Source of the DNA: an uncultured Flavobacteriaceae bacterium | GTDB lineage: Bacteria; Bacteroidota; Bacteroidia; Flavobacteriales; Flavobacteriaceae | Direction: 5' to 3' | Assembly: GCA_947494565.1 (NCBI GenBank) | Contig: CANLVG010000013.1 | Location: 62,001-126,000 of the forward strand | Length of the DNA: 64,000 bases | Shown: piece by piece, positions 1-64,000 of the stretch | Layout of the letters: every line of letters begins with the position of its first letter | How positions within the stretch are numbered: the stretch's first letter is position 1 | Position numbers and translations under genes: made by a program | The notes under the pieces: model-generated | What the model was told of the DNA's origin: nothing | Seen by the model: the letters and a program-made list of their open reading frames with translations, nothing else | Databases searched by the model: none

Positions 1-2553
1 TATGATACTAAAGATCTAGTGCTTAATGTTAAAAAGCATTATAATAAGTCCAAACTTGAACTTGACTATTATGACAGGTTTTTAGAAGTCTTATGTGGTA
101 ATAGAGAATACCAAAAAGAAGCAATTCAAAGTGCTATTATTTATATTGCTTCTGGAGAGTATAAAAATATTCAAGACCTAGTAAAAGAAAATCATTTTGA
201 TAATCCTGAACTTAGGAAACGATACCCTGAGATAGATGATTATTATAAGAAGATACAATTGCCAGGGAAGCTTTCAGCTACAATTGATTTGGCAACTGGT
301 ACGGGTAAAAGTTATGTGATTTATGGTATCGCGCAAATTGCATTATCCTTGGGCTTAGTTGAAAAGGTTCTTATATTATGTCCGTCTAAAACAATTGAAA
401 AACAATTAAACAACAAATTTTTAGAATTACTGGCTGACTCTCCCCTAAAAGCCAGCCTACCAGAAAAAGGTGTGATTAATAACCCTCGTCTGGTTGATGG
501 AAATGTAACAGTTATTAAAGGAGATATTTGTATTGAAAATGTTCATGCTGTTTATGCTAGAACAGGTTCTTCAATAGAAGATAGTTTTAGTTTTCAAAAA
601 GGAAGAAGCACTCTAGTCCTAAACGATGAGAATCACCATATTTACAACAAGATTTCGGGAAACACGAATCAAGCCAAAAGCCTCAAAGTTTGGAAGCAAT
701 TCTTATTAGATAGTGCTTATGATTTTAAATATATTTTGGGTTTTACCGGCACAGCTTACATAGGTAATGATTATTTCAATGATGTTATTTACCACTATTC
801 ACTAAGAGACGCTGTTGATAATAGATTTACAAAATCTATTGATTATGTTTCAGAAGATGATAGTACCAATGAGGACCAAAGATTTCAAAAAATATATCAA
901 AATCACAAAGACAATTCTATTAGATATAAAAATTTGAAGCCACTAACTATTTTGGTAACTAATAACATTAAAAATGCAAAGCGCTTGGAAACAAGGTTAG
1001 TTGAATTTTTAGCTGAGGAAGAAAAGATATCTGATGAAAATATTAGGGATACCAAGGTTATGACTGTAACATCAGACAAAGAACATGAGCATAATTTAAT
1101 AAGATTAGAAGATGTCGATAGCTCAGATTCAACAGTTGAATGGATTGTATCAGTATCAATGTTAACTGAAGGGTGGGATGTAAAAAATGTTTTCCAAATT
1201 GTTCCCATGGAAGAAAGGGCTTTTAATTCTAAACTGTTAATAGCTCAGGTTTTAGGAAGAGGCTTAAGAGTTCCTCCCGAGTATCCAATAGGTGCCGAGG
1301 TAAAAGTATTTAATCATCATTCTTGGAGCAGTAAAATTAAAGGACTTGTAGATGAAATATTAGAAGTTGAAATGCGTCTTGAAAGTCTAGCTCTTAATAA
1401 TGGAGCTAGAAGTAAGTATCATTTTGACTTATATAATATTGATTATTCTAAAGTTGAGAAAGTTGTTGAAAATACAAGTAAAAAAAAGGAATTTAATTAC
1501 AAAGACTATATAACCCTCGAATCATCGGTTGCGGAAATTAAACAGGAAACCACCTATACCAATTTGGCTAGTGAAACCAAGATTAAAGAGTATAATATCA
1601 AGCACAGAATGACTCCTGTTAAAGAAATTGTTGATAAAATATATCATGAGTTTAAGACTAGAGAATGGGAAGGTGTGACACTCAAATTATCAGAAGGGCA
1701 ATACACAAAGAATTCGCTACCTCCGAGAATAGAAATAGAAAATCTGATAAAACGTTCGATGGAGCGTGTTGGTTTAGATGGTAAAGAACTTAATGAAAAG
1801 AACAAAAGATATATCTTTTCTGCGTTTAATACTTTATTAAGAAAAAAGAATAAATCGATTGACCTAGTTCGTACAGCGAAAAAACCTTTTAAATTATCTA
1901 CAAACCAGAGAGTTCGCGAAAGTCTTGCAATTGGCAACCTTAGAATAAATTCTTCTGTTTTTTATTCAGACCAATATAAAAAAGAAATTGATGACCAAGA
2001 TGTTGTAAATATTCTTACTGATATTATAGAGGACGGTCAAATGCCAAAACAAGCAGAGAAAGAAGTAAACTCATATGATTTTAAAACCCCTGTAGATATT
2101 GTTTTTGTTACTGGAAGCCCTGAAAGAAAATTCATTGAAAAACTTGTTAGGAATGAAAATGCTAAGGTTATTGATTCTTGGTTAAAATCAACAAACCAAA
2201 GTTTCTATTCTATCGATTACTCCATAACAACGAAGTCCGGGAATCATACTAAACAAGCGAAATTCAATCCCGATTTCTTCTTGCATAAAAAGCTAGAAGA
2301 TATTGAATGTATTGTAGTTGTAGAGATTAAAGATGATAAAGATTATTCAGATATTAATAGAGCGAAGTTTAAATGGGCCACGAAACACTTTTCGGAATTA
2401 AACAAACAACTAAAAGAAAGTAAAATTAGTCAAAAGTATTTCTTTCATTTTCTCAGTCCCGAAAACTATGATGAGTTTTTTGAATATGCGAAAAATGGAA
2501 AATTATTGGAAGGGAAATACATTAGTAATCTAGATAAGGAATTAAACGCATAA
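1..2553 (+). CDS. Type III restriction endonuclease Res-like subunit (5'-partial)
   Basis: Superfamily 2 helicase fused to a nuclease, as in the Res subunit of type III restriction-modification systems, which translocates on DNA and cuts it. Counting from the GTG codon at 19, I see Walker A ATGTGKS near residue 92, a Walker B variant DENHH near 203, motif III GFTGTAY near 241 and motif VI QVLGRGLRV near 410. A C-terminal PD-(D/E)xK-type site (NPDFF near 750, VEIKDD near 767) would be the nuclease. The frame stays open to base 1, so the GTG at 19 is probably internal and the true start lies outside the window. The expected Mod methyltransferase is not in view. The gene is visibly more AT-rich than the genes from 2958 on, which suggests horizontal acquisition. 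Defence role inferred from family. Confidence 0.85.
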   Translation, partial: YDTKDLVLNVKKHYNKSKLELDYYDRFLEVLCGNREYQKEAIQSAIIYIASGEYKNIQDLVKENHFDNPELRKRYPEIDDYYKKIQLPGKLSATIDLATGTGKSYVIYGIAQIALSLGLVEKVLILCPSKTIEKQLNNKFLELLADSPLKASLPEKGVINNPRLVDGNVTVIKGDICIENVHAVYARTGSSIEDSFSFQKGRSTLVLNDENHHIYNKISGNTNQAKSLKVWKQFLLDSAYDFKYILGFTGTAYIGNDYFNDVIYHYSLRDAVDNRFTKSIDYVSEDDSTNEDQRFQKIYQNHKDNSIRYKNLKPLTILVTNNIKNAKRLETRLVEFLAEEEKISDENIRDTKVMTVTSDKEHEHNLIRLEDVDSSDSTVEWIVSVSMLTEGWDVKNVFQIVPMEERAFNSKLLIAQVLGRGLRVPPEYPIGAEVKVFNHHSWSSKIKGLVDEILEVEMRLESLALNNGARSKYHFDLYNIDYSKVEKVVENTSKKKEFNYKDYITLESSVAEIKQETTYTNLASETKIKEYNIKHRMTPVKEIVDKIYHEFKTREWEGVTLKLSEGQYTKNSLPPRIEIENLIKRSMERVGLDGKELNEKNKRYIFSAFNTLLRKKNKSIDLVRTAKKPFKLSTNQRVRESLAIGNLRINSSVFYSDQYKKEIDDQDVVNILTDIIEDGQMPKQAEKEVNSYDFKTPVDIVFVTGSPERKFIEKLVRNENAKVIDSWLKSTNQSFYSIDYSITTKSGNHTKQAKFNPDFFLHKKLEDIECIVVVEIKDDKDYSDINRAKFKWATKHFSELNKQLKESKISQKYFFHFLSPENYDEFFEYAKNGKLLEGKYISNLDKELNA

Positions 2554-2957
2554 ACTTAAGGCCTTTCCACACACATTACACTCCCCTCCTTTCGTCGGCT
2601 CATATAATAAGTGTTCCATTGCCCTGTCCCTTTAAGAAGAAAGTTTGTAGAGAAAAACATTAAGTGACAATTTTTCAAAACTCTTTACATTACGCCTGTC
2701 GGAAGAATAATGAAATCAGCTGTTCAACTCCCTAAAATCTATTTCAAATAAACTGTACTCTTCACAAAATCCGCTTTTGGTAAAGAGTTTCGACAGCTCA
2801 ATTAAAAAAGTCAAATTCTGGTTGGGTTTTCCTGTTTTTAGCCATTTTGAATGTGACGGGAAATCCTGAATTAGTCACGCTAGAACGAAAATGCTCAAAA
2901 TGGACCTCAGGCTACCATCAAACGTACCTTATGCGAATCCACGACAGCCATTCCGCT
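2554..2957. other. Intergenic gap with nested inverted repeat
   Basis: Gap of about 400 bases between the restriction gene and the epimerase. Besides the decayed frame described separately, it contains a nested palindrome: CCATTTTGA at 2842-2850 pairs with TCAAAATGG at 2895-2903, and inside it GTGAC (2853-2857) pairs with GTCAC (2874-2878). There is no T-tract that would make it a standard terminator. It marks the composition change between the AT-rich left end and the rest. Confidence 0.4.
2632..2874 (-). pseudogene. Decayed small reading frame with an internal TGA
   Basis: On the minus strand one frame runs open for 52 codons (2874 to 2719), meets a TGA at 2716-2718, then continues in the same frame for 27 codons to a TAA at 2632-2634. 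The translation looks protein-like on both sides of the stop (for example ELSKLFTKSGFCEEYSLFEI before, and NVKSFEKLSLNVFLYKL after), as if a Trp codon had become TGA. There is no start codon I would trust. I do not recognise the family. It sits in the gap next to the AT-rich restriction gene and may be a relic of the same mobile region. Low confidence; it could be chance. Confidence 0.3.
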
Positions 2958-3689
2958 TCAATCACGTTTCAACCTAAAAAGTTCAAAGGCATCGGCTTTT
3001 GGCGCATACCCCACTTTGGTGATGGCTTCGGTTATCGCCAGCCTTTTGTAGCGATTATCAGAGATGGCGTTCAAGACTTCATATTGAATACCTTCGGTCT
3101 CGATACATCCGACCAAGAGCTGATTTAGGTCATCGGGGTGAAGGAAGGCACTGAGATCGCGGGCATTCATTTCAGTAAAATCTTCCGGAAATTCATAGGC
3201 GCCGATCCGCAAGCAAATGGCGGAAATCCCTTTATTGTAGGCATAATAGGCCGCCAAGGCTTCTCCGAAACACTTTGAGACCCCATAGGTGTTTTTCGGC
3301 TTCACCACCATATTTTCGGTGACCTGCACGTCGGTCGGGTAGCTTTCTATGGTTTGGGCACTGCTGGCAAAAATTACCCGTTTACATCCGGCTGTTGCCG
3401 CTGCCTTAAATAGGTGTTGGGTCGTTTTTATATTCGTTTCCAACAGCGCATCGGATTCCGAAACGGGGTCGACGATACCCGCCAGATGGAGTACCGTATC
3501 GATTCCCTCACATAGTTTTTCGCAAAGGGCGTAATCCATTAAATCCGCTTGAACAGTCGTGACATTCCCCGGAAAAGCAGCATCATTCGTGGCCAGATCG
3601 GCAATCTTGATGTCATATGCCGTATGGAAGTTCGTTGTGAAATAGCTGCCTATTTTCCCCAAGCCTCCTGTTATCAAAATTTTTCTCAT
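2958..3689 (-). CDS. NAD-dependent epimerase/dehydratase, uronate dehydrogenase-like
   Basis: Extended short-chain dehydrogenase with an N-terminal Rossmann motif GGLGKIG (residues 8-14) and the catalytic pair YGVSK (Tyr135, Lys139), with serines at 109-110. At 243 residues it is short for a sugar epimerase, and the stretch YGVSKCFGE followed by LRIGAY resembles uronate dehydrogenases, which oxidise galacturonate or glucuronate to the aldarolactone with NAD+. Cytoplasmic: no signal peptide. It precedes no obvious uronate operon here; downstream on the same strand there is nothing but the gap. Family call is firm, the exact substrate is inferred from overall similarity only. Confidence 0.8.
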   Translation of the reverse strand: MRKILITGGLGKIGSYFTTNFHTAYDIKIADLATNDAAFPGNVTTVQADLMDYALCEKLCEGIDTVLHLAGIVDPVSESDALLETNIKTTQHLFKAAATAGCKRVIFASSAQTIESYPTDVQVTENMVVKPKNTYGVSKCFGEALAAYYAYNKGISAICLRIGAYEFPEDFTEMNARDLSAFLHPDDLNQLLVGCIETEGIQYEVLNAISDNRYKRLAITEAITKVGYAPKADAFELFRLKRD

Positions 3690-3822
3690 CCGTGTTCCGC
3701 TTCGTTTAGGTCTTTCAAAGGAAAACTAAAATGGCAGGAATATCAACTCCGAACACCACTATTTCAGAATCCCGAAAAAGTTGGGTTTGACCATCCTATG
3801 GGCCGCTCCCTTTTATAGCACC

Positions 3823-6210
3823 TCAAAACCTTCGATTTTCTTCTTCCCCAGAGGATTTGCGCTGGTAATTCGACTGCTTTAATTTTCCGAAATTATAGGT
3901 CGCCACAAACCGAAAGTATTGGGTATTGTTGATCCTATCGAACAAAATCAAGGTGTTGCCTAGATTATAGTCTCCATCGGGCTTGTTGGTCTGAAAGATA
4001 TCATTGGCCACCAGTTGCAGTTTTAAGGTGTTCTCGAAGAAGTCCGTTTCCAACCCTAGGGTAATCTCCGCCTGATTTTTTCTAGCGTAGATGCCATCGT
4101 AGCGATTGCTTAGGTACCAAACGATGCATTGCAAGCGCAAACCTTCGAATAAGGAGAATTTATTGTTCGTATACAGATAGGCTTGAGGCCTGGTCTTCCG
4201 AAAACCGAAGGACGATCGGGCATCGATCAATTTGTTATAGCTTAGGGTAGCCGAATTCATGGAGGTCCACCAATTGGTATTGATTGGCAAACTCAAGCTG
4301 GCAAAGACATCGTGTTGTCTGGTGCCATTAAAAGACTGTAGCACATAGGTTTTGGGGTCTTCTCCTTGTATCGCCCCTCCGACCAAGGGGTCGATGGTAT
4401 AATTGTACCCCACCTTCACCACGTATTTTTTGGTACTTATCCCCGTTTCAAGGGCGTATATTTTTTCCGGGATCAAGTTCGGGTTCCCTTGAATGGAGGT
4501 AAAGGCATCTTGATAAATGATCGTTGGGTTCAGCGATTGGTACGACACCCGCGCTATTCTCGAGGATAACGCGGCAAACCACGCTTTTTTGTCATCCAGA
4601 TCGATGCCCAAGGTCGCACTCGGAAACAGATTGAAGTACCGATCTTCTATGACCTCGGTAGCATCCGGGGCCAGGTCATAGCGGGTCAATTCGCTTCGAA
4701 GACCGAAACTGTACTTGAGTTTATCCGATGGGTTTCTTTTGTAATTGATGTATGCGGCATAAATCTGTTCGTTGTATTCAAAATCTCGGGATAGGCCTTC
4801 ATCCAAGGTGAAATCGATCGTATTCTGCGAGACCAAGAAATCGGAAAAGGAGGTATTGCTCACACTGCCGAATTTGATTCCCGTTTCCAATTGGTCCTGT
4901 TTTGAAAATACTTTGGTCACATCAAATTGGGCGCTCAAAATCGGAATTTCACGGTTGACCAGGTTCTTCAATGTTCGGTCAGCGCGTTGCCCCTCACGTA
5001 CCGATTCTTCATTGATCACATCATCTATAAGCGTTCTGTAGCGAGAATATTGGGCGCCGAGGTACAGCGATGTGCCCAACGTATCCAAGGCTTGCCCATA
5101 GTTGAGAACGAACGCATGCTGGGTGGTGCGGTCATCTTTATTGACCACACTTTCAAACTGTTCGAGTGCCCCATTGAAGGTGATGGTGTTGTTGCTGCTT
5201 TCCGTACCGCCCAGCTTATTGGTAAGCCCATTATAGGCGATGGAAAAATAGCTGTCCGCGTCAAAATTGTATTGTAGCCCGATGCCGTAATTACCAAAAT
5301 ACTCTTGGTCCCAGACCCAGTCGGTGGTGATATCCGAATTGAAAAAATCGCCTTCCGTTGCCCTATTCCGCGTGGTATTCAATAGAAAACGATAGGCCCC
5401 GAGTTGCATTCCATAATTTCCGGTTACCGAAAGCTTCTGTTTTCTGTAATCCAAACTCAACGTGGTACTGGTATTCGTTGGTGAAAATTCAGAAACGCTA
5501 AGGTTTTGCATCAGTGTGCCCTTTACGCCTTCCATTGCCGCTGTTCTTGTACTAATATGGATGACCGCCTGCCCTTCGGCATCATACTTGGCGGAGGGGT
5601 TCGATATGATTTCAATCGTCTTTATTTCAGAGGCCTGAATGTTCGCTAACTGTTCGCTCAAAATACGCTGCCCGTTCAAATAGATAATGGCCGCCCCTTT
5701 ACCGAAAATGGAAATTCCGTCGTCCTCCACAATGACATTTGGCGAACGCGACAGGATTTCCTGAACGGAATTACTGGTCGCCAGTATCGTATTTTCCACA
5801 TTGACCTGTACCGTTCCGTCAGCCCTGGTCTCGAAGAGGGGCAGATTTGCGACCAGAACAACTTCTTCCAATTCGTTCAGGGCTTTCGCTACCACGATAT
5901 CACCCAAGTCGATTTCCGCATCACCTTCATAATGTACCGTTAGCAAGGTGTCTAGGAACTCCAATGAAGTGAGCTTCAAGAGCACTTCTTCGCTATTCAA
6001 ATTCGAGAGCTCAAACCTTCCATCGAAAAAACTGGTGCCCGCGATAATGGTCGAATCCTGAGGGGATATCACCAAAGCGTTTCCTAACTTCACCTGAGCA
6101 TCCGCATCGATAACCCTACCTGAAATCGACTGGATCCGCTGTGCGTGGGCCATGGTTTGAATGAAAAGAAAGAGTAGAATGAATAGGGTAGTTTTTAACG
6201 AATCGTTCAT
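3823..6210 (-). CDS. TonB-dependent receptor, outer-membrane beta-barrel family
   Basis: Signal peptide (MNDSLKTTLFILLFLFIQ, cleavage near AHAQ), then a carboxypeptidase-regulatory-like beta-sandwich (about residues 20-110), a plug-like region with the motif IEIISNPSAKYDAEGQAVI, and a long barrel ending in Phe. This is the Bacteroidota outer-membrane barrel family (OMP_b-brl_3 type) rather than SusC. It probably imports or binds a TonB-dependent ligand. The reading frame extends eight codons upstream to a TTG, but the ATG at 6208-6210 gives the normal signal peptide and is chosen. It is transcribed divergently from a LytS/LytTR pair starting at 6412, an arrangement repeated near 29-32 kb, so that pair is the likely regulator. 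Ligand unknown. Confidence 0.88.
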   Translation of the reverse strand: MNDSLKTTLFILLFLFIQTMAHAQRIQSISGRVIDADAQVKLGNALVISPQDSTIIAGTSFFDGRFELSNLNSEEVLLKLTSLEFLDTLLTVHYEGDAEIDLGDIVVAKALNELEEVVLVANLPLFETRADGTVQVNVENTILATSNSVQEILSRSPNVIVEDDGISIFGKGAAIIYLNGQRILSEQLANIQASEIKTIEIISNPSAKYDAEGQAVIHISTRTAAMEGVKGTLMQNLSVSEFSPTNTSTTLSLDYRKQKLSVTGNYGMQLGAYRFLLNTTRNRATEGDFFNSDITTDWVWDQEYFGNYGIGLQYNFDADSYFSIAYNGLTNKLGGTESSNNTITFNGALEQFESVVNKDDRTTQHAFVLNYGQALDTLGTSLYLGAQYSRYRTLIDDVINEESVREGQRADRTLKNLVNREIPILSAQFDVTKVFSKQDQLETGIKFGSVSNTSFSDFLVSQNTIDFTLDEGLSRDFEYNEQIYAAYINYKRNPSDKLKYSFGLRSELTRYDLAPDATEVIEDRYFNLFPSATLGIDLDDKKAWFAALSSRIARVSYQSLNPTIIYQDAFTSIQGNPNLIPEKIYALETGISTKKYVVKVGYNYTIDPLVGGAIQGEDPKTYVLQSFNGTRQHDVFASLSLPINTNWWTSMNSATLSYNKLIDARSSFGFRKTRPQAYLYTNNKFSLFEGLRLQCIVWYLSNRYDGIYARKNQAEITLGLETDFFENTLKLQLVANDIFQTNKPDGDYNLGNTLILFDRINNTQYFRFVATYNFGKLKQSNYQRKSSGEEENRRF

Positions 6211-6411
6211 GACAACTACGGTTTGTTTCTTCAAAACTACCTTTGGAGTCCCCTGGTTTTTCGGAAAGTAGACGAACTTCCGACTTTCGTATATGGAGGC
6301 TACATTTGGTATTCATAGCCCATTTTCACCCATTCGTCTACCGCCTTGCCCGTTTTGTAGACAATAGGTTCCGAACGGCCTAATAAAGATTATTTTTATC
6401 ATTTTGCGACG
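6211..6411. promoter_or_regulatory. Divergent promoter region with repeated GTCTAC element
   Basis: The 200 bases between the TonB receptor and the kinase gene hold TTCGTCTAC at 6333-6341, the same 9-mer on the minus strand at 6268-6276, and ATTGTCTAC on the minus strand at 6357-6365. A TTTGTCTAC occurs at 30016-30024 in the equivalent gap of the second receptor/kinase module. These could be binding sites for the LytTR regulators. I found no clean 21-bp-spaced direct repeat here, so the call is tentative. Confidence 0.35.
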
Positions 6412-7482
6412 ATGAGACAACTGCTTGCCTATTTCGAAAACCCGGTCTTAAAACACGTACTGTTTTGGGTCATGGTGTACCTGTACTTCGTGCTATCGGT
6501 AAACAACATCAGTAGTTTTGGGGGGTACCGGTTTCTCTTCGAATCGTATGGGGTTATTGTCGTCGTGCAGATGATCACGGCCTATGTCTGTATCTACTGG
6601 TTGATCCCAAAATTTCTGAACCAGAAAAAGACCGGACTTTTTATCTGGTGGATGTTCGTATTGCTGGCGGTCCTATTTGCGGTGTACCAGGCCGTTAAGA
6701 CCTACTATTTTGATGTGGAATACTTTGACACCTACAACGAGGTACAACGCCAATACGCGGTAGAATCCTATGGGAAACGATTGACCTATTTTTCGGTTTT
6801 TCTGAGTAAGATCATCTTGTACCTCACCCCAACCGCCCTGTTGTTAATGGCCCGTTTTTATAAGAACCAAAAGAAGTTCTTGCAATTAAATGAGCAGAAA
6901 AAGATAGCGGAATTGACCGCCTTACGGAATCAACTCAATCCACATTTCTTGTTCAACACCTTAAACAACCTCTACTCCCTAGCACTGGATAAGTCGGATA
7001 AAACCCCGGAAGTCATTGAGCGCCTTTCCGATATCCTAGATTACATTCTATATCGTTGCAAGGATGATTATGTTCCTGTTCAAAAAGAAATCGAATTGAT
7101 CGAAAACTATCTTTCCTTGGAAAAGGTACGCTATGGGGAACGCGTTTCGGTCCAGTTTGCACATGCGATCCCTATTGAGGTGAACATCGCTCCGTTACTA
7201 CTATTGACTTTCGTAGAAAACGCCTTTAAACATGGGGTGGTACAAGAGTTGGGAAGCGCGGAAATCAACATATCATTAACCATGGATACCAAAAATGTAC
7301 TATTTTCAGTATCCAACTCAAAACCCAGTACTGCCATTGAAAAAACAATGGAAAAAGGGGAGCCGCTGGGGCTCAAAAATGTCATACAGCAATTAGACCT
7401 GTTATACCCTAATGCGTATGAACTGACCCATGATGACCAAAAGAGCAGCTATACCGTTGTGCTAAAGCTAGAACAAAAATGA
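6412..7482 (+). CDS. LytS-family sensor histidine kinase (module A)
   Basis: Membrane sensor kinase of the His_kinase (PF06580) type. About four hydrophobic helices occupy residues 15-150, a short linker follows, then the phosphoacceptor motif QLNPHFLFNTLNNLY with His178 and the ATP-binding N-box ENAFKHG with its Asn near 270. There is no separate periplasmic sensor domain; the membrane part itself is the input. The stop overlaps the start of the next gene (ATGA, 7479-7482), so kinase and LytTR regulator are translationally coupled. It lies divergent from a TonB receptor. It resembles the kinase at 30120 in length, layout and the LNEQKK(I/T)AEL linker, so the two are probably paralogues. Confidence 0.92.
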   Translation: MRQLLAYFENPVLKHVLFWVMVYLYFVLSVNNISSFGGYRFLFESYGVIVVVQMITAYVCIYWLIPKFLNQKKTGLFIWWMFVLLAVLFAVYQAVKTYYFDVEYFDTYNEVQRQYAVESYGKRLTYFSVFLSKIILYLTPTALLLMARFYKNQKKFLQLNEQKKIAELTALRNQLNPHFLFNTLNNLYSLALDKSDKTPEVIERLSDILDYILYRCKDDYVPVQKEIELIENYLSLEKVRYGERVSVQFAHAIPIEVNIAPLLLLTFVENAFKHGVVQELGSAEINISLTMDTKNVLFSVSNSKPSTAIEKTMEKGEPLGLKNVIQQLDLLYPNAYELTHDDQKSSYTVVLKLEQK

Positions 7483-8180
7483 AGTATCGATGCATCATAG
7501 TCGATGACGAGGAACTTGCGAGAAACCTGATTCAAAAACATTTGGCGCAGTTAGATGATTTTGAATTGGTCGCCAATTGTGCCAGTGCCATCGAGGCCAA
7601 TACGGTTCTTAAAAACGAAAAAGTAGACCTCCTATTTTTGGATATCGAAATGCCCGTTCTCAAGGGAACGGATTTTCTCAAAAATCTACTACACCAACCC
7701 AAGGTCATTTTCACTACCGCCTATCGCGATTTTGCCTTGGAGGGGTTTGAATTGAACGCGGTGGACTATCTCTTGAAACCCATTTCCTTTGCCCGTTTTT
7801 TCAAGGGAATCGAAAAGTTTCTAGAGCAGACCCCTTCACCGACCGCTCCGGTCAACACTAGGGAGGAACGTAAAATCGATTCCATTTTTGTACGCAAAGA
7901 CAGAAAACAGGTCAAGCTCTTATTTGCCGATATCCTCTATATCGAAAGTGTGAAGGATTACGTAAAGATCATCACGGAAAAGGAGACGCACCTGACCAAG
8001 TACAGCCTTTCCGCTTTTCAGGATTCTTTGGATGATCGATTTATCAGGACCCATCGTTCGTACCTTGTTAACTTGACTAAAATAACGGCCTATACGAACC
8101 ATGATGTCGAAATCGGAACATTTGAAGTGCCTATCGGGGATAGTTATCGCGCAGCGGTACTGGACGCGCTACGGCATTGA
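7479..8180 (+). CDS. LytTR response regulator (module A)
   Basis: Receiver domain with acidic pocket VDDEE (residues 8-12), phosphoacceptor Asp55 in LFLDIEMP, and the conserved Lys in DYLLKP. It is followed from about residue 130 by a LytTR DNA-binding domain with the RTHRSYLVNL signature. It is the cognate partner of the kinase ending at 7482, whose stop it overlaps by four bases. LytTR regulators of this kind bind pairs of direct repeats; the divergent TonB receptor promoter is the obvious candidate target by position. Confidence 0.92.
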   Translation: MKYRCIIVDDEELARNLIQKHLAQLDDFELVANCASAIEANTVLKNEKVDLLFLDIEMPVLKGTDFLKNLLHQPKVIFTTAYRDFALEGFELNAVDYLLKPISFARFFKGIEKFLEQTPSPTAPVNTREERKIDSIFVRKDRKQVKLLFADILYIESVKDYVKIITEKETHLTKYSLSAFQDSLDDRFIRTHRSYLVNLTKITAYTNHDVEIGTFEVPIGDSYRAAVLDALRH

Positions 8181-8353
8181 AAAAGAGGTGTGTTTTTCCA
8201 TAATCCGTTCTGCTAGGGATCATTTGAACGGTCTTCTCAATCGGACATTTTACGAAAGTGTTTTAATGAAATTGCCAACACTCCTTTAAAGGTTCGTTCT
8301 TGATTTCTTAGCGTAGATTCCCTTTTCGCTTGCCGACGAATAGCCCTCTTCGA

Positions 8354-8390
8354 CCATTTACTGTTGTCATACGACCACTTACTAGTTTGG
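8354..8390 (+). promoter_or_regulatory. Predicted LytTR operator (direct repeat, 21-bp period)
   Basis: CCATTTACT at 8354-8362 and CCACTTACT at 8375-8383 are 9-bp direct repeats separated by 12 bp; the second copy extends to CCACTTACTAGTTTGG. The same bipartite element recurs at 11271-11307. Two 9-bp repeats with a 12-bp spacer is the geometry established for LytTR regulators such as AgrA and ComE. It lies about 56 bp upstream of the likely -33 box of the TPR-kinase/LytTR operon, which suggests autoregulation by the regulator at 10504. Confidence 0.6.
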
Positions 8391-8445
8391 GCAATTACAA
8401 TCCATTTAGATGGCTGATATTCAATCTTTAAAGTTATTTTCTTGA

Positions 8446-8475
8446 TTTGCATTGAATGGAAATTCATTACATTTA
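8446..8475 (+). promoter_or_regulatory. Putative Bacteroidota sigma-A promoter for TPR-kinase operon
   Basis: TTTG at 8446-8449 and TACATTTA at 8468-8475, separated by 18 bp, fit the Bacteroidota promoter pattern (TTTG near -33, TAnnTTTG-like near -7), with one mismatch in the last base. The box ends 31 bases before the ATG at 8507. The rest of the gap 8181-8506 holds the operator described above and nothing else I can identify. Confidence 0.5.
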
Positions 8476-8506
8476 GAGAAGCTTCCCCCTAACTAAAGCG
8501 ATTGCC

Positions 8507-10498
8507 ATGAAGCCAAATCCACTACCCTATTTCATTCTTTTTATCGGTATGATTCTCTGTTCGCCAATTCACGCGCAAAATGAAGTAAAAATCGATAGCC
8601 TGAAGCTAACCCTTGAAACCGGGCAGACCGATTCAACCAAGATAGATACGTCGATAGCACTCTATCATGAATTGGTCAAAAAGGACACCACAGCAGCGTT
8701 GAAGTATCTAAACAACTCTATTTCGTTAAGTGAACAAACAGCTGATATCAATCGTCTTGCACAAGCATATCTAGCGCTTTGCAACCATTATTGGAAACGT
8801 GGCAACCTACAGCGTTCAAAGGAAGCGCTACAGCTGGTAGAAACAAAAATACCCCTGATCAGTAACAAGGAGATTGTTGCAAAATTCTATTTGGAAAAAG
8901 GTATTGTACGACATCGGGAGGGGATTTACTTGGAAGCGATCACCAATTTTCTTGAAGCAAAAAGTCTTTATGAAGTGTTGCAAGATACCCTAGCGACGTC
9001 TAAATGTCATAACAATATCGGTGGAAGTTATTGGGAAATGGACCAGCCCGATGAGGCTTTGGAATACTATCTGAACGCCATGAAGATCTTGAAATCCACG
9101 AAGGCGTACAATGAGGTTTCCTTTTCTAAAATACTGGGAAACATCGGTTTGATCTACAGACAGAAAAATCAATTCAAAGAGGCCTTGGTCTACTATGAAA
9201 AATCATTGCGCCTCAATAGAAAAAACAACATGAAACTAAGCGAGGCGATCAACCTTCAAAATATCGGGTCTTTGTATAACAACATCAAGGATTTTGATAA
9301 GGCGCTACCCTATTTTCAAGAAGCAAAAAAAGTAGCGACCGAAATCGATGATAAAATCGGGATTTTATATGCCAACCACAGTATTGGAAATCACTACAAC
9401 AGTTTAGGAGCCTATGCTAAAGGTATTCCTATTTTAAACGACAATCTTGTATTGGCCCAAGAGCTAGACAGTAATGAGGAAATCAAAAACCTAAATAAGG
9501 ATATTTCGGAGGCCTATGAAAAAAAGGGGGATTTTAAACAGGCCTTAACGTATCGGAAAACGTACGAAAAATGGGATGATAGCCTTACCAATACAAGTCA
9601 TTTACAAAAGGTCAAAGAGCTTGAACTACGTTTTGAAACCTCAAAAAAAGACAAGGAAATTGCAGTACTGACCAAGGAAAATGAGGTTCAGGAGGCCAAA
9701 TCGGAAAGGGAAGCCACCTTGCGAAACGCCCTCCTAGGCGGCCTTATTTCATTGGTCATCATAGGCTTACTCTTATTCTATACCATGCGACAACGCCTAA
9801 AAAATCAAAAAGTACTTGCTGCAAAAAATGAGGAAGTCAACAAGGCCAAACTTTCGGAGAAACTACAACATCTCGAAATGAAAGCGCTTCGCGCCCAAAT
9901 GAACCCTCATTTCTTGTTCAACAGCCTGAACTCGATCAACACCATGATTCTTAACGATGAAAACGAAAATGCGAGTAGGTACCTTTCAAAATTTTCCAAA
10001 CTCGTACGCTTACTTTTAGAAAATTCGGAACAACCTATGGTATCGCTCAAAGATGAGATGGATATGTTGGAAACCTACATTCAATTAGAGGCACTGCGGT
10101 TCAACAACAAATTGGACTATGCCATCACTATCGACAAAAACGTAGATCAAGAAAATACGCTGCTGCCCTCGATGGTCATGCAACCTTTTGTAGAAAATGC
10201 CATTTGGCACGGCCTGTTGCATAAAGAAAGTAAAGGGCTATTGACCCTGACCATTAAAGAAGAGGCGAACACCTTGCATTGTAGCATTGTGGATAATGGT
10301 GTGGGCAGGGAAAAATCGGTGACCTTAAAAAAAGAAGGGGGACTCAAAAAGAAATCGATGGGCATCAAAATAACGGTCGATCGCCTTAAAATTTTGACCG
10401 AACAGAAAATTCAAGATGTCATAAATATCATAGATTTGAAGGACGAAAACGAGAATGCGCTTGGCACTCAAGTCAACATTCAAATTCCTATTGCGTAA
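8507..10498 (+). CDS. TPR-containing LytS-family histidine kinase (module B)
   Basis: Signal peptide (ends near PIHAQ), then an array of tetratricopeptide repeats over about residues 45-360 predicted to be outside the inner membrane, a coiled-coil stretch, a single transmembrane helix (about 405-425), a second coiled coil, and a His_kinase module with MNPHFLFNSLN (His468) and an ATPase N-box ENAIWHG. This TPR-TM-kinase layout is common in Bacteroidota, and the TPR domain is thought to sense a protein or peptide partner. It starts an operon with the LytTR regulator five bases downstream. A tandem direct repeat upstream suggests that the operon is autoregulated. Confidence 0.92.
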   Translation: MKPNPLPYFILFIGMILCSPIHAQNEVKIDSLKLTLETGQTDSTKIDTSIALYHELVKKDTTAALKYLNNSISLSEQTADINRLAQAYLALCNHYWKRGNLQRSKEALQLVETKIPLISNKEIVAKFYLEKGIVRHREGIYLEAITNFLEAKSLYEVLQDTLATSKCHNNIGGSYWEMDQPDEALEYYLNAMKILKSTKAYNEVSFSKILGNIGLIYRQKNQFKEALVYYEKSLRLNRKNNMKLSEAINLQNIGSLYNNIKDFDKALPYFQEAKKVATEIDDKIGILYANHSIGNHYNSLGAYAKGIPILNDNLVLAQELDSNEEIKNLNKDISEAYEKKGDFKQALTYRKTYEKWDDSLTNTSHLQKVKELELRFETSKKDKEIAVLTKENEVQEAKSEREATLRNALLGGLISLVIIGLLLFYTMRQRLKNQKVLAAKNEEVNKAKLSEKLQHLEMKALRAQMNPHFLFNSLNSINTMILNDENENASRYLSKFSKLVRLLLENSEQPMVSLKDEMDMLETYIQLEALRFNNKLDYAITIDKNVDQENTLLPSMVMQPFVENAIWHGLLHKESKGLLTLTIKEEANTLHCSIVDNGVGREKSVTLKKEGGLKKKSMGIKITVDRLKILTEQKIQDVINIIDLKDENENALGTQVNIQIPIA

Positions 10499-10503
10499 AA
10501 CCC

Positions 10504-11247
10504 ATGATTAAAGCCATACTGATCGATGATGAAGCAAAGGCCCGACAAGGGCTTCGCCTGGTATTGGAAAAGTATTGCCCTGAAGTAGAAGTACTCGCAC
10601 TTTGCGAATCGCCCGAAATCGGGCTTGAAAAAATCGCGGCGCTACAGCCCGACCTTGTATTCTTAGACGTACAAATGCCCAAGATGTCCGGTTTCGATGT
10701 ATTGGAAAAAGTCCGGGATATCAATTTCGAGGTCATTTTCGTTACTGCCTATGACCGGTACGCCATCAAGGCCATCAAATTCAGTGCGCTCGATTACCTC
10801 TTGAAACCTGTTGATGTGGACGAACTGGTGGCTGCGGTCAATAAAATTTCCAGTAAACAACACGATAAATCCCTTCAGTATACCTCGCTGTTCAACAACG
10901 TAAAATCGGATTCGGAAAAATTAAAGCGATTGGCCATTCCGTCGGATAATGAAATTATCATGCAGCCCATTGCGGATATCATCTATTGTGAGGCGGCCAG
11001 TAGTTATACGACCCTATATTTGACCAATAAAAAAAAGATAACCGTCGCCAAAACCCTAAAGGAATTCGAAAATATACTACCGGAGAGCGATTTCTGTCGC
11101 ATTCATCACGGCACCTTGGTAAACCTGGCCCATGTGGTCAAATACGTCAAGGGTGAAGGCGGTTATGTCATTATTTCAAACGACCGGCATCTCAACGTTT
11201 CCCGAAGAAAAAAAGAGCGTTTTCTACAACAGTTGTATCAAGCCTGA
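10504..11247 (+). CDS. LytTR response regulator (module B)
   Basis: Receiver domain (acidic residues IDDE at 7-10, phosphoacceptor Asp55 in VFLDVQMP, Lys in DYLLKP) followed by a C-terminal LytTR domain (CRIHHGTLVNLAHV). Cognate partner of the TPR kinase, five bases upstream. Sites with the same bipartite repeat lie upstream of its own operon and of the lipoprotein operon that begins at 11479. It is therefore the best candidate to control both, although this is inferred from site identity and position. Confidence 0.92.
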   Translation: MIKAILIDDEAKARQGLRLVLEKYCPEVEVLALCESPEIGLEKIAALQPDLVFLDVQMPKMSGFDVLEKVRDINFEVIFVTAYDRYAIKAIKFSALDYLLKPVDVDELVAAVNKISSKQHDKSLQYTSLFNNVKSDSEKLKRLAIPSDNEIIMQPIADIIYCEAASSYTTLYLTNKKKITVAKTLKEFENILPESDFCRIHHGTLVNLAHVVKYVKGEGGYVIISNDRHLNVSRRKKERFLQQLYQA

Positions 11248-11270
11248 ATCCACCTACTGGATCTTAATTC

Positions 11271-11307
11271 TCACTTACTTCCTTAGGCATACCACTTACT
11301 AGTTTGG
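11271..11307 (+). promoter_or_regulatory. Predicted LytTR operator upstream of lipoprotein operon
   Basis: TCACTTACT at 11271-11279 and CCACTTACT at 11292-11300 are direct repeats 21 bp apart, with the second extending to CCACTTACTAGTTTGG, identical over 16 bases to the element at 8375-8390. The 12-bp spacers of the two sites differ, so only the repeat arms are conserved, as expected for a protein binding site. It is 172 bases upstream of the ATG at 11479. Confidence 0.6.
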
Positions 11308-11478
11308 CCTAAATCCCCTGAGGTTACCGACCTATTTTTACCCTCAGAATCACGAAGGTACGCGTAGTCTTGACCAAAACTACCGTATTGATTCAAACCA
11401 AAATCAGCCCCCCTAACACGAACAACATGTTTTAAAGGCTATTCCCCAAACTGTAATGTGAAACTAAAATTTAAAGTC

Positions 11479-12807
11479 ATGAAGTACTTGAAAAAAATCA
11501 AACCCGATTATCTATTTCTTTTGTTGCTGGTCATTTTGTTGGCAGCCTTGAATTCGTGTAGTGAAGACGATATTATGAAAGACCTTGAAGACCCGGCCCC
11601 TATTGGTCAGAACGACCCCGACCCTGACCCCGATCCCGACCCGGACCCAACCCCAGATCCGACGGGCACGGTAGACCCTGATGCGAATAAGGTTAGTGAA
11701 AGTTTGATTTTTAGAAATGGAGTAAAGCACGATGGCCAAATGCCAACTTCTTCAAATATAGTTGATATTGCAATTGACAGAGAGCAAATTGTTTTGGTTG
11801 AAGGTGTAGAACCAGGAATACTTTTTCGCAAGCCACCTGGCATGGTTCTACAAACTCTGTATACCTATATTCCTGGCAGTGATTCTTACCAGGAGGCTGA
11901 ATTTGAAATGGAGGTAGAAAATGATACTGTCGTATATTTTAATTTTGCCTTTGATACAAGCGGCTGGGAGCTTCCTGTAGCTTTCGAACTCGCCTTAGCG
12001 CCAATTGACGACACTGGAACACCGGTAGATGCATTTGTTGTACCAGTAGTCGTAGTTGAAACTACAGATTATAGTTCAGGGTGTTCAAACCCATTTGCCG
12101 ATGGTCCGTTGCACTTCTATTGGCGCTATCGTAAAGATCTCAATACCAATGAACATATTTACAACGGTCAGGTCATTTCATATCCCACTACTCCTACAGG
12201 TTGTTGCGGTCCTAATGGGAGCTACTTTCATGGCTGCGATCCAAAAGGCAACCAAGCCCAGGAAATCAATGCCGTGATTAAATCATGGGAACCAGAATTG
12301 GAATCCATTACTTTCTATCCTGATGGCACGGTTACCGGATATTTATTGAATAAGGGTAGTAGAAATATTGACCAAATCAATTCCGACTATTGCAATTTAA
12401 TTCCCACTTATTTGCCAGAAACAAGAGTTGACAACGTGTATAGCGGCACTTATACGTTCAACCCCAACGATTGTACCATCACCATCGACCAATTAACCGG
12501 ACAGGTAGAAGCTGTGTATAGCGAGTTTAGCGGGGATTATATTGGAGATTGGCCTAAATACATAGGTGCGGGTTTTGGATCGGGAACGACCTATCAAATT
12601 GAAGATTTTGAGCTTAATTTCCCTCCATTAGGAATAGAAATTTTTAAGAAGAACGATTATCTCTATGAACGTAGGAATAATCCCGAAACCGGTCAACCTG
12701 AAAGCTTTAGATGTTGGATAAATACAGACGGCGCCGATGCAGACCTTTGGTTCACACGCGCTAGAAAGTACGACCCCGCAGATCGTGATGGTCTTCCAAC
12801 AGACTAA
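11479..12807 (+). CDS. Surface lipoprotein with Asp-Pro linker, unknown function
   Basis: A lipoprotein signal peptide ends at LNSC; the acidic residues just after the cysteine (CSEDD) resemble the surface-export signal known for Flavobacteriia lipoproteins, so outer-surface display is likely. An Asp-Pro repeat spacer (about residues 45-62) follows, then roughly 380 residues containing paired cysteines (for example TGCCGPNGSYFHGC) that I do not recognise. The frame begins at a GTG 21 bases upstream, but ATG 11479 gives the clean signal peptide. It is the first gene of a probable operon with the LRR lipoprotein, behind a predicted LytTR operator. Confidence 0.75.
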   Translation: MKYLKKIKPDYLFLLLLVILLAALNSCSEDDIMKDLEDPAPIGQNDPDPDPDPDPDPTPDPTGTVDPDANKVSESLIFRNGVKHDGQMPTSSNIVDIAIDREQIVLVEGVEPGILFRKPPGMVLQTLYTYIPGSDSYQEAEFEMEVENDTVVYFNFAFDTSGWELPVAFELALAPIDDTGTPVDAFVVPVVVVETTDYSSGCSNPFADGPLHFYWRYRKDLNTNEHIYNGQVISYPTTPTGCCGPNGSYFHGCDPKGNQAQEINAVIKSWEPELESITFYPDGTVTGYLLNKGSRNIDQINSDYCNLIPTYLPETRVDNVYSGTYTFNPNDCTITIDQLTGQVEAVYSEFSGDYIGDWPKYIGAGFGSGTTYQIEDFELNFPPLGIEIFKKNDYLYERRNNPETGQPESFRCWINTDGADADLWFTRARKYDPADRDGLPTD

Positions 12808-12862
12808 GTTATTTGGATAAAAAGTCAATCTTAAGTTGCATCAAGTTGTAAAAATTAACATT

Positions 12863-14281
12863 ATGAAAAATAATCTATATCCATTTACCCTATTCATTTT
12901 CTCATTACTCATCTTGCAAACCGCCTGTAGCAAAGACGATGCGCCACCACCACCTGAAGAGGAAGAGGAAAAAGAAAACCCTGACAACCCAGACGGAATC
13001 GTTGACCCAAATCAAGACCCTATCGAGTCCGCCGACTATCTGGCCCTCAAAGCCCTTTACGAAGCCAATGATGGCAATACCTTAGGGTGGAATCTTGATG
13101 ATCCTAGCATGAGCAGTTGGCAAGGAGTCGGTCAAGAAAACGAAAGGGTCGTTCGTTTGGATGCGGAAGATAAAGGCTTGAAAACCTTGGTGCCCGAAAT
13201 CGGAAGTCTTGACATGCTCGAAGAGTTGAATCTTGGCAGTAACCAGTTTGAATCGATTCCCGCAGCGATGGGGCAATTGGGCAAACTTCAATACCTGCGC
13301 TTGCAAGAAAACCAATTGGACTCTATTCCTTTGGAACTAAGTGATATCACTACCTTAAAACAGTTTGGGCTGGCCAACAATAGGTTGAAAAAAATTCCTG
13401 ACGAAATCGGAAGCCTTATCAATTTAGAGGTATTGAATTTGAGTGATAATGAACTGGTCACACTTCCGGAAACCATTGGAAATCTGGTCAATCTTACTCT
13501 TTTGAATATCAAAAACAATGACCTCGCCCTGATCTCGCAAAAAATCTGTGATCTTGAAGAAAATGGATCGACCATGATCAACAAAGACAACAGGGCGCGC
13601 TGTGATTTGGTTTCTGTTCATTATGAAGCCCTGTTCGCTCTTTATGTCGCAAACCCAGGAAATACCCTTGGTTGGGATCTTGCGGATACCAGTATGCAAA
13701 GTTGGACCGGACTCACCTTTTTTCCTGACGGATCCGTTTCCCAACTCAGATTAGCCTTCACAGGGGTGACCCATATCCCAAAGGAAATCGGGGATCTTAA
13801 GGGGCTGGAATCTATCGACTTCGGTGATTTGAATATTGAGTACATCGCTCCCGAGATAGGAAACCTGACAAGTCTTGAAACCCTTTCGGCCCCCTATGCC
13901 AATATCAAGGAGTTACCAGCGGAAATTGGGAATCTTGTAAACTTGCGTCAATTGAGTCTTGATAACAATCAGCTCAAAGAACTGCCGGAAGAACTAGGCC
14001 ATTTGCCAAAACTGGAAGGACTTAATCTGCAAGACAACCTTTTGGAATCCATTCCTGATTCTTTCAGCAATCTCGTTGCACTTCATTCAGTGGCGTTATC
14101 GAATAACAAGCTGTCACAAGTACCCGAGGCATTTATTCAACTACCGGAACTCACCTCAATTTATTTTGAGGGCAACCCTCTGGCCAGCTCCTTATCGACC
14201 GCGCTATGTGACTTATATATTTCAGGGGTGTTGGCGCTTGATACCACACAAATAGCCACGTCGGGCTGCCCGACACCGTAA
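12863..14281 (+). CDS. Two-module leucine-rich-repeat surface lipoprotein
   Basis: The lipoprotein signal peptide ends at LQTAC with an acidic CSKDD export-like signal, then a Pro/Glu-rich spacer. Two homologous modules follow, starting near residues 59 and 252. Each opens with a cap (ALxALYxANxGNTLGW, then SMxSW) resembling LRR N-terminal caps and continues with leucine-rich repeats (LxxLxLxxNxLxxIPxxIGxL). Each ends with a pair of cysteines about 20 residues apart, probably a disulfide-closed C-cap. LRR proteins bind proteins or glycans; the partner is unknown. Start chosen at ATG 12863 rather than the TTG at 12836. Second gene of the operon, 55 bases after the Asp-Pro lipoprotein. Confidence 0.85.
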   Translation: MKNNLYPFTLFIFSLLILQTACSKDDAPPPPEEEEEKENPDNPDGIVDPNQDPIESADYLALKALYEANDGNTLGWNLDDPSMSSWQGVGQENERVVRLDAEDKGLKTLVPEIGSLDMLEELNLGSNQFESIPAAMGQLGKLQYLRLQENQLDSIPLELSDITTLKQFGLANNRLKKIPDEIGSLINLEVLNLSDNELVTLPETIGNLVNLTLLNIKNNDLALISQKICDLEENGSTMINKDNRARCDLVSVHYEALFALYVANPGNTLGWDLADTSMQSWTGLTFFPDGSVSQLRLAFTGVTHIPKEIGDLKGLESIDFGDLNIEYIAPEIGNLTSLETLSAPYANIKELPAEIGNLVNLRQLSLDNNQLKELPEELGHLPKLEGLNLQDNLLESIPDSFSNLVALHSVALSNNKLSQVPEAFIQLPELTSIYFEGNPLASSLSTALCDLYISGVLALDTTQIATSGCPTP

Positions 14282-14300
14282 CGATTCAAAAATCTTTAAA

Positions 14301-14900
14301 ATGAAACAGCTATTGATCAGCTATTGCTTAGCGGTTTTGGTATCCGTATTCGTTTTTCCGGAACCATTGAACGCTCAACGTACAGTAGTAAAACGTTCTA
14401 AAGTGGTCCGCAAAAGAGCCTATGTTCGCCCGGTTCGGGCAAGACGGGTTGCCCATTATCGCTATCGCGCCTTACCACGATGGGGGAGAACTGTCAGAAC
14501 TGTTGGTGCAGGTGCTATTGGAATACGATTTGGTGGAATCGGGTACCGTTTTCATAACGGTATCTGGTACCGACCAAAAGGGAAGAGATTTATCGTAGCT
14601 AGAGCACCCTTTGGCGCCCGCGTAGGTATGCTACCTGTAGGACACCTGAAATTGGCCGTAGGCCCCAATACCTACTTCTACTATTACGGTACTTACTATT
14701 CACAAACCATCGATTCAAAGGAATACCAGGTCGTAGAAGCCCCGATAGGTGCCGAGGTAGATGCCTTGCCCGAAGGGTATACCATTGTAAAAATCAATGA
14801 CAAAGCATACTACAAATTCGAGGACGCCTATTACGAGCCCCAAATCGACTCTGCGAATACGGAGCGTTATGTCGTGGTAGCATCACCTATAGCAAATTAA
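14301..14900 (+). CDS. DUF6515 family secreted protein
   Basis: The signal peptide ends near LNAQ and is followed by a very basic Arg/Val-rich stretch (about residues 26-70). A tyrosine-rich repeat domain comes next, with phrases such as GTYYSQTIDSKEYQVVEAPIG and YYKFEDAYYEP, matching the DUF6515 pattern. The family function is unknown; secretion or periplasmic location is expected. It starts 19 bases after the LRR gene, so it is probably co-transcribed with the lipoprotein operon. Confidence 0.7.
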   Translation: MKQLLISYCLAVLVSVFVFPEPLNAQRTVVKRSKVVRKRAYVRPVRARRVAHYRYRALPRWGRTVRTVGAGAIGIRFGGIGYRFHNGIWYRPKGKRFIVARAPFGARVGMLPVGHLKLAVGPNTYFYYYGTYYSQTIDSKEYQVVEAPIGAEVDALPEGYTIVKINDKAYYKFEDAYYEPQIDSANTERYVVVASPIAN

Positions 14901-14944
14901 AACGATACATTGGATACTACGGCATATACTTTAACAGCAGTTTT

Positions 14945-15403
14945 ATGAACCTCATGACGGCATCTTTTGAAATGGCATCGTTGGAATCCATACCCCACAT
15001 TTTGGCTATGATGGAAGCATTCAATGCTATTGACCACTATCCTTTCCATCGGGAACGAACAGAAAAGATCTTAGCCGACTTTTTAGGCACTACCGAACTG
15101 GGTAAGCTCTGGCTCATACGTATTGATGGTGAACTGATAGGATACATTGTTTTAACTTTCGGCTTCAGTTTTGAATACAAAGGTAAGGATGCATTCATTG
15201 ATGAGTTCTTTATCAAGAAAGGTTTCAGGAATAGGGGTATCGGGAAGAAAACACTTGAATTTGCGCTATCCGAAGCAAAAAAAATGAATGTCAAAGCCCT
15301 ACACTTGGAAGTGGAAAACCACAATCGGGCAAGCCGACTGTACAAAAAAATCGGATTTGCCCCTTCCCAACGCACACTACTGACAAAGCGTTTGAAGCGT
15401 TAA
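14945..15403 (+). CDS. GNAT family N-acetyltransferase
   Basis: A single GNAT domain of 152 residues. The acetyl-CoA-binding loop is visible as FRNRGIGKKTLEFA, and the C-terminal NHNRASRLYKKIGF is typical of the family. It transfers an acetyl group from acetyl-CoA to an amine; the substrate cannot be read from sequence. No signal peptide. An alternative ATG lies three codons in. It is 44 bases after the DUF6515 gene and may be the last gene of that transcript. Confidence 0.8.
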   Translation: MNLMTASFEMASLESIPHILAMMEAFNAIDHYPFHRERTEKILADFLGTTELGKLWLIRIDGELIGYIVLTFGFSFEYKGKDAFIDEFFIKKGFRNRGIGKKTLEFALSEAKKMNVKALHLEVENHNRASRLYKKIGFAPSQRTLLTKRLKR

Positions 15404-15466
15404 CTATTCACAGCCTCCTTTTGAAGGATCTATTCAAAATAGCATCTATTTGCTTTTTGTGCGCTG

Positions 15467-16618
15467 TTATTCCTGTTTCAATTGCTCTAATACTTTCTTT
15501 CCATTTTCATTTTCCGGATTCAGTTCAACCGATTTCCCGTACATTTTGATGGCTTCCGCTTTCCGATTCGCTTTCAATAGCGCTTCGCCATTACTGTCAT
15601 AGGCATTCGAACTTTCCGGATACAGCATCGTATTTAATTTAAAGACTTCCAAGGCCTTTTCAAGTTCTTCATTCCCCAGCAAGGCATAGCCCCATTCATT
15701 CAAATCATTTTCCGAATGTTTATTTTCTAGTTCTATTTTTTTCGCCTCGATCGCTAGTTCAATGGCATTGTCCTGGGCTTTTTTTAATAACGCAATTTGC
15801 TCGTTTTCGTCAAGTGTTTCCGAGTAGGCCTTTATAATCGTGTTGATGATCAACCCAGGGTTATCCTTAAAGATATAATGACCGCTTCCCTCCGCAATAA
15901 GTTCAACTCGATTGGATTCGGCATCCACAAAATCTTTATGGACCTTTTTGATGAGGGCCCAATATTCATCAGGAAAACCTCTGTTGATCGGTGAAATAAT
16001 ATCGATCACGGGAACATTCGAAGGAAAATCGATTTTGCGTAGTACCTGAACGGTTTCAGGATAGTTTTTTACCAAGTAATAGATGCCTAGCGTTTCAGGA
16101 CTTTTCGGAGGGGCTTGCTCCGCCGCCATTATTTTCAGTACCTCGTCTGTATACACGCCTACCAAATTTGCATCAATGCGTACCACATACTTCACCTTGT
16201 CAGGGTGGCGTGAGGCATAAAGCGTTGTATAGAACCCCCCGTAGGAATGTGGTACTAGAATGATTTCTTTGTCAAAACCCAGTTTTGAAAGACCGGTCTC
16301 CAGTTCTTTCATCCCATTTGCAATTCCAAAATCCGAATCGTTTTTTAAATTTGGATTTAATTCACTTGTTCCAAATCCGGAACGATCATAGGTAATCAAT
16401 GTAGTACCGGTCACCTGATGGATTTTTTCCAATATATTGTCCCAAATAGCACCATCATTACCGGCACCCGCCTCAAAAAGAATGGGAGTCCCCTCCCCCT
16501 TCAATAGTTTAAAATGCATGTGATAGCCCCCAACATCTACTAATGTATCTAAGCTTTGCGCATGTAGTGTTAGGGATAAAAAGAAAAACAATAGGAATTT
16601 AACATAGAGATATCTCAT
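15467..16618 (-). CDS. Secreted alpha/beta hydrolase with C-terminal TPR
   Basis: The signal peptide ends near LHAQ. An alpha/beta-hydrolase fold of about 250 residues follows, with oxyanion-type loop FEAGAGNDG, nucleophile elbow VPHSYGG (Ser) and a likely catalytic His in GSGHYIF. The C-terminal 100 residues form TPR-like helices (WGYALLGNEELEKALEVF, then SNAYDSNGEALLKANRK). Hydrolase/TPR fusions are common in Flavobacteriia and are usually annotated as esterases or peptidases. It lies downstream of the M20 amidohydrolase on the same strand with a 207-base gap, so it may have its own promoter. Substrate unknown. Confidence 0.8.
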   Translation of the reverse strand: MRYLYVKFLLFFFLSLTLHAQSLDTLVDVGGYHMHFKLLKGEGTPILFEAGAGNDGAIWDNILEKIHQVTGTTLITYDRSGFGTSELNPNLKNDSDFGIANGMKELETGLSKLGFDKEIILVPHSYGGFYTTLYASRHPDKVKYVVRIDANLVGVYTDEVLKIMAAEQAPPKSPETLGIYYLVKNYPETVQVLRKIDFPSNVPVIDIISPINRGFPDEYWALIKKVHKDFVDAESNRVELIAEGSGHYIFKDNPGLIINTIIKAYSETLDENEQIALLKKAQDNAIELAIEAKKIELENKHSENDLNEWGYALLGNEELEKALEVFKLNTMLYPESSNAYDSNGEALLKANRKAEAIKMYGKSVELNPENENGKKVLEQLKQE

Positions 16619-16825
16619 CTGGCCTGTGGTTTAAAGTTTAATTGCTATACGACAAGTGTTCTCCATAAATCTGGGAACACGATAGAAAATTAAAGCCCAC
16701 ACATTTAGTGCCACGATTGTAGCGGGTCTACAATGTTTCACCAAACGGCAGGCAATCAAGACGAATAGAGAAGGCTTTAAACTCCTTACTATTCCTATTT
16801 TTAAGGCCATTTCAAAACACTACGT

Positions 16826-18130
16826 CTACTTCGCGAGTCGTTCAATCACCATTGAAGAAAAATAATTCACGCCTGTTTTAATGCATTCTTCATCAGCGGC
16901 GAAATTGGGGGTGTGCGGCATCGCCATCATTCCTTTCTCCGCATTTGATCCGCCCAAAAAGAAATACACCCCAGGCACGGATTTCTGAAAATAGGCGAAA
17001 TCATCACTAAATTGAAGTGGGGCGACCCCATATAAGGGAATCACACTTTGCTTTCCATAGATATTGGAAATACTTTTCATCGCGTCATCAGTCAGTGCCG
17101 CATCATTCATTGGGGTTTCCATAACGGGCAATCCTTCCTGTAAATTGAACCGAACGGAAAGTAAGTCTTTAGCATAGGTCGAGGCTTCGATCTTGTTTTT
17201 GACCATCGGCAAAAAGGCATCCAACCGTTCTTTGGAACTTGTATTGAGCACTACTCGTATGGTCAAGGTATCGTCCGATTTTTGAACCTGAAAATCACCG
17301 ATTAAGGCCGTATAATCTGTATAAATGGTATTGGGGCTCGTCACGCCTAACGCTGGACTAAATAGACTGTTATTATCCCAAAAAGCAGTGTCCGGTCCAT
17401 AGGTTTGCAGACTCCCCATCATTTTTTTGGTGAAATCGACCAGATCCTCCTGGTTCTCGGATACGTTATACACGATTTCGGCGACCGTAATGTGAGCAAA
17501 CACATTTTCTGATTTCGTGGCTATCGTACCCACCGGATACGGAGACATATGCAGCCCATAAATTTCATCAGGTTGAATCAGATCGAATAATCCATCTGCA
17601 ATCATTCCTTTTGCACCCTTGTTGATTTCTTCCTCAGGTTGAAAAACAAAATAGAGGGTGCCGTCCAGCTCTTCCTTTTGGTGGGCCAGTACGTTGGCGA
17701 TTCCCATTCCTATGGTGGTGTGAAGGTCATGACCGCAAATATGTCGTACGCCTTTGTTTTTTGATGGAAAATCTACCACATCGGGTATCTCCGTAGGTAT
17801 GGCATCGATATCGGCCCTCCAGGCGATTCGTTTTCCGGGTCTACCCGTATCCAAGATTCCGATAACACCATAGCCTCCCACACCGGTCTTCACCTCGAGC
17901 CCTAAGGCTTGTAAATAAGCGGCGATCTTTTCCGAGGTCCTTTGTTCTTTTCCTGAAACCTCCGGATGTTGGTGAAAATCCCTGCGAATCTGTACTAGAC
18001 TATCGAAAATAGCCGCAGTGTGCTGTTGTACATTTTTATGAATCGCGCGTTCATTTGTGGTATGCTGACCAAAAACATAGGATCCCAATAGAAGAACTAG
18101 TACGCTTAAGGTGATTTTTTGTGACTTCAT
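16826..18130 (-). CDS. M20 family amidohydrolase/peptidase, exported
   Basis: A signal peptide (MKSQKITLSVLVLLLGSYVFGQ) is followed by an M20 metallopeptidase of the aminoacylase/hippurate hydrolase type. The zinc ligand motifs are visible: ICGHDLHTT, QPEEEINKGAKG, YGLHMSP and AMPHTPNF. The inserted lid domain covers about residues 215-330. It would hydrolyse N-acyl-amino acids or similar amides outside the cytoplasm. It follows the LytTR regulator at 18238 by 107 bases on the same strand and could be read through from that operon. Family call firm, substrate not determined. Confidence 0.88.
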   Translation of the reverse strand: MKSQKITLSVLVLLLGSYVFGQHTTNERAIHKNVQQHTAAIFDSLVQIRRDFHQHPEVSGKEQRTSEKIAAYLQALGLEVKTGVGGYGVIGILDTGRPGKRIAWRADIDAIPTEIPDVVDFPSKNKGVRHICGHDLHTTIGMGIANVLAHQKEELDGTLYFVFQPEEEINKGAKGMIADGLFDLIQPDEIYGLHMSPYPVGTIATKSENVFAHITVAEIVYNVSENQEDLVDFTKKMMGSLQTYGPDTAFWDNNSLFSPALGVTSPNTIYTDYTALIGDFQVQKSDDTLTIRVVLNTSSKERLDAFLPMVKNKIEASTYAKDLLSVRFNLQEGLPVMETPMNDAALTDDAMKSISNIYGKQSVIPLYGVAPLQFSDDFAYFQKSVPGVYFFLGGSNAEKGMMAMPHTPNFAADEECIKTGVNYFSSMVIERLAK

Positions 18131-18237
18131 GATATTTTTTTTAATGATTATGGGTGCAATATCATTTTTTCAGTGGCTCAAGGGAAGTCGTTTTTTCTGA
18201 ACTATCGCAATGGGTAGTTGAACTGTAACCACCGGTC

Positions 18238-18990
18238 TTACCTATTCATCCATTCCTTAAATTCAGCGGTCTTTGGTCTGCTGACGATGAATTCTTGATC
18301 TCGTGGATTTGCAACGGAGAGTTTGACCCGATGATTGAAATAGGGATCTATTTTCTGAATGGAGGTCTTCGCTACAATTTGACCGCGATTGATCCTATAG
18401 AAGGCATTTTGATCCAAAGAGCCGAACAACTCGTCAATGGTTTCATCGATGATAAAGCGCTTGCCGGCAGTAACACCAAAGGTGATACTGTCTTCAGAGT
18501 AGCAGTACAGCAGCTCTGAAATCTTGATTTGAACAAAACCGCTTCCTTCTTTGACCAAGAGGCCCTCACGCTTGGACGTTACTTGCAGGCTACCGAGTAA
18601 TTGTTGCAAAACGGAAGGGGTCAAGGTAGCCGGGGTGCTCGATTTGGTGAATTTATCCAAGGCAGTGCTCAAGTCGTCTTTTTGAATGGGTTTGAGCAGG
18701 TAATCAACACTATTGACCTTAAATGCTTGTATGGCGTATTGGTCGAAGGCGGTGGTAAAAATGATAGGTGCACTCACCTCGGTCTTCTGAAAAATCTCAA
18801 AACTTAATCCGTCGGCCAACTGAATATCCATAAACGCCAGGTCTGGGGGCGTATTTTCTTGAAACCACTGCACGGCATCTTCAACCGTATCGATGATTCC
18901 CAACAGTTGAAATTCGAAACCACAGGTGTGTAACATGCGCTGCAATTGGCTCGCGGCCCGCTGCTCGTCTTCAATGATCAATACTCGCAT
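18238..18990 (-). CDS. LytTR response regulator (module C)
   Basis: Receiver with IEDE (residues 6-9), phosphoacceptor Asp55 in AFMDIQLA and Lys in DYLLKP, then a LytTR domain (AFYRINRGQIVAKTSI). The arginine-rich recognition element differs from the RTHRSY version of the other regulators (RINRGQ), suggesting a different target. It overlaps the kinase gene by 20 bases and is therefore coupled to it. Confidence 0.92.
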   Translation of the reverse strand: MRVLIIEDEQRAASQLQRMLHTCGFEFQLLGIIDTVEDAVQWFQENTPPDLAFMDIQLADGLSFEIFQKTEVSAPIIFTTAFDQYAIQAFKVNSVDYLLKPIQKDDLSTALDKFTKSSTPATLTPSVLQQLLGSLQVTSKREGLLVKEGSGFVQIKISELLYCYSEDSITFGVTAGKRFIIDETIDELFGSLDQNAFYRINRGQIVAKTSIQKIDPYFNHRVKLSVANPRDQEFIVSRPKTAEFKEWMNR

Positions 18991-20056
18991 CTTTGTTCTT
19001 TTTATCTAATGGGGTTAATAATGGGAGGGAAACCACAAATCGATTTCCGTCGTTTTTGATCTCAATTGATGTATCGGATATCAGTGCATACCGCTTTTCG
19101 ATATTTGCAAGTCCGACTTTCGTCGAGGGCAATTGGGTCGATTTTGGTGCTATTTTATTGCCGACGACCAATTGCTTATCGCGAACGGCTACATCGATGA
19201 TCAAGGGTTTGGCTTTGGAGATTACATTATGCTTTATCGCATTTTCCAGCAAAAGCTGAAGACTCATCGGCACGACCATCGCCCCTTGGGAAGCTTCCGG
19301 GATATCCCAGTTCAATTTCAAGTTATCCCCGAAACGCTCCGATTGGATATGAATATATGCTTTCGCAAATCGCAACTCATTTTTTAGGGGAATCAGATTG
19401 TCGTTGCCGGCTTCCAATAGAAAACGATAGATATCCGATAGCTTGTCAACAAATTCCTTGGCATCCTCCTTTGAATTTTGATCGATGATATCACGAAGGG
19501 TATTCAACGTATTAAAGAAAAAGTGTGGTTGGGCCTGATTCTGCAAAGCATCTAGTTGTGCCTGTATAATAATCCGTTTTGATTGCTCTTCTTCCCTGAC
19601 CGATTTTTTGAGACGTATGTTGTAATAAATGGCTTCGTAAATCGCCATGATCATGATCGTTAAAAAAACAATGGACAATAGTACTTTAAGTCTAGATGTA
19701 TAATCCAAGGCGCTCACACCTGGAATTAAAGTCAAAAGGGAGGTTCCTGTAAAATCCACCACAATGACGGTGCAGACCACGGCTAGAAAAAACAGCGTAA
19801 TACGCTTTGCATCGTCATGAAAAGCGGGGTACTTTTTGCGTAAGGAAATCATGATCGCCCTGTTGATAAACCAATCAATGATGGTAAACAAGAGCCCAAC
19901 ACCCCAACTCAAAACCGCCTCGGTCATAGTAATAGCGTTAAATGCGGGGTTGAACAAATAAAAGGTTGCAAAACTGATGATCAGAATTCCAATAACGGAA
20001 AACCAAGAATCATTGAACCCTAAATATTTGATACGTTTTTCTTTGTTTACTAGCAT
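18971..20056 (-). CDS. LytS-family sensor histidine kinase (module C)
   Basis: Four predicted transmembrane helices (about residues 20-40, 50-70, 87-110 and 125-145) are followed by the phosphoacceptor motif QAQPHFFFNTLNTL with His178 and the N-box ENAIKHN. The usual NPHFLFN is altered to QPHFFFN, which keeps the histidine. The gene overlaps the start of the LytTR regulator by 20 bases. Input is likely through the membrane helices; no ligand domain is present. Confidence 0.9.
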   Translation of the reverse strand: MLVNKEKRIKYLGFNDSWFSVIGILIISFATFYLFNPAFNAITMTEAVLSWGVGLLFTIIDWFINRAIMISLRKKYPAFHDDAKRITLFFLAVVCTVIVVDFTGTSLLTLIPGVSALDYTSRLKVLLSIVFLTIMIMAIYEAIYYNIRLKKSVREEEQSKRIIIQAQLDALQNQAQPHFFFNTLNTLRDIIDQNSKEDAKEFVDKLSDIYRFLLEAGNDNLIPLKNELRFAKAYIHIQSERFGDNLKLNWDIPEASQGAMVVPMSLQLLLENAIKHNVISKAKPLIIDVAVRDKQLVVGNKIAPKSTQLPSTKVGLANIEKRYALISDTSIEIKNDGNRFVVSLPLLTPLDKKNKDASIDH

Positions 20057-20328
20057 TATACTATGGTTGTTTTGTACTGATCGACAACACCTCTTTTACT
20101 TGTGGTACTTAAACCTGTTTTTGCAAAAAGAACAGTATTACGAAGTACTTCAAGGATATGGTCTGGTTTCGAGTTCAAGTTCACGTTTTTTTAGCAAGGT
20201 TCATAGCACTACTGATGGAATTTTTAAAGGTTGTACCATTCAAAGTACCCGATGCCCTACTACATATTTTTCTATTCGAACCGCCTCCGCTATTTTGGTA
20301 CGTACCTACACGATTCGAGCTGCGCTCT

Positions 20329-20901
20329 TTACTCTAACTTCCCGTTGCGTATAATTTGGATCTCATTTCGATACAACACTAGCGCTAAACCGGTCGCAAA
20401 AACCACACAACTGGCCAACATGAGATACCCATTGTTCCAGATAAAATAGGACAAGCCCACAAATGGTCCGCCTAGAAGTACCATAAGAGCGCTTATCGGG
20501 TTTGTTTTGATAAAGTTCAACGCGTGGGCCGCGAGGCCTATAAAGAGCATGGAAGGCCCAATTATAACAAAGGGATATAGAATTAAGGGGGTGTTGCTTA
20601 TTTGTTCACGTAACGCATTTCTTCCGATAACATCGTCGCCAAAACTCCACATGACAAAATCAATGGTGCAGAGGGCGATATGGGCAACAACGCCGATCCC
20701 GGTCAGCACAGCGGCTACGGCATGTAGCTTGTTTTTTTTGGGAAACACCTCATTAAAGGAACATAGGAAAACCGCCCCGATCAAATTGAACCAATGGGCC
20801 AAATCGATATATTTTTGAGCACTCAACGAACCTTGGGAAAAGAACACATAACTCGTTACGAAGCATAGTAATCCGAGTACACAGCGATTTCTTGTTTTCA
20901 T
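20329..20901 (-). CDS. Multi-pass membrane protein, unknown function
   Basis: About 190 residues with six hydrophobic segments (for example YIDLAHWFNLIGAVFLCSF and TPLILYPFVIIGPSMLFIG). The ATG at 20899-20901 is preferred over an upstream codon at 20955 because the preceding residues are polar and unlike a membrane-protein start. I do not recognise the family. It lies 272 bases upstream of the module C kinase on the same strand. Confidence 0.6.
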   Translation of the reverse strand: MKTRNRCVLGLLCFVTSYVFFSQGSLSAQKYIDLAHWFNLIGAVFLCSFNEVFPKKNKLHAVAAVLTGIGVVAHIALCTIDFVMWSFGDDVIGRNALREQISNTPLILYPFVIIGPSMLFIGLAAHALNFIKTNPISALMVLLGGPFVGLSYFIWNNGYLMLASCVVFATGLALVLYRNEIQIIRNGKLE

Positions 20902-21074
20902 ACGTTTTTGAATTAATGAATAGTCCCGCAAATATGCATTTGAAAGCAGGCACATGAAATGACTTCATGTTCAATCGTCGCTAAAGTCGGTTGGATTGTC
21001 GTTTGTGTGCGTTGATCTTGAATACTTGGAACCGCGGTAAAGGAATCATCAGGAAATTACAGGCATTTTCTGCC

Positions 21075-22376
21075 TTAATCAATCCAAAAATCTGGTCTGA
21101 CATTACTTCCCAAGGCTCTACAATCACTACACCCTAAGGGTTTTACCAAGTATGGCGCCCGCTCAGGGTACAAGTCTTGACTCGATTGATCATAGTCGGG
21201 ATTCTGGGCATAGAAACCGATTTGCCCGGATAAAATACCGTCCATTAACGGAGAGTTTGAAGCGCCATCCACCTCAATATACCCATGAATCGCAGTGGCA
21301 TGAAAACCTTCGGTATATAACTCAGGCTTGAAAATTCGTTTGCAATTGACCGGGTATGGGGGTAAGGGACTATCCGGGAAAAAATCGGTATAACTAAGAA
21401 AAAGCCGTTTTTCACTATACGAACTCAAGTCAAAATAACCAATGGCGATCGTATTGCCATTTTCACTGTTAATATTACTTTCAACAGCCCCTGGCTGAAT
21501 GCTATGAAATACGCTTTCAAAATCGGAGAACGAATCGATGGTATTATAAAATGTATAGGTATCAGGGTGCAGACTGTATTGCTTTACCAGAATACTATAC
21601 CTATTGGAAATGACATAATTGTCTTTTGATAGAAATCTGAATTCGAAATTACCGGTAGCATCACTATCAAAAAGTTCCGTTGATGCCAAGATGATATCAT
21701 TGGATTCGCCCTTACCGTAACATATCCTAGATTCTTCCCGTTCTAGTTTTATAGTGACCTCCCAACCATCTCCATCTCCGAAATAGTCATAATCAACTTC
21801 GTCCCAGGTTACACCATTGTACTCGGGTGCGATAATCTGGTACGTTTCGTCATATTCATAGCGAAAGTAAGAAGGGGATTGACTTTTCGACTTGATTTGT
21901 ACCGCCACCGAAACACCTTCTTCGCCCGAATCATTGCTGACTTTCTTAAATGCCATATCTTTTAAGTCATTTCTTTCTGGCAACGACTCCCAACTCGATT
22001 TGTACTTCAAGTTATCGCGGGTTTCTATTTCGAGTCGATAGGCCCTATCATGGGATAATTCAAGAATAGTCGCTGACGTATATACACCAGGAGATGATTC
22101 CAAAAATAGGATCCTATTTCCCGCATCATCCACCAGACGAACATTAGCGCCGACCTCGTTCTGTGAAGAATCCGATAATAAGGCAGATGTTCTGGAGAGA
22201 AAAATCCGCTGTTGTTCCACTTTGTCGGTAAGCTTGGCCTCTACGACCAGTATGTCTTCGAAATTCAAGGTCTCCGCTGTGAATTCTTCCACACAGGAAA
22301 CCACCATACTCAAGAAAAACAAAAGCGTTACCATCAATGGATTGCGCGGCATAGATTTGATAGACTTTAGCATCAT
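21075..22376 (-). CDS. DUF4249 lipoprotein, without a TonB receptor partner
   Basis: The lipoprotein signal peptide ends at MVVSC followed by VEEFT; the mature part begins with the DUF4249 pattern (LVVEAKLTDKVEQQRIFLSR) and extends about 400 residues, ending in a C-terminal CSDCRALGS motif. DUF4249 proteins are usually encoded next to a TonB-dependent receptor and are thought to act with it at the outer membrane. Here neither neighbour is a receptor. The frame is open to a TTG at 22421, but ATG 22374-22376 gives a normal signal peptide. Function unknown. Confidence 0.78.
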   Translation of the reverse strand: MMLKSIKSMPRNPLMVTLLFFLSMVVSCVEEFTAETLNFEDILVVEAKLTDKVEQQRIFLSRTSALLSDSSQNEVGANVRLVDDAGNRILFLESSPGVYTSATILELSHDRAYRLEIETRDNLKYKSSWESLPERNDLKDMAFKKVSNDSGEEGVSVAVQIKSKSQSPSYFRYEYDETYQIIAPEYNGVTWDEVDYDYFGDGDGWEVTIKLEREESRICYGKGESNDIILASTELFDSDATGNFEFRFLSKDNYVISNRYSILVKQYSLHPDTYTFYNTIDSFSDFESVFHSIQPGAVESNINSENGNTIAIGYFDLSSYSEKRLFLSYTDFFPDSPLPPYPVNCKRIFKPELYTEGFHATAIHGYIEVDGASNSPLMDGILSGQIGFYAQNPDYDQSSQDLYPERAPYLVKPLGCSDCRALGSNVRPDFWID

Positions 22377-22439
22377 GACGACAGCATCAAAATTTACATT
22401 CAATAAAGTGAAGTTTTTCAAATGAAAGGTACTGCTTCA

Positions 22440-22761
22440 TTAACCCGTACCTGATTGGTACTCGTCTTCCGTCAAAAAACCGTTCCTGTCGATAGAAAGT
22501 GTTCCCTTCGCCTCTGGAGTATCGTCTGAGTTCAGGGGGGCGTGAACTCAGAAGAGTTATAGAACGCTAATGCATCCCTATTTGTGGGTGATACATTGAT
22601 TACCAACGATATCGGGCCATTGGCCGTTTCAACATTCCATTCTCCAACGTACCTTCCCGGTGCAAGCTCCAGATGTACGTCCTCCGCTTTACTACAAACC
22701 TCCTCTTCTTCGCTTGAACAACAAAAAGAAATTAGTGTCAAAAACGACTATGCTACTCATT
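22440..22761 (-). pseudogene. Small lipoprotein gene with two homopolymer frameshifts
   Basis: Reading from ATG 22759-22761, preceded by an AAGGAGG ribosome-binding sequence, the peptide is MSSIVVF and then a stop. If the T6 run at 22740-22745 (minus-strand T) had seven bases, the frame would continue as LTLISFCCSSEEEE, a complete lipoprotein signal. A second break occurs at the C6 run (plus-strand G at 22535-22540). With one more base the frame continues as LNSDDTPEAKGTLSIDRNGF and ends at the TAA at 22440-22442. The restored product is a lipoprotein of about 106 residues. The two breaks are either real mutations or sequencing errors. Confidence 0.55.
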
Positions 22762-23089
22762 TGACCTCCTTAAAAAAAATGTTCTTTTTCATAACTATTG
22801 ATTACATTTAAGATAGCCTTGCAATGGGTATTGCAACATGCGCTCATCCGTAATCTTAATAGGTTTAAAAATAGAATCAAAAAGCCTAAATCAGGTATTT
22901 CGAAAGGGGAAAGGTGTATCACAACCGTATTGATACGCTATAATTCGGCGGCGCTGACGCGTGAAACCAAAGTTTTGGCAAAAGGGCTTTATTTTAGTAT
23001 CCATTTTCATTCTAGGCCGTACTATTTGGCAAAAATACCGCGCTGTATCAAAAAAGTTCAGAATGAATTTCAACTATTTTTGACTGACC
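22762..23089. other. Intergenic gap, no gene seen
   Basis: About 330 bases before the membrane AraC regulator. A reading frame starting at 22798 runs through it but overlaps the regulator in another frame and has no protein-like features. Only a short palindrome GCAAT/ATTGC (about 22821-22834) stands out. No clear promoter or terminator. Confidence 0.4.
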
Positions 23090-24151
23090 ATGGAATCACT
23101 TTTTTTAGGCATCTCAGTTTGTATCGGACTACAGTTCTTGCTGTTGTCGTTTTTTTTGTTCTACAAAAGTTTGCCCCGAGAAAAACTAATCGGGTTCCTC
23201 AGTATCATCTTGGCGATCAGTTTTTTGCAAACCGCCTTTCATGAATATGTGTTGGACTCCTTTATTTTAAAATTGATTTTTGCGGGTAAAAAGTTCGTTT
23301 TAATACCTCCCTTATTGTACCTGTATATCAATTCTGAAATCATAAAACCCAAAACTATCAAGAAGCATTTTATCTTACCGATAAGTTATATTGTGGCTTT
23401 TTATTTCTTACAGCTCGTGCTGACCCCCTTCTATCTTCACTACCGATCGGAATTTAAAATTCTGAATTTTCTGCTGGTCGGATGCTATTTTATATTTTAC
23501 CTCGTTCTGGGGCACCGAGAACTAAAAAAAGAACTCGCCAATACCCTATATGTTGATGCTTTGGACAAATACAAAAAGTTCTTTTACTCCTTCAATATCG
23601 TAGAGATTCTTATTGTCTTTAGTTTAGCCATTACACTCATCTTACCACATGTATTCACGGATAACTACGCCAATATGTATGAATCCACGGTTTCGTTTTT
23701 CAGCTATTTTTCGTTTATATGGGGGGTGTTGTTATTGTTCTTTTTTTTATCGGAATCCCATTTTTTCAAAAGTAGAACGACTCGATTACAAATTAAGAAA
23801 AGTGCTGAACTACTTGAAAATTCCAATACCATTGAGACCACCTTACATCACCTCATCATTATTGAAAAACGATATAAGGATCCTGAATTCGACATTAGCT
23901 CCGCGGCTTTGAAAATAGGACAAAATCCGCGGTTGATTTCAGAGTACTTTCGTGAGGTCAGGCATACCACCTTCAATGCATACCTAACGAAATTACGGCT
24001 GAACGAATTTAAACGTTTGTCATCCGAACATAGCTCCATCTATGACATTGATGGTCTCTTATCGCTTTCAGGCTTTAAATCACGATCCACGTTTTACCGG
24101 GCCTTCAAGAAGCATTTCGGAATGACGCCGAAACAGTATTTATCGAAATAA
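23090..24151 (+). CDS. Membrane-anchored AraC family transcriptional regulator (1)
   Basis: The N-terminal 235 residues form about seven hydrophobic segments; the last 100 residues are an AraC double helix-turn-helix (AALKIGQNPRLISEYFREV, then GFKSRSTFYRAFKKHFGMTP). This layout is common in Flavobacteriia and couples a membrane sensor directly to DNA binding. Twelve bases downstream begins a LytTR membrane protein on the same strand, so the two regulators are probably co-transcribed. Signal and targets unknown. Confidence 0.87.
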   Translation: MESLFLGISVCIGLQFLLLSFFLFYKSLPREKLIGFLSIILAISFLQTAFHEYVLDSFILKLIFAGKKFVLIPPLLYLYINSEIIKPKTIKKHFILPISYIVAFYFLQLVLTPFYLHYRSEFKILNFLLVGCYFIFYLVLGHRELKKELANTLYVDALDKYKKFFYSFNIVEILIVFSLAITLILPHVFTDNYANMYESTVSFFSYFSFIWGVLLLFFFLSESHFFKSRTTRLQIKKSAELLENSNTIETTLHHLIIIEKRYKDPEFDISSAALKIGQNPRLISEYFREVRHTTFNAYLTKLRLNEFKRLSSEHSSIYDIDGLLSLSGFKSRSTFYRAFKKHFGMTPKQYLSK

Positions 24152-24163
24152 ACGAACTGCAAA

Positions 24164-25024
24164 ATGGAAGGTTTAAAAAGTCTCACAAAACCCATTGCGA
24201 TAAGGCGGTTGTCCACCACCAAACTAATAAAGCAATTACTTCTTGTTCTGGGTATCGTCTACTTGATTTTCGCTTTATTGGAACCCTTCGAATTTCATGT
24301 GGGGGAATATAACAAGTTTGGTATCCTCTTGCTCTTTTCGGCGGCTTATTTCATCACGTTATTTATCGCTTTGAAATGGCTCTACCCCCTTTTTCTTGCG
24401 ATTACAAAGCTCAAGAGGTTTTATCTCCATCATTTAATTTTACAATATTTGGGTTTAATCGTGTTGGTCACGACAACACACTATGGGGTACAGCACTACC
24501 TCAACGACAATTTTGTTTTAGATCTGCCCCTGTACCTTCAATTTTTAAAACACGGCCTAGCCTTAGGCCTTATTCCTACGGTCATTCTTGTGCTTATAGA
24601 ATACAACAAAGCACTTCAAGGAAGTAAAGGAATCCAGAAAACCACCTTACCGTCCTTCTTGAATCCAATCGCCCAAAAAGACAGTGTTACCATATCGGCC
24701 CTCCATACCAAGGAATGTTTCAGATTTCGACCCAATGCGATTATTTACATCAAATCGGATGACAATTATGTACATGTCCACTACTTCGGGGACGATGACA
24801 AGGAACTGCACCGAAAACTCATTCGAACCAATCTCAAGACGCTTGAAGACATGCTTGCTTTACCCTTTGTGCGAACGCACCGCTCCTACATGGTCAACCT
24901 GAATCATGTCAAAAAGGTAACGGGCAACGTGAAAGGAATGAAGCTTTTCATTAGCGCTTTGGATACCGTGATTCCCGTATCAAGGGGATACGTAGCTACC
25001 TTTAAGAACTCATTCCATTCGTAG
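24164..25024 (+). CDS. Membrane-bound LytTR DNA-binding protein
   Basis: One-component regulator: four predicted transmembrane helices (about residues 25-45, 53-75, 88-108 and 125-147) joined directly to a C-terminal LytTR domain (FVRTHRSYMVNLNHVKKV). There is no receiver domain, so it does not need a kinase. It follows the membrane AraC regulator by 12 bases; the pair may sense related membrane signals. Family of such TM-LytTR proteins is known in Bacteroidota, but target genes are not determined here. Confidence 0.88.
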   Translation: MEGLKSLTKPIAIRRLSTTKLIKQLLLVLGIVYLIFALLEPFEFHVGEYNKFGILLLFSAAYFITLFIALKWLYPLFLAITKLKRFYLHHLILQYLGLIVLVTTTHYGVQHYLNDNFVLDLPLYLQFLKHGLALGLIPTVILVLIEYNKALQGSKGIQKTTLPSFLNPIAQKDSVTISALHTKECFRFRPNAIIYIKSDDNYVHVHYFGDDDKELHRKLIRTNLKTLEDMLALPFVRTHRSYMVNLNHVKKVTGNVKGMKLFISALDTVIPVSRGYVATFKNSFHS

Positions 25025-25421
25025 CTTCCGTTAACATCTCGGTTTTGTTTTCCACTCACGCCAATAGGGCCATTGACCACAAAAGAGGGACGACCACCAC
25101 AAAAAGTTTGTAGTTGGCCCATGCCATGGTAGGTTTGACGTGATACTCGAAATTTAGCTGTGACCGCTTGTTTGCCGGAACAGGGTTGGTGTCAAACTTC
25201 GGCCGATGCCGATTTCATTCCATACACCGCCATCATGTGGATACGTCCCAAAGTAAGACGGCGCACAGGTCCGTCTAAAAGTAGCCCATGATACCTCTCT
25301 TGAGAGCAACGGGAATTTCAATAGAAATCAATAGTGGATCAAAGCGGTCCATTCGTAACATATGAAACCTTCGAAACAACAGCCCTCTAAAATCAATGTC
25401 CCATTTAGAAAAGAATAACGA
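25025..25421. other. Intergenic gap with possible gene remnant
   Basis: Gap of about 400 bases. On the minus strand one frame is open from 25214 to a TGA at 25056-25058 (52 codons) and ends in a hydrophobic helix (YKLFVVVVPLLWSMALLA). It resembles the last transmembrane segment of a membrane protein without the rest of it. No start codon or homologue can be named; it may be a truncated relic. Nothing else is evident. Confidence 0.3.
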
Positions 25422-26795
25422 ATGAAAAAATGGTTCAGACGCATCCTATTCACGCTCCTAGGCACCGTATTGTTGCTGGGCATATTGTTTTATGCTTTTT
25501 ACAAACGTTTTGTAATCGAGGCCCCTTCGATAGCATACACGCAGGTCAGTACACTAAAAGAGGAACAATTACAAGATCTAGACTATTTGTCTCGCTACAT
25601 TACCGTTGACAAAAGTTTCGATACCGATCGCAAGCGGCACGCTTTTTTAGAAGGTATTGATCACCTCAAAAAACAAGTGCCCTTTACAACCGCCGCTTTT
25701 GAAATGCAGGTGGCCGCACTCATGTCCATTTCGAACAATACCCATACCAACGTTCACCCCAGTAGACGTGCCAGACGCCTAAATGCGATTCCCTTACGCT
25801 TCTATTGGTTTGAAGAAGGACTCTATGTGGTGATGGCCCAAAAAGAACACAAACACTTACTCGGTAAAAGAATCAAGAAAATAAATGGGTTTGAGGTGGT
25901 TGAACTCGTGCTGCAACTCGAAAAATGGTTTGGAGGCTCTGCAGAACGATTGAAGTTTTTCAGTCCGCTTTTTTTGATGTCACCGGAATTGATGGACGCG
26001 GTACATCTTGGCACCGATTCCACTAGGCTGAACCTAGAGTTCTACGACGCTAATACCATACTCATAGCGGCTTCGGAAACCGCCAAAGATAAACCCGGTT
26101 ATTGGCCCCAACTCTGGTTGAATCCGTCCGCAGCAACTAGCGAAGCAGGGTGGTTTTCTCTAGCGGCCCATAAAGCCACTGCCTTGCCATTTCAGCACTT
26201 ACACCAAAATGTATGGCACCACTTTACGGATAGGGGTGTTTATGTTCAGGTCAATGAAAATGTGGATACCGAGACCGTAAAAGTCTCCGACTACCTCAAT
26301 GCGGTTGCCGAAGAGGCAAAGGAAAAGAAGCTAGCCTACGCTGTTTTGGATTTGCGATTCAATTCAGGGGGCGATTATCATATGGTCAGGCCCTTTATAG
26401 CCCAAATGGAATCGCATTTAGAAGGCAAGGGCAACTTCTATGTGATTCTAGGTAACGGTACCTTTTCCGCAGGGATCATTACTGCGGCGCTGGCAAAACA
26501 TACCTTTGGGTCAAAAACCAAGTTCGTCGGTGAAGCCGTTGGGGATGCGTTACAGTTTTGGGCCGATGGGGGCAGCCCTTTCATTTTGCCGAATTCAAAA
26601 ATACAACTGCGTATCTGGACCGCATACCATGATTGGAAAAATGGATGTACGGACTGGCGCAAGTGCTTTTGGATAACCCTCTTCGATGGAGTTGCCGTAA
26701 ACCATCTGGATTTAGATCAAAAAATACCGTTGCGCTTTCAAGATTTCATTTCCGGGAAGGATACGGCTTTGGACTATATCATCGCATCGGAATAG
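25422..26795 (+). CDS. S41-like peptidase, membrane-anchored
   Basis: An N-terminal transmembrane helix (IDs 8-28) anchors a periplasmic protein of about 430 residues. The C-terminal half matches the S41 (tail-specific protease) fold: strand VLDLRFNSGGD, then the loop NGTFSAGIITAAL whose Ser is the likely nucleophile, then VGEAVGDALQFWADGG. The central part contains a PDZ-like stretch (LLGKRIKKINGFEVVELVLQLE). It is preceded by a gap and followed by a convergent TonB receptor. Whether it is an active protease is uncertain; the catalytic Lys is not obvious to me. Confidence 0.7.
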   Translation: MKKWFRRILFTLLGTVLLLGILFYAFYKRFVIEAPSIAYTQVSTLKEEQLQDLDYLSRYITVDKSFDTDRKRHAFLEGIDHLKKQVPFTTAAFEMQVAALMSISNNTHTNVHPSRRARRLNAIPLRFYWFEEGLYVVMAQKEHKHLLGKRIKKINGFEVVELVLQLEKWFGGSAERLKFFSPLFLMSPELMDAVHLGTDSTRLNLEFYDANTILIAASETAKDKPGYWPQLWLNPSAATSEAGWFSLAAHKATALPFQHLHQNVWHHFTDRGVYVQVNENVDTETVKVSDYLNAVAEEAKEKKLAYAVLDLRFNSGGDYHMVRPFIAQMESHLEGKGNFYVILGNGTFSAGIITAALAKHTFGSKTKFVGEAVGDALQFWADGGSPFILPNSKIQLRIWTAYHDWKNGCTDWRKCFWITLFDGVAVNHLDLDQKIPLRFQDFISGKDTALDYIIASE

Positions 26796-26843
26796 CAAGG
26801 TTCCGAAATCCGGATTCATGGGTGGTATCCCATCCGAAACAAC

Positions 26844-26890
26844 TAAAAAAGTAGCTCCTTATCCGTGATACAATAGCACAAACAAGGAGC
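26844..26890 (-). terminator. Possible terminator of the second TonB receptor
   Basis: GCTCCTT at 26854-26860 pairs with AAGGAGC at 26884-26890; on the minus strand the hairpin is followed by a TTTTTT run (26844-26849). The loop is long (23 bases), so efficiency is doubtful. Position is right for ending the receptor transcript. Confidence 0.4.
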
Positions 26891-26931
26891 ACCTTCAAAC
26901 AGCTAACGCAACTCTTCAGCAAAACAGTAAG

Positions 26932-29286
26932 TCATAAAAGCTTATCCGCTTTCTCGTTCTTATCTCTCTTTTTACGCTTTGCACTTTTGTTTTTTCCACT
27001 ACCAAAACGATAGGCCAAGCCCAAATACACCGCGCGTGAATCCGTTTTAAACTGACCTTCCTGAATGATGGTTCTAAACGTTTCAAAAGCAAAACGCTGT
27101 GTTCTGAAGATATCATTGAAGTTTACACTTATCGTTCCTTTGCCTTTTGCAAAATTGTAACGTGTACCTACGTTCATAAAGAAGTTGTCCTTTAGGTCAT
27201 ATTGTAAAACACTTTGCTTACCGCTATAAAATGTAAAAAGTTGAAATGTGAGATCCTTTGTAGCTTTAAAGCTGTTGTTCAATTTGACGTTCATCAAGGT
27301 ATTGTTTACCTCTACACGTTCTCCTTCGATAAACCCTTTTTGGGTTCTGGAATACACATCGAAGCTTCCATTGAGGCTCCACCAATTGGTGGGCCGATAA
27401 CTAGTGGACAACTCAAGGCCATAGGCATCATTACTGTCAAAATTATCGTAATCAACGATCAAGACCGTAGGATTATCATCATCAAAAAAGCCCCTCCTAT
27501 TGATTTCGTCATTGATTCTTCGATAAAAGCCGCCTATCGTAACATTCCCTTTCCCTAAGCTTTTACTATAATTCAACTCCACCGAATTGGTAAATTGAGG
27601 CACTAGACTTGGATTACCGCTAAGAATAAGCTGCGGAGTGCTCAATTGGCGTATCGGGTTGATCTGATTCAAGGAAGGTCGATCAATTCTTCGACTAAAA
27701 CTTAATTGGTAGGAGTTCTTACGCTCTTCACCCGGACTGTATTTTAAAAACCCTGATGGATAGATATTAAAAAGCTTGTCGGTGAAATTAAATGGAGCTT
27801 CAGAGACTTCATTAAACTGGGTGTCCACATTGTAATCTTCCAATCGTATACCAAGATTGTATTGCCATTTACCCAAACTCTGGCTGAAAGTCGTATAAAA
27901 CGAATGGATATCACGGTCGTATCTAAAATCTGAATTCCTGAAATCCGTACGGTCCGTAACATAGGTATTTTGGGTACGTCGCAAACGGGTTTCCAAACCA
28001 ATCTCTAAAGTTGTGTTTTCAGAAAGTGGATTTACATAATCAAGATTTATGGTCGTATTGGTACGGGTATCATCAATAAACTCATCATAGTTCATCAAAG
28101 GGGTGTTTCCTCCAAAATCAAAATCGTTATTGGTGTCACTCTTTAAAGTGTTATAATCGGCCTCGAGTTCAATGAAATGCCCCTCTCCGGAAAAGAGATG
28201 TTTAAAATCCACATTATAGGAGGCATTGGTGTTATCTCTATTGGTCAGGTCAAACTGATCGAAATCGGCACTTGGCATATCCAAAAACGTAATGTTTCTT
28301 TCGGCATCCAAAACCGCGTCAAAAAAATTCTGGTTGGTGTAGATAGAAAACGTATTCCGCTCATCAATATAATAGTCTACACCAAATTTGAACAGATGCG
28401 ATGTGCGGTCACCGATACTTAAAATATCTTGGCCTGTGCGTTCGACGGTCCTGTTTATGAAACCGTTCGTTACGCCCTCACCCAATCGGTTGCCATAACT
28501 ACCATAAAAATTAGCTTTTCCATTTCGATAGTTCAAACTCAGGGAGCTATTATACCGTGCCCGCTCGCCATAGGTAAAACCCGCATTTATCGAACCGTTG
28601 AACCCTAAATTCGTATTCTTTTTTAAAGTGATATTAATAATCCCGCTCATCCCTTCCGGATTGTACTTTGCCGAAGGATTGGTGATCAACTCAATCGTCT
28701 TTATCGACGTCGACGGAATTTGCTGTAAGAGCTCACGAGAACTAATATTGGTGGGTTTACCGTCTACAAGAACACGTACATTTTCATTGCCGCGCAATGA
28801 CAGATCACCATCTTGGGTAATACTGACCGAGGGTATATTGCCCATGATATCGCTAGCCGAAGCACCTGCCGTGGTGAGGTCTTTGCCGACATTGATGACC
28901 TTTCTATCGATTTTTTGTTCAATAGTGGAACGTTCTGAAACAACTTCCACCGCGTCAAGGGCGACGGCATCTTCCTCGATAAAAATAGTCCCGATATTTA
29001 GTTTTCGGTCATCCTCCCCTAAGGTAATCGATTTCATCTCCGTTTTGTAACCGATGTAGAGCGCCTCAAAAGTATAGGTACCGAAAGCTACTTTGGTCAC
29101 GTTGAACGCACCCGCTTCATTCGTAATTCCCCCCGTGACGATTTCATCACCCGATTTTAAGACCACATTGGCGTAGGGTATCGGTTCGTTCGTATTCTTG
29201 TCTTTTATCGCTCCGGTAATGCTTCCTTGTCCGTAAAATGAACTAGAGACAAACAAGCCTAAGAGCAGTGTCAATACCTGTCTCAT
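26932..29286 (-). CDS. TonB-dependent receptor, outer-membrane beta-barrel family (module D)
   Basis: The signal peptide ends near SFYGQ, then a carboxypeptidase-regulatory-like domain (residues about 22-110, ITGAIKDKNTNEPIPYANVV). A plug region follows with IELITNPSAKYNPEGMSGII and a barrel of about 560 residues ending in a basic tail. Same family as the receptor at 3823-6210. It starts two bases after the YceI gene ends, so the two are one operon. That operon is divergent from the LytS/LytTR pair at 30120, the same arrangement as module A. Ligand unknown. Confidence 0.88.
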   Translation of the reverse strand: MRQVLTLLLGLFVSSSFYGQGSITGAIKDKNTNEPIPYANVVLKSGDEIVTGGITNEAGAFNVTKVAFGTYTFEALYIGYKTEMKSITLGEDDRKLNIGTIFIEEDAVALDAVEVVSERSTIEQKIDRKVINVGKDLTTAGASASDIMGNIPSVSITQDGDLSLRGNENVRVLVDGKPTNISSRELLQQIPSTSIKTIELITNPSAKYNPEGMSGIINITLKKNTNLGFNGSINAGFTYGERARYNSSLSLNYRNGKANFYGSYGNRLGEGVTNGFINRTVERTGQDILSIGDRTSHLFKFGVDYYIDERNTFSIYTNQNFFDAVLDAERNITFLDMPSADFDQFDLTNRDNTNASYNVDFKHLFSGEGHFIELEADYNTLKSDTNNDFDFGGNTPLMNYDEFIDDTRTNTTINLDYVNPLSENTTLEIGLETRLRRTQNTYVTDRTDFRNSDFRYDRDIHSFYTTFSQSLGKWQYNLGIRLEDYNVDTQFNEVSEAPFNFTDKLFNIYPSGFLKYSPGEERKNSYQLSFSRRIDRPSLNQINPIRQLSTPQLILSGNPSLVPQFTNSVELNYSKSLGKGNVTIGGFYRRINDEINRRGFFDDDNPTVLIVDYDNFDSNDAYGLELSTSYRPTNWWSLNGSFDVYSRTQKGFIEGERVEVNNTLMNVKLNNSFKATKDLTFQLFTFYSGKQSVLQYDLKDNFFMNVGTRYNFAKGKGTISVNFNDIFRTQRFAFETFRTIIQEGQFKTDSRAVYLGLAYRFGSGKNKSAKRKKRDKNEKADKLL

Positions 29287-29288
29287 TC

Positions 29289-29900
29289 TTATTTATCTTG
29301 AATCAAATGAATTTCGGCAATCAGCCCCACTTCACTACCAAGGGCCATCTTCGCCGGTGCATAGTTGGCGCCCACCTTAAAATCATCACGATTGATTTGG
29401 CCTGTAACCGTTATAAATTTATTGGTGGTCTTAAACCTTGGATGGATGAAACTACCCTTGTCCACTCCTTTTAAAACAATGGACTTTGTAATCCCTGTCA
29501 TTGTGAAATCGCCTGTTATCGTATAGGTTCCGTCTCCTGTATTTTCAATTCCGGTACTTTTAAAATGTATCTCCGGATGCACCTCAGCACTAAAGAAATC
29601 GTCACTTCTTAAATGCTTGTCCCGGTCTTTTTGATTGGTATTTACCGATGCTGTTTCTATGGTAATACTGAGTGCGGTTATCCGTTCATTTTCTTCCGTA
29701 AAAGAACCTGTATAGCGATCAAAAACACCTTTAATGGTGCCCACTTTGAAGTAAGGGATATCAAAATTGATGGCAGAGTGACTGGGGTCGATCGTCCATG
29801 TGGATTCTTGTGCGGTAGTCGTGAATGACAACACTACAATTGCTAGAAATGTCCATAGTAGATGGGATTTTGAAGTAATCATTGTTTTTGACTGTTTCAT
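29289..29900 (-). CDS. YceI family protein
   Basis: The signal peptide ends near TTTAQ; the rest is a YceI lipocalin-like domain (WTIDPSHSAINFDIPYFKVG, then a VNTNQKDRDKHLRSDDFF motif). YceI proteins bind polyisoprenoid-like lipids in the periplasm; the role here is unknown. It precedes the TonB receptor by two bases and is first in that operon. It faces the LytS/LytTR pair across a 219-base gap that contains a GTCTAC element. Confidence 0.9.
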   Translation of the reverse strand: MKQSKTMITSKSHLLWTFLAIVVLSFTTTAQESTWTIDPSHSAINFDIPYFKVGTIKGVFDRYTGSFTEENERITALSITIETASVNTNQKDRDKHLRSDDFFSAEVHPEIHFKSTGIENTGDGTYTITGDFTMTGITKSIVLKGVDKGSFIHPRFKTTNKFITVTGQINRDDFKVGANYAPAKMALGSEVGLIAEIHLIQDK

Positions 29901-30069
29901 GGTTTTATTTATTTTGTTCAGGGGCTAAACTAGAAGTAGGAACCACGCCTTTTAGGGAATGTGGTCGTAGAGCCCCTTATCGGTGCCAAATGACCTGTAA
30001 ACAAGGTTGAACCTTTTTGTCTACGGATAGTGGTTTTTTGACATCGTTTACCTGTAGTTGATGGTGTAT

Positions 30070-30102
30070 TTTGAAAAGGGCCCACTAAGAATTGTACCTT
30101 TA
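30070..30102 (+). promoter_or_regulatory. Putative promoter of module D kinase
   Basis: TTTG at 30070-30073 and TACCTTTA at 30095-30102, separated by 21 bp, fit the Bacteroidota promoter pattern and end 17 bases before the ATG. A TTTGTCTAC element lies upstream at 30016-30024, and TTTTTG occurs at 30014-30019 and 30035-30040, exactly 21 bp apart, a weak hint of a LytTR-type direct repeat. Confidence 0.4.
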
Positions 30103-30119
30103 TATCAATTATAGAAGCT

Positions 30120-31181
30120 ATGTTACAACGCATTCAAAACTTTCTGGAAACTTCGAAACTCAAATACCTTGTATTCGGGCTTTTGATTTTTGCGTTCTCC
30201 GCTTCCACTTCAAGTTGGTATTACACCACTACCTATGAATTGGCCGTAACGTTCGTAATCCGGGTAGTACTTCAAATCGCATTGGCCTTTAGTATTGTGG
30301 AGTTTTTAATTCCAAAGCTTTTGACTAGGGGTAAAATAGGGTTGTTCTCGGTGGGCATTACCTTGGTACTACTTTCCTTTTACGCCATTTGCACCTTGAT
30401 ATTCATTCACTTTTTTGAACCCTCGTTTCCGACTACGTATGCGAACTACGTCCGGCGTTTTGACGACCCTTCGTTTTTCGGTCGGTTTTTAAATTTTGGC
30501 GAATTTGTGTCCAAATCCTTATACCTGCTCTATCCCACCTTTTTGATCTTGGTATTCAAATTGTACACGGAAAAACAACAACTACTCAAATTGAATGAAC
30601 AAAAGAAGACCGCCGAACTGGCGGCCTTGAAAAATCAGTTAAATCCACACTTTTTGTTCAATACCCTGAATAATCTATATGCATTGGCACTGAAAAAATC
30701 CAATGATACCCCCAAAGTGATTCGGAAACTGTCGGAAATTTTGGATTATATCCTCTATGGGTGTAATGAGTCTTATGTCTGCTTGGAAAAAGAGATCGAG
30801 TTGATCGAGAACTATTTGTCCTTAGAAAAAATACGCTACGCCGACAGGGTTAAAATAGCGTTCAGTAAGAATGTAACAGGTCAAGAAAGAGTAGCTCCCC
30901 TACTCTTGTTAACTTTTGTTGAGAATGCCTTTAAACATGGGGTTGCTAATGAAATCAATCAGGCCCATATCAATATTACCATTTCAAAGGAGGGAGAAGA
31001 ACTTCTTTTTACAGTCGAAAACAGTAAACCGGCCGTCTCCGATACCTTGGAGAAAAAAGAATCCATAGGGCTTCAAAATATTAAAAAGCAATTGGAATTG
31101 TTGTATCCCAAGGCATACGACCTCATTATAGAAAATGGGAAAAGTACATTTTCGGCCAATCTTAAATTAGCAATGGCATGA
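30120..31181 (+). CDS. LytS-family sensor histidine kinase (module D)
   Basis: About four transmembrane helices (residues 15-32, 42-64, 73-98 and 130-150), linker LNEQKKTAELAALK, then QLNPHFLFNTLNNLY with His177 and N-box ENAFKHG. It closely parallels the kinase at 6412 in length and layout. The stop overlaps the next start as ATGA (31178-31181). Divergent from YceI/TonB receptor, whose expression it probably controls through the coupled LytTR regulator. Confidence 0.92.
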   Translation: MLQRIQNFLETSKLKYLVFGLLIFAFSASTSSWYYTTTYELAVTFVIRVVLQIALAFSIVEFLIPKLLTRGKIGLFSVGITLVLLSFYAICTLIFIHFFEPSFPTTYANYVRRFDDPSFFGRFLNFGEFVSKSLYLLYPTFLILVFKLYTEKQQLLKLNEQKKTAELAALKNQLNPHFLFNTLNNLYALALKKSNDTPKVIRKLSEILDYILYGCNESYVCLEKEIELIENYLSLEKIRYADRVKIAFSKNVTGQERVAPLLLLTFVENAFKHGVANEINQAHINITISKEGEELLFTVENSKPAVSDTLEKKESIGLQNIKKQLELLYPKAYDLIIENGKSTFSANLKLAMA

Positions 31182-31888
31182 GTTACCAATGTATCATTAT
31201 AGATGATGAACCCTTGGCACGTGAGCTGCTTGAGGGGTACCTTCAAAAAATACCTGATTTTGAGCTCGTGGCTTCTTGCCCAAGTGCGATTTCCGCAAGC
31301 ACTATTTTAAGCAAAAACAAAGTTGACCTGATGTTTTTGGATATTGAGATGCCCCTGTTAAAAGGCACGGATTTCTTTAAGAACCTCGTTCATAAACCCG
31401 ATGTTATTTTTACGACCGCCTATCGTGACTACGCCGTTGACGGATTTGAACTCAACGCTTTGGATTATCTGTTGAAGCCTATTTTTTTCGAGCGTTTTTT
31501 TTCGGCAGTGCAGAAGTTTCTCAAACAACAGCATGTCAAGGAAAACAATAGTGGAGCGACTACCCAAACCGATAAAGGCAAGTATCTTTTTGTAAACAAG
31601 GCCAAGAAACAGATCAAAGTCGTTTATGAGCACATCGTATATGTAGAAAGCTTTAAGGATTACATTAAAATTCATCTGGAAGATGAAGACCCCTTACTCG
31701 TCAAAGAACGTATTTCGGCCTTTGAACAACGACTGGATGATCGGTTTATTCGCTTGCATCGGTCTTATATCGTAAACAGCGAAAGAATTACGGCCTATAC
31801 CAAAAACGATGTTGAAATTGGACGAATGGAAATTCCTATTGGAAACAACTACAAAGACAATCTCCTCCCCTTTTTAAAATCGATTTAG
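31178..31888 (+). CDS. LytTR response regulator (module D)
   Basis: Receiver with IDDEP (residues 8-12), phosphoacceptor Asp55 in MFLDIEMP and Lys in DYLLKP, then a LytTR domain (FIRLHRSYIVNSERI). Very similar in sequence to the regulator at 7479 (both have SCPSAISAS or NCASAIEAN, TDFFKNL or TDFLKNL, and ITAY..NDVEIG). It overlaps the kinase stop by four bases. Confidence 0.92.
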   Translation: MSYQCIIIDDEPLARELLEGYLQKIPDFELVASCPSAISASTILSKNKVDLMFLDIEMPLLKGTDFFKNLVHKPDVIFTTAYRDYAVDGFELNALDYLLKPIFFERFFSAVQKFLKQQHVKENNSGATTQTDKGKYLFVNKAKKQIKVVYEHIVYVESFKDYIKIHLEDEDPLLVKERISAFEQRLDDRFIRLHRSYIVNSERITAYTKNDVEIGRMEIPIGNNYKDNLLPFLKSI

Positions 31889-32090
31889 CCTGAAATTTTA
31901 TGGGTTATTTTGTTTGACCAATCGATATCGGATAAGGTCCAGCGGTGCCCGTTTCGTTCTTAAAATCGCTGTTAGCCCCCTAAAACAGGAACGTATACCG
32001 TATGCGTACGCATCCCCTTGTGTTTTCTTTTGTGCGTTTTTGCATCCATTTTACATTAGCGACATGAATGTAAAACTTAAAACAAATCGT

Positions 32091-32783
32091 ATGAAAAAAA
32101 CAAAACTAGCGCTAGTATGTACCGCCCTATTTTTTGGCGGATTAGTAGTGAACGCACAATCAAAAACCTTATCCTTTAAAAAAGGGGAAGTCTTGGATAT
32201 TCTTCTGTTTACGGGGAAACCGGATTTCTCTAAATTATTCCCCAGATATAAGGAGACGGCATTCGCATTTGCCCTTAAAACCGGATACCAACCACAACCC
32301 GTTCTTTCTATTACCGAGACTACCCAAGGAGGCCTGCAACCCGGTTCTTTTGTTTTTGGCAAATGGACCAACTTGGCCAGTAGGAAGAAGTTCTTGAATG
32401 AAATTACGACTGAGGTTCCTGATTTTCATGTACAAAGAAGGGCGATGTGGTCATCATTTTATCTGGCCTACTACGAGATGAAGGAGGATATCTCTTTTGA
32501 TATAAATCCGGAAAAGGTTATCGTTGCGACAGCCTATTGGAAAGATGAGAGTGGTTCTTTTCCGGAGTTTAAGCAAGAATGGCTTAAAAAAGTCAAAAAC
32601 AAAGGAGGAAAAGTGATGTTACAGTTACAGGATGCCATGTCATCGGTAGGTTATATGTACAAGCCGGATTATATGGTCTTGACCGAATGGAATGATAGGG
32701 CCGCTTATGATGCCTTCATCAAAGCGAATCTGAAAATGGGAGAAAAAGGAATCCAGAACGTGAACCAATTTATAATTCAATAA
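32091..32783 (+). CDS. Secreted protein of unknown function
   Basis: The signal peptide (MKKTKLALVCTALFFGGLVV, cleavage near NAQ) starts at ATG 32091. The frame is open further upstream to 31914, but that region is not signal-like. The mature 207 residues have two half-similar segments (the second includes ATAYWKDESG and VLTEWNDRAAYDAFIKAN) reminiscent of dimeric alpha-beta barrel folds. I cannot name a family. It follows the module D regulator by 202 bases on the same strand and ends in a strong terminator. Confidence 0.65.
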   Translation: MKKTKLALVCTALFFGGLVVNAQSKTLSFKKGEVLDILLFTGKPDFSKLFPRYKETAFAFALKTGYQPQPVLSITETTQGGLQPGSFVFGKWTNLASRKKFLNEITTEVPDFHVQRRAMWSSFYLAYYEMKEDISFDINPEKVIVATAYWKDESGSFPEFKQEWLKKVKNKGGKVMLQLQDAMSSVGYMYKPDYMVLTEWNDRAAYDAFIKANLKMGEKGIQNVNQFIIQ

Positions 32784-32789
32784 TAGACA

Positions 32790-32826
32790 AAGCTGGCAAG
32801 CACGAGATGCTTGCCAGCTTGTTTTT
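32790..32826 (+). terminator. Rho-independent terminator
   Basis: AAGCTGGCAAGCA at 32790-32802 pairs perfectly (13 bp) with TGCTTGCCAGCTT at 32808-32820 around a five-base loop, followed by GTTTTT. It ends the transcript of the secreted protein. It also shows that the ATG at 32807 inside the loop is not the start of the next gene. Confidence 0.85.
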
Positions 32827-32830
32827 AACT

Positions 32831-33940
32831 ATGCAGACATTCGTAAATCAGTTGGTCTATTTTTGTTTTTTCCAAAGCCTTTTTTTGTTAGGGGTCTATT
32901 TATTCTCCGCAAAAAACAGAAAGAACATCAACGGCTATATCGCCTTTTTGATATTCGTCCTATTTATAGGCTTAAGTGGTCGTGTGCTCTATGTATCCCA
33001 AATTTTTGGGGACAATTTTAGACTGATCACCATTTCAGAGTTCGCCATTTTACTTTTTGGTGCAACGGTATTTCTGTTCACAAAATCATCCCTTACCGAT
33101 CAGCACTTCACAAGAAAAGATTTACGCCACTATATTCCCGCTGCGGTCTATATTTTGTTTGTGGTATTCTATTTCATAATCCCATCGGATGAGATGATCA
33201 TTGCCCGCATAAAAAGAGGGGAGTTGTATACGGTGGTCACTATTTTAGTCGGTATCGGACTATCCGTTAACCTCTCGTATTGGTTACTGAGTTTGATACA
33301 GTTCCTGCGATTTAAGAACAACCTTAAAAACGAATTGAGTTATATGTTAAAAACACAGTTCTTCCTGAATTTTTTGATTGCAATAGGCGTTTGTCTCCTT
33401 GTTTGGGCCGGGGTGTATTTTACCAGTCTTTTTGGGCCCGAGACCATAGAGCGGGAAGCGCGCCAGTTCATTTGGTTGGGTATTGCGTTCATCATTCTTT
33501 TTATTGCCTACTACGGAATGGTGGCCCCTGATCTATTTCGGATACAAGCGTTGAGCCTTACCCAAAAATACAGTCAATCGAAATTAAGTAGCGCAGATAT
33601 GGATGCCTTAAAGCAGCAGTTGGAAACGATAATGACCGCTAAGAAACCCTATTTGAACAGCACCTTAATGAAGGCCGAATTGGCCACGATGTTGGGCATT
33701 AGTAATCCGGAGCTGGCACGCCTTTTAAACGAGCGAATAGGCATGAATTTCTTTGATTTTGTCAATTACTACAGAATAAAGGAATTTATCGCATTGGCAG
33801 AAACGGACAAGGCGAAAGAGTTTACTTTTTTCGGTTTGGCGCAAGAAGCGGGGTTCAATTCAAAGACCACGTTCAATAAATCGTTTCGAAGTTTGATCGG
33901 CGTATCTCCTTCAGAATACTTTTTAAAAGCCCGTAATTAA
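32831..33940 (+). CDS. Membrane-anchored AraC family regulator (2)
   Basis: About seven hydrophobic segments (residues 1-230), then a linker and an AraC DNA-binding domain (LATMLGISNPELARLLNERIG, then AGFNSKTTFNKSFRSLIGVSP). The ATG at 32831 is chosen because the earlier ATG at 32807 lies in the terminator hairpin. Its gene starts only a few bases after that terminator, so its own promoter must overlap it or transcription must read through. Targets unknown. Confidence 0.85.
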   Translation: MQTFVNQLVYFCFFQSLFLLGVYLFSAKNRKNINGYIAFLIFVLFIGLSGRVLYVSQIFGDNFRLITISEFAILLFGATVFLFTKSSLTDQHFTRKDLRHYIPAAVYILFVVFYFIIPSDEMIIARIKRGELYTVVTILVGIGLSVNLSYWLLSLIQFLRFKNNLKNELSYMLKTQFFLNFLIAIGVCLLVWAGVYFTSLFGPETIEREARQFIWLGIAFIILFIAYYGMVAPDLFRIQALSLTQKYSQSKLSSADMDALKQQLETIMTAKKPYLNSTLMKAELATMLGISNPELARLLNERIGMNFFDFVNYYRIKEFIALAETDKAKEFTFFGLAQEAGFNSKTTFNKSFRSLIGVSPSEYFLKARN

Positions 33941-34310
33941 TGACTTCTTTAAGGTTTAACCCGACGCTTTAAAAGTGGTGTTAGGGCTACCACGGAGAGT
34001 TCATCGATAGTACTATTACTGGCCGGGGAAACTAAAAGTCCATTAACATCGTAAGCTCACAGCGAGACTCACCTTTTGACATAAGTCCATCGATCCATAA
34101 GCACCCTGGCGCCACTAATGCGTAAAAACTATTGAAAACTGGCCCTATCACCAAATGCGATTCGGCATTTCGATTTTTGCCAACTTAAGAATAATAATGT
34201 TACGAACATTTGTAAATGCATTTAAGCCATTTGCAATGATCTATTCCTTCAGACTATTGCGAAAATTGCGTTTATTTATATCTTACTAGTGTCGCCAATT
34301 ATATACTACA
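33941..34310. other. Intergenic gap, no gene seen
   Basis: About 370 bases between two AraC regulators. A single CTTACTAGT at 34282-34290 matches half of the LytTR operator found at 8375 and 11292, but there is no second arm 21 bp away. I see no gene, terminator or repeat. Confidence 0.4.
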
Positions 34311-35336
34311 ATGGAGTTTATTTCTATTCTTAATCTCATCATAGCAGTTCAAGCTTTGTTTCTAAGCGTACACTTCTTTTTTAAAAATAAGGGCGAAAGG
34401 TTATTGAATCGAATTTTATCCTTTTTATGCCTTGCCTTTGCTATTATCGCTTTTAATACGTACCAAAATTTGAAGGGTATTCTAATCGGCAATTCCATTA
34501 TTCAAGATATTTCCAATAACATGATGTGGTTCATTGCGCCTTCTTTGTATTTGTATACCATCTATAAAGACAAATCACCTGATAGAAAAATCATTGCGCT
34601 GAATCTATTGCCTTTTGTCATTCCCGCTTCAATAGATTTACTATTCAATTGGTATTGGTTTTCTCAAAATGTTGCCATCATCGGGTTTATACAAATGTGC
34701 GCCTATCTATTTCTTTCCATCAGGTATGTAATCTCCAATTACACGAAATCCAATGAATTTTACCATTGGATCTTACCCTCGGTCATCGTATTTACCGTCC
34801 TAGTACTTGTAAATATTGGTTTTATCCTCTTAAGAATAAACGGCATTGAATTGTTATCCAACCCTGCCCAACAAAGCTTTACGTCATTATTGGTCATTCC
34901 CATTTTCTTTTTGGCCTATAAAGAAATGAATAGTACGAACGATTTTGGAATAAGTCCTAAAAAATATCAGACAACACATTTGTCCGAAGAACATGTAAAA
35001 GGCTATCTCGAAAAAATCGAAAATGCTATGAAAGAAGAACAACTCTTTTTAATCAAACAACTCACGCTTCGTAAATTCTCACAGCACATAAACATTCAAC
35101 CCAAATATATCTCACAGGCAATCAATCAACAAAAAGGCCTCGGTTTTTCAGAATATGTCTTACAGTTTCGTTTGGAAAAAGTCAAAGCGGAATTGGTGGA
35201 TTCCAAAAATAAACACCTTACCATTTTTGGAATTGCACAAGATTGTGGCTTCAATTCCAACAGTAGGTTCAGTCACCTATTCAAAAAACATACCGGACTG
35301 ACTGCCAAGCAGTTTCAACAGAAATATTCAAAGTAG
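34311..35336 (+). CDS. Membrane-anchored AraC family regulator (3)
   Basis: 341 residues: seven hydrophobic segments in the first 205, then an AraC double helix-turn-helix (LRKFSQHINIQPKYISQAIN, then CGFNSNSRFSHLFKKHTGLT). It stands 65 bases upstream of the CPBP protease on the same strand. Family firm; targets unknown. Confidence 0.87.
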   Translation: MEFISILNLIIAVQALFLSVHFFFKNKGERLLNRILSFLCLAFAIIAFNTYQNLKGILIGNSIIQDISNNMMWFIAPSLYLYTIYKDKSPDRKIIALNLLPFVIPASIDLLFNWYWFSQNVAIIGFIQMCAYLFLSIRYVISNYTKSNEFYHWILPSVIVFTVLVLVNIGFILLRINGIELLSNPAQQSFTSLLVIPIFFLAYKEMNSTNDFGISPKKYQTTHLSEEHVKGYLEKIENAMKEEQLFLIKQLTLRKFSQHINIQPKYISQAINQQKGLGFSEYVLQFRLEKVKAELVDSKNKHLTIFGIAQDCGFNSNSRFSHLFKKHTGLTAKQFQQKYSK

Positions 35337-35419
35337 TAATTTATGCTACATCGTGATATGGCATATCAATAATTGAGATATAACCATGCGCTAAACTATG
35401 TTTGCTAAAAATTTTTATC

Positions 35420-36256
35420 ATGAAATTAGCAAAGGTGAACACTCAAAAAGAACTCCTAACCTTCTTCGTCTCAACATATGGGGTTTCATGGATCCTATTT
35501 TTCGTAGGGCATCAGTTGAATGTACTACCAATTATTTTATTGGGTATCTGGGCACCTTCTTTAACCTCCATTTTTTTAACAGGCTATTTTAGAGGAAAGA
35601 GTGGGGTTTTCGAATTATTTAAACGCTTCAAAAGAATTCGAATAAAGTGGTATTGGTGGGTTGTATTGGTACTACTTCCGGCTGCTATCCACTTTACCGG
35701 AACATCGTTATGGCAAGTACTATATCTTGGTGAATTTTCCCCTTCCATATTAAACATCTCTTATTGGGTAGGGGCTATTGTACCATCCATTTTAATTGCA
35801 GGTTTAGGAGAAGAACTAGGATGGAGAGGTTTTGCATTACCTCGATTACAGCAAAGATATGCTCCGATTACCGCAAGTTTCATTTTGGCTACCGTTCATT
35901 TACTATGGCACTTGCCAACTTATTGGCTAGGTCAAGGAATACATAACGTGCCATTTATTTATGTGGCTGCTTTTGCGTTGCCATGGACATTTATTTTTAA
36001 TTGGCTTTATAACAAATCTGGAGGGAGCTTATTGTTTGCCGTGGGTTTTCATGCCATTTCAAATGCTTCTTTATCCATAGTAAGTTTTATGCCTAGGGAA
36101 AGTGAAGTACCCATTACTTTAAAGCTACTTACAGATTGGTCCTTCCCAATAGAATTAGGTGGGCCTTATCTAAGCGTTTGCGCAGTTTATCTTGTTGTAG
36201 CATTACTCGTGGTCTTCAAAGGAAAGTTCAATCAGGTAAATACGGATACTCCCTAA
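35420..36256 (+). CDS. CPBP family intramembrane metalloprotease
   Basis: Polytopic membrane protein of 278 residues with the CPBP (CAAX protease/Abi) signatures: EELGWRGFALPRL, the FILATVHLLWHLP histidine motif, and a third motif near GFHAISNASLS. In other bacteria such proteins serve prenyl-protein processing or bacteriocin self-immunity; the role here is unknown. The longer frame begins at a TTG six codons upstream; ATG 35420 is chosen. It follows the membrane AraC regulator, which may control it. Confidence 0.88.
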   Translation: MKLAKVNTQKELLTFFVSTYGVSWILFFVGHQLNVLPIILLGIWAPSLTSIFLTGYFRGKSGVFELFKRFKRIRIKWYWWVVLVLLPAAIHFTGTSLWQVLYLGEFSPSILNISYWVGAIVPSILIAGLGEELGWRGFALPRLQQRYAPITASFILATVHLLWHLPTYWLGQGIHNVPFIYVAAFALPWTFIFNWLYNKSGGSLLFAVGFHAISNASLSIVSFMPRESEVPITLKLLTDWSFPIELGGPYLSVCAVYLVVALLVVFKGKFNQVNTDTP

Positions 36257-36474
36257 TCTATATACATACCGCGGATAAGGTTACGGCTGTCAATGAATTT
36301 CTTTGAACATTTCGCCTATTCAAACAAACTGGTTACAAAGGGATATATCAACAAAAACGGTTCAAGTTTGCACCTATGCCATTTTAGTCATTGTATGAAA
36401 CCCGGATCTTTCAAAAACCATGTACGCACAGTCTATAGTAAGTCGTCTAAATACCCTAATTCAAATCGTCAAAC

Positions 36475-36789
36475 GTGAAGAAAAAAACACTACTATTCGT
36501 TTTAATAGCCTCAATAATTTTCGTTTTGCTTGTCGGTAATACCCATCGTATTTTACCGGCCGAAAACGACCCCTGTCAAACCGACTTTACCCATAAAGGT
36601 CACATAGATGAACTTCCAATGTTTCATTGTATTGGGCATACTGAATATGAAGTAAATACTGAGGAAAAAGGATTGCTACGGGTTAAAAAATGGGATCATA
36701 TTCACAGTTGGATGACCTTAGAATGGCATCTAGAACAAGGGTTTACTAGAGAACATTCACTTGACTTACTAACTAACTCTAATAACTAG
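36475..36789 (+). CDS. Small exported or anchored protein, unknown
   Basis: 104 residues beginning at a GTG (MKKKTLLFVLIASIIFVLLVG), an N-terminal hydrophobic helix acting as anchor or signal. The rest is polar and contains several histidines and a cysteine pair (DPCQTDF, FHCIGH). I do not recognise it. Spacing to neighbours is large on both sides. Confidence 0.5.
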   Translation: MKKKTLLFVLIASIIFVLLVGNTHRILPAENDPCQTDFTHKGHIDELPMFHCIGHTEYEVNTEEKGLLRVKKWDHIHSWMTLEWHLEQGFTREHSLDLLTNSNN

Positions 36790-37036
36790 GATTATCGTGT
36801 CACATTGAAATAGGCGTAGAATAATTTTATACTAAAAAGAGTTGCATACACGAGCTTACAAAGAACCGAGGTAAAAAGCATGTCCTGTTAAGTCGAATTT
36901 GACAGCCATTCTTCATCGCAGGGAATTCCTTTTTGCTATAGCAAAAGCTTGTAAAAAACAATGTCAGTTTTAACAAAAAGAATTTTTCATGAACAACCAA
37001 AAATTTGAAAATGATTAACCGTAAAAAGTATAAAAG

Positions 37037-37471
37037 ATGAGAAAAGTATGCCTCATAATCACATTAGTTTCTGTTATCAACTCTCACGCTCAGTTGAAAA
37101 CAGTAGAAAACACGGAAGTAGAAACTACTATTTTGAACTATATAGCGAATTTCTTTGAAAACAATTTTGACGCAATGAATAAATCGTTACATCCAAGACT
37201 GGCGAAAAGAGGTTTAAATCCTGACGGCACCTTCAGTGATGATTTTCCACCAGAGAAATTAAAAGAGCTTATGCTGACGAAGCCAAAATTTCAGAGAGAA
37301 CATCAATCCAATGTGGTAGAAGCCATTACCATTTATGGAAATATGGCTAGTGCAAGTCTAAGAACCGGATACCCAAAACTAAGATGGACCGAATATATGC
37401 ACCTTCTAAAACAAGATGGGCATTGGAAAATCATTAATGTGTTTTGGGAATTTGAAAAAACAAAAGAGTAG
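37037..37471 (+). CDS. Secreted NTF2-like protein (paralogue 1)
   Basis: The signal peptide ends near NSHAQ; the mature part is an NTF2/lumazine-binding-like fold: an N-terminal helix (ILNYIANFFENNFDAMN), then SLHPRLAKRG and a final strand pair (YMHLLKQDGHWKIINVFWEF). It shares the pattern FFENNF, HxxLAKRG, LRTGYP or LTTGYP and W(K/R)I with the protein at 40168, so the two are paralogues. The family binds small hydrophobic molecules or acts in unrelated reactions; the function cannot be stated. Confidence 0.75.
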   Translation: MRKVCLIITLVSVINSHAQLKTVENTEVETTILNYIANFFENNFDAMNKSLHPRLAKRGLNPDGTFSDDFPPEKLKELMLTKPKFQREHQSNVVEAITIYGNMASASLRTGYPKLRWTEYMHLLKQDGHWKIINVFWEFEKTKE

Positions 37472-37535
37472 AAGAAAGCTCAGATCCTTTCGAAGCCCAT
37501 CAAGACCATAATATAAAACCATTAAAGATACTGCA

Positions 37536-38084
37536 ATGAAGAAAACCGTACTATTACTCCTGGCATTATCCGTAAGTCTGATAACCAAAGCACAAGAAAA
37601 CAAAGAAGCCTATGCGATTGCGGATAAAAAATACAAAACCAAGGTAACCACTTTAGACAGTACGATCAACACCTTGTATGAAGTCATTTCCGGTCCAAAA
37701 GGGCAAGATAGAAACGATGAGCTACTGCGTTATCTGTTTCATCCGGAAGCAAAATTTATCGCCTCAGGAAAACGAAAAAATGGTAGTTATGGTGCTCGTT
37801 ATGTAACTATGAACAGTTATGTGGAAAAATCATTGAAGTGGATGGTGGAAAATGGTTTTTTTGAAAAGGAACTATACAGGGTTACAGAAAGATTTGGACA
37901 CATCGCGCATGTTTTTTCCACCTACGAATGTTTTAATGGTAAAGAAGACCAGGAACCTTTTATGCGAGGCATCAATAGTATACAATTAATGTATACGGGT
38001 AAAAGATGGGTGGTAATGAATATTTACTTTACTCAAGAATCTGAAGAGAATCCAATACCCGGGAAATATTTACCTAAAAAATAA
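37536..38084 (+). CDS. Secreted NTF2-like protein
   Basis: The signal peptide ends near ITKAQ; the remaining 160 residues look like an NTF2-like domain (LLRYLFHPEAKFIAS, then FGHIAHVFSTYECF and a final IQLMYTGKRWVVMNIYF strand pair). It is 64 bases after the previous gene and probably co-transcribed. It is less similar to the two paralogues at 37037 and 40168 than they are to each other. Function unknown. Confidence 0.75.
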   Translation: MKKTVLLLLALSVSLITKAQENKEAYAIADKKYKTKVTTLDSTINTLYEVISGPKGQDRNDELLRYLFHPEAKFIASGKRKNGSYGARYVTMNSYVEKSLKWMVENGFFEKELYRVTERFGHIAHVFSTYECFNGKEDQEPFMRGINSIQLMYTGKRWVVMNIYFTQESEENPIPGKYLPKK

Positions 38085-38154
38085 GCAAATGGCAAAAGGA
38101 AGGGAACAACATAGAAATATCCTCAAACCTACACAACCCAAAGGGCGACCCATG

Positions 38155-38895
38155 CTATTTTTCGGAAATTAGTTGTAAAACAGTACTTCTATAAGAGCTA
38201 CCTATTGGAATCTTTTTTTGAAAATTCCTCAATTCTACGTGACTGGAGGAGACTCTTAAGACATGTTTTAGGTTTACGATATAAGATTTATGGACTCTGA
38301 TAAAGTTTTGCCGGGACAACTCCGATTCCATGTCCTTTAGTGAACTGAGGGCGACCTCTTTACCATCATCCACCAAAAAAATAGTGACATAATTGCCCAT
38401 TCCTTCTATCACTGAGATATTACCAATGGCTACTTGGGTCAGCGTAAATCCTGTTTTTACAAAAAAAGTATCTCTTTCCTTAGTTTTAGGGGACCCGTCA
38501 TTTTCGGTTATAAATACACCACCATTGCCTTTTTTTTGGGATTGATCATACGCCTTTATTGCAGCTTTTACAAAACGGTCAAAATTTATGGGTTTCAGCA
38601 AGTAATCAACCGCATTTAGCTCATAGCTTTTTACAGCAAAATCCGCATAGGCTGTACAAAATACGACCATGGTACTATCCGTTAAGGACTGTTTTAATTG
38701 TACTCCAGTAAGGTTGGGCATATTGATATCCAAAAAAACCAAATCAATATCCTCGGTTTTAATCTTCAACAAAGCCTCCACGGGATCTCTAAAAGTAGAA
38801 TTCAAGGACAAAAATGGCACTTGAGCCACATAATCCTTTAACAGTTCAATCGCCCTGGGTTCGTCATCAACGATTACACAACTTAATTGATTCAT
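38155..38895 (-). CDS. LytTR response regulator (module E)
   Basis: Receiver with VDDEP (residues 9-13), phosphoacceptor Asp56 in VFLDINMP, Lys in DYLLKP, then a LytTR domain (NFIRVHKSYIVNLKHVLRV). The start overlaps the kinase stop by four bases (38892-38895). The pair lies between the two NTF2-like paralogues, on the opposite strand. Confidence 0.92.
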   Translation of the reverse strand: MNQLSCVIVDDEPRAIELLKDYVAQVPFLSLNSTFRDPVEALLKIKTEDIDLVFLDINMPNLTGVQLKQSLTDSTMVVFCTAYADFAVKSYELNAVDYLLKPINFDRFVKAAIKAYDQSQKKGNGGVFITENDGSPKTKERDTFFVKTGFTLTQVAIGNISVIEGMGNYVTIFLVDDGKEVALSSLKDMESELSRQNFIRVHKSYIVNLKHVLRVSSSHVELRNFQKKIPIGSSYRSTVLQLISEK

Positions 38896-39965
38896 ATGAA
38901 TTGAATTTCTAATTCCGCTATATGCACCTGTTCATCAGCATACAAATTTAACCGATGCTTGTTCGGATAAATCAATGACAATCGACGCCTGATATTGTCC
39001 AGACCAATTCCTTTATCCTCGGCCACCCTGCTTGTTCCTTCTCCATAGTTGCTGTTTTTGACTTTCAACATCAATCTAGACCTTGTGGTCGTTAGCTCTA
39101 CATGGATAAAGCTTGATTTAGTGATGTTTATTCCATGTTTAAAAGCGTTCTCGATAAGGGGCAAAATCAAAAAGGGCGCAATCTCAATTGAAGGATCCTC
39201 TATGTTGAAATCGGTATGTATTTCGACAGGATCAGAGCTTGAAATTCGCAACAACTCCAAATCGATATAGTTCTTTATATACTGAATTTCTTTTTCCAAA
39301 TGTACTTTTTCCAAGCTACCCTCTCGAACCATGTATCTCATAATATTTGAAAGTTTGGCAATCCCTTCCGAAAGAACGGGGTTGTTTGATTTTCTCGATT
39401 CCACAAAAAGATTATTGAGGGTGTTGAACAAAAAGTGGGGATTGATTTGCCACTTCAAAAAACCTAACTCTGCTTGAAGGTTGGCTTCACTAAGCAACTG
39501 TTTCGCTTTTATTTCTTCCATCAAGTTCAGTCGAATACCCCATGCAATAGCAGCTATAAACACCAACACGTGAATCATAATAATATAAATCACCAAAGAT
39601 TGAATTCTATTTAGAAATTCTGAATCTAGCTTCTTGATGAGAAGCCAACAAATGACAAGACTAATTGCCAAGGTAGATACAAAAACAATGGCTAAAACTC
39701 CATTCTTTTTGGAAATGGTCCGTGTGCTATCGCTTCTTTCATTTATAAAAATTACGGATAAGTAAAAAAGTATCCCCTTAGAGATAAGGTCTATGACCAC
39801 GCAAGAAAGCAATACATAATTATACTCCCGAGAGAATACAAGAAGTTCATCACTAGACGTTTTTATCCACTTCGTTCGTTGAACAAAATTGACAAACGCA
39901 AAATAGAGTAATCCGCCCCATAAAAAAATATGGATGAGAATAGGGATAAAATGCCTTGACTTCAT
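38892..39965 (-). CDS. LytS-family sensor histidine kinase (module E)
   Basis: Four transmembrane helices (about residues 8-28, 49-74, 90-110 and 123-145), then QINPHFLFNTLNNLF with His177 and an N-box ENAFKHG. The frame starts at a TTG two codons upstream, but ATG 39963-39965 is chosen. Stop overlaps the regulator start by four bases. It is divergent from the NTF2-like/serine hydrolase pair that begins at 40168, making that pair a likely target. Confidence 0.92.
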   Translation of the reverse strand: MKSRHFIPILIHIFLWGGLLYFAFVNFVQRTKWIKTSSDELLVFSREYNYVLLSCVVIDLISKGILFYLSVIFINERSDSTRTISKKNGVLAIVFVSTLAISLVICWLLIKKLDSEFLNRIQSLVIYIIMIHVLVFIAAIAWGIRLNLMEEIKAKQLLSEANLQAELGFLKWQINPHFLFNTLNNLFVESRKSNNPVLSEGIAKLSNIMRYMVREGSLEKVHLEKEIQYIKNYIDLELLRISSSDPVEIHTDFNIEDPSIEIAPFLILPLIENAFKHGINITKSSFIHVELTTTRSRLMLKVKNSNYGEGTSRVAEDKGIGLDNIRRRLSLIYPNKHRLNLYADEQVHIAELEIQFI

Positions 39966-40167
39966 ATACAAAACTATTCAAAAGGTTGAAGGAAATCGGA
40001 AATGAAATGACCAACGGACAGTTTTATCGTCTCAAAATAGCATCTCAAATGATATTCAATAAAATCATTTCACACCTCATGTTCAAATAATAATCTGCCC
40101 AAATAAAATAATTGGTTTTGCCTTATGTCGGATAACCTTAACCTTTGAATCGCTAAAATCTTTAAAA

Positions 40168-40653
40168 ATGAAGAATTATAGGAAATCAATACTCTTGTAC
40201 CTCTTACTGGTCGCAAGTATGTTTAATTCACTAAAAGCCCAAGAAACAGGTGATGAGGATAATCTGCAAATTGAAAGCGCTACCTTAGGATATATTGAGA
40301 ACTTTTTTGAGAACAACTTTGAAGAAATGTCCTTCTATTTACATCATGAATTGGCTAAAAGAGGAATTTCCAAAAAAAGAGGGGTAGAAGAATACTACTT
40401 TGAAAACCTATCCATGGAAAAGCTCAAAAACATGCTAGCTTCCAAAAAAGCGCTGTCAAAACAAGACCAAATCAATCAAGTAGAAATTTTGGATGTCTTT
40501 AGAAATACGGCCAGTGTGAAATTGACAACTGGATATCCCGGTCGAATGAAATGGATTGAATACATCCATTTAGTCAAGGTGGAAGGAAAGTGGAAAATAG
40601 CCAATATCATGTGGGATTATTTCCCCATGAAACCAAAAAACCGAAGAAAATAA
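40168..40653 (+). CDS. Secreted NTF2-like protein (paralogue 2)
   Basis: The signal peptide ends near LKAQ; the mature part has the same pattern as the protein at 37037 (GYIENFFENNFEEM, HHELAKRG, then LTTGYPGRMKWIEYIHL and WKIANIMWDY). It is five bases upstream of a serine hydrolase, so the two are probably one operon. Paralogous copies on either side of a LytS/LytTR pair suggest local duplication. Function unknown. Confidence 0.75.
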   Translation: MKNYRKSILLYLLLVASMFNSLKAQETGDEDNLQIESATLGYIENFFENNFEEMSFYLHHELAKRGISKKRGVEEYYFENLSMEKLKNMLASKKALSKQDQINQVEILDVFRNTASVKLTTGYPGRMKWIEYIHLVKVEGKWKIANIMWDYFPMKPKNRRK

Positions 40654-40658
40654 TATAA

Positions 40659-41768
40659 ATGGTCATAGTCCAATTGATGCGTTCAACGCTGCTTTTTCTA
40701 TTGATCGCTGCTAATTTGAGCAGCCAAATAAGGAACGATAGAAAATCTTTCGAACCTTATGAGAATTGGCATGATGCAAAACAACATGTTTCCAATTTGG
40801 CCGAAAAAGATCACTTTTCTGGAGTATTATTGGTTTCAAACCTCACCGACAACCAGGTCCATTTGGAGAGTATTCACGGTTTTGCCAATAAGAAAGCTAG
40901 AATTGAAAATAAAATTGATACTAAGTTCAACATTGGTTCCATAAATAAGGTCTTTACGGCAATAGGCACCTTACAATTGGTACAATCGGGAAAGTTGGGC
41001 CTAAACGATAAGTTGACCCAATATGTACCAGAGCTTACCAAAAAGGGTGTCGATCAAATAACCTTAAAACACCTGTTACAAATGCGATCAGGGTACGGTT
41101 CATACTTCAGTTCTGCAAAATTCTTGGCCAACATGAATGACCTGAGGGATATGGAAGAGTATTTGCCCATAATACAAGAGTTTGAATTGGGTTTTGAACC
41201 AGGTACATCGAGAGCTTATAGTAATATTGGTTACGAGCTTTTGGGCATTGTTATCCAAAGAGTGACGAAAACAAATTACTACGATTACATACAGACCCAT
41301 ATATATGATAGGGCCGAAATGGAAAATTCCGGTTCTTTTGAACGCGATAGACTCTTGAAAAACTTGGCAATCGGCTATTCTCAATACAGTCCCAATCGCG
41401 TATTCGGAACAGAATTGGACCGTTCCGAGGTTAATCACTACCGCTATCATAACAACGATCGTCTAGCGGTAAAAGGCACCGCGGCTGGAGGTGGGTATGC
41501 CACCATCGAAGATTTTAAAAAGTTATTGCTAGCCATTAAAGGGTATAAGTTATTGGACGAAAAACATACCGATTTGCTAATGAATCGATATGAGCAGACC
41601 AAAAAAAAGCGAAAAGCTTTTGGATTTGCTGGAGGTGCCACGGGCGTAAGCGCCCATTTTTGGTGGAACTTACAGAACGATGATTATATCATTGTGCTTT
41701 CAAACTATGACCCTACAACTACATCACAAGTATTTGGAAAGCTCAGAAAGACATTGGAGGCTTTGTGA
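40659..41768 (+). CDS. Class C beta-lactamase-like serine hydrolase, exported
   Basis: Signal peptide near the start (the second ATG, 18 bases on, gives MRSTLLFLLIAANLSSQ and may be the true start). The serine beta-lactamase/penicillin-binding-protein fold is clear: the SxxK motif NIGSINKVFTA with nucleophile Ser, YSN in RAYSNIGYELLG, and a final segment around AFGFAGGATG. Members are esterases, D-aminopeptidases or lactamases; resistance is not implied. It follows the NTF2-like gene by five bases. Confidence 0.88.
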   Translation: MVIVQLMRSTLLFLLIAANLSSQIRNDRKSFEPYENWHDAKQHVSNLAEKDHFSGVLLVSNLTDNQVHLESIHGFANKKARIENKIDTKFNIGSINKVFTAIGTLQLVQSGKLGLNDKLTQYVPELTKKGVDQITLKHLLQMRSGYGSYFSSAKFLANMNDLRDMEEYLPIIQEFELGFEPGTSRAYSNIGYELLGIVIQRVTKTNYYDYIQTHIYDRAEMENSGSFERDRLLKNLAIGYSQYSPNRVFGTELDRSEVNHYRYHNNDRLAVKGTAAGGGYATIEDFKKLLLAIKGYKLLDEKHTDLLMNRYEQTKKKRKAFGFAGGATGVSAHFWWNLQNDDYIIVLSNYDPTTTSQVFGKLRKTLEAL

Positions 41769-41838
41769 TTCTTTGTTTTTTCCACTATGGAAATGCTGAT
41801 ATATACGGTCAATTCATTTGCGGAATACCAGTGATATC

Positions 41839-42609
41839 TTATGGATCGAAGTCATCCAATAAAGAAATCGCATTGTCTTTATAAAGTCGTCCAGTTATAA
41901 TAGTGTCTTTTGTCTTTAGTACAATTTTATATTCCGAATTTCCTTTATAAGCTATTCGATTTACGAACCTCTTGTTCACCATAATAGATCGATGCACCCT
42001 TATAAACATGGAATTAGAAAGCTCAGCCTCCACTTTTTGCATGGTAGACCGATATAAAAACTTCTGGTCAACGGTCTTTAATACCAAATAATTACCATCT
42101 GCATGTATCGACACAATATCTTCGGGAGGTACTATGAACACCCTTCCGTTCTTCTTTATTTCAAATTGAAAACCCGGGTTTCCATCTTCAACCGCTTTAT
42201 GTGCATTTATGATCGCACTGATTTTATTGCTCAGCTTCACCGCGCCTTCTTTTTGTAAAATATCTTTCATTCTTTCCAAAGACAAATCCATTCTTTCTTG
42301 ATCAAACGGTTTCAAGAGGTAATCAACAGCATTTATTTCAAAGGCCTTCAAGGCAAAATTATCATAGGCGGTCGTAAAAATGACATATGGTATTGTATCC
42401 AGTTTCCGCAAAACGGAGAACCCATCCCTGTCGGGCATCTCTATATCCAAGAAAACGAAATCCGGAGTTCTAAGCTTAATTTCTTCAATAGCCTCTTTTC
42501 CATTCTTGCATTGAGCCAATACCGAAATATTCTTATGGTTCTCCAATAGTTTTATGATTCGCTGCCTGGCCAAAAATTCATCATCTACTATAATGCAATT
42601 AAATTTCAT
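41839..42609 (-). CDS. LytTR response regulator (module F)
   Basis: Receiver with VDDEF (residues 8-12), phosphoacceptor Asp55 in VFLDIEMP, Lys in DYLLKP, then a LytTR domain (MFIRVHRSIMVNKRFVNRI). Follows the kinase by four bases. Downstream, and convergent with it, lies the serine hydrolase ending at 41768. Confidence 0.92.
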   Translation of the reverse strand: MKFNCIIVDDEFLARQRIIKLLENHKNISVLAQCKNGKEAIEEIKLRTPDFVFLDIEMPDRDGFSVLRKLDTIPYVIFTTAYDNFALKAFEINAVDYLLKPFDQERMDLSLERMKDILQKEGAVKLSNKISAIINAHKAVEDGNPGFQFEIKKNGRVFIVPPEDIVSIHADGNYLVLKTVDQKFLYRSTMQKVEAELSNSMFIRVHRSIMVNKRFVNRIAYKGNSEYKIVLKTKDTIITGRLYKDNAISLLDDFDP

Positions 42610-42613
42610 GGAA

Positions 42614-43714
42614 TCAACTTTTTAAGGGTAAACAAATTTTGGTAACGTAAAGCTTATCCGTTTTAAAGGAAGAGCTAAAAAAATACTGAGAACCATAATA
42701 CCCCTCCAACCTTTTCTTTATATTCTTTAAGCCTACTCCAGTGCCCTTGGCTTTTTCGGATACTTTTCTATTCTCAGCGGTATTTGAAACTTCGAGAGCT
42801 AAAAAATTTGATTTGGCCTTACCTTCCTCTTCACGGATTTTGATATCAATTATACATCTATCAATAGCAGTTGCCACTCCGAACTTGATTACATTTTCAA
42901 TTAAAGGTTGCAATATCATATTGGGTATCATCTCCTTTAAGATATCCTTTGAAACATCATAATTCACGATCATTTTATCAGAGTAGCGAATCTGTTCCAA
43001 ACCCAAATACCTTTCAATAAATGCCAATTCTTGTTCAATGGTAATCATCTGTTCCAAATCGTTCTCCAACATCGTTCTCATAAGATCCCCTATTTTGGTC
43101 AACATCTTTTGAGCCATATTGGGGTCAATATCTATCATGGCAGAAATAGAATGTAAGGTGTTGAACAAAAAATGAGGATGAAGCTGCATTTGCAAAGAAC
43201 TCAATTGTGCAGCTATTAACTCTTTTTGATTTTTAAGGTATCTGCGTTGGTAATCAATGGCAAAAAAAATAGCCATAATGACCCATAACTCAATCAAGCT
43301 TGAGAAGCTGCCCACAACCAAACCTATCATACTGTTTTGCCCGAAAAATTCTTTCATATAGCCTGTACTAAAAAAGAAAACGATATCGTAAAGCCTAACG
43401 GAAATCACATTGTGAACTATTGCAATCAGGAGAATCCATATAAGAAGCAAGATAATCTGTAAAAGGGTATTGGTTTTAACCTGCAGTCTCCGTACCACAA
43501 CATATGCCAAGGGTAGCATCAAAAACCATATCAAATAGTTGAAGACAATTTGGACACCAATATAGAACCAACTAAATGGAAAGCTATATTGATTTACCAA
43601 GTAGTCGGTATATTCCTTTAGCATAAAAAAGAGACAGGTAATGATAAGGGCCAACCCTATTTTACCAATGGAAATGGGCAATTTTTTATAACTTTGATAT
43701 ACTCTTTTCAACAT
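42614..43714 (-). CDS. LytS-family sensor histidine kinase (module F)
   Basis: Four transmembrane helices (about residues 13-32, 46-75, 85-108 and 132-154), then QLHPHFLFNTLHSIS with His181 and an N-box ENVIKFG. Divergent from the lipoprotein gene at 43785 across only 70 bases, so a shared control region is likely. Confidence 0.92.
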   Translation of the reverse strand: MLKRVYQSYKKLPISIGKIGLALIITCLFFMLKEYTDYLVNQYSFPFSWFYIGVQIVFNYLIWFLMLPLAYVVVRRLQVKTNTLLQIILLLIWILLIAIVHNVISVRLYDIVFFFSTGYMKEFFGQNSMIGLVVGSFSSLIELWVIMAIFFAIDYQRRYLKNQKELIAAQLSSLQMQLHPHFLFNTLHSISAMIDIDPNMAQKMLTKIGDLMRTMLENDLEQMITIEQELAFIERYLGLEQIRYSDKMIVNYDVSKDILKEMIPNMILQPLIENVIKFGVATAIDRCIIDIKIREEEGKAKSNFLALEVSNTAENRKVSEKAKGTGVGLKNIKKRLEGYYGSQYFFSSSFKTDKLYVTKICLPLKS

Positions 43715-43784
43715 GTATTAAAACCCTTTTTAAGCTTGACCGCTTAACGATAAGTGCTTATTTAAAATCAAAAAAAAGTTCGCC

Positions 43785-44267
43785 ATGAACAATAAATTTT
43801 TTGTTGGCTTTATGTTACTGTGTCTATTGACGTATTCTTGTAAGAACAAAAGTGACAAGGTTGATTCCGAAGAAGGTACTACAGAGAACCGGGAAATCAA
43901 AAATATCAGTGAACTTACTTTTCGGGAGATTCTTTTTCTGCTCCACAAAGAAAATGAATTTGGTGCTGATTATCACGGGGAGTCTTTTGGTCAGGAAGCC
44001 TTGAGTGATATTGTAATAACCGCAACGACCAAAACGGATTGCGGAGAAGAAATGGCCTTAGTAAATACTTCATCAGAAAAGCAAGCTCAAATAGCCACTA
44101 TGGCAACCTTTGATTTTCCGAACAATGCGGTCAAGGAAATTGCGATGGTGTACACGATTGCCCCAGGAGACACGCTACCCATAGGCCGCAATATACTTTG
44201 TTACAATGGTGAAAAGTATACGATTACCAGAAAAGTAGTTTCTGCCGGATATGTAACTGAAGACTAA
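43785..44267 (+). CDS. Small lipoprotein, unknown function
   Basis: The lipoprotein signal peptide (MNNKFFVGFMLLCLLTYSC) ends at a cysteine followed by KNKSDKVDSEEG. The mature 140 residues carry no recognised motif; one cysteine pair may form a disulfide. Divergent from the module F kinase across 70 bases and possibly its target. Confidence 0.6.
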   Translation: MNNKFFVGFMLLCLLTYSCKNKSDKVDSEEGTTENREIKNISELTFREILFLLHKENEFGADYHGESFGQEALSDIVITATTKTDCGEEMALVNTSSEKQAQIATMATFDFPNNAVKEIAMVYTIAPGDTLPIGRNILCYNGEKYTITRKVVSAGYVTED

Positions 44268-44334
44268 AAACCACTATTAATTTCTGGGCATTCCAACCGT
44301 TTATCACGATAGTCCATTCTTCCAAAACAGGGCT

Positions 44335-45279
44335 TTAGTTTTTCAAAATAGGTCTAAATGAAGGCAGGCCATCATGAAGTTTATTCTTCGTCACTTGTCG
44401 CAGTGATTTTCCATCTTTTGAGATAATGAATATTTCCCTACTAAGGGATGTATTCGCACTGAAAGCAATCCATTGTCCATCCGGAGAAAAAGAAGCCCTA
44501 TACTGAAGATCGTGATTCCAACCTTCATCCAACCTTAAAAACGCTCCTCTTCGGATGCCATTATTTTTAAGGGTTTCATTGGAAACTACCCTTCTTACAT
44601 CAGATCCATCCGAGTTCATAATGAACAGCTCAAAACCGCCTTCCCGATCTGAGTAAAACAAAACTTCTTCGGCATCTGGTGACCAAACAGGCGCAAGGTC
44701 TGCATGTTTTGTATCCGTCAATGTCGTTTTTTTACCATTTTTCAAGTTCTTTTTGATTATGTTAGAGCCACTTTCATCTCCCGAAACATATAGCACTTCA
44801 TTGTGAATGGAAACATCCGGTTGGGATTCATATTTGTTATCGGTCTTCACCAATAGTTCCGTTTTGCCCGACTGCACGTTCACCTGGTACAAATCTCCCT
44901 GCCTGCTATACACTACATGCGACCCGTCTGCATCAAATACCGGGTCAAACTCATAATCGCGACCAACATTATCCAATCTGCGTGCATTTGACCCATCCGG
45001 GTCTGTAATCCAAATACGCCAACCCCCTCTACGATAAGATAGAAATGTAATTTTCTGACCATCTTTTGACCAATTGGGATAATAATCAGGCCGTATTCCA
45101 GATTGGCCAATTTGCTTTGGTTCTGATCCATCGGGGTTCATTAAAAAGATATTTCCTTTGGATCCTTCATTATTGGCTTGAAAAAATGCGATTTCAGTGG
45201 TCTGTCCAATACACTTATAGTGAAACAGTCCAAAAATCAATAGCACTATGAAACCGTTGCTTCTGAATTTTGTTTTCAT
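44335..45279 (-). CDS. TolB-like (PD40) beta-propeller protein
   Basis: The signal peptide ends near KCIGQ. About 290 residues follow with repeated PD40/WD40-like blades (for example NEGSKGNIFLMNPDGSEPKQ, PNWSKDGQKITFLSYR, PVWSPDAEEVLFYSD, then FSPDGQWIAFSAN). The blade motif SxDGxxIxF is clear in at least five repeats. Such propellers serve as peptidoglycan-associated, sensor or peptidase-associated domains. It is divergent from another propeller protein at 45472. Confidence 0.85.
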   Translation of the reverse strand: MKTKFRSNGFIVLLIFGLFHYKCIGQTTEIAFFQANNEGSKGNIFLMNPDGSEPKQIGQSGIRPDYYPNWSKDGQKITFLSYRRGGWRIWITDPDGSNARRLDNVGRDYEFDPVFDADGSHVVYSRQGDLYQVNVQSGKTELLVKTDNKYESQPDVSIHNEVLYVSGDESGSNIIKKNLKNGKKTTLTDTKHADLAPVWSPDAEEVLFYSDREGGFELFIMNSDGSDVRRVVSNETLKNNGIRRGAFLRLDEGWNHDLQYRASFSPDGQWIAFSANTSLSREIFIISKDGKSLRQVTKNKLHDGLPSFRPILKN

Positions 45280-45471
45280 ACGAATTGAATTTGATGTATC
45301 AAAATTAGTTGGGCTTAGACAATCAAAATATAGAAATGTGACAGTGCCTACTTTTTAGTGACAAAATGGTTAACTGGGTTTACCATTTATCACAAGAATC
45401 ACGGTTCACCACAATACAGTAAAGCGGAATTGTTTTTCAACCTAGTTTCGACAAGAACTTAATTAAAGAAA

Positions 45472-46422
45472 ATGAATGTAAAAACTTACCTGGGTATTTT
45501 AATGTTGGCACTATGCATTATCGCCTGCAAACAAAGCCCAAAGAACGCCGAACAAAATTCACAAGAAAATGCAAGTGAGGTTTCCACGGACAAGATCAAA
45601 GAAGAACAAGAAAAGGGCTCGGCCGACCTAGGACCCAATTTTAATCCCATAAGTTCAGAGGTAGCTTACTACTCTTATGTGAGTCAAGACCCTCCTTTAG
45701 CCCGAATTTTCATTTCAAATTTAGATGGCAGTCAAACCCGACAAGTATCCCATTTAGACTCTATTGGCTTTCATGTTGAGCCTAAATGGTCAAGGGATGG
45801 GAAGAAAATAGCGTATACCAACTTTTTGGAAATAGGTGCCCGGATGATGGTCATAGATGCCTATGGGCAAAACCCCTCCGAACTGGCCACCGTCACCGAT
45901 GATGGCTTTCATATGTTCACCTCTTGGGATGTATCCGGAGATGGTTATTTTTTCTTTCATTGGCCACAAAAAGGCTTTTCGCCCGATGCCTATTATGCCA
46001 AAGATGGTACCGTAGAAAGGCTAACCGAAAATGGGAAAACCAATAGACCTCAAATGACAGACGAAGGCGTGCTCTTTATTAATCAAGTTGAAAGTGAAAC
46101 ACCTTATGTGGCTACAAAACAACTATTCGATCTTGAAAATAAAAAAATAGTAAAGGATATGCCGGAATTGGAAGGTGAGTTCATTGTAGGGAACCATACT
46201 GTTAAATTGGTCGAAAATGAAGACTCGACCACCTTTGTTTTGGAAGACGTACAGGGCAATGACCTAAGAGAGTTAGGAACGGTGCCCTACAAAAAAGTTA
46301 TGTTTACTACAATTGATAAAAATCTCGAATACGTGGCCTACAACACTGATTTTGCCGACGGGGCAGAAATTCACCTACTTCAAGTGGCAACCGGAGAGAT
46401 TACTAAAGTCACCAAAAATTAA
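45472..46422 (+). CDS. PD40 propeller lipoprotein
   Basis: The lipoprotein signal peptide ends at IIAC, then a polar spacer rich in Gln/Glu/Ser, then two or more PD40-type blades (FISNLDGSQTRQVS, then PKWSRDGKKIAYTN and a repeated DVSGDGYFFF-like blade). Likely a partial propeller. It is divergent from the TolB-like gene and 11 bases upstream of an alpha/beta hydrolase, with which it forms an operon. Confidence 0.75.
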   Translation: MNVKTYLGILMLALCIIACKQSPKNAEQNSQENASEVSTDKIKEEQEKGSADLGPNFNPISSEVAYYSYVSQDPPLARIFISNLDGSQTRQVSHLDSIGFHVEPKWSRDGKKIAYTNFLEIGARMMVIDAYGQNPSELATVTDDGFHMFTSWDVSGDGYFFFHWPQKGFSPDAYYAKDGTVERLTENGKTNRPQMTDEGVLFINQVESETPYVATKQLFDLENKKIVKDMPELEGEFIVGNHTVKLVENEDSTTFVLEDVQGNDLRELGTVPYKKVMFTTIDKNLEYVAYNTDFADGAEIHLLQVATGEITKVTKN

Positions 46423-46433
46423 AAGCGCTCAAG

Positions 46434-47087
46434 ATGAATTTAGTATGTAAGTTTATGTTGCCCTTCCTCTTTGTTGCTATTACCGTTACTGCACAAAGTG
46501 AAGTTGTAAAACTCAATTTTGAAGAAAAAAGAATACCGCTTCGAATCACATTGCCTAAGGGGTATGTTACGGACAAGGACTATCCTGTTTTGATTGGCCC
46601 TGGTCTTGACAATGGTGATCTTAATATAGGATGTCGATATTTTGGTCAAAAACCAGATCAGCATGGCTGGATTTTAGTGGAGAGTTCTATTCATATGGAA
46701 AACAGGCAGGCAGTTGCATCGCTTTTGGATTATTTGGAATCCAATTACAATACGGATAAGGTGTTCATACTAGGTTTTTCGGCAAATAGTGTTGATGCTT
46801 TTAGTATTGCGTCAATATATACCGATCGAATAGATGGAATAATCGGAATGCCTGGAAATCCAGATTCACGTACTATTAAAAGTCATAAAGACCAACAGAT
46901 AGTAATGATCGTAGGGGAACGGGATGCCTATTGGAAAAAGAAAGCCCAAAGAGCTAAAGTCCTGTTGGATAATGAAGGTTATCAAAATGAACTGGTAGTA
47001 ATTCCCAATGGAGGGCATATTTTAGATGAATTGGCCGGAAAGCCCTTGTTTACTATTTTGAATAGGGCGTTAGTAACAGAAAATTAA
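46434..47087 (+). CDS. Exported alpha/beta hydrolase (phospholipase/esterase type)
   Basis: The signal peptide ends near TVTAQ; the mature 195 residues form a short alpha/beta-hydrolase with nucleophile elbow LGFSANSVDAF, acid in MIVGERDAYW, and His in IPNGGHILDEL. It resembles phospholipase/carboxylesterase-type hydrolases in length. Eleven bases after the propeller gene. Substrate unknown. Confidence 0.78.
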   Translation: MNLVCKFMLPFLFVAITVTAQSEVVKLNFEEKRIPLRITLPKGYVTDKDYPVLIGPGLDNGDLNIGCRYFGQKPDQHGWILVESSIHMENRQAVASLLDYLESNYNTDKVFILGFSANSVDAFSIASIYTDRIDGIIGMPGNPDSRTIKSHKDQQIVMIVGERDAYWKKKAQRAKVLLDNEGYQNELVVIPNGGHILDELAGKPLFTILNRALVTEN

Positions 47088-47247
47088 ATAGTTATTCTTT
47101 GACAGAGGTTGTTTTTCGAATACCCCATTTTTGGTGATTTGAAGTGATTGTTTTGGAGTGTTTGATTAAACCCTACTACCATACCAATTCGTGTTTGATG
47201 AGGAATTTGGTGTAGTAGGGTCTCTGTCACGTAATCAATTTAAATAT

Positions 47248-47877
47248 ATGTATAAGTTAGCTCTCATTATTGCCTTTTTTTTGGCACCATTCATCATGAA
47301 ATCACAAACAGATTATTCACCTGGCTTTGAGGCAGGAAGCCCTCAACAAATGAATGAGTTATTGTTTTTAAAAGGGAAATGGGAAATCGCATTGAAATGG
47401 ACAAATGATGTGACGCAGCCCAAAGAAAAATGGATTCCGGCGGGAAACTCTAAATCCGAGTTTTTGGATTTTTACAAAGGAACCTTTATTCACGAAAAAT
47501 CGTTAGGATTTCCATTGGCAGGTGAAGGTCATGAAAGCTTCATACACTGGTCTTACAACAGCATTTTTTCGTACGATAGATTCAACAAAACATACCGCTA
47601 TGTTGCGTTTGACAACATTATGGGATTGGCTGATATCTACGAAGGAGATTTCATCGAGGAAAAATTGATCTTGACCAACGCAAAAACCACTACGTACAAT
47701 AACCAAGGAACAGATGGCTGCAATCAAAAAAATAGATTAACCTTAACACCGATATCTGAGCATCATTTCGAAATTACTTGGGAAAGTATTGATGAAAGTA
47801 ATTTGAACATGAAAGACATTCACGGTTCTGACTGGAATTTTGTAATACACATGACATACAAAAGGGAAGGAAAATAG
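47248..47877 (+). CDS. Secreted DUF1579-like protein
   Basis: The signal peptide (MYKLALIIAFFLAPFIMKSQ) starts at ATG 47248; the earlier frame to 47191 is not used. The body (LLFLKGKWEIALKW, then HESFIHWSYNSIFSYDRFNK and a C-terminal strand) resembles lipocalin-like DUF1579 proteins, whose first element is an LxGxW motif. Function unknown; family call tentative. Confidence 0.6.
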   Translation: MYKLALIIAFFLAPFIMKSQTDYSPGFEAGSPQQMNELLFLKGKWEIALKWTNDVTQPKEKWIPAGNSKSEFLDFYKGTFIHEKSLGFPLAGEGHESFIHWSYNSIFSYDRFNKTYRYVAFDNIMGLADIYEGDFIEEKLILTNAKTTTYNNQGTDGCNQKNRLTLTPISEHHFEITWESIDESNLNMKDIHGSDWNFVIHMTYKREGK

Positions 47878-47905
47878 CATTGAATTCTACTATTAGCCGC
47901 TAGTT

Positions 47906-49324
47906 TCACTTTCTTAGCACGGATAATTCAACATCCATAGGGTTCTTGACCTTTAAACTGAAGATCAGTTCGGATTCATTCTTTACATTCAATAGTAAAT
48001 TACTGCTTCCCGCTTGTCTTACGAGTGAATTTATTGACCCAATTTTCACCTCCTCTTCATTGCGATGGGCTCCATAATCGAATTTCCATCCCAAGGGAGC
48101 AATTTTAAACTCATGTTTTCCACTTGTAAGGGTAATGGTCGATTCATAGATTCCGTTGCCTTGGTAAGTAAATCGAGGGGTGTTTTTTAGATGCTGTCCC
48201 CAGTTATTCATACTTCCCATTAAATACACTACTTCGCCCTTCAAGGGTGCATTATTTAGTTTTTCCAATTCTAGTTCAACTTGAGCCAAGGCCTCTTGCT
48301 TTGAGGCTCCATTGGCCAAAGAAATAGCTAAATCCATGGCAACGGCCTGATTGACTTCTATATCAGGATTCACTCCCTTCCCTTCCAATCTTCCGGTATG
48401 TAGGGAATAGTAATCCGCTATAGGAAGAGCAAGTTGATACTTATGGGGCAAATCAAACATTTTTTGGGACAACATCTCCCCCGCTGTAGTTTCGCCAATT
48501 AAGGTCACGTTCTCCAATTGCGCTAGTGCGTCAGATGTAAATTCGGCCGCACTAGCGGTTTTATTACTGATTAGCACATAGACCGGCCCATCGAAAAATG
48601 GTTGATAGGGCGCAAATTTTATTGGGGTAAGGGATTGTTCTTGAATGTCTTTCCAGAAAGATTTTATCGACCACCCAGACCAAGTACGTAAGCCTTGGAT
48701 GTCCTTGGAAGTCGGAGCCATGGTATTATTGTTCCACCATTTTCTAGAAATAAAAAAACCAGCATCAATAGAATCATTCAGTAAGTGACCAACGAGCGGT
48801 ACACCGGCAAATGTTCCCCCCGTATTATTTCTAAGGTCAATAATCAAAGTATTTGCCTTATTATCCTTAATCTTTTGGTAGGCGTCAAATATCCAGTCTT
48901 TGGTGTCCTTACCTGTCATCGTATTCACCGAAAGAATGGCTGTATGATTATCCCAATCAAGGGAAACTGCCTGTTCACCAACAATCAAAGAGTCAATAAA
49001 ATCGGCCATTTCTTCTGCTTTTCGCTCCAACTTGCTGAGCCGTACATGGGAGAAAGGTCCATTTTTCCATAGGGCATTAAATTTAGCTATGAAGTCCTCT
49101 TTTGATTGGGCATTGTTCACCAGACTCTCCATTTGTTCTTTCAACTCTAAATATTCATCATTTTGAAGTTCATCGGGGTTATAATGGTAAGTCGAGAGCA
49201 ATTGTGAAATACTATCGATGACGGTAGCTAATTTGTTGGGTAGTTCCGAATCTTTTGCCGTATGTGACTTTGTGTTACAAGAATAGATCAAAACAACAAG
49301 TACAAGCAAGCCCAATTTTTTCAT
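47906..49324 (-). CDS. S41 family peptidase with C-terminal AMPK-like CBM
   Basis: The lipoprotein signal peptide ends at IYSC. An S41 core follows with NTLIIDLRNNTGGTFAG, the catalytic loop SNKTASAAEFTSDAL (Ser nucleophile) and a later GETTAGEMLSQKMF. After about residue 365 comes a separate domain, VYLMGSMNNWGQ, GNGIYESTITLTSGKHEFKI, and FDYGAHRNEEE, which matches the glycogen-binding domain of AMPK/CBM48. The fusion suggests a protease that binds a polysaccharide. Adjacent genes: a secreted DUF1579-like gene (convergent) and an AraC regulator. Confidence 0.85.
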   Translation of the reverse strand: MKKLGLLVLVVLIYSCNTKSHTAKDSELPNKLATVIDSISQLLSTYHYNPDELQNDEYLELKEQMESLVNNAQSKEDFIAKFNALWKNGPFSHVRLSKLERKAEEMADFIDSLIVGEQAVSLDWDNHTAILSVNTMTGKDTKDWIFDAYQKIKDNKANTLIIDLRNNTGGTFAGVPLVGHLLNDSIDAGFFISRKWWNNNTMAPTSKDIQGLRTWSGWSIKSFWKDIQEQSLTPIKFAPYQPFFDGPVYVLISNKTASAAEFTSDALAQLENVTLIGETTAGEMLSQKMFDLPHKYQLALPIADYYSLHTGRLEGKGVNPDIEVNQAVAMDLAISLANGASKQEALAQVELELEKLNNAPLKGEVVYLMGSMNNWGQHLKNTPRFTYQGNGIYESTITLTSGKHEFKIAPLGWKFDYGAHRNEEEVKIGSINSLVRQAGSSNLLLNVKNESELIFSLKVKNPMDVELSVLRK

Positions 49325-49422
49325 GTCTCTTAGTTTTTAGGCTCCAAGATATCGCTGCAATTTTCAAAAAAGTTCTAAATCATAAATTAGAACTAAAAAA
49401 AGATGGGAAGTTATAGGTCAGG

Positions 49423-50481
49423 TTATTGTTCCAAAGCCCTGTACTGAGATGGTGTTACCCCAGTTTCGTTTTTAAATATCGTATTGAAACTTGACTTGGA
49501 AACGAAGCCACTATCATACATTATTTCTGAAATCGACTTCTCAGATTTCGTAAAGTTCTTCAACATTTCCTTCGCATGTTCTATCCGAAGTGAATTTATG
49601 AAAGACGAAAAGTTTAGGCTGTAATGTGTATTGATAGTAGCAGAAAGCAGTTGTGGAGTAGTATCCAATTTTTTAGCCACTTCCTCCATAGAAAGGTTGG
49701 GCAGTAAATACCATTTGTTTTCAAAAATATGGTTTTCAATACGCTCCTTCAAGGATAAAATTTCGGCGTGTTGCACCTTATCAGTACTTCTCACTTGCCA
49801 ACCATGATCTTTTGTTTTTTTAAAAATCGAAGTATTTTCTTTAAACAAATCCGGTTGATTGAAAGCCCTAAAAAACATCCATGATATCAATAGCACCAAG
49901 CCAAAATGAACTATGGAAACGCCTTCAAAAGAGAATAGGTGAACTATAACCTGATCTACAAGATCAACAAAGAGCAGTACTGTAAACAAAACCAAAAAAT
50001 ACTGTAACCATTGTAGTGTACTATTGGGTTTTTTCCATCGACCCGCCTTTAATTTCTTTTTAAATTCTTGTATTGATTTAAAGGAAATCCAAACATAAAT
50101 GGTTAGCGAAACGTACATAAAGATGGCAAAAAAGGGCGAGCTCTCCGGAAAGAGAAACAACCCTAAAAACACAAAGACTATGGAGGAATAGTGCAGTAGG
50201 TCCCTCAGTAAAAACTTGTATTTTGAATCTATCAAACAGATCATGTAGTAATAAATACTAGGACCATACAAATACCCAAATACCGTATTGTATGTAATCC
50301 AGCTTTCAGGTAAGGATCCAGCATTGATTAAAACGATCAAAAGGAATTGAAATACAATAGCTAGCAAAAAAACAGACAAGAATAGATTAGCAGTGACCTT
50401 AGCCTTACTTTGAGATAATAAGATTATGGCGAAAAGGGAGCTTAAAGCTATAATTGCTATTGGAACGGCTTGGGCTAACAT
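49423..50481 (-). CDS. Membrane-anchored AraC family regulator (4)
   Basis: Seven hydrophobic segments in the first 220 residues, then an AraC double helix-turn-helix (VAKKLDTTPQLLSATINTH, then SGFVSKSSFNTIFKNETGVTP). It is 98 bases upstream of the S41-CBM peptidase on the same strand and could control it. Family firm. Confidence 0.87.
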   Translation of the reverse strand: MLAQAVPIAIIALSSLFAIILLSQSKAKVTANLFLSVFLLAIVFQFLLIVLINAGSLPESWITYNTVFGYLYGPSIYYYMICLIDSKYKFLLRDLLHYSSIVFVFLGLFLFPESSPFFAIFMYVSLTIYVWISFKSIQEFKKKLKAGRWKKPNSTLQWLQYFLVLFTVLLFVDLVDQVIVHLFSFEGVSIVHFGLVLLISWMFFRAFNQPDLFKENTSIFKKTKDHGWQVRSTDKVQHAEILSLKERIENHIFENKWYLLPNLSMEEVAKKLDTTPQLLSATINTHYSLNFSSFINSLRIEHAKEMLKNFTKSEKSISEIMYDSGFVSKSSFNTIFKNETGVTPSQYRALEQ

Positions 50482-50738
50482 AGAACGAATGAACTGGGTA
50501 TTGTAACCTTGGCAAAATTAAGTATTGAACCGTTTCCAATCATAATTTCTTCTTTAAGACCACCACATTTTACCAATGTACGTATTAGACACTGAGAAAA
50601 GCAGCAATCGTTTGAATTTTGGGCATACGACGAGCCACATAATTATTGTATTCAACTCATATTTTTACCATTCTTGAGCCGAATGTCATTTTTAATTGGC
50701 TCACGAAATACAATCGCAAACAAAAAACGATTCGCTGA

Positions 50739-50879
50739 ATGTTGGAAGTAGGCTATGATTATTTTAAAGTCGGTATAAATGCCCGTAACTATGTTTCACT
50801 TGCGAAAACCTCCAAGGCTACAGCTACAAGAGATTTACAAGACTTGGTTCAAAAGAAAAAAGCCCCAACATTACGTTGA
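50739..50879 (+). pseudogene. Remnant of a Fic-family protein C-terminal winged helix
   Basis: Frame of 46 codons (ATG 50739 to TGA 50877-50879). The middle part (YFKVGINARNYVSLAKTSKA followed by TATRDLQDLVQKK) matches the C-terminal winged helix that closes many Fic/DOC-family proteins (typical pattern NxRxYxxxTKxSxATATRDLxxLVxKG). The upstream Fic core (HxFxxGNGR) is absent, and a stop lies directly before the ATG. The last residues are encoded by the tRNA terminator hairpin, so the match breaks near 50855. Probably a broken mobile or toxin gene. Confidence 0.6.
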
Positions 50880-50883
50880 GGCT
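50852..50883 (-). terminator. Terminator after tRNA-Asp
   Basis: On the minus strand AGCCTCAAC pairs with GTTGGGGCT (50875-50883 with 50861-50869, one G-U) around a five-base loop and is followed by a T-rich run (complement of 50852-50860). It lies six bases beyond the tRNA 3' end. Confidence 0.8.
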
Positions 50884-50888
50884 CTTTG

Positions 50889-50962
50889 CGGTCTGGACGG
50901 GACTCGAACCCGCGACCCCCTGCGTGACAGGCAGGTATTCTAACCAACTGAACTACCAGACC
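50889..50962 (-). tRNA. tRNA-Asp (GTC)
   Basis: Folds as a 74-base tRNA: acceptor GGTCTGG pairs with CCAGACC, discriminator G, anticodon stem CCTGC/GCAGG with loop CTGTCAC giving anticodon GTC, and T-arm loop TTCGAGT. CCA is not encoded. The Fic remnant and terminator lie at its 3' side, a place often used by integrating elements. Confidence 0.93.
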
Positions 50963-51098
50963 AATGATTTTATGCGCTTCTAGCGTACTCTGGCAACAGC
51001 CAGATTCAAATCTTGTTCAAAATGCTTTGTTAAAGCGAGTGCAAATATAAATCGATATTTCTATTGCACAAACTATTTCTCCCAAAATTAAGGGCTTC

Positions 51099-52028
51099 CT
51101 AAAGAAATTTTTGACGTTCGACCATATAGGTATTGAGCACCTTTGAAAAATCACCGCGGACATCTACGCCAACATACTTCATCTTATACTGGGCGCATTT
51201 TAGTTTTAATGCATCGAAATATGTTGCCACACTCTTTTCATAGGCTTCTTTCACGTTCTCGGCATACAGATCAATGTGAGCGCCAGTCTCTACATCTATA
51301 TAGCGCTTTGGGGTATTTTCAAAATCGAACTCCTGTTCGGTAGACTTGTCGATCAAGTGAAACAACACCACTTCATGCTTATTGTATTTTAAATGTCGAA
51401 GCGCATCGAATAGTCTCTCATCATCCGTGGCCGTTTGAAACATATCGGTAAACAGAAAAATCAGACTACGCCGTTTGATCTTTTCCGCTATTAAATGCAA
51501 ATAGGCATAGGTTTCCGTTTCTTTCGCCGGAGTTTTGTCCAAACTAATCTCACTCAATTTGGCCAACAACATTTGATGGTGTCTTTCACTACCCTTCTCA
51601 GGCGAGTAAAAATTATACTGGTCAGAGAACACACTTAGCCCCACGGCATCGCGTTGACGTTTCAAAATATTCATTAGCGCTGCTATGGACAGTACACCGA
51701 ACCCAATTTTGTTTAAATCGTTTACGCTCAGGTTCTTCACCTCAGGATAGTACATGGAGGCCGAGCTATCTAAAATCATATGACATCTCAGATTCGTTTC
51801 CTCTTCGTAGCGCTTCGTGTATAACTTATCCGTTTTGGCGAACAACTTCCAATCGATATGTTTCGTACTTTCCCCGTTATTGTAAATCTTGTGCTCTGCA
51901 AACTCTGCGGAAAAACCGTGAAACGGACTCTTATGAATGCCGCTTATGAATCCCTCGACTACCTGATTGGCCAACAGCTCTAAATTCTGGAATAAGGAGG
52001 ATTTATTTAATTCGGATTGTAGGTTCAT
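51099..52028 (-). CDS. DUF58 domain-containing protein
   Basis: The start at ATG 52026-52028 (MNLQSELNKSSLF) is preferred to the frame start at 52067, which is inside a tandem-repeat region. The DUF58 core is recognisable: ISGIHKSPFHGFSAEFAEH, then GESTKHIDWKLFAKTDKLYTK, and a vWA-like MILDSSASMYYP. DUF58 proteins usually pair with a MoxR-type AAA ATPase and act in metal-protein assembly or stress responses. No such partner is in this window. Confidence 0.85.
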   Translation of the reverse strand: MNLQSELNKSSLFQNLELLANQVVEGFISGIHKSPFHGFSAEFAEHKIYNNGESTKHIDWKLFAKTDKLYTKRYEEETNLRCHMILDSSASMYYPEVKNLSVNDLNKIGFGVLSIAALMNILKRQRDAVGLSVFSDQYNFYSPEKGSERHHQMLLAKLSEISLDKTPAKETETYAYLHLIAEKIKRRSLIFLFTDMFQTATDDERLFDALRHLKYNKHEVVLFHLIDKSTEQEFDFENTPKRYIDVETGAHIDLYAENVKEAYEKSVATYFDALKLKCAQYKMKYVGVDVRGDFSKVLNTYMVERQKFL

Positions 52029-52066
52029 AACACTAAGATAACCATAATTGAGGAGGCGACTGGCCA

Positions 52067-52114
52067 TTCACTGTTCACTGTTCACTGTTCACTGTTCACT
52101 GTTCACTGTTCACT
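52067..52114 (+). repeat. Tandem heptamer TTCACTG, about seven copies
   Basis: Six perfect copies of TTCACTG from 52067 to 52108 and a seventh, TTCACT, to 52114. It lies just upstream of the DUF58 gene start. Confidence 0.95.
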
Positions 52115-52175
52115 TAGCACGAATTATTTTTCATCGACAATTACAATCACTACACTTCAAACCTATCACTCACTT

Positions 52176-52217
52176 CTCCCAGCTCCCAGCTCCCAGCTCC
52201 CAGCTCCCAGCTCCCAG
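52176..52217 (+). repeat. Tandem heptamer CTCCCAG, six copies
   Basis: Six perfect copies of CTCCCAG. A different unit from the TTCACTG array 60 bases away, but of the same length. A third short array, AAATTCC repeated twice, follows at about 52229-52244. Confidence 0.95.
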
Positions 52218-52269
52218 CTTCAAAATACAAATTCCAAATTCCAACTACAAACCGCCTCTAGCCCCAAAA

Positions 52270-52301
52270 CAAAAAAATCCCATCTCAAGAAAGACAGGAT
52301 T
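52270..52301 (-). terminator. Rho-independent terminator of trxA
   Basis: On the minus strand AATCCTGTCTT pairs with GAGATGGGATT (52291-52301 with 52276-52286, several G-U pairs) around TCTT, followed by TTTTTTT. It lies 35 bases past the trxA stop. Confidence 0.75.
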
Positions 52302-52335
52302 CTATTTTCTATTCCGATTACGGAATCTAACGTAT

Positions 52336-52653
52336 TTATAGCACTGCGTCTATTGCGTCAGTATACACTTGTTTCGGAGATACCCCTACTTGACGGTTTA
52401 CGATTTCACCATTTTTGAAAACCAATACCGTGGGTATGTTACGTACACCATATTTGGCGGCAAACTCTTGATTCGCATCTACATCCACCTTGCCGACTAC
52501 GGCCTTCCCTTCGTATTCACTACTCACCTCATCGATGATAGGACCTACCATTCTACAAGGTCCGCACCACGCTGCCCAAAAGTCAACTACTACCGGTTTA
52601 TCACTCTTTAGTACTACTTCATCAAAAGTTGCATCCGTTATTTCTAATGCCAT
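52336..52653 (-). CDS. trxA: Thioredoxin
   Basis: 105-residue thioredoxin with the redox motif WCGPC at about residues 30-34, the conserved cis-Pro in IPTVLVF, and the charged end of the fold (FKNGEIVNRQVGV). It reduces protein disulfides in the cytoplasm using thioredoxin reductase. No signal peptide. A TAACTTTG box 24 bases upstream of the ATG fits the -7 element of this phylum. Confidence 0.96.
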   Translation of the reverse strand: MALEITDATFDEVVLKSDKPVVVDFWAAWCGPCRMVGPIIDEVSSEYEGKAVVGKVDVDANQEFAAKYGVRNIPTVLVFKNGEIVNRQVGVSPKQVYTDAIDAVL

Positions 52654-52676
52654 GTTTGTTTTATTTTAGAATTACA

Positions 52677-52684
52677 CAAAGTTA
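52677..52684 (-). promoter_or_regulatory. Putative -7 element of trxA promoter
   Basis: TAACTTTG on the minus strand (CAAAGTTA on the plus strand) matches the TAnnTTTG consensus exactly and is correctly placed for trxA. No clear TTTG -33 box is visible. Confidence 0.45.
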
Positions 52685-52783
52685 GTCAAATAAATTGCTT
52701 GTTCCTTACCCGCCTATTATTCGTTTTGACTATGGCCCAATCAATGTAATTTATTGACTTTATTCAGGTTACGGGTTTTGTTT

Positions 52784-55700
52784 TTAATTCAGTTTATAAT
52801 GCACTTCGTTTTCTTGTAACTGGTGCAATAATTCACTCGATATTTGCACTTTCTGTTTTCTTGGGGATAAATTGACCTTGATTTCCTCTTCCATTTCATA
52901 GACGATAAAATTTAAGGTATGACTGCCACTATGGGAGACCAAAGTATCTTTCAAATACCGAATGCGTTCCTCCTTTAAATTGGCGATATTCAACTTGATG
53001 GTCAATTTTTTGGCGTAGGCTTCCATCACTTCCTGTAACAACATGAAACTATTGAACTGCATGCGAGGGTCCCCTTTTTTACCCGTATCTCGATTGACCC
53101 AACCATCACGCACAAAGATTTTCACGTAAGCAAAGGAATTGATCATCAAGAAATGACGGAATTTGAGATACTCCTCCCCAAAAATCCGAAACTCAAATGA
53201 ATCGGTGTAGTCTTCCATCGTAAAAGCGGCCCATCCTTTTCCATTTTTGGAAACGCGATGTTGCACATCAGTAATCACCCCGGCCATTGACAATTCGCGA
53301 TTGACATAGTTCTCGAGTTCGTTGGCGCAAGAAACACTGGCATTGCAAAAGGCTTCGATTTCCGTTTTGAAATCATCCAACGGATGGCCTGAAATATAGA
53401 TTCCGACAACTTCTTTTTCCCTACGAAGTTTCTCCATAGTACCCCATGCCTCACAAGGAGGCACTTCAGGTTCTGGAATCTGTGCTTCACTGATGCCCCC
53501 GAACATATCCATTTGGGATGAATTCTTGTTCTCTTGGTACTTCGCAGCCGATTTGATCACCTTTTCCAAAAAAGTAATCCCATCACCGGTATCGTGAAAA
53601 TATTGTGCCCGATGTGTAGTTCCGAAAGAATCAAATCCGCCTGCAACGGCTAAATTTTCAAAGGCTTTCTTATTCGCGGCCCGAAGATCGACGCGCTTCG
53701 CCAAATCGAAAACGGATTTGAAGTTGCCATCTTCCTTGCGATGCGCCACAATGGTTTCCACCGCCGAACGGCCGACCCCCTTAATGGCACCCATACCAAA
53801 ACGTACCGCCCCATTTTTGTTGACCGCAAATTTATAATACGATTCATTCACATCAGGGCCTAAAACCTCAAGCCCCATTCGTTTACATTCTTCCATGAAA
53901 AAGGTCACCTGCTTGATATCGTTCATGTTATTGCTCAAAACAGCCGCCATGTATTCTGCAGGATAATGTGCCTTGAGGTAAGCGGTCTGATAGGCGATAT
54001 AGGCGTAGCAGGTAGAGTGGCTTTTGTTGAAAGCATAGGCCGCAAAAGCTTCCCAATCTTTCCATATCTTTTCCAAGACTTCCCTAGGGTGTCCGTTCTT
54101 TTCACCTCCATCCAAAAACTGTGGTTTTAGTTTTTGGAGTAAGGCGAATATCTTCTTCCCCATGGCTTTTCGAAGTACATCGGCATCACCCTTGGAAAAA
54201 CCTGCTAATTTTTGGGAAAGCAACATCACCTGTTCTTGGTACACCGTGATACCATAGGTCTCCTTCAGGTATTCCTCCATATCCGGAAGGTCATAGGCAA
54301 TCTCCTCGTCGCCATGTTTTCTTCGGATAAAACTAGGGATATACTCCATTGGACCTGGGCGATACAGGGCATTCATGGCAATAAGGTCATCGAAAACAGA
54401 AGGCTTTAGATCCTTCATATGTTTTTGCATCCCCGGCGATTCATATTGAAATATCCCTACCGTATCCCCACGTTGAAAGAGCTCATAGGTCTTTTCATCG
54501 TCTAACGGAAAATCGTCCGGCACCAATTCGACCCCATGTTTGGCCTTTACGATCTTTACGGTGTCCTTGATCAAGGTCAAGGTCTTTAATCCCAAGAAAT
54601 CCATCTTCAATAGCCCGGCACTTTCAACGACGGAGTTATCGAATTGCGTCACATACAAGTCAGAATCCTTGGCCGTTGCCACCGGAACAAAATTGGTAAT
54701 ATCATCAGGGGTAATAATCACGCCACAGGCATGTATGCCCGTATTTCGAACTGAACCTTCAAGGGTTCTGGCCATTTTTAGGGTCTGCCCCTCCAAATCA
54801 TCACCTTCCGAAATATTCAGCAGCTGATGTACTTTCTCGAGATCGTCCGCGCGAAATTTCTTTTTCAGGTCCGTTTCCGACTGTCCGAAGATCTTTCCTA
54901 ACTTCGACATGGTCGGAATCAACTTCGCAATCCGGTCCGCATCACCCAGGGGCAGGTCCAGTACCCTGGCCGTATCACGAATGGAAGACTTCGCGGCCAT
55001 CGTACCATAAGTGATGATCTGTGCGACTTGGTTTGCACCATATTTATTGATCACATAATCCATCACACGACCTCGACCTTCATCATCGAAATCAATATCG
55101 ATATCGGGCATAGATACCCTATCCGGATTCAAGAACCGCTCAAAAAGCAAATCGTATTTCAAGGGGTCGATATTGGTAATCGTCAAACAGTAGGCGACCA
55201 CGGAACCTGCTGCAGAACCCCTACCGGGCCCAACGGATACATCCATGTTACGCGCCTCCCGAATAAAATCTTCTGTAATCAAAAAATAGCCCGGATACCC
55301 CGAATTTTTGATCGTATCCAATTCGAAATCGATACGCTCTTCGATTGCCGGCGTGATGACTTCATATCTTTTTTTGGCCCCTTCATACGTAATGTGGCGC
55401 AGGTAGGCATTCTCACCGCGATTACCTCCATCAATGGCATCTTCGGGCACTTTAAACGCTTCGGGAATATCGAATTTGGGCAGGAGTACATCGCGTGCCA
55501 ATTCAAAAGGTTCGATTTTGTTCAAAACCTCCGCCACATTTAAAATCGCATCCGGAAGGTCTTTGAACAGCTCTTTCATCTCTTCTTGAGACTTGAAATA
55601 GTATTCTTGATTGGGTAAGCCGTATCGATACCCACGCCCCCTGCCGATAGGAGTCGCCTGTTTTTCACCATCCTTCACGCACAGGAGAATATCATGGGCG

Positions 55701-57169
55701 TCGGCATCCGCTTTCGCGCAGTAATATGTATTGTTCGTCGCGACCATTTGTACCTGGTGCTTTTTGGCGAATTCGATCAATACCTGATTCACACGGTTTT
55801 CATCTTCTTGGCCATGTCGCATGATCTCTATGTAGAGATCATCGCCGAATTGTGCTTTCCACCAAAGCAAGGCCTCTTCCGCTTGCTTCTCCCCTACGTT
55901 CAAAATTTTACCGGGTACCTCGCCATACAGATTACCGGTCAGCACGATAACGTCTTCCTTGTACTGTTCAATTACCTTTTTATCGATTCGAGGCACATAA
56001 TAAAATCCGTCCGTATAGGCGATCGACGACATTTTGGCCAGATTGTGGTACCCTTTTTTGTTCTTTGCCAAGAGCACGATCTGATAGCCATAATCCTTTA
56101 CGTTCTTGTTCGTATGGTCATCGCAAACGAAAAATTCACATCCGATAATCGGTTTGATCTCGGTTTCCGATGGCAGCTCTCCTTTTTCGACTGCCTCGGC
56201 GTTTCTTGTCTTCACCCCGTTGTTATGTGCTTTGATTTCCTTAACGAAGTGAAAAGCGCCCATCATATTCGCATGGTCGGTAATCGCCACGGCCGGCATT
56301 TGGGCATCACCGGCAGCCTTTACCAGGTCACGAACAGCAATAGTGGATTGCAACACCGAAAACTGTGAATGGTTATGCAAATGCGCATACTGCGCCTCCT
56401 CGAGGGTTTGTACGTTTTTTTGGATCTCGGACTCCGATACGCCACCAGTGTCTTTTTCCCATAATGCATCCGCTATTTTTTTGGAAGCTTTTTTGAGATT
56501 GATATGCTTGAGTCCGATCAACTGGATTTCTTGAGGATTCTCGTCGGAGAAATTCTCATAGTAGTCGGGCTGTACATCCAATTTTTCAATGGGATAGTGT
56601 TTCCTTCGGAGGAGTTCCAAGAAGCAGCGGGTAGTGGCCTCCACATCGGCAGTAGCATTATGCGCTTCGCCGAAAGGCTCACCAAATAGGTGTTGATGTA
56701 ATTCCGTTAGGGTCGGAAGTTTAAATTTACCCCCTCGTCCACCGGGAATTTGACAAAGCACTGCGGTTTCTTCGGTACAGGTATCCAACACCGGAAGATC
56801 TTGTAAGGGGTTTTCAATCGCAAATCGATGAAACTCGGCCCCCATGATATTGACATCGAAGCCCACGTTTTGGCCGACAATAAATTTGGTCCGCGCCATC
56901 GCCGTGTTGAACTTTTCAAGCACTTCGGCCATGGAAACACCCTTTTGCTCTGCCAGAGCCGTAGATATGCCATGGATCTTTTCGGCATCGTACGGAATGT
57001 TGAATCCTTCGGGTTTGACCAGATAATCTTGATGCTCCACCAGATTGCCCATTTCATCATGTAGCTGCCAAGCGATTTGAATACAGCGCGGCCAGTTATC
57101 CGTGTCGGTTATAGGGGCATTCCAATTCTTGGGCAACCCAGTGGTTTCGGTATCGAAGATCAAATACAT
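52784..57169 (-). CDS. dnaE: DNA polymerase III alpha subunit with fused proofreading exonuclease
   Basis: 1461 residues. The N-terminal 200 residues form a DnaQ-type 3'-5' exonuclease (FDTETTG with Asp6 and Glu8, then ADVEATTR near the end). A PHP domain starts near residue 265 (AHLHNHSQFSVLQSTIAV). The polymerase core has GPGRGSAAGS near residue 646 and PDIDIDF near 686, followed by helix-hairpin-helix and OB-fold regions. The fusion of exonuclease and polymerase is typical of Bacteroidota DnaE and replaces a separate epsilon subunit. It is the replicative polymerase. No frameshift is seen. Confidence 0.95.
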   Translation of the reverse strand: MYLIFDTETTGLPKNWNAPITDTDNWPRCIQIAWQLHDEMGNLVEHQDYLVKPEGFNIPYDAEKIHGISTALAEQKGVSMAEVLEKFNTAMARTKFIVGQNVGFDVNIMGAEFHRFAIENPLQDLPVLDTCTEETAVLCQIPGGRGGKFKLPTLTELHQHLFGEPFGEAHNATADVEATTRCFLELLRRKHYPIEKLDVQPDYYENFSDENPQEIQLIGLKHINLKKASKKIADALWEKDTGGVSESEIQKNVQTLEEAQYAHLHNHSQFSVLQSTIAVRDLVKAAGDAQMPAVAITDHANMMGAFHFVKEIKAHNNGVKTRNAEAVEKGELPSETEIKPIIGCEFFVCDDHTNKNVKDYGYQIVLLAKNKKGYHNLAKMSSIAYTDGFYYVPRIDKKVIEQYKEDVIVLTGNLYGEVPGKILNVGEKQAEEALLWWKAQFGDDLYIEIMRHGQEDENRVNQVLIEFAKKHQVQMVATNNTYYCAKADADAHDILLCVKDGEKQATPIGRGRGYRYGLPNQEYYFKSQEEMKELFKDLPDAILNVAEVLNKIEPFELARDVLLPKFDIPEAFKVPEDAIDGGNRGENAYLRHITYEGAKKRYEVITPAIEERIDFELDTIKNSGYPGYFLITEDFIREARNMDVSVGPGRGSAAGSVVAYCLTITNIDPLKYDLLFERFLNPDRVSMPDIDIDFDDEGRGRVMDYVINKYGANQVAQIITYGTMAAKSSIRDTARVLDLPLGDADRIAKLIPTMSKLGKIFGQSETDLKKKFRADDLEKVHQLLNISEGDDLEGQTLKMARTLEGSVRNTGIHACGVIITPDDITNFVPVATAKDSDLYVTQFDNSVVESAGLLKMDFLGLKTLTLIKDTVKIVKAKHGVELVPDDFPLDDEKTYELFQRGDTVGIFQYESPGMQKHMKDLKPSVFDDLIAMNALYRPGPMEYIPSFIRRKHGDEEIAYDLPDMEEYLKETYGITVYQEQVMLLSQKLAGFSKGDADVLRKAMGKKIFALLQKLKPQFLDGGEKNGHPREVLEKIWKDWEAFAAYAFNKSHSTCYAYIAYQTAYLKAHYPAEYMAAVLSNNMNDIKQVTFFMEECKRMGLEVLGPDVNESYYKFAVNKNGAVRFGMGAIKGVGRSAVETIVAHRKEDGNFKSVFDLAKRVDLRAANKKAFENLAVAGGFDSFGTTHRAQYFHDTGDGITFLEKVIKSAAKYQENKNSSQMDMFGGISEAQIPEPEVPPCEAWGTMEKLRREKEVVGIYISGHPLDDFKTEIEAFCNASVSCANELENYVNRELSMAGVITDVQHRVSKNGKGWAAFTMEDYTDSFEFRIFGEEYLKFRHFLMINSFAYVKIFVRDGWVNRDTGKKGDPRMQFNSFMLLQEVMEAYAKKLTIKLNIANLKEERIRYLKDTLVSHSGSHTLNFIVYEMEEEIKVNLSPRKQKVQISSELLHQLQENEVHYKLN

Positions 57170-57367
57170 ATATACTCGTGTCGAATTATAAAAAACGAAA
57201 TTCCAAATTTCAAACCCTTAACATTGAAATTTTCGGCTTGACCATTGGAATTTCCGACTTCAAAAAAGTACCCCTAAAAATACGGAAAAGGTGCAGTTTG
57301 AAAAAGGGGAGTTGTTAGGAGTTATTAACGCCACAATTTCGAATTCATGAATATTGGGAACATTACC

Positions 57368-57375
57368 TATATTTA
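57368..57375 (+). promoter_or_regulatory. Putative -7 element of sulfatase gene
   Basis: TATATTTA matches TAnnTTTG apart from the last base and sits 20 bases upstream of the chosen ATG. No TTTG -33 box is clear. The rest of the gap 57170-57395 holds nothing recognisable. Confidence 0.35.
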
Positions 57376-57395
57376 GGGAAACCCAAGGTTCAATT

Positions 57396-58823
57396 ATGAA
57401 AAAAACTACCCTTATCAATCTAATGTTATTCGCCCTACTTCTCATAGGTTGTAATGCAGAAGAAAAAAAAACCGATACGACCACCCCGGATAACCGAACA
57501 CCCAACTTCATTGTCATCTTTGCCGATGATCTCGGCTATGGGGATTTGGGAGCCTATGGCCATCCCACCATCAAAACCCCTCACTTAGACCGTATGGCTC
57601 AAGAAGGTCAAAAATGGACCAACTTCTATGTGGGCGCTAGTGTCTGCACCCCAAGTAGGGCTGCTCTTTTGACCGGAAGACTTCCGGTTCGTAGCGGAAT
57701 GGCGAGCAATACACATCGGGTATTGTTCCCTGATTCGAAAAATGGCCTACCCGCTTCCGAAATCACGCTCGCCGAACAATTGAAAAAAGTCGGATACCGC
57801 ACCGCAGCTATTGGAAAATGGCATTTGGGCCATAAGGAACAATACCTCCCAACAAATCATGGGTTTGACTATTACTTCGGCATCCCGTATTCCAATGATA
57901 TGGACATGGTCGATGGGCTATTACCGTACTGGGACTATTGGCAACAACCCAACGATTCCATTAAGACCGAACATTTCAATGTACCCTTGCTCCGCAATAC
58001 GGAAATCATTGAAAGACCTGCGGATCAAAATAACATCACCACCCGGTATTCCGATGAGGCCGTTTCATATATCAAAGAGAATAAAGAAGCGCCTTTCTTT
58101 ATTTATCTGGCCCACAACCTGCCCCACATTCCTCTGTTCGCATCGGATAAGTTCAAGGGCACAAGCGAGAGAGGACTCTACGGTGATGTCTTGCAAGAAA
58201 TCGATGATGGCGTCGGCAAAATCATCAAGACATTAAAAGATGAAGGGTTGGCCGAGAATACCATTGTGGTGTTCACATCGGACAACGGACCCTGGCTCCC
58301 CTTTAAGCTAAATGGTGGTTCTGCTGGATTACTAAAGGCAGGAAAAGGCACCACTTGGGAAGGCGGTATGCGCGAACCGGGTATCTTCTGGGGGCCCGGT
58401 ACAATCGCCCCCGGGCTCGTCACTGAGATGGGGTCAACTATGGACCTGTTCGCCACCTTTAGCAGTATGGCAGGCGCACCGCTCCCCGAAGACCGAATTC
58501 TTGACAGTCATGATTTAAGCACTGTTTTGCTTCAAGGAAAAGAAAGTCCCAGAAAAAGTCTTATCTATTATCGGGGCACAGAAATATATGCTGTTCGTCA
58601 TGGGGATTTCAAAGCGCATTTCTTCACGCAAGGGGCCTACGGAGAGTTTGGGGAGCGCCTGGCACATGACCCTCCATTGCTCTATAACCTCAGCCACGAT
58701 CCGGGAGAGCAGTTCGATATCGCTCAAAAACACCCTGAAATCCTACAAAAAGTAGATTCGATAAAAGCGTTGCACCAATCAAAATTGAAACCAGGCAAAG
58801 ATCAATTGGCCGATAGGGAGTGA
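57396..58823 (+). CDS. Sulfatase (arylsulfatase type), lipoprotein
   Basis: The lipoprotein signal peptide ends at LLIGC (ATG 57396; an earlier frame start at 57354 would not give a signal). Formylglycine-type sulfatase: metal-binding [10 protein letters not shown], the CxPxR motif [12 protein letters not shown] with Cys84, KWHLGH, the ANP/HNLPH loop and TSDNGPW. The Cys is matured by a separate formylglycine-generating enzyme not in this window. It removes sulfate esters from glycans or other substrates at the outer surface; marine Bacteroidota use many of these on algal polysaccharides. Substrate not predictable. Confidence 0.9.
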
Positions 58824-58841
58824 AGTAACCCAATAAAGTTC

Positions 58842-58871
58842 TTGCCTATAATGGAAATTGAAGTATATTTG
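58842..58871 (+). promoter_or_regulatory. Promoter of rpsP operon
   Basis: A TATATTTG box at 58864-58871 matches the TAnnTTTG consensus exactly; a TTG at 58842-58844 (in GTTCTTGCC) lies about 19 bp upstream as a -33 element. It precedes a leader of about 62 bases before the rpsP ATG. Confidence 0.55.
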
Positions 58872-58933
58872 CAGCCCGTTTGGGACAAAATGAATTAATA
58901 ATCAGGGTCGGGCACCCTACAAATTAATGTGAT

Positions 58934-59575
58934 ATGCCAGTTAAAATTAGATTACAGAGACACGGTAAAAAAGGAAAACCATTTTATTGGATCGTAGCAG
59001 CAGATGCTAGAGCAAAAAGAGATGGTAAATTCTTGGAGAAATTAGGAATCTACAATCCGAATACCAACCCAGCAACAATCGAATTAAATCTTGACAACTC
59101 AGTTCAGTGGTTACAGAACGGTGCGCAACCAACTGACACTGCTAGAGCGATATTGTCTTATAAAGGAGTTCTTCTGAAGCATCACTTGTTAGGTGGTTTG
59201 CGAAAAGGAGCTTTGACCGAAGAGCAAGTGGAAGAAAAGTTCGACGCTTGGTTAAAAGAAAAAGAAGCATCAGTTGCTGCCAAAGTAGGTGGATTGGACA
59301 AAGCCAAGGCAGAAGCTAAAGCCGCTGCTTTAAAAGCTGAAAAAGAGGTAAACGAAAAACGTGCCATCGCAGCTGCAGAAGCAGAATTGCCAGAAACCCC
59401 TGAGGTGGTTGAAGGTGAAATCGAAGTTACCGAGACCGCAAGCGAAGAAGTTGCGGAAGCTGTGGTTGAAGAAGCTCCTGTTGCTGAAGAAGCGCCAGCT
59501 GTTGAAGAGGCTCCGGCGAAGGAAGAACCTAAAAAAGAAGAGGCAGCACCTGCTGCATCCTCTGAGGAAGAATAA
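58934..59575 (+). CDS. rpsP: 30S ribosomal protein S16 with long acidic tail
   Basis: The first 80 residues are S16 ([20 protein letters not shown], then [10 protein letters not shown] and [19 protein letters not shown]), a component of the small-subunit 5' domain. The remaining 130 residues form an Ala/Glu/Pro/Val-rich tail absent from short S16 proteins; extended S16 tails are common in Bacteroidota. It precedes rimM by 15 bases. Confidence 0.95.
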
Positions 59576-59590
59576 TATACTTTAGGAACG

Positions 59591-60118
59591 ATGCGAAAGG
59601 AAGACTGTTTCTACCTAGGCAAAATCGTTTCGAAATACAGTTTTAAGGGTGAAGTATTGGTGAAAATCGATACGGACGAACCCGAATTATACGATAATAT
59701 GGAATCAGTTTTTGTTGCCCTGCGCAACAATCTGATTCCATTTTTTATTCGCAAATGCCGCTTGCACAAATCACAGTTGCTGCGCATCGATTTCGAGGAA
59801 GTGAACTCAGAGGATGATGCCGACAAGATCATGGGTTCAGAACTCTATTTGCCACTTTCCTTTTTGCCGGAACTTACCGGTAATAAATTCTACTTTCACG
59901 AGGTGATCGGTTTCAGGGTGCTCGATAGCATCCACGGCGATATCGGAGTCATTCAAAGTGTGAACGATACCACTTCACAAGCCCTCTTTGAGGTCTTGAA
60001 AGACGAAAAAGAGCTATTGATCCCCATCAGTGATGACATTATTGCCAAAGTGGACCGAGAGCAGAAGGTGATTCATGTGACTACGCCCGATGGGCTGGTC
60101 GATCTGTATTTGGACTAG
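59591..60118 (+). CDS. rimM: Ribosome maturation factor RimM
   Basis: 175 residues with the RimM N-terminal beta-barrel (YLGKIVSKYSFKGEVLVK) and a PRC-barrel C-terminal domain (DDIIAKVDREQKVIHVTTPDGL). It assists maturation of the 30S head and commonly follows rpsP. In many bacteria trmD and rplS come next; here the next gene is convergent, so the operon ends. The last four bases overlap the VCBS gene stop. Confidence 0.95.
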   Translation: MRKEDCFYLGKIVSKYSFKGEVLVKIDTDEPELYDNMESVFVALRNNLIPFFIRKCRLHKSQLLRIDFEEVNSEDDADKIMGSELYLPLSFLPELTGNKFYFHEVIGFRVLDSIHGDIGVIQSVNDTTSQALFEVLKDEKELLIPISDDIIAKVDREQKVIHVTTPDGLVDLYLD

Positions 60119-63100
60119 TCACGGTTTAGCTCAAAAATTTCCAGTTCCTCAGCATTGCTCCCGGCCAAAAGACAAGTAGCTCCATCTATAGTTATGGTTT
60201 GTACTATTTTCACATCACCGGACAGATGCAATCCGGTGGTACTGGCATTCAATGGAGTAAAGGCACCCATTCCTTGATTGATCAGCACCAAGCCATAACC
60301 CGCATCGTTGCGTGGCGTTTCGATTTCCGAACCAAACATATTACCCGCGACAATTAAATCTTCTTGTCCATCGCCATTCAAATCTTTTATGACCACGTCA
60401 TTAATGGAAGAGAGTTGAGCCATATCAGGAAAAGGTATGAATTCAAAACGCCCACTTCCGTTGTTCTTCAAAACCCCGCTTTTAAAATTATAGCTAGATA
60501 GCCGCAATGCATTTTGAAGTTTATCACCTCCATAAATTTCAGGAAGGGTCGATTTCCCAAATTCATCATAGGTGGGCATTACTTGTTTTATGGTAGGAAT
60601 TTGCTGCGATGAGCACTCCCTTCCGCGAACTGGGAATAAATCGCCAAAATTGTAGTACCCCAAGACCAGGTCTTTGTTTCCGTTGGCATCGAAATCATGA
60701 TAATACAACTCAAACGGCTCATCGGTACTGGCTTTATATTTATAGTTCTCCCCTAAATTACCCAAGATATAGTCATCATCGCCATCATTATCGATATCAA
60801 AGGCCTTCACGGAGTAATACCAGCCTGAAAGGCTATCCAAGACTTGGTCTTTTACCTTTTTGAAGGTATTGTTCTCATTTCGGAAAAAAGTGGGTGACAT
60901 CCATTCGCCTACAATACACAGATCGGTATCCCCATCCGAATCAAAATCGGTCCATGACGCATCGGTTACCAGACCAATGCTTTTCAATTCAGGTGCCGCT
61001 TCCGTATTGACGTTTCGAAACTTACCGGCTTCGTTTCTCAGAATATAACTGGTTTGTGGCGTTGGATAATCACCAGGAATATGTCTTCCGCCCACAAAAA
61101 GATCCTCAAAACCATCTTTATCATAGTCGGCGATACGTATTTTAGAACTACTGATATATAGATTATCCGGCAGCAAATCCAATCTTTTTACAAATTGCCC
61201 ATTGGTATTCTCATATAAACGATCGCGATAATTTGGGGAATTCGCTTCAAATTCATTCCCCCCACTGGCGACATAAAGATCCAGGTCTCCATCATTGTCA
61301 AAATCAAAAAACTGCGAGGCCACATCTTCAAAGATCGAGTCCTTTAAAAAGGTCTGGTGTATCTTGAATTGTCCGTTAGGCAATTGACTATACAGGGTTG
61401 ACGCCGTACCAGTGCTCTGTCCCAAATAAATATCATCAAGGCCATCCGAATTTATATCGCCCACCGCGAGCGATGGTCCAAACCGCGATAATTTATGGGG
61501 CAATAACAGTTGCTTGGCATAGTCGTCAAAATCATTTTCCTCATGGTTCATACGAATATCCAAGGCCAAGCTTTCGAAAATCTTGGATACCTCCGTTTGC
61601 TTCTTGCGCGTTATCTTCTTTGAATCATAGGTAACCGTTAGGTGTTTATTGGGCTCAATTTGTGATACTTTTTGCCTTTCCCCTTGAGGCCAGTATACAA
61701 TCAAGGAGTCCACCTTACTTTCCTTTCCCAAACCTATATGCAACCTCGGGGATATAGAAGATTGGTAGCCCCGTGTGAGGTAGTTTTCATACAATTGCTT
61801 ACCGCCCTCGGTGTATACCAGAACTTTGGCTCCTATTCCAAGATTGTTCTTCGGCATCCCTTTTAAACTCACTTGCATAAAATTTGTTTGCCGTTGATCG
61901 GAATGGTTTTCCAAGACTTGCGCTTTCTTATCTACATTGTTGATGACCAAATCAAGATCTCCGTCGTTGTCAAGATCCGCATATGCCGCTCCATTGGAGT
62001 AGTCCTTAGCCGCATTTTGCACCCATTTCTCAGAAACGTTCTCAAACCTTAGCCCCCCTTTGTTCGTATAAAAGTAATTGCGCTGAGGGCGATGTGGGGT
62101 TCTGTTGACCAATGAATTGATTTTTTCAGGATTAGAGAGTGCATCTGGGTTTGCCCTTTTAAACTCTTGCATACCCTTGTAGAAGTCTTTATTTCGAAAA
62201 TCCCTCTTAATACCATTGGATATAAAAATATCTTTCAGTCCGTCATTGTCAAAATCAGCTAGTAAAGGCGCCCAGCTCCAATCGGTATTCGAAATTCCAC
62301 TGATTTGCGCCACGTCCGAAAAGAAAGGGATACCGGTAGAATCAATATGGGTACTATGTTTTTGCAAGGCGTTGTACATGTACTGATAATGCTTTCCTTG
62401 AGCCACATTATTCTCGAATTTCTCAGGATTCATGCTGGCCATGCTTGTTTTCATCCCGTAATTATCTTCCGATACCATGTCGAGGGTGATAACATCCACA
62501 AAGCCATCATTATCAAAATCGGCGATATCATTTCCCATTGAGAAGTTTGATATATGATTGGTGGCTTGCTTGACTACTTCTTTGAACGTACCGTTCTTTT
62601 GATTGATATACAAATAGTCTCTTTCATCATAGTCATTGGATACGTACACATCGGGCCATCCATCTAAATTCATATCACTTACCCCTAAACCAAGGCCGTA
62701 GGAAATTGCATTGGAATAGATGCCGACTTCTTTCGTTTTATCAACATATACACCATTTTCATTACTATAAAACTTATCCCCTAATGGGGAAAAAGCCTCT
62801 CGACTGGCTTCCGCACTGAAGGTCTGAGGGTTATGGTTCATCAAATACATGTCTAGGTCACCGTCGAGATCAAAATCGAAAAAGGCTGCCTGAATCGAAT
62901 AACTCGTATCGTTTATACCAAAGGCCTTTGCCGCTTCCTCAAAGGTGGGAATACCGTCTTCATTAATGCCTTGATTGATATACAATTCATTTTCCAGTAG
63001 CGAAGCTTTACCATAGGGCCCGGATTTGCACAGGTAGATATCCAACAAGCCATCTGCATTAATGTCTACCATGCTAGTTCCTGTAGTCCAGCCCTTTTTA

Positions 63101-63432
63101 CCCCTAACCCCGGAGATTTCGGTTATCTTCTCGAATTCTAGATTTCCTTTGTTGAGATAAAGCTGGTTGTCATTAAGGTTGGACGTCAGGTAAATATCTT
63201 CGAGACCATCATTATTGACATCGCCTATGGAAACACCCCCGCCATTATAGACATATTCGTATACAAAAGAATTGGTCAATTCATTTTCGGGAATATGATT
63301 AACGAAGTCAATATTGGAGTGTCTACTCGGTACCTCTTGAAATAGATAAGTGGACTCTTTGGTGCTACAAGCGCCCATCAATAACAAAGACAGTACTACA
63401 CAATATAGATCAAAGCGTCGATACGCGGCCAT
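60115..63432 (-). CDS. VCBS/FG-GAP repeat lipoprotein with ASPIC/UnbV domain
   Basis: Start chosen at ATG 63430-63432 (a GTG lies nine codons upstream); the lipoprotein signal ends at MGAC. About 1105 residues, made of many FG-GAP/VCBS repeats with DxDxDG calcium-binding loops (for example DVNNDGLEDIYL, DFDNDGFVDVITL, DFDNDGDLDLYVA). In the middle, about residues 530-600, comes the ASPIC/UnbV domain (GIGAKVLVYTEGGKQLYENY). These surface proteins often accompany susC/susD-like loci in marine Bacteroidota; the SusD fragment at the right edge fits that pairing. Function unknown. Confidence 0.88.
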   Translation of the reverse strand: MAAYRRFDLYCVVLSLLLMGACSTKESTYLFQEVPSRHSNIDFVNHIPENELTNSFVYEYVYNGGGVSIGDVNNDGLEDIYLTSNLNDNQLYLNKGNLEFEKITEISGVRGKKGWTTGTSMVDINADGLLDIYLCKSGPYGKASLLENELYINQGINEDGIPTFEEAAKAFGINDTSYSIQAAFFDFDLDGDLDMYLMNHNPQTFSAEASREAFSPLGDKFYSNENGVYVDKTKEVGIYSNAISYGLGLGVSDMNLDGWPDVYVSNDYDERDYLYINQKNGTFKEVVKQATNHISNFSMGNDIADFDNDGFVDVITLDMVSEDNYGMKTSMASMNPEKFENNVAQGKHYQYMYNALQKHSTHIDSTGIPFFSDVAQISGISNTDWSWAPLLADFDNDGLKDIFISNGIKRDFRNKDFYKGMQEFKRANPDALSNPEKINSLVNRTPHRPQRNYFYTNKGGLRFENVSEKWVQNAAKDYSNGAAYADLDNDGDLDLVINNVDKKAQVLENHSDQRQTNFMQVSLKGMPKNNLGIGAKVLVYTEGGKQLYENYLTRGYQSSISPRLHIGLGKESKVDSLIVYWPQGERQKVSQIEPNKHLTVTYDSKKITRKKQTEVSKIFESLALDIRMNHEENDFDDYAKQLLLPHKLSRFGPSLAVGDINSDGLDDIYLGQSTGTASTLYSQLPNGQFKIHQTFLKDSIFEDVASQFFDFDNDGDLDLYVASGGNEFEANSPNYRDRLYENTNGQFVKRLDLLPDNLYISSSKIRIADYDKDGFEDLFVGGRHIPGDYPTPQTSYILRNEAGKFRNVNTEAAPELKSIGLVTDASWTDFDSDGDTDLCIVGEWMSPTFFRNENNTFKKVKDQVLDSLSGWYYSVKAFDIDNDGDDDYILGNLGENYKYKASTDEPFELYYHDFDANGNKDLVLGYYNFGDLFPVRGRECSSQQIPTIKQVMPTYDEFGKSTLPEIYGGDKLQNALRLSSYNFKSGVLKNNGSGRFEFIPFPDMAQLSSINDVVIKDLNGDGQEDLIVAGNMFGSEIETPRNDAGYGLVLINQGMGAFTPLNASTTGLHLSGDVKIVQTITIDGATCLLAGSNAEELEIFELNRD

Positions 63433-63560
63433 CACTTTTGATTTACGGGTCTGAATCACATTTTAGGTTTGAACCTCAGAGATGAAGTGTCTCTATTCAA
63501 AAATACATTTTCTTATCAGTTTTCAATTAGCTTCCTCCATTGAGGACGTGCGAACTTACA

Positions 63561-63589
63561 CAAAAAATAGAGGAGGGTTTCCCCTCCTC
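63561..63589 (-). terminator. Rho-independent terminator of the susD-like gene
   Basis: GAGGAGGG at 63570-63577 pairs with CCCTCCTC at 63582-63589; on the minus strand the hairpin is followed by TATTTTTTG (63561-63569). It lies 38 bases past the susD-like stop. Confidence 0.8.
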
Positions 63590-63627
63590 ATTCATGAACT
63601 AACTCAAAACTAACTCAACAAATTAAG

Positions 63628-64000
63628 TTACTGTGCGAACCACAGGGTCGTACCTTGCATATCTTCGCCTTGTATCGGTGCCACATCGGCGAAATTAGGA
63701 TTGTCTTGGGCGCCTGAACCATAGCGTAATCGCTGCGGATATTTTCCGTTCAGCGTTCCTAAACCATAAATAGTTTGATTTGACACGCCAGCGGCAAGCT
63801 GACTAGGGTATCCTGTCTCTCTAACTATGGACCAGGCCTCGAAGCCGTCCGTATAACTTGCCAACCATCTTTGGGTGGCTACTTTTTCAAGTTTTTCATC
63901 CAGCGTTCCCACTGAGATATCCGCCAAGGGAGCACTTGCGATATAAATATCGGCGTCACCTTCGGAAATTCCCCATAGCTTCATCGCTTCTTTAATACCA
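63628..64000 (-). CDS. SusD/RagB family protein, C-terminal part (5'-partial)
   Basis: The frame is open to the right edge (GIKEAMKLWGIS upstream of the ATG at 63984), so only the end is visible. The pattern VATQRWLASYTDGFEAWSIV, then RETGYPSQL and LRYGSGAQ, is the conserved C-terminus of SusD/RagB lipoproteins, which bind glycans on the cell surface with a SusC TonB transporter. The signal peptide and cysteine lie outside. Probably followed upstream by a susC gene. Confidence 0.85.
   Translation of the reverse strand, partial: GIKEAMKLWGISEGDADIYIASAPLADISVGTLDEKLEKVATQRWLASYTDGFEAWSIVRETGYPSQLAAGVSNQTIYGLGTLNGKYPQRLRYGSGAQDNPNFADVAPIQGEDMQGTTLWFAQ

Follow-up and report, generated by a model that had tools for sequence, protein, structure and literature searches.

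Tandem LytTR-type half-sites precede a TPR kinase–regulator operon and an adjoining lipoprotein operon in an uncultured Flavobacteriaceae bacterium

We analyzed DNA from an uncultured marine Flavobacteriaceae bacterium over a window of 64,000 nucleotides, by which we mean the whole stretch; the kinase, regulator and target genes, the half-sites and the −7 boxes described here lie on its forward strand. A TPR sensor histidine kinase is encoded at 8507–10498. At E ≤0.001, its Pfam families were TPR-type repeats, RPN7 (below its cut-off) and His_kinase (PF06580; 90.9 bits, residues 457–536), the last of which makes it a LytS-type kinase, and reading by eye gave a signal peptide and one transmembrane segment. 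The following gene (10504–11247) encodes a LytTR response regulator, our proposed binder of the DNA elements described below; in the region 10504–11244, both Pfam domains were present, Response_reg (PF00072) at 80.8 bits and LytTR (PF04397) at 67.1 bits (cut-off 22.6). In an alignment, the 11 close orthologues all keep the RIHH, LVN and SRR stretches of this LytTR domain, which, by analogy with AgrA, probably contact DNA. On its own, the LytTR domain had one weak relative in a sequence search of the PDB, 3d6w, so that contact residues were compared by alignment only. A second LytS/LytTR pair adjoins this operon upstream (6412–8180).

Behind the regulator gene, the ORF at 11479–12807, the first target gene in our proposal, reads by eye as a lipoprotein with LNSC-SEDD at its lipidation site and an Asp-Pro linker. 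It had no Pfam match, and its AlphaFold2 model, built on 10 sequences, was too poor for a fold search (mean pLDDT 55.6). The presumed second and third target genes, assigned from ORFs and Pfam, encode a leucine-rich-repeat protein, also a lipoprotein by eye (12866–14281), and a DUF6515 protein (14301–14900); a DUF6515 gene likewise lies downstream of the regulator in two related loci, L008 and L015. By eye, LNSC-SEDD resembles, without being identical to, the surface-export signals of Capnocytophaga (C-X-K-(D/E)2), Bacteroides (SDDDD) and Flavobacterium (SDDFE) given in PMC5080379, and it may be an export signal of this kind.

Both operons are preceded by tandem copies of a 9-bp half-site. The array upstream of the kinase gene (array A) has two clear arms, 8354–8362 (CCATTTACT) and 8375–8383 (CCACTTACT), both traced by position check, shuffle test and equivalents in relatives. 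A possible degenerate first arm, weakly indicated, lies in register at 8333–8341 (CCGACGAAT); a better arm was seen at the same register in L006, L008, L010, L012 and L024. The array behind the regulator gene (array B) is a triplet with starts at 11250, 11271 and 11292 and a period of 21. Its arm 1 (11250–11258, CCACCTACT), which came from a 2-mismatch genome search and the alignment of loci, begins 3 positions beyond the end of the stop codon of the regulator gene. Arm 2 (11271–11279, TCACTTACT) and arm 3 (11292–11300, CCACTTACT) were each supported by position check, shuffle test and alignment. An earlier note on this DNA had described two-arm sites at both places. Its four 9-mers were all found where it had placed them, and its description holds for the upstream pair; the downstream site, however, has three arms, the one at 11250 having been overlooked, as had the −7 boxes described below. 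Its further claim that the second arm extends identically in both places was borne out by the window letters, in which the 16-mer CCACTTACTAGTTTGG occupies both 8375–8390 and 11292–11307. The pattern YCAYTTACT-N12-CCACTTACT occurred twice in the window and never in 100 dinucleotide-preserving shuffles. Pooled across loci, the 49 arms of A and B that had at most 2 mismatches gave the consensus (A/G)CCACTTACT, in which neither the second C nor the position-6 T varied. The arrays thus have the build of LytTR response regulator operators, direct repeats of about 9 bp lying about 12 bp apart.

The motif proved nearly private to the locus when, as the earlier note had suggested, the whole genome was searched. 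Throughout its 5.39 Mb, the exact two-arm pattern occurred only at the two window sites, and allowing 1 mismatch added none. At 2 mismatches two places were added, the array B arm at 11250 and C7:153122; the latter was ruled out as a third target because it is antisense to, and within, an ORF for what looks like an RND-type transporter. When the pattern was loosened, 10 places matched, 8 with 2 mismatches, whereas its reversed control matched 1; 7 of the 10 lie outside the locus, and C7:153122 is the one of these 7 that was inspected. Across 199 genomes of the family, the pattern at ≤1 mismatch occurred at 28 places in 25 genomes (26, as raw counts, outside the own genome) against 17 for the reversed control, so that beyond the close orthologues the motif exceeds background only modestly. 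The regulator itself is patchy: counting the own genome, an E of 1e-70 or better was reached in 4 of the 199 genomes of the family, and 1e-85 in 2 of 395 genomes of the order.

To compare the arrays across species, we scanned 84,980 genomes, one per species, for the regulator, which gave at least 456 relatives; the best 80 loci (L005–L084) encode regulators 40–89% identical to that of the window. We compared 260 bp behind the regulator (region B) and 260 bp before the kinase (region A), trying periods of 17–25. Twelve loci, the window included, formed the group with regulator identity ≥65% among these best 80 of at least 456; one of them, L011, resembles a copy of L010. In region B, all 12 had their lowest pair mismatch at period 21, always with ≤3 mismatches. 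Region A reached ≤3 mismatches in 8 of 12, was weak in L012 (4 mismatches) and lacked the array in L007, L009 and L013 (6–7). Random 260-bp stretches of the loci reached 3 mismatches in 0.2% of 17,993 trials and never fewer. A motif-free self-repeat scan of the close group likewise peaked at period 21 (8 of 11 loci for A, 7 of 11 for B). At 50–64% identity, ≤3 mismatches were seen in 1 of 11 loci for B and in 0 of 11 for A, the letters being mostly lost. In the group with ≥65% identity, the recurrence at orthologous promoters that the earlier note had proposed as a check is complete behind the regulator and partial on the kinase side. Since the loci share ancestry, these counts are not independent.

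We then aligned 11 of the loci (L011 left out), registered on their arms, with one gap in L009 that aligns its box. Mean pairwise identity was 0.68, 0.73 and 0.85 in arms 1, 2 and 3, 0.32 in the two spacers, 0.37 between arm 3 and the box, and 0.93 over the six specified letters of the box; third codon positions in the last 60 codons of the regulator gave 0.42 (10 loci, L007 left out). Because arms were chosen by likeness to the motif, their letters and identity are biased towards it, whereas places and spacers are unbiased. Shuffles, genome rarity, the period test and the conservation of arms against spacers together rule out a chance origin of the arrays. The position of array B directly behind a stop codon might also suggest an RNA element or a terminator in place of a DNA operator. 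We found no unusual fold (z −1.03 for 11245–11345, z 0.40 for 8330–8430), an Rfam search at E ≤1 gave one match, below its gathering score and elsewhere (8597–8638), and none of 5 terminator-like sites falls within the arrays. What is conserved, moreover, is direct repeats at a rigid 21-bp spacing. The fold scores, the Rfam search and the terminator scan all but rule out an RNA element, and we give this explanation next to no weight.

The arrays could instead belong to another LytTR protein, such as the neighbor at 7479; the genome has 44 LytTR domains, hence many paralogues, and the 6412–8180 pair sits directly upstream. In relatives, however, the arrays occur together with the orthologue of 10504 and its kinase. 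No ORF matching the 6412–8180 pair, nor any labeled relative of 7479 or 6412, was found in the examined stretches, so this pair does not explain the arrays there. Arm 1 of B also starts 2 or 3 positions past the stop codon of the orthologue in 9 of 11 loci (9 positions in L007, 0 in L015; the arm itself is weak in L006 and L015). We consider a different LytTR protein very improbable.

The gene that follows array B is also of one kind. In 10 of 10 readable loci the first ORF past the array is a lipoprotein by eye; the sequence of L013 stops too early. Two or more adjacent acidic residues lie within 5 positions of the cysteine in 9 of these 10 (as in C-SEDD, C-KKDD and C-NKDD), the exception being L009 (C-KKSEL), with one acidic residue near the lipid cysteine. 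Two first ORFs are short (56 amino acids in L008, 64 in L015). With an 80-amino-acid minimum, lipoproteins, again by eye, follow in 9 of 10, L015 remaining among them and L008 dropping out at its first longer ORF. Taken together, these comparisons support well a link of the arrays to both the regulator and the lipoprotein gene.

A promoter element at a fixed distance accompanies array B. The −7 box of flavobacterial sigma-A is given as TAnnTTTG at −12 to −5 in PMC9723704. In the window, a −7 box (TATTTTTA) lies at 11333–11340, 32 nt past arm 3, and TAnnTTTR starts 32 nt past the last B arm in 10 of the 11 loci; in L009 the distance is 31 nt. The last letter was widened from G to R after the boxes had been seen (it is G in 3 of the 11 boxes and A in the other 8), and a fourth called arm in L012 (6810, 3 mismatches) was dropped before the offsets were counted. 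A TTG sought 17–21 nt before the box was present in only 2 of the 11 B promoters, at a spacing of 18 or 21; these promoters thus have no consistent −33 TTG.

Array A is less clear-cut. A conserved −7-like element (GATATTCA), with 2 mismatches to TAnnTTTR, lies at 8416–8423, 32 nt past the last arm, and over 8 loci an offset of 32 ranked first with a mean score of 4.12 of 6 (mean over offsets 2.28, sd 0.54); the letters GATATTCA are retained in the window, L024 and L005. An alternative −7 box of the kinase operon, found in the box scan, lies at 8468–8475 (TACATTTA), 84 nt past the last A arm and 52 nt beyond the element at the standard offset, and perfect boxes occur 80–86 nt past the last A arm in the window, L024, L005 and L006. 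Either array A has the architecture of B in a weaker form, or a second promoter is present. With a poor −7 element at the standard offset and a better box downstream, the kinase operon is a less certain target than the lipoprotein operon.

We next compared the arrays with known LytTR systems. In E. coli, the region upstream of btsT holds ACCGCTTA and ACCACTCA exactly 21 bp apart, a pair taken here as the BtsR operator. Kraxenberger et al. 2012 reportedly placed the BtsR operator at btsT. BtsS/BtsR (YehU/YehT) resembles the system described here in combining a LytS-type kinase with a LytTR regulator, BtsR being 32% identical to the 10504 regulator, and the window arrays share with btsT both the 21-bp period and the half-site class ACC[GA]CT[CT]A, which is exact at 8374–8381 and 11291–11298 and has 1–2 mismatches in the other three arms. 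By contrast, the window kinase has TPR and lacks the transmembrane LytS receptor domain (the pyruvate receptor in BtsS), its neighbors are lipoprotein genes whereas the Bts neighbor is a transporter, and the lipoprotein promoter has three arms and a Bacteroidota −7 box.

According to PMC11347149, a canonical LytTR site is a pair of 9-bp direct repeats 10–13 bp apart, and the operators of RcoM1 and CoxC contain three direct repeats about two helical turns apart. Array B resembles the latter in the number and spacing of its repeats; the RcoM1 and CoxC arms are TTCNNGCA or TTNNNGCN, whereas those of the window have other letters, so that B agrees with a triple TTCNNGCA operator of the RcoM/CoxC type in repeat count and not in sequence. 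RcoM1 and CoxC also differ in that their sensor is fused to the DNA-binding domain. The operators of AgrA, ComE and LytTR proteins generally share the 9-bp repeat pair and differ in arm sequence and neighboring genes; no gene for a peptide pheromone was noticed around the window arrays. The spacing that the earlier note had likened to that of AgrA and ComE is indeed canonical for 9-bp repeats, but the closest half-site that could be checked is that of E. coli btsT. Since canonical pairs, known triple repeats and the btsT half-site all fit, the finding belongs to a known kind. A literature search that covered few subscription journals showed no report of a Bacteroidota LytTR operator among the titles and abstract openings listed; in two Flavobacterium papers that name LytTR and direct repeats, the repeats concern CRISPR, insertion elements and a deletion.

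We regard it as highly probable, on the comparative sequence evidence, that both arrays are operators of the 10504 regulator, driving the lipoprotein operon and probably the kinase–regulator operon. The proposal of the earlier note that this regulator controls its own and the lipoprotein operons thus gains support from a motif nearly private to the locus, its recurrence in 12 of 12 loci behind the regulator and 8 of 12 before the kinase, and the lipoprotein gene in 10 of 10. A periplasmic signal would act through the TPR kinase (8507–10498) to phosphorylate the 10504 regulator, which would bind tandem (A/G)CCACTTACT half-sites spaced by two helical turns; the lipoprotein operon has three of these, and the regulator's own operon has two that are clear. 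The last arm starts 41 bp before the −7 box, and the promoter lacks a consistent −33 TTG, so that the bound regulator would most likely recruit RNA polymerase and switch on the lipoprotein/LRR/DUF6515 operon, and it would probably also activate its own operon in a positive feedback. We infer binding, phosphorylation, activation, the extent of the operon and the surface exposure of the lipoproteins.

The arrays might also bind the regulator as repressor sites or as a titration platform, from which phosphorylation would release or rearrange the protein. One LytTR regulator whose operator has three direct repeats, CoxC, acts as a repressor (PMC11347149), and the stronger −7 box of array A is distant from the array. 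The CoxC operator, however, overlaps the −35 box (same source), whereas here 32 nt separate the end of the last arm from the −7 box downstream, and most LytTR regulators are described there as binding upstream of −35 and activating. An activator fits better than a repressor because of the upstream position of the arms and the lack of a consistent −33 TTG, and we consider repression or titration unlikely.

Activation from tandem arms may follow a more general layout. We scanned for three CCRYTYAC arms with a period of 21 and a TAnnTTTR box at a set distance from the start of the last arm. Close relatives (n = 10) gave 11 matches at a spacing of 41, 1 at 40 and two single matches elsewhere in the grid; far relatives (n = 69, from the best 80 of at least 456) gave 6 at 41, 4 at 40 and 0–3 in other cells; and 33 stretches of the own genome gave 3 at 41, 2 at 40 and 0–1 elsewhere. 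A reversed-arm control at a spacing of 40 gave 4 matches in far relatives and 3 in the own regions, mostly because reversing CCRYTYAC yields something close to the motif displaced by one base; most of these matches are the motif's own sites (the window, L158, L016, L018, L041 and L054, and not L160). Among 60 letter shuffles of the arms at a spacing of 41, 3 reached the 3 matches of the motif in the own regions (shuffle mean 0.35) and 1 reached its 6 matches in far relatives (mean 0.92). When two arms were sought in the 300 bp behind the regulator, the far loci matched in 3 of 69 cases at 40 and in 5 of 69 at 41, every other cell, reversed control included, holding ≤2. At L158 in the own genome, an array of CCATTCACT, GCGTTCACT and CTTTACACT is followed by TAGTTTTA at the same box distance; it has a lipoprotein gene on one side and, on the other, a divergent gene for a LytTR regulator.

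A motif-blind scan of the 32 other own-genome stretches, two of which overlap, found an upstream 21-bp tandem repeat at 11 of 113 non-coding boxes, against 0–3 at other periods and 3 in the downstream mirror. A LytTR domain lay within 250 nt of 2 of the 11 sites and within 1 kb of 5, by a crude ORF-based test that missed the window's own regulator. One of the 11 resembles a tRNA gene edge. In far relatives (from the best 80 of at least 456), the counts were 19 of 314 for period 21 and 11 for the mirror. As evidence for a wider plan, the motif-blind scan is suggestive only.

The similar geometry of several other LytTR loci supports, but does not prove, a common plan with regulator-specific letters, and the shuffle and reversed-arm controls slightly lowered our estimate for it. 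In Bacteroidota generally, such a plan would consist of tandem arms two turns apart, with the last arm starting 40–41 bp before TAnnTTTR, no −33 box and letters private to each regulator; the regulons of the dozens of paralogues per genome would then be readable from sequence, and many would combine a kinase with a surface lipoprotein. We hold this tentatively, as a possibility somewhat short of an even chance.

The genome is rich in LytTR regulators (44 domains), and a conserved operator at a fixed distance from the −7 box would tie the TPR kinase to a defined set of lipoprotein-operon genes and offer a concrete rule for predicting the genes under such regulators.

The operon for the TPR kinase and LytTR regulator and the adjoining lipoprotein operon, each preceded by an array of putative LytTR half-site arms, have a word in common in their leaders. 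This word, CCCCCTAAC, has two exact matches in the window (8485-8493 and 11409-11417), one in the leader of each operon; in the shuffled control, two or more copies arose in 2 of 100 shuffles. The leader running from the promoter of the lipoprotein operon to the lipoprotein start (11341-11478) is long and partially conserved among the window and two loci of relatives with a related regulator, L024 and L005, for example in TTGACCAAA, TGATTCA and CCCCCTAACAC, whereas in seven other relatives the gene starts 30-61 nt past the -7 box.

Similar arrays were also seen outside the window. Farther along the Pricia antarctica locus, at L018:11161, this geometry recurs in another array, and the gene that follows is a putative lipoprotein, judged by eye, as at the first one. 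Elsewhere in the organism's own genome, a second lipoprotein/LytTR pair with a three-arm array lies at L158:3119-4581; its arm letters differ from those of the window arrays, and its distance to the -7 box is identical. On the minus strand of another stretch of this genome, L172, two repeats spaced by 21 bp (ATTTTCACAACAA and ATTACACAACAA) lie 3′ of another LytTR regulator gene, with a TAATTTTG box at 3953 at roughly the distance seen in the other arrays.

Within the window, short tandem repeats of GTTCACT occur at 52064. Seven of the 44 LytTR domains of the genome fall between 7479 and 42609 of the 64-kb window, which makes up about 1.2% of the genome, and LytS-type kinases adjoin several of these seven.
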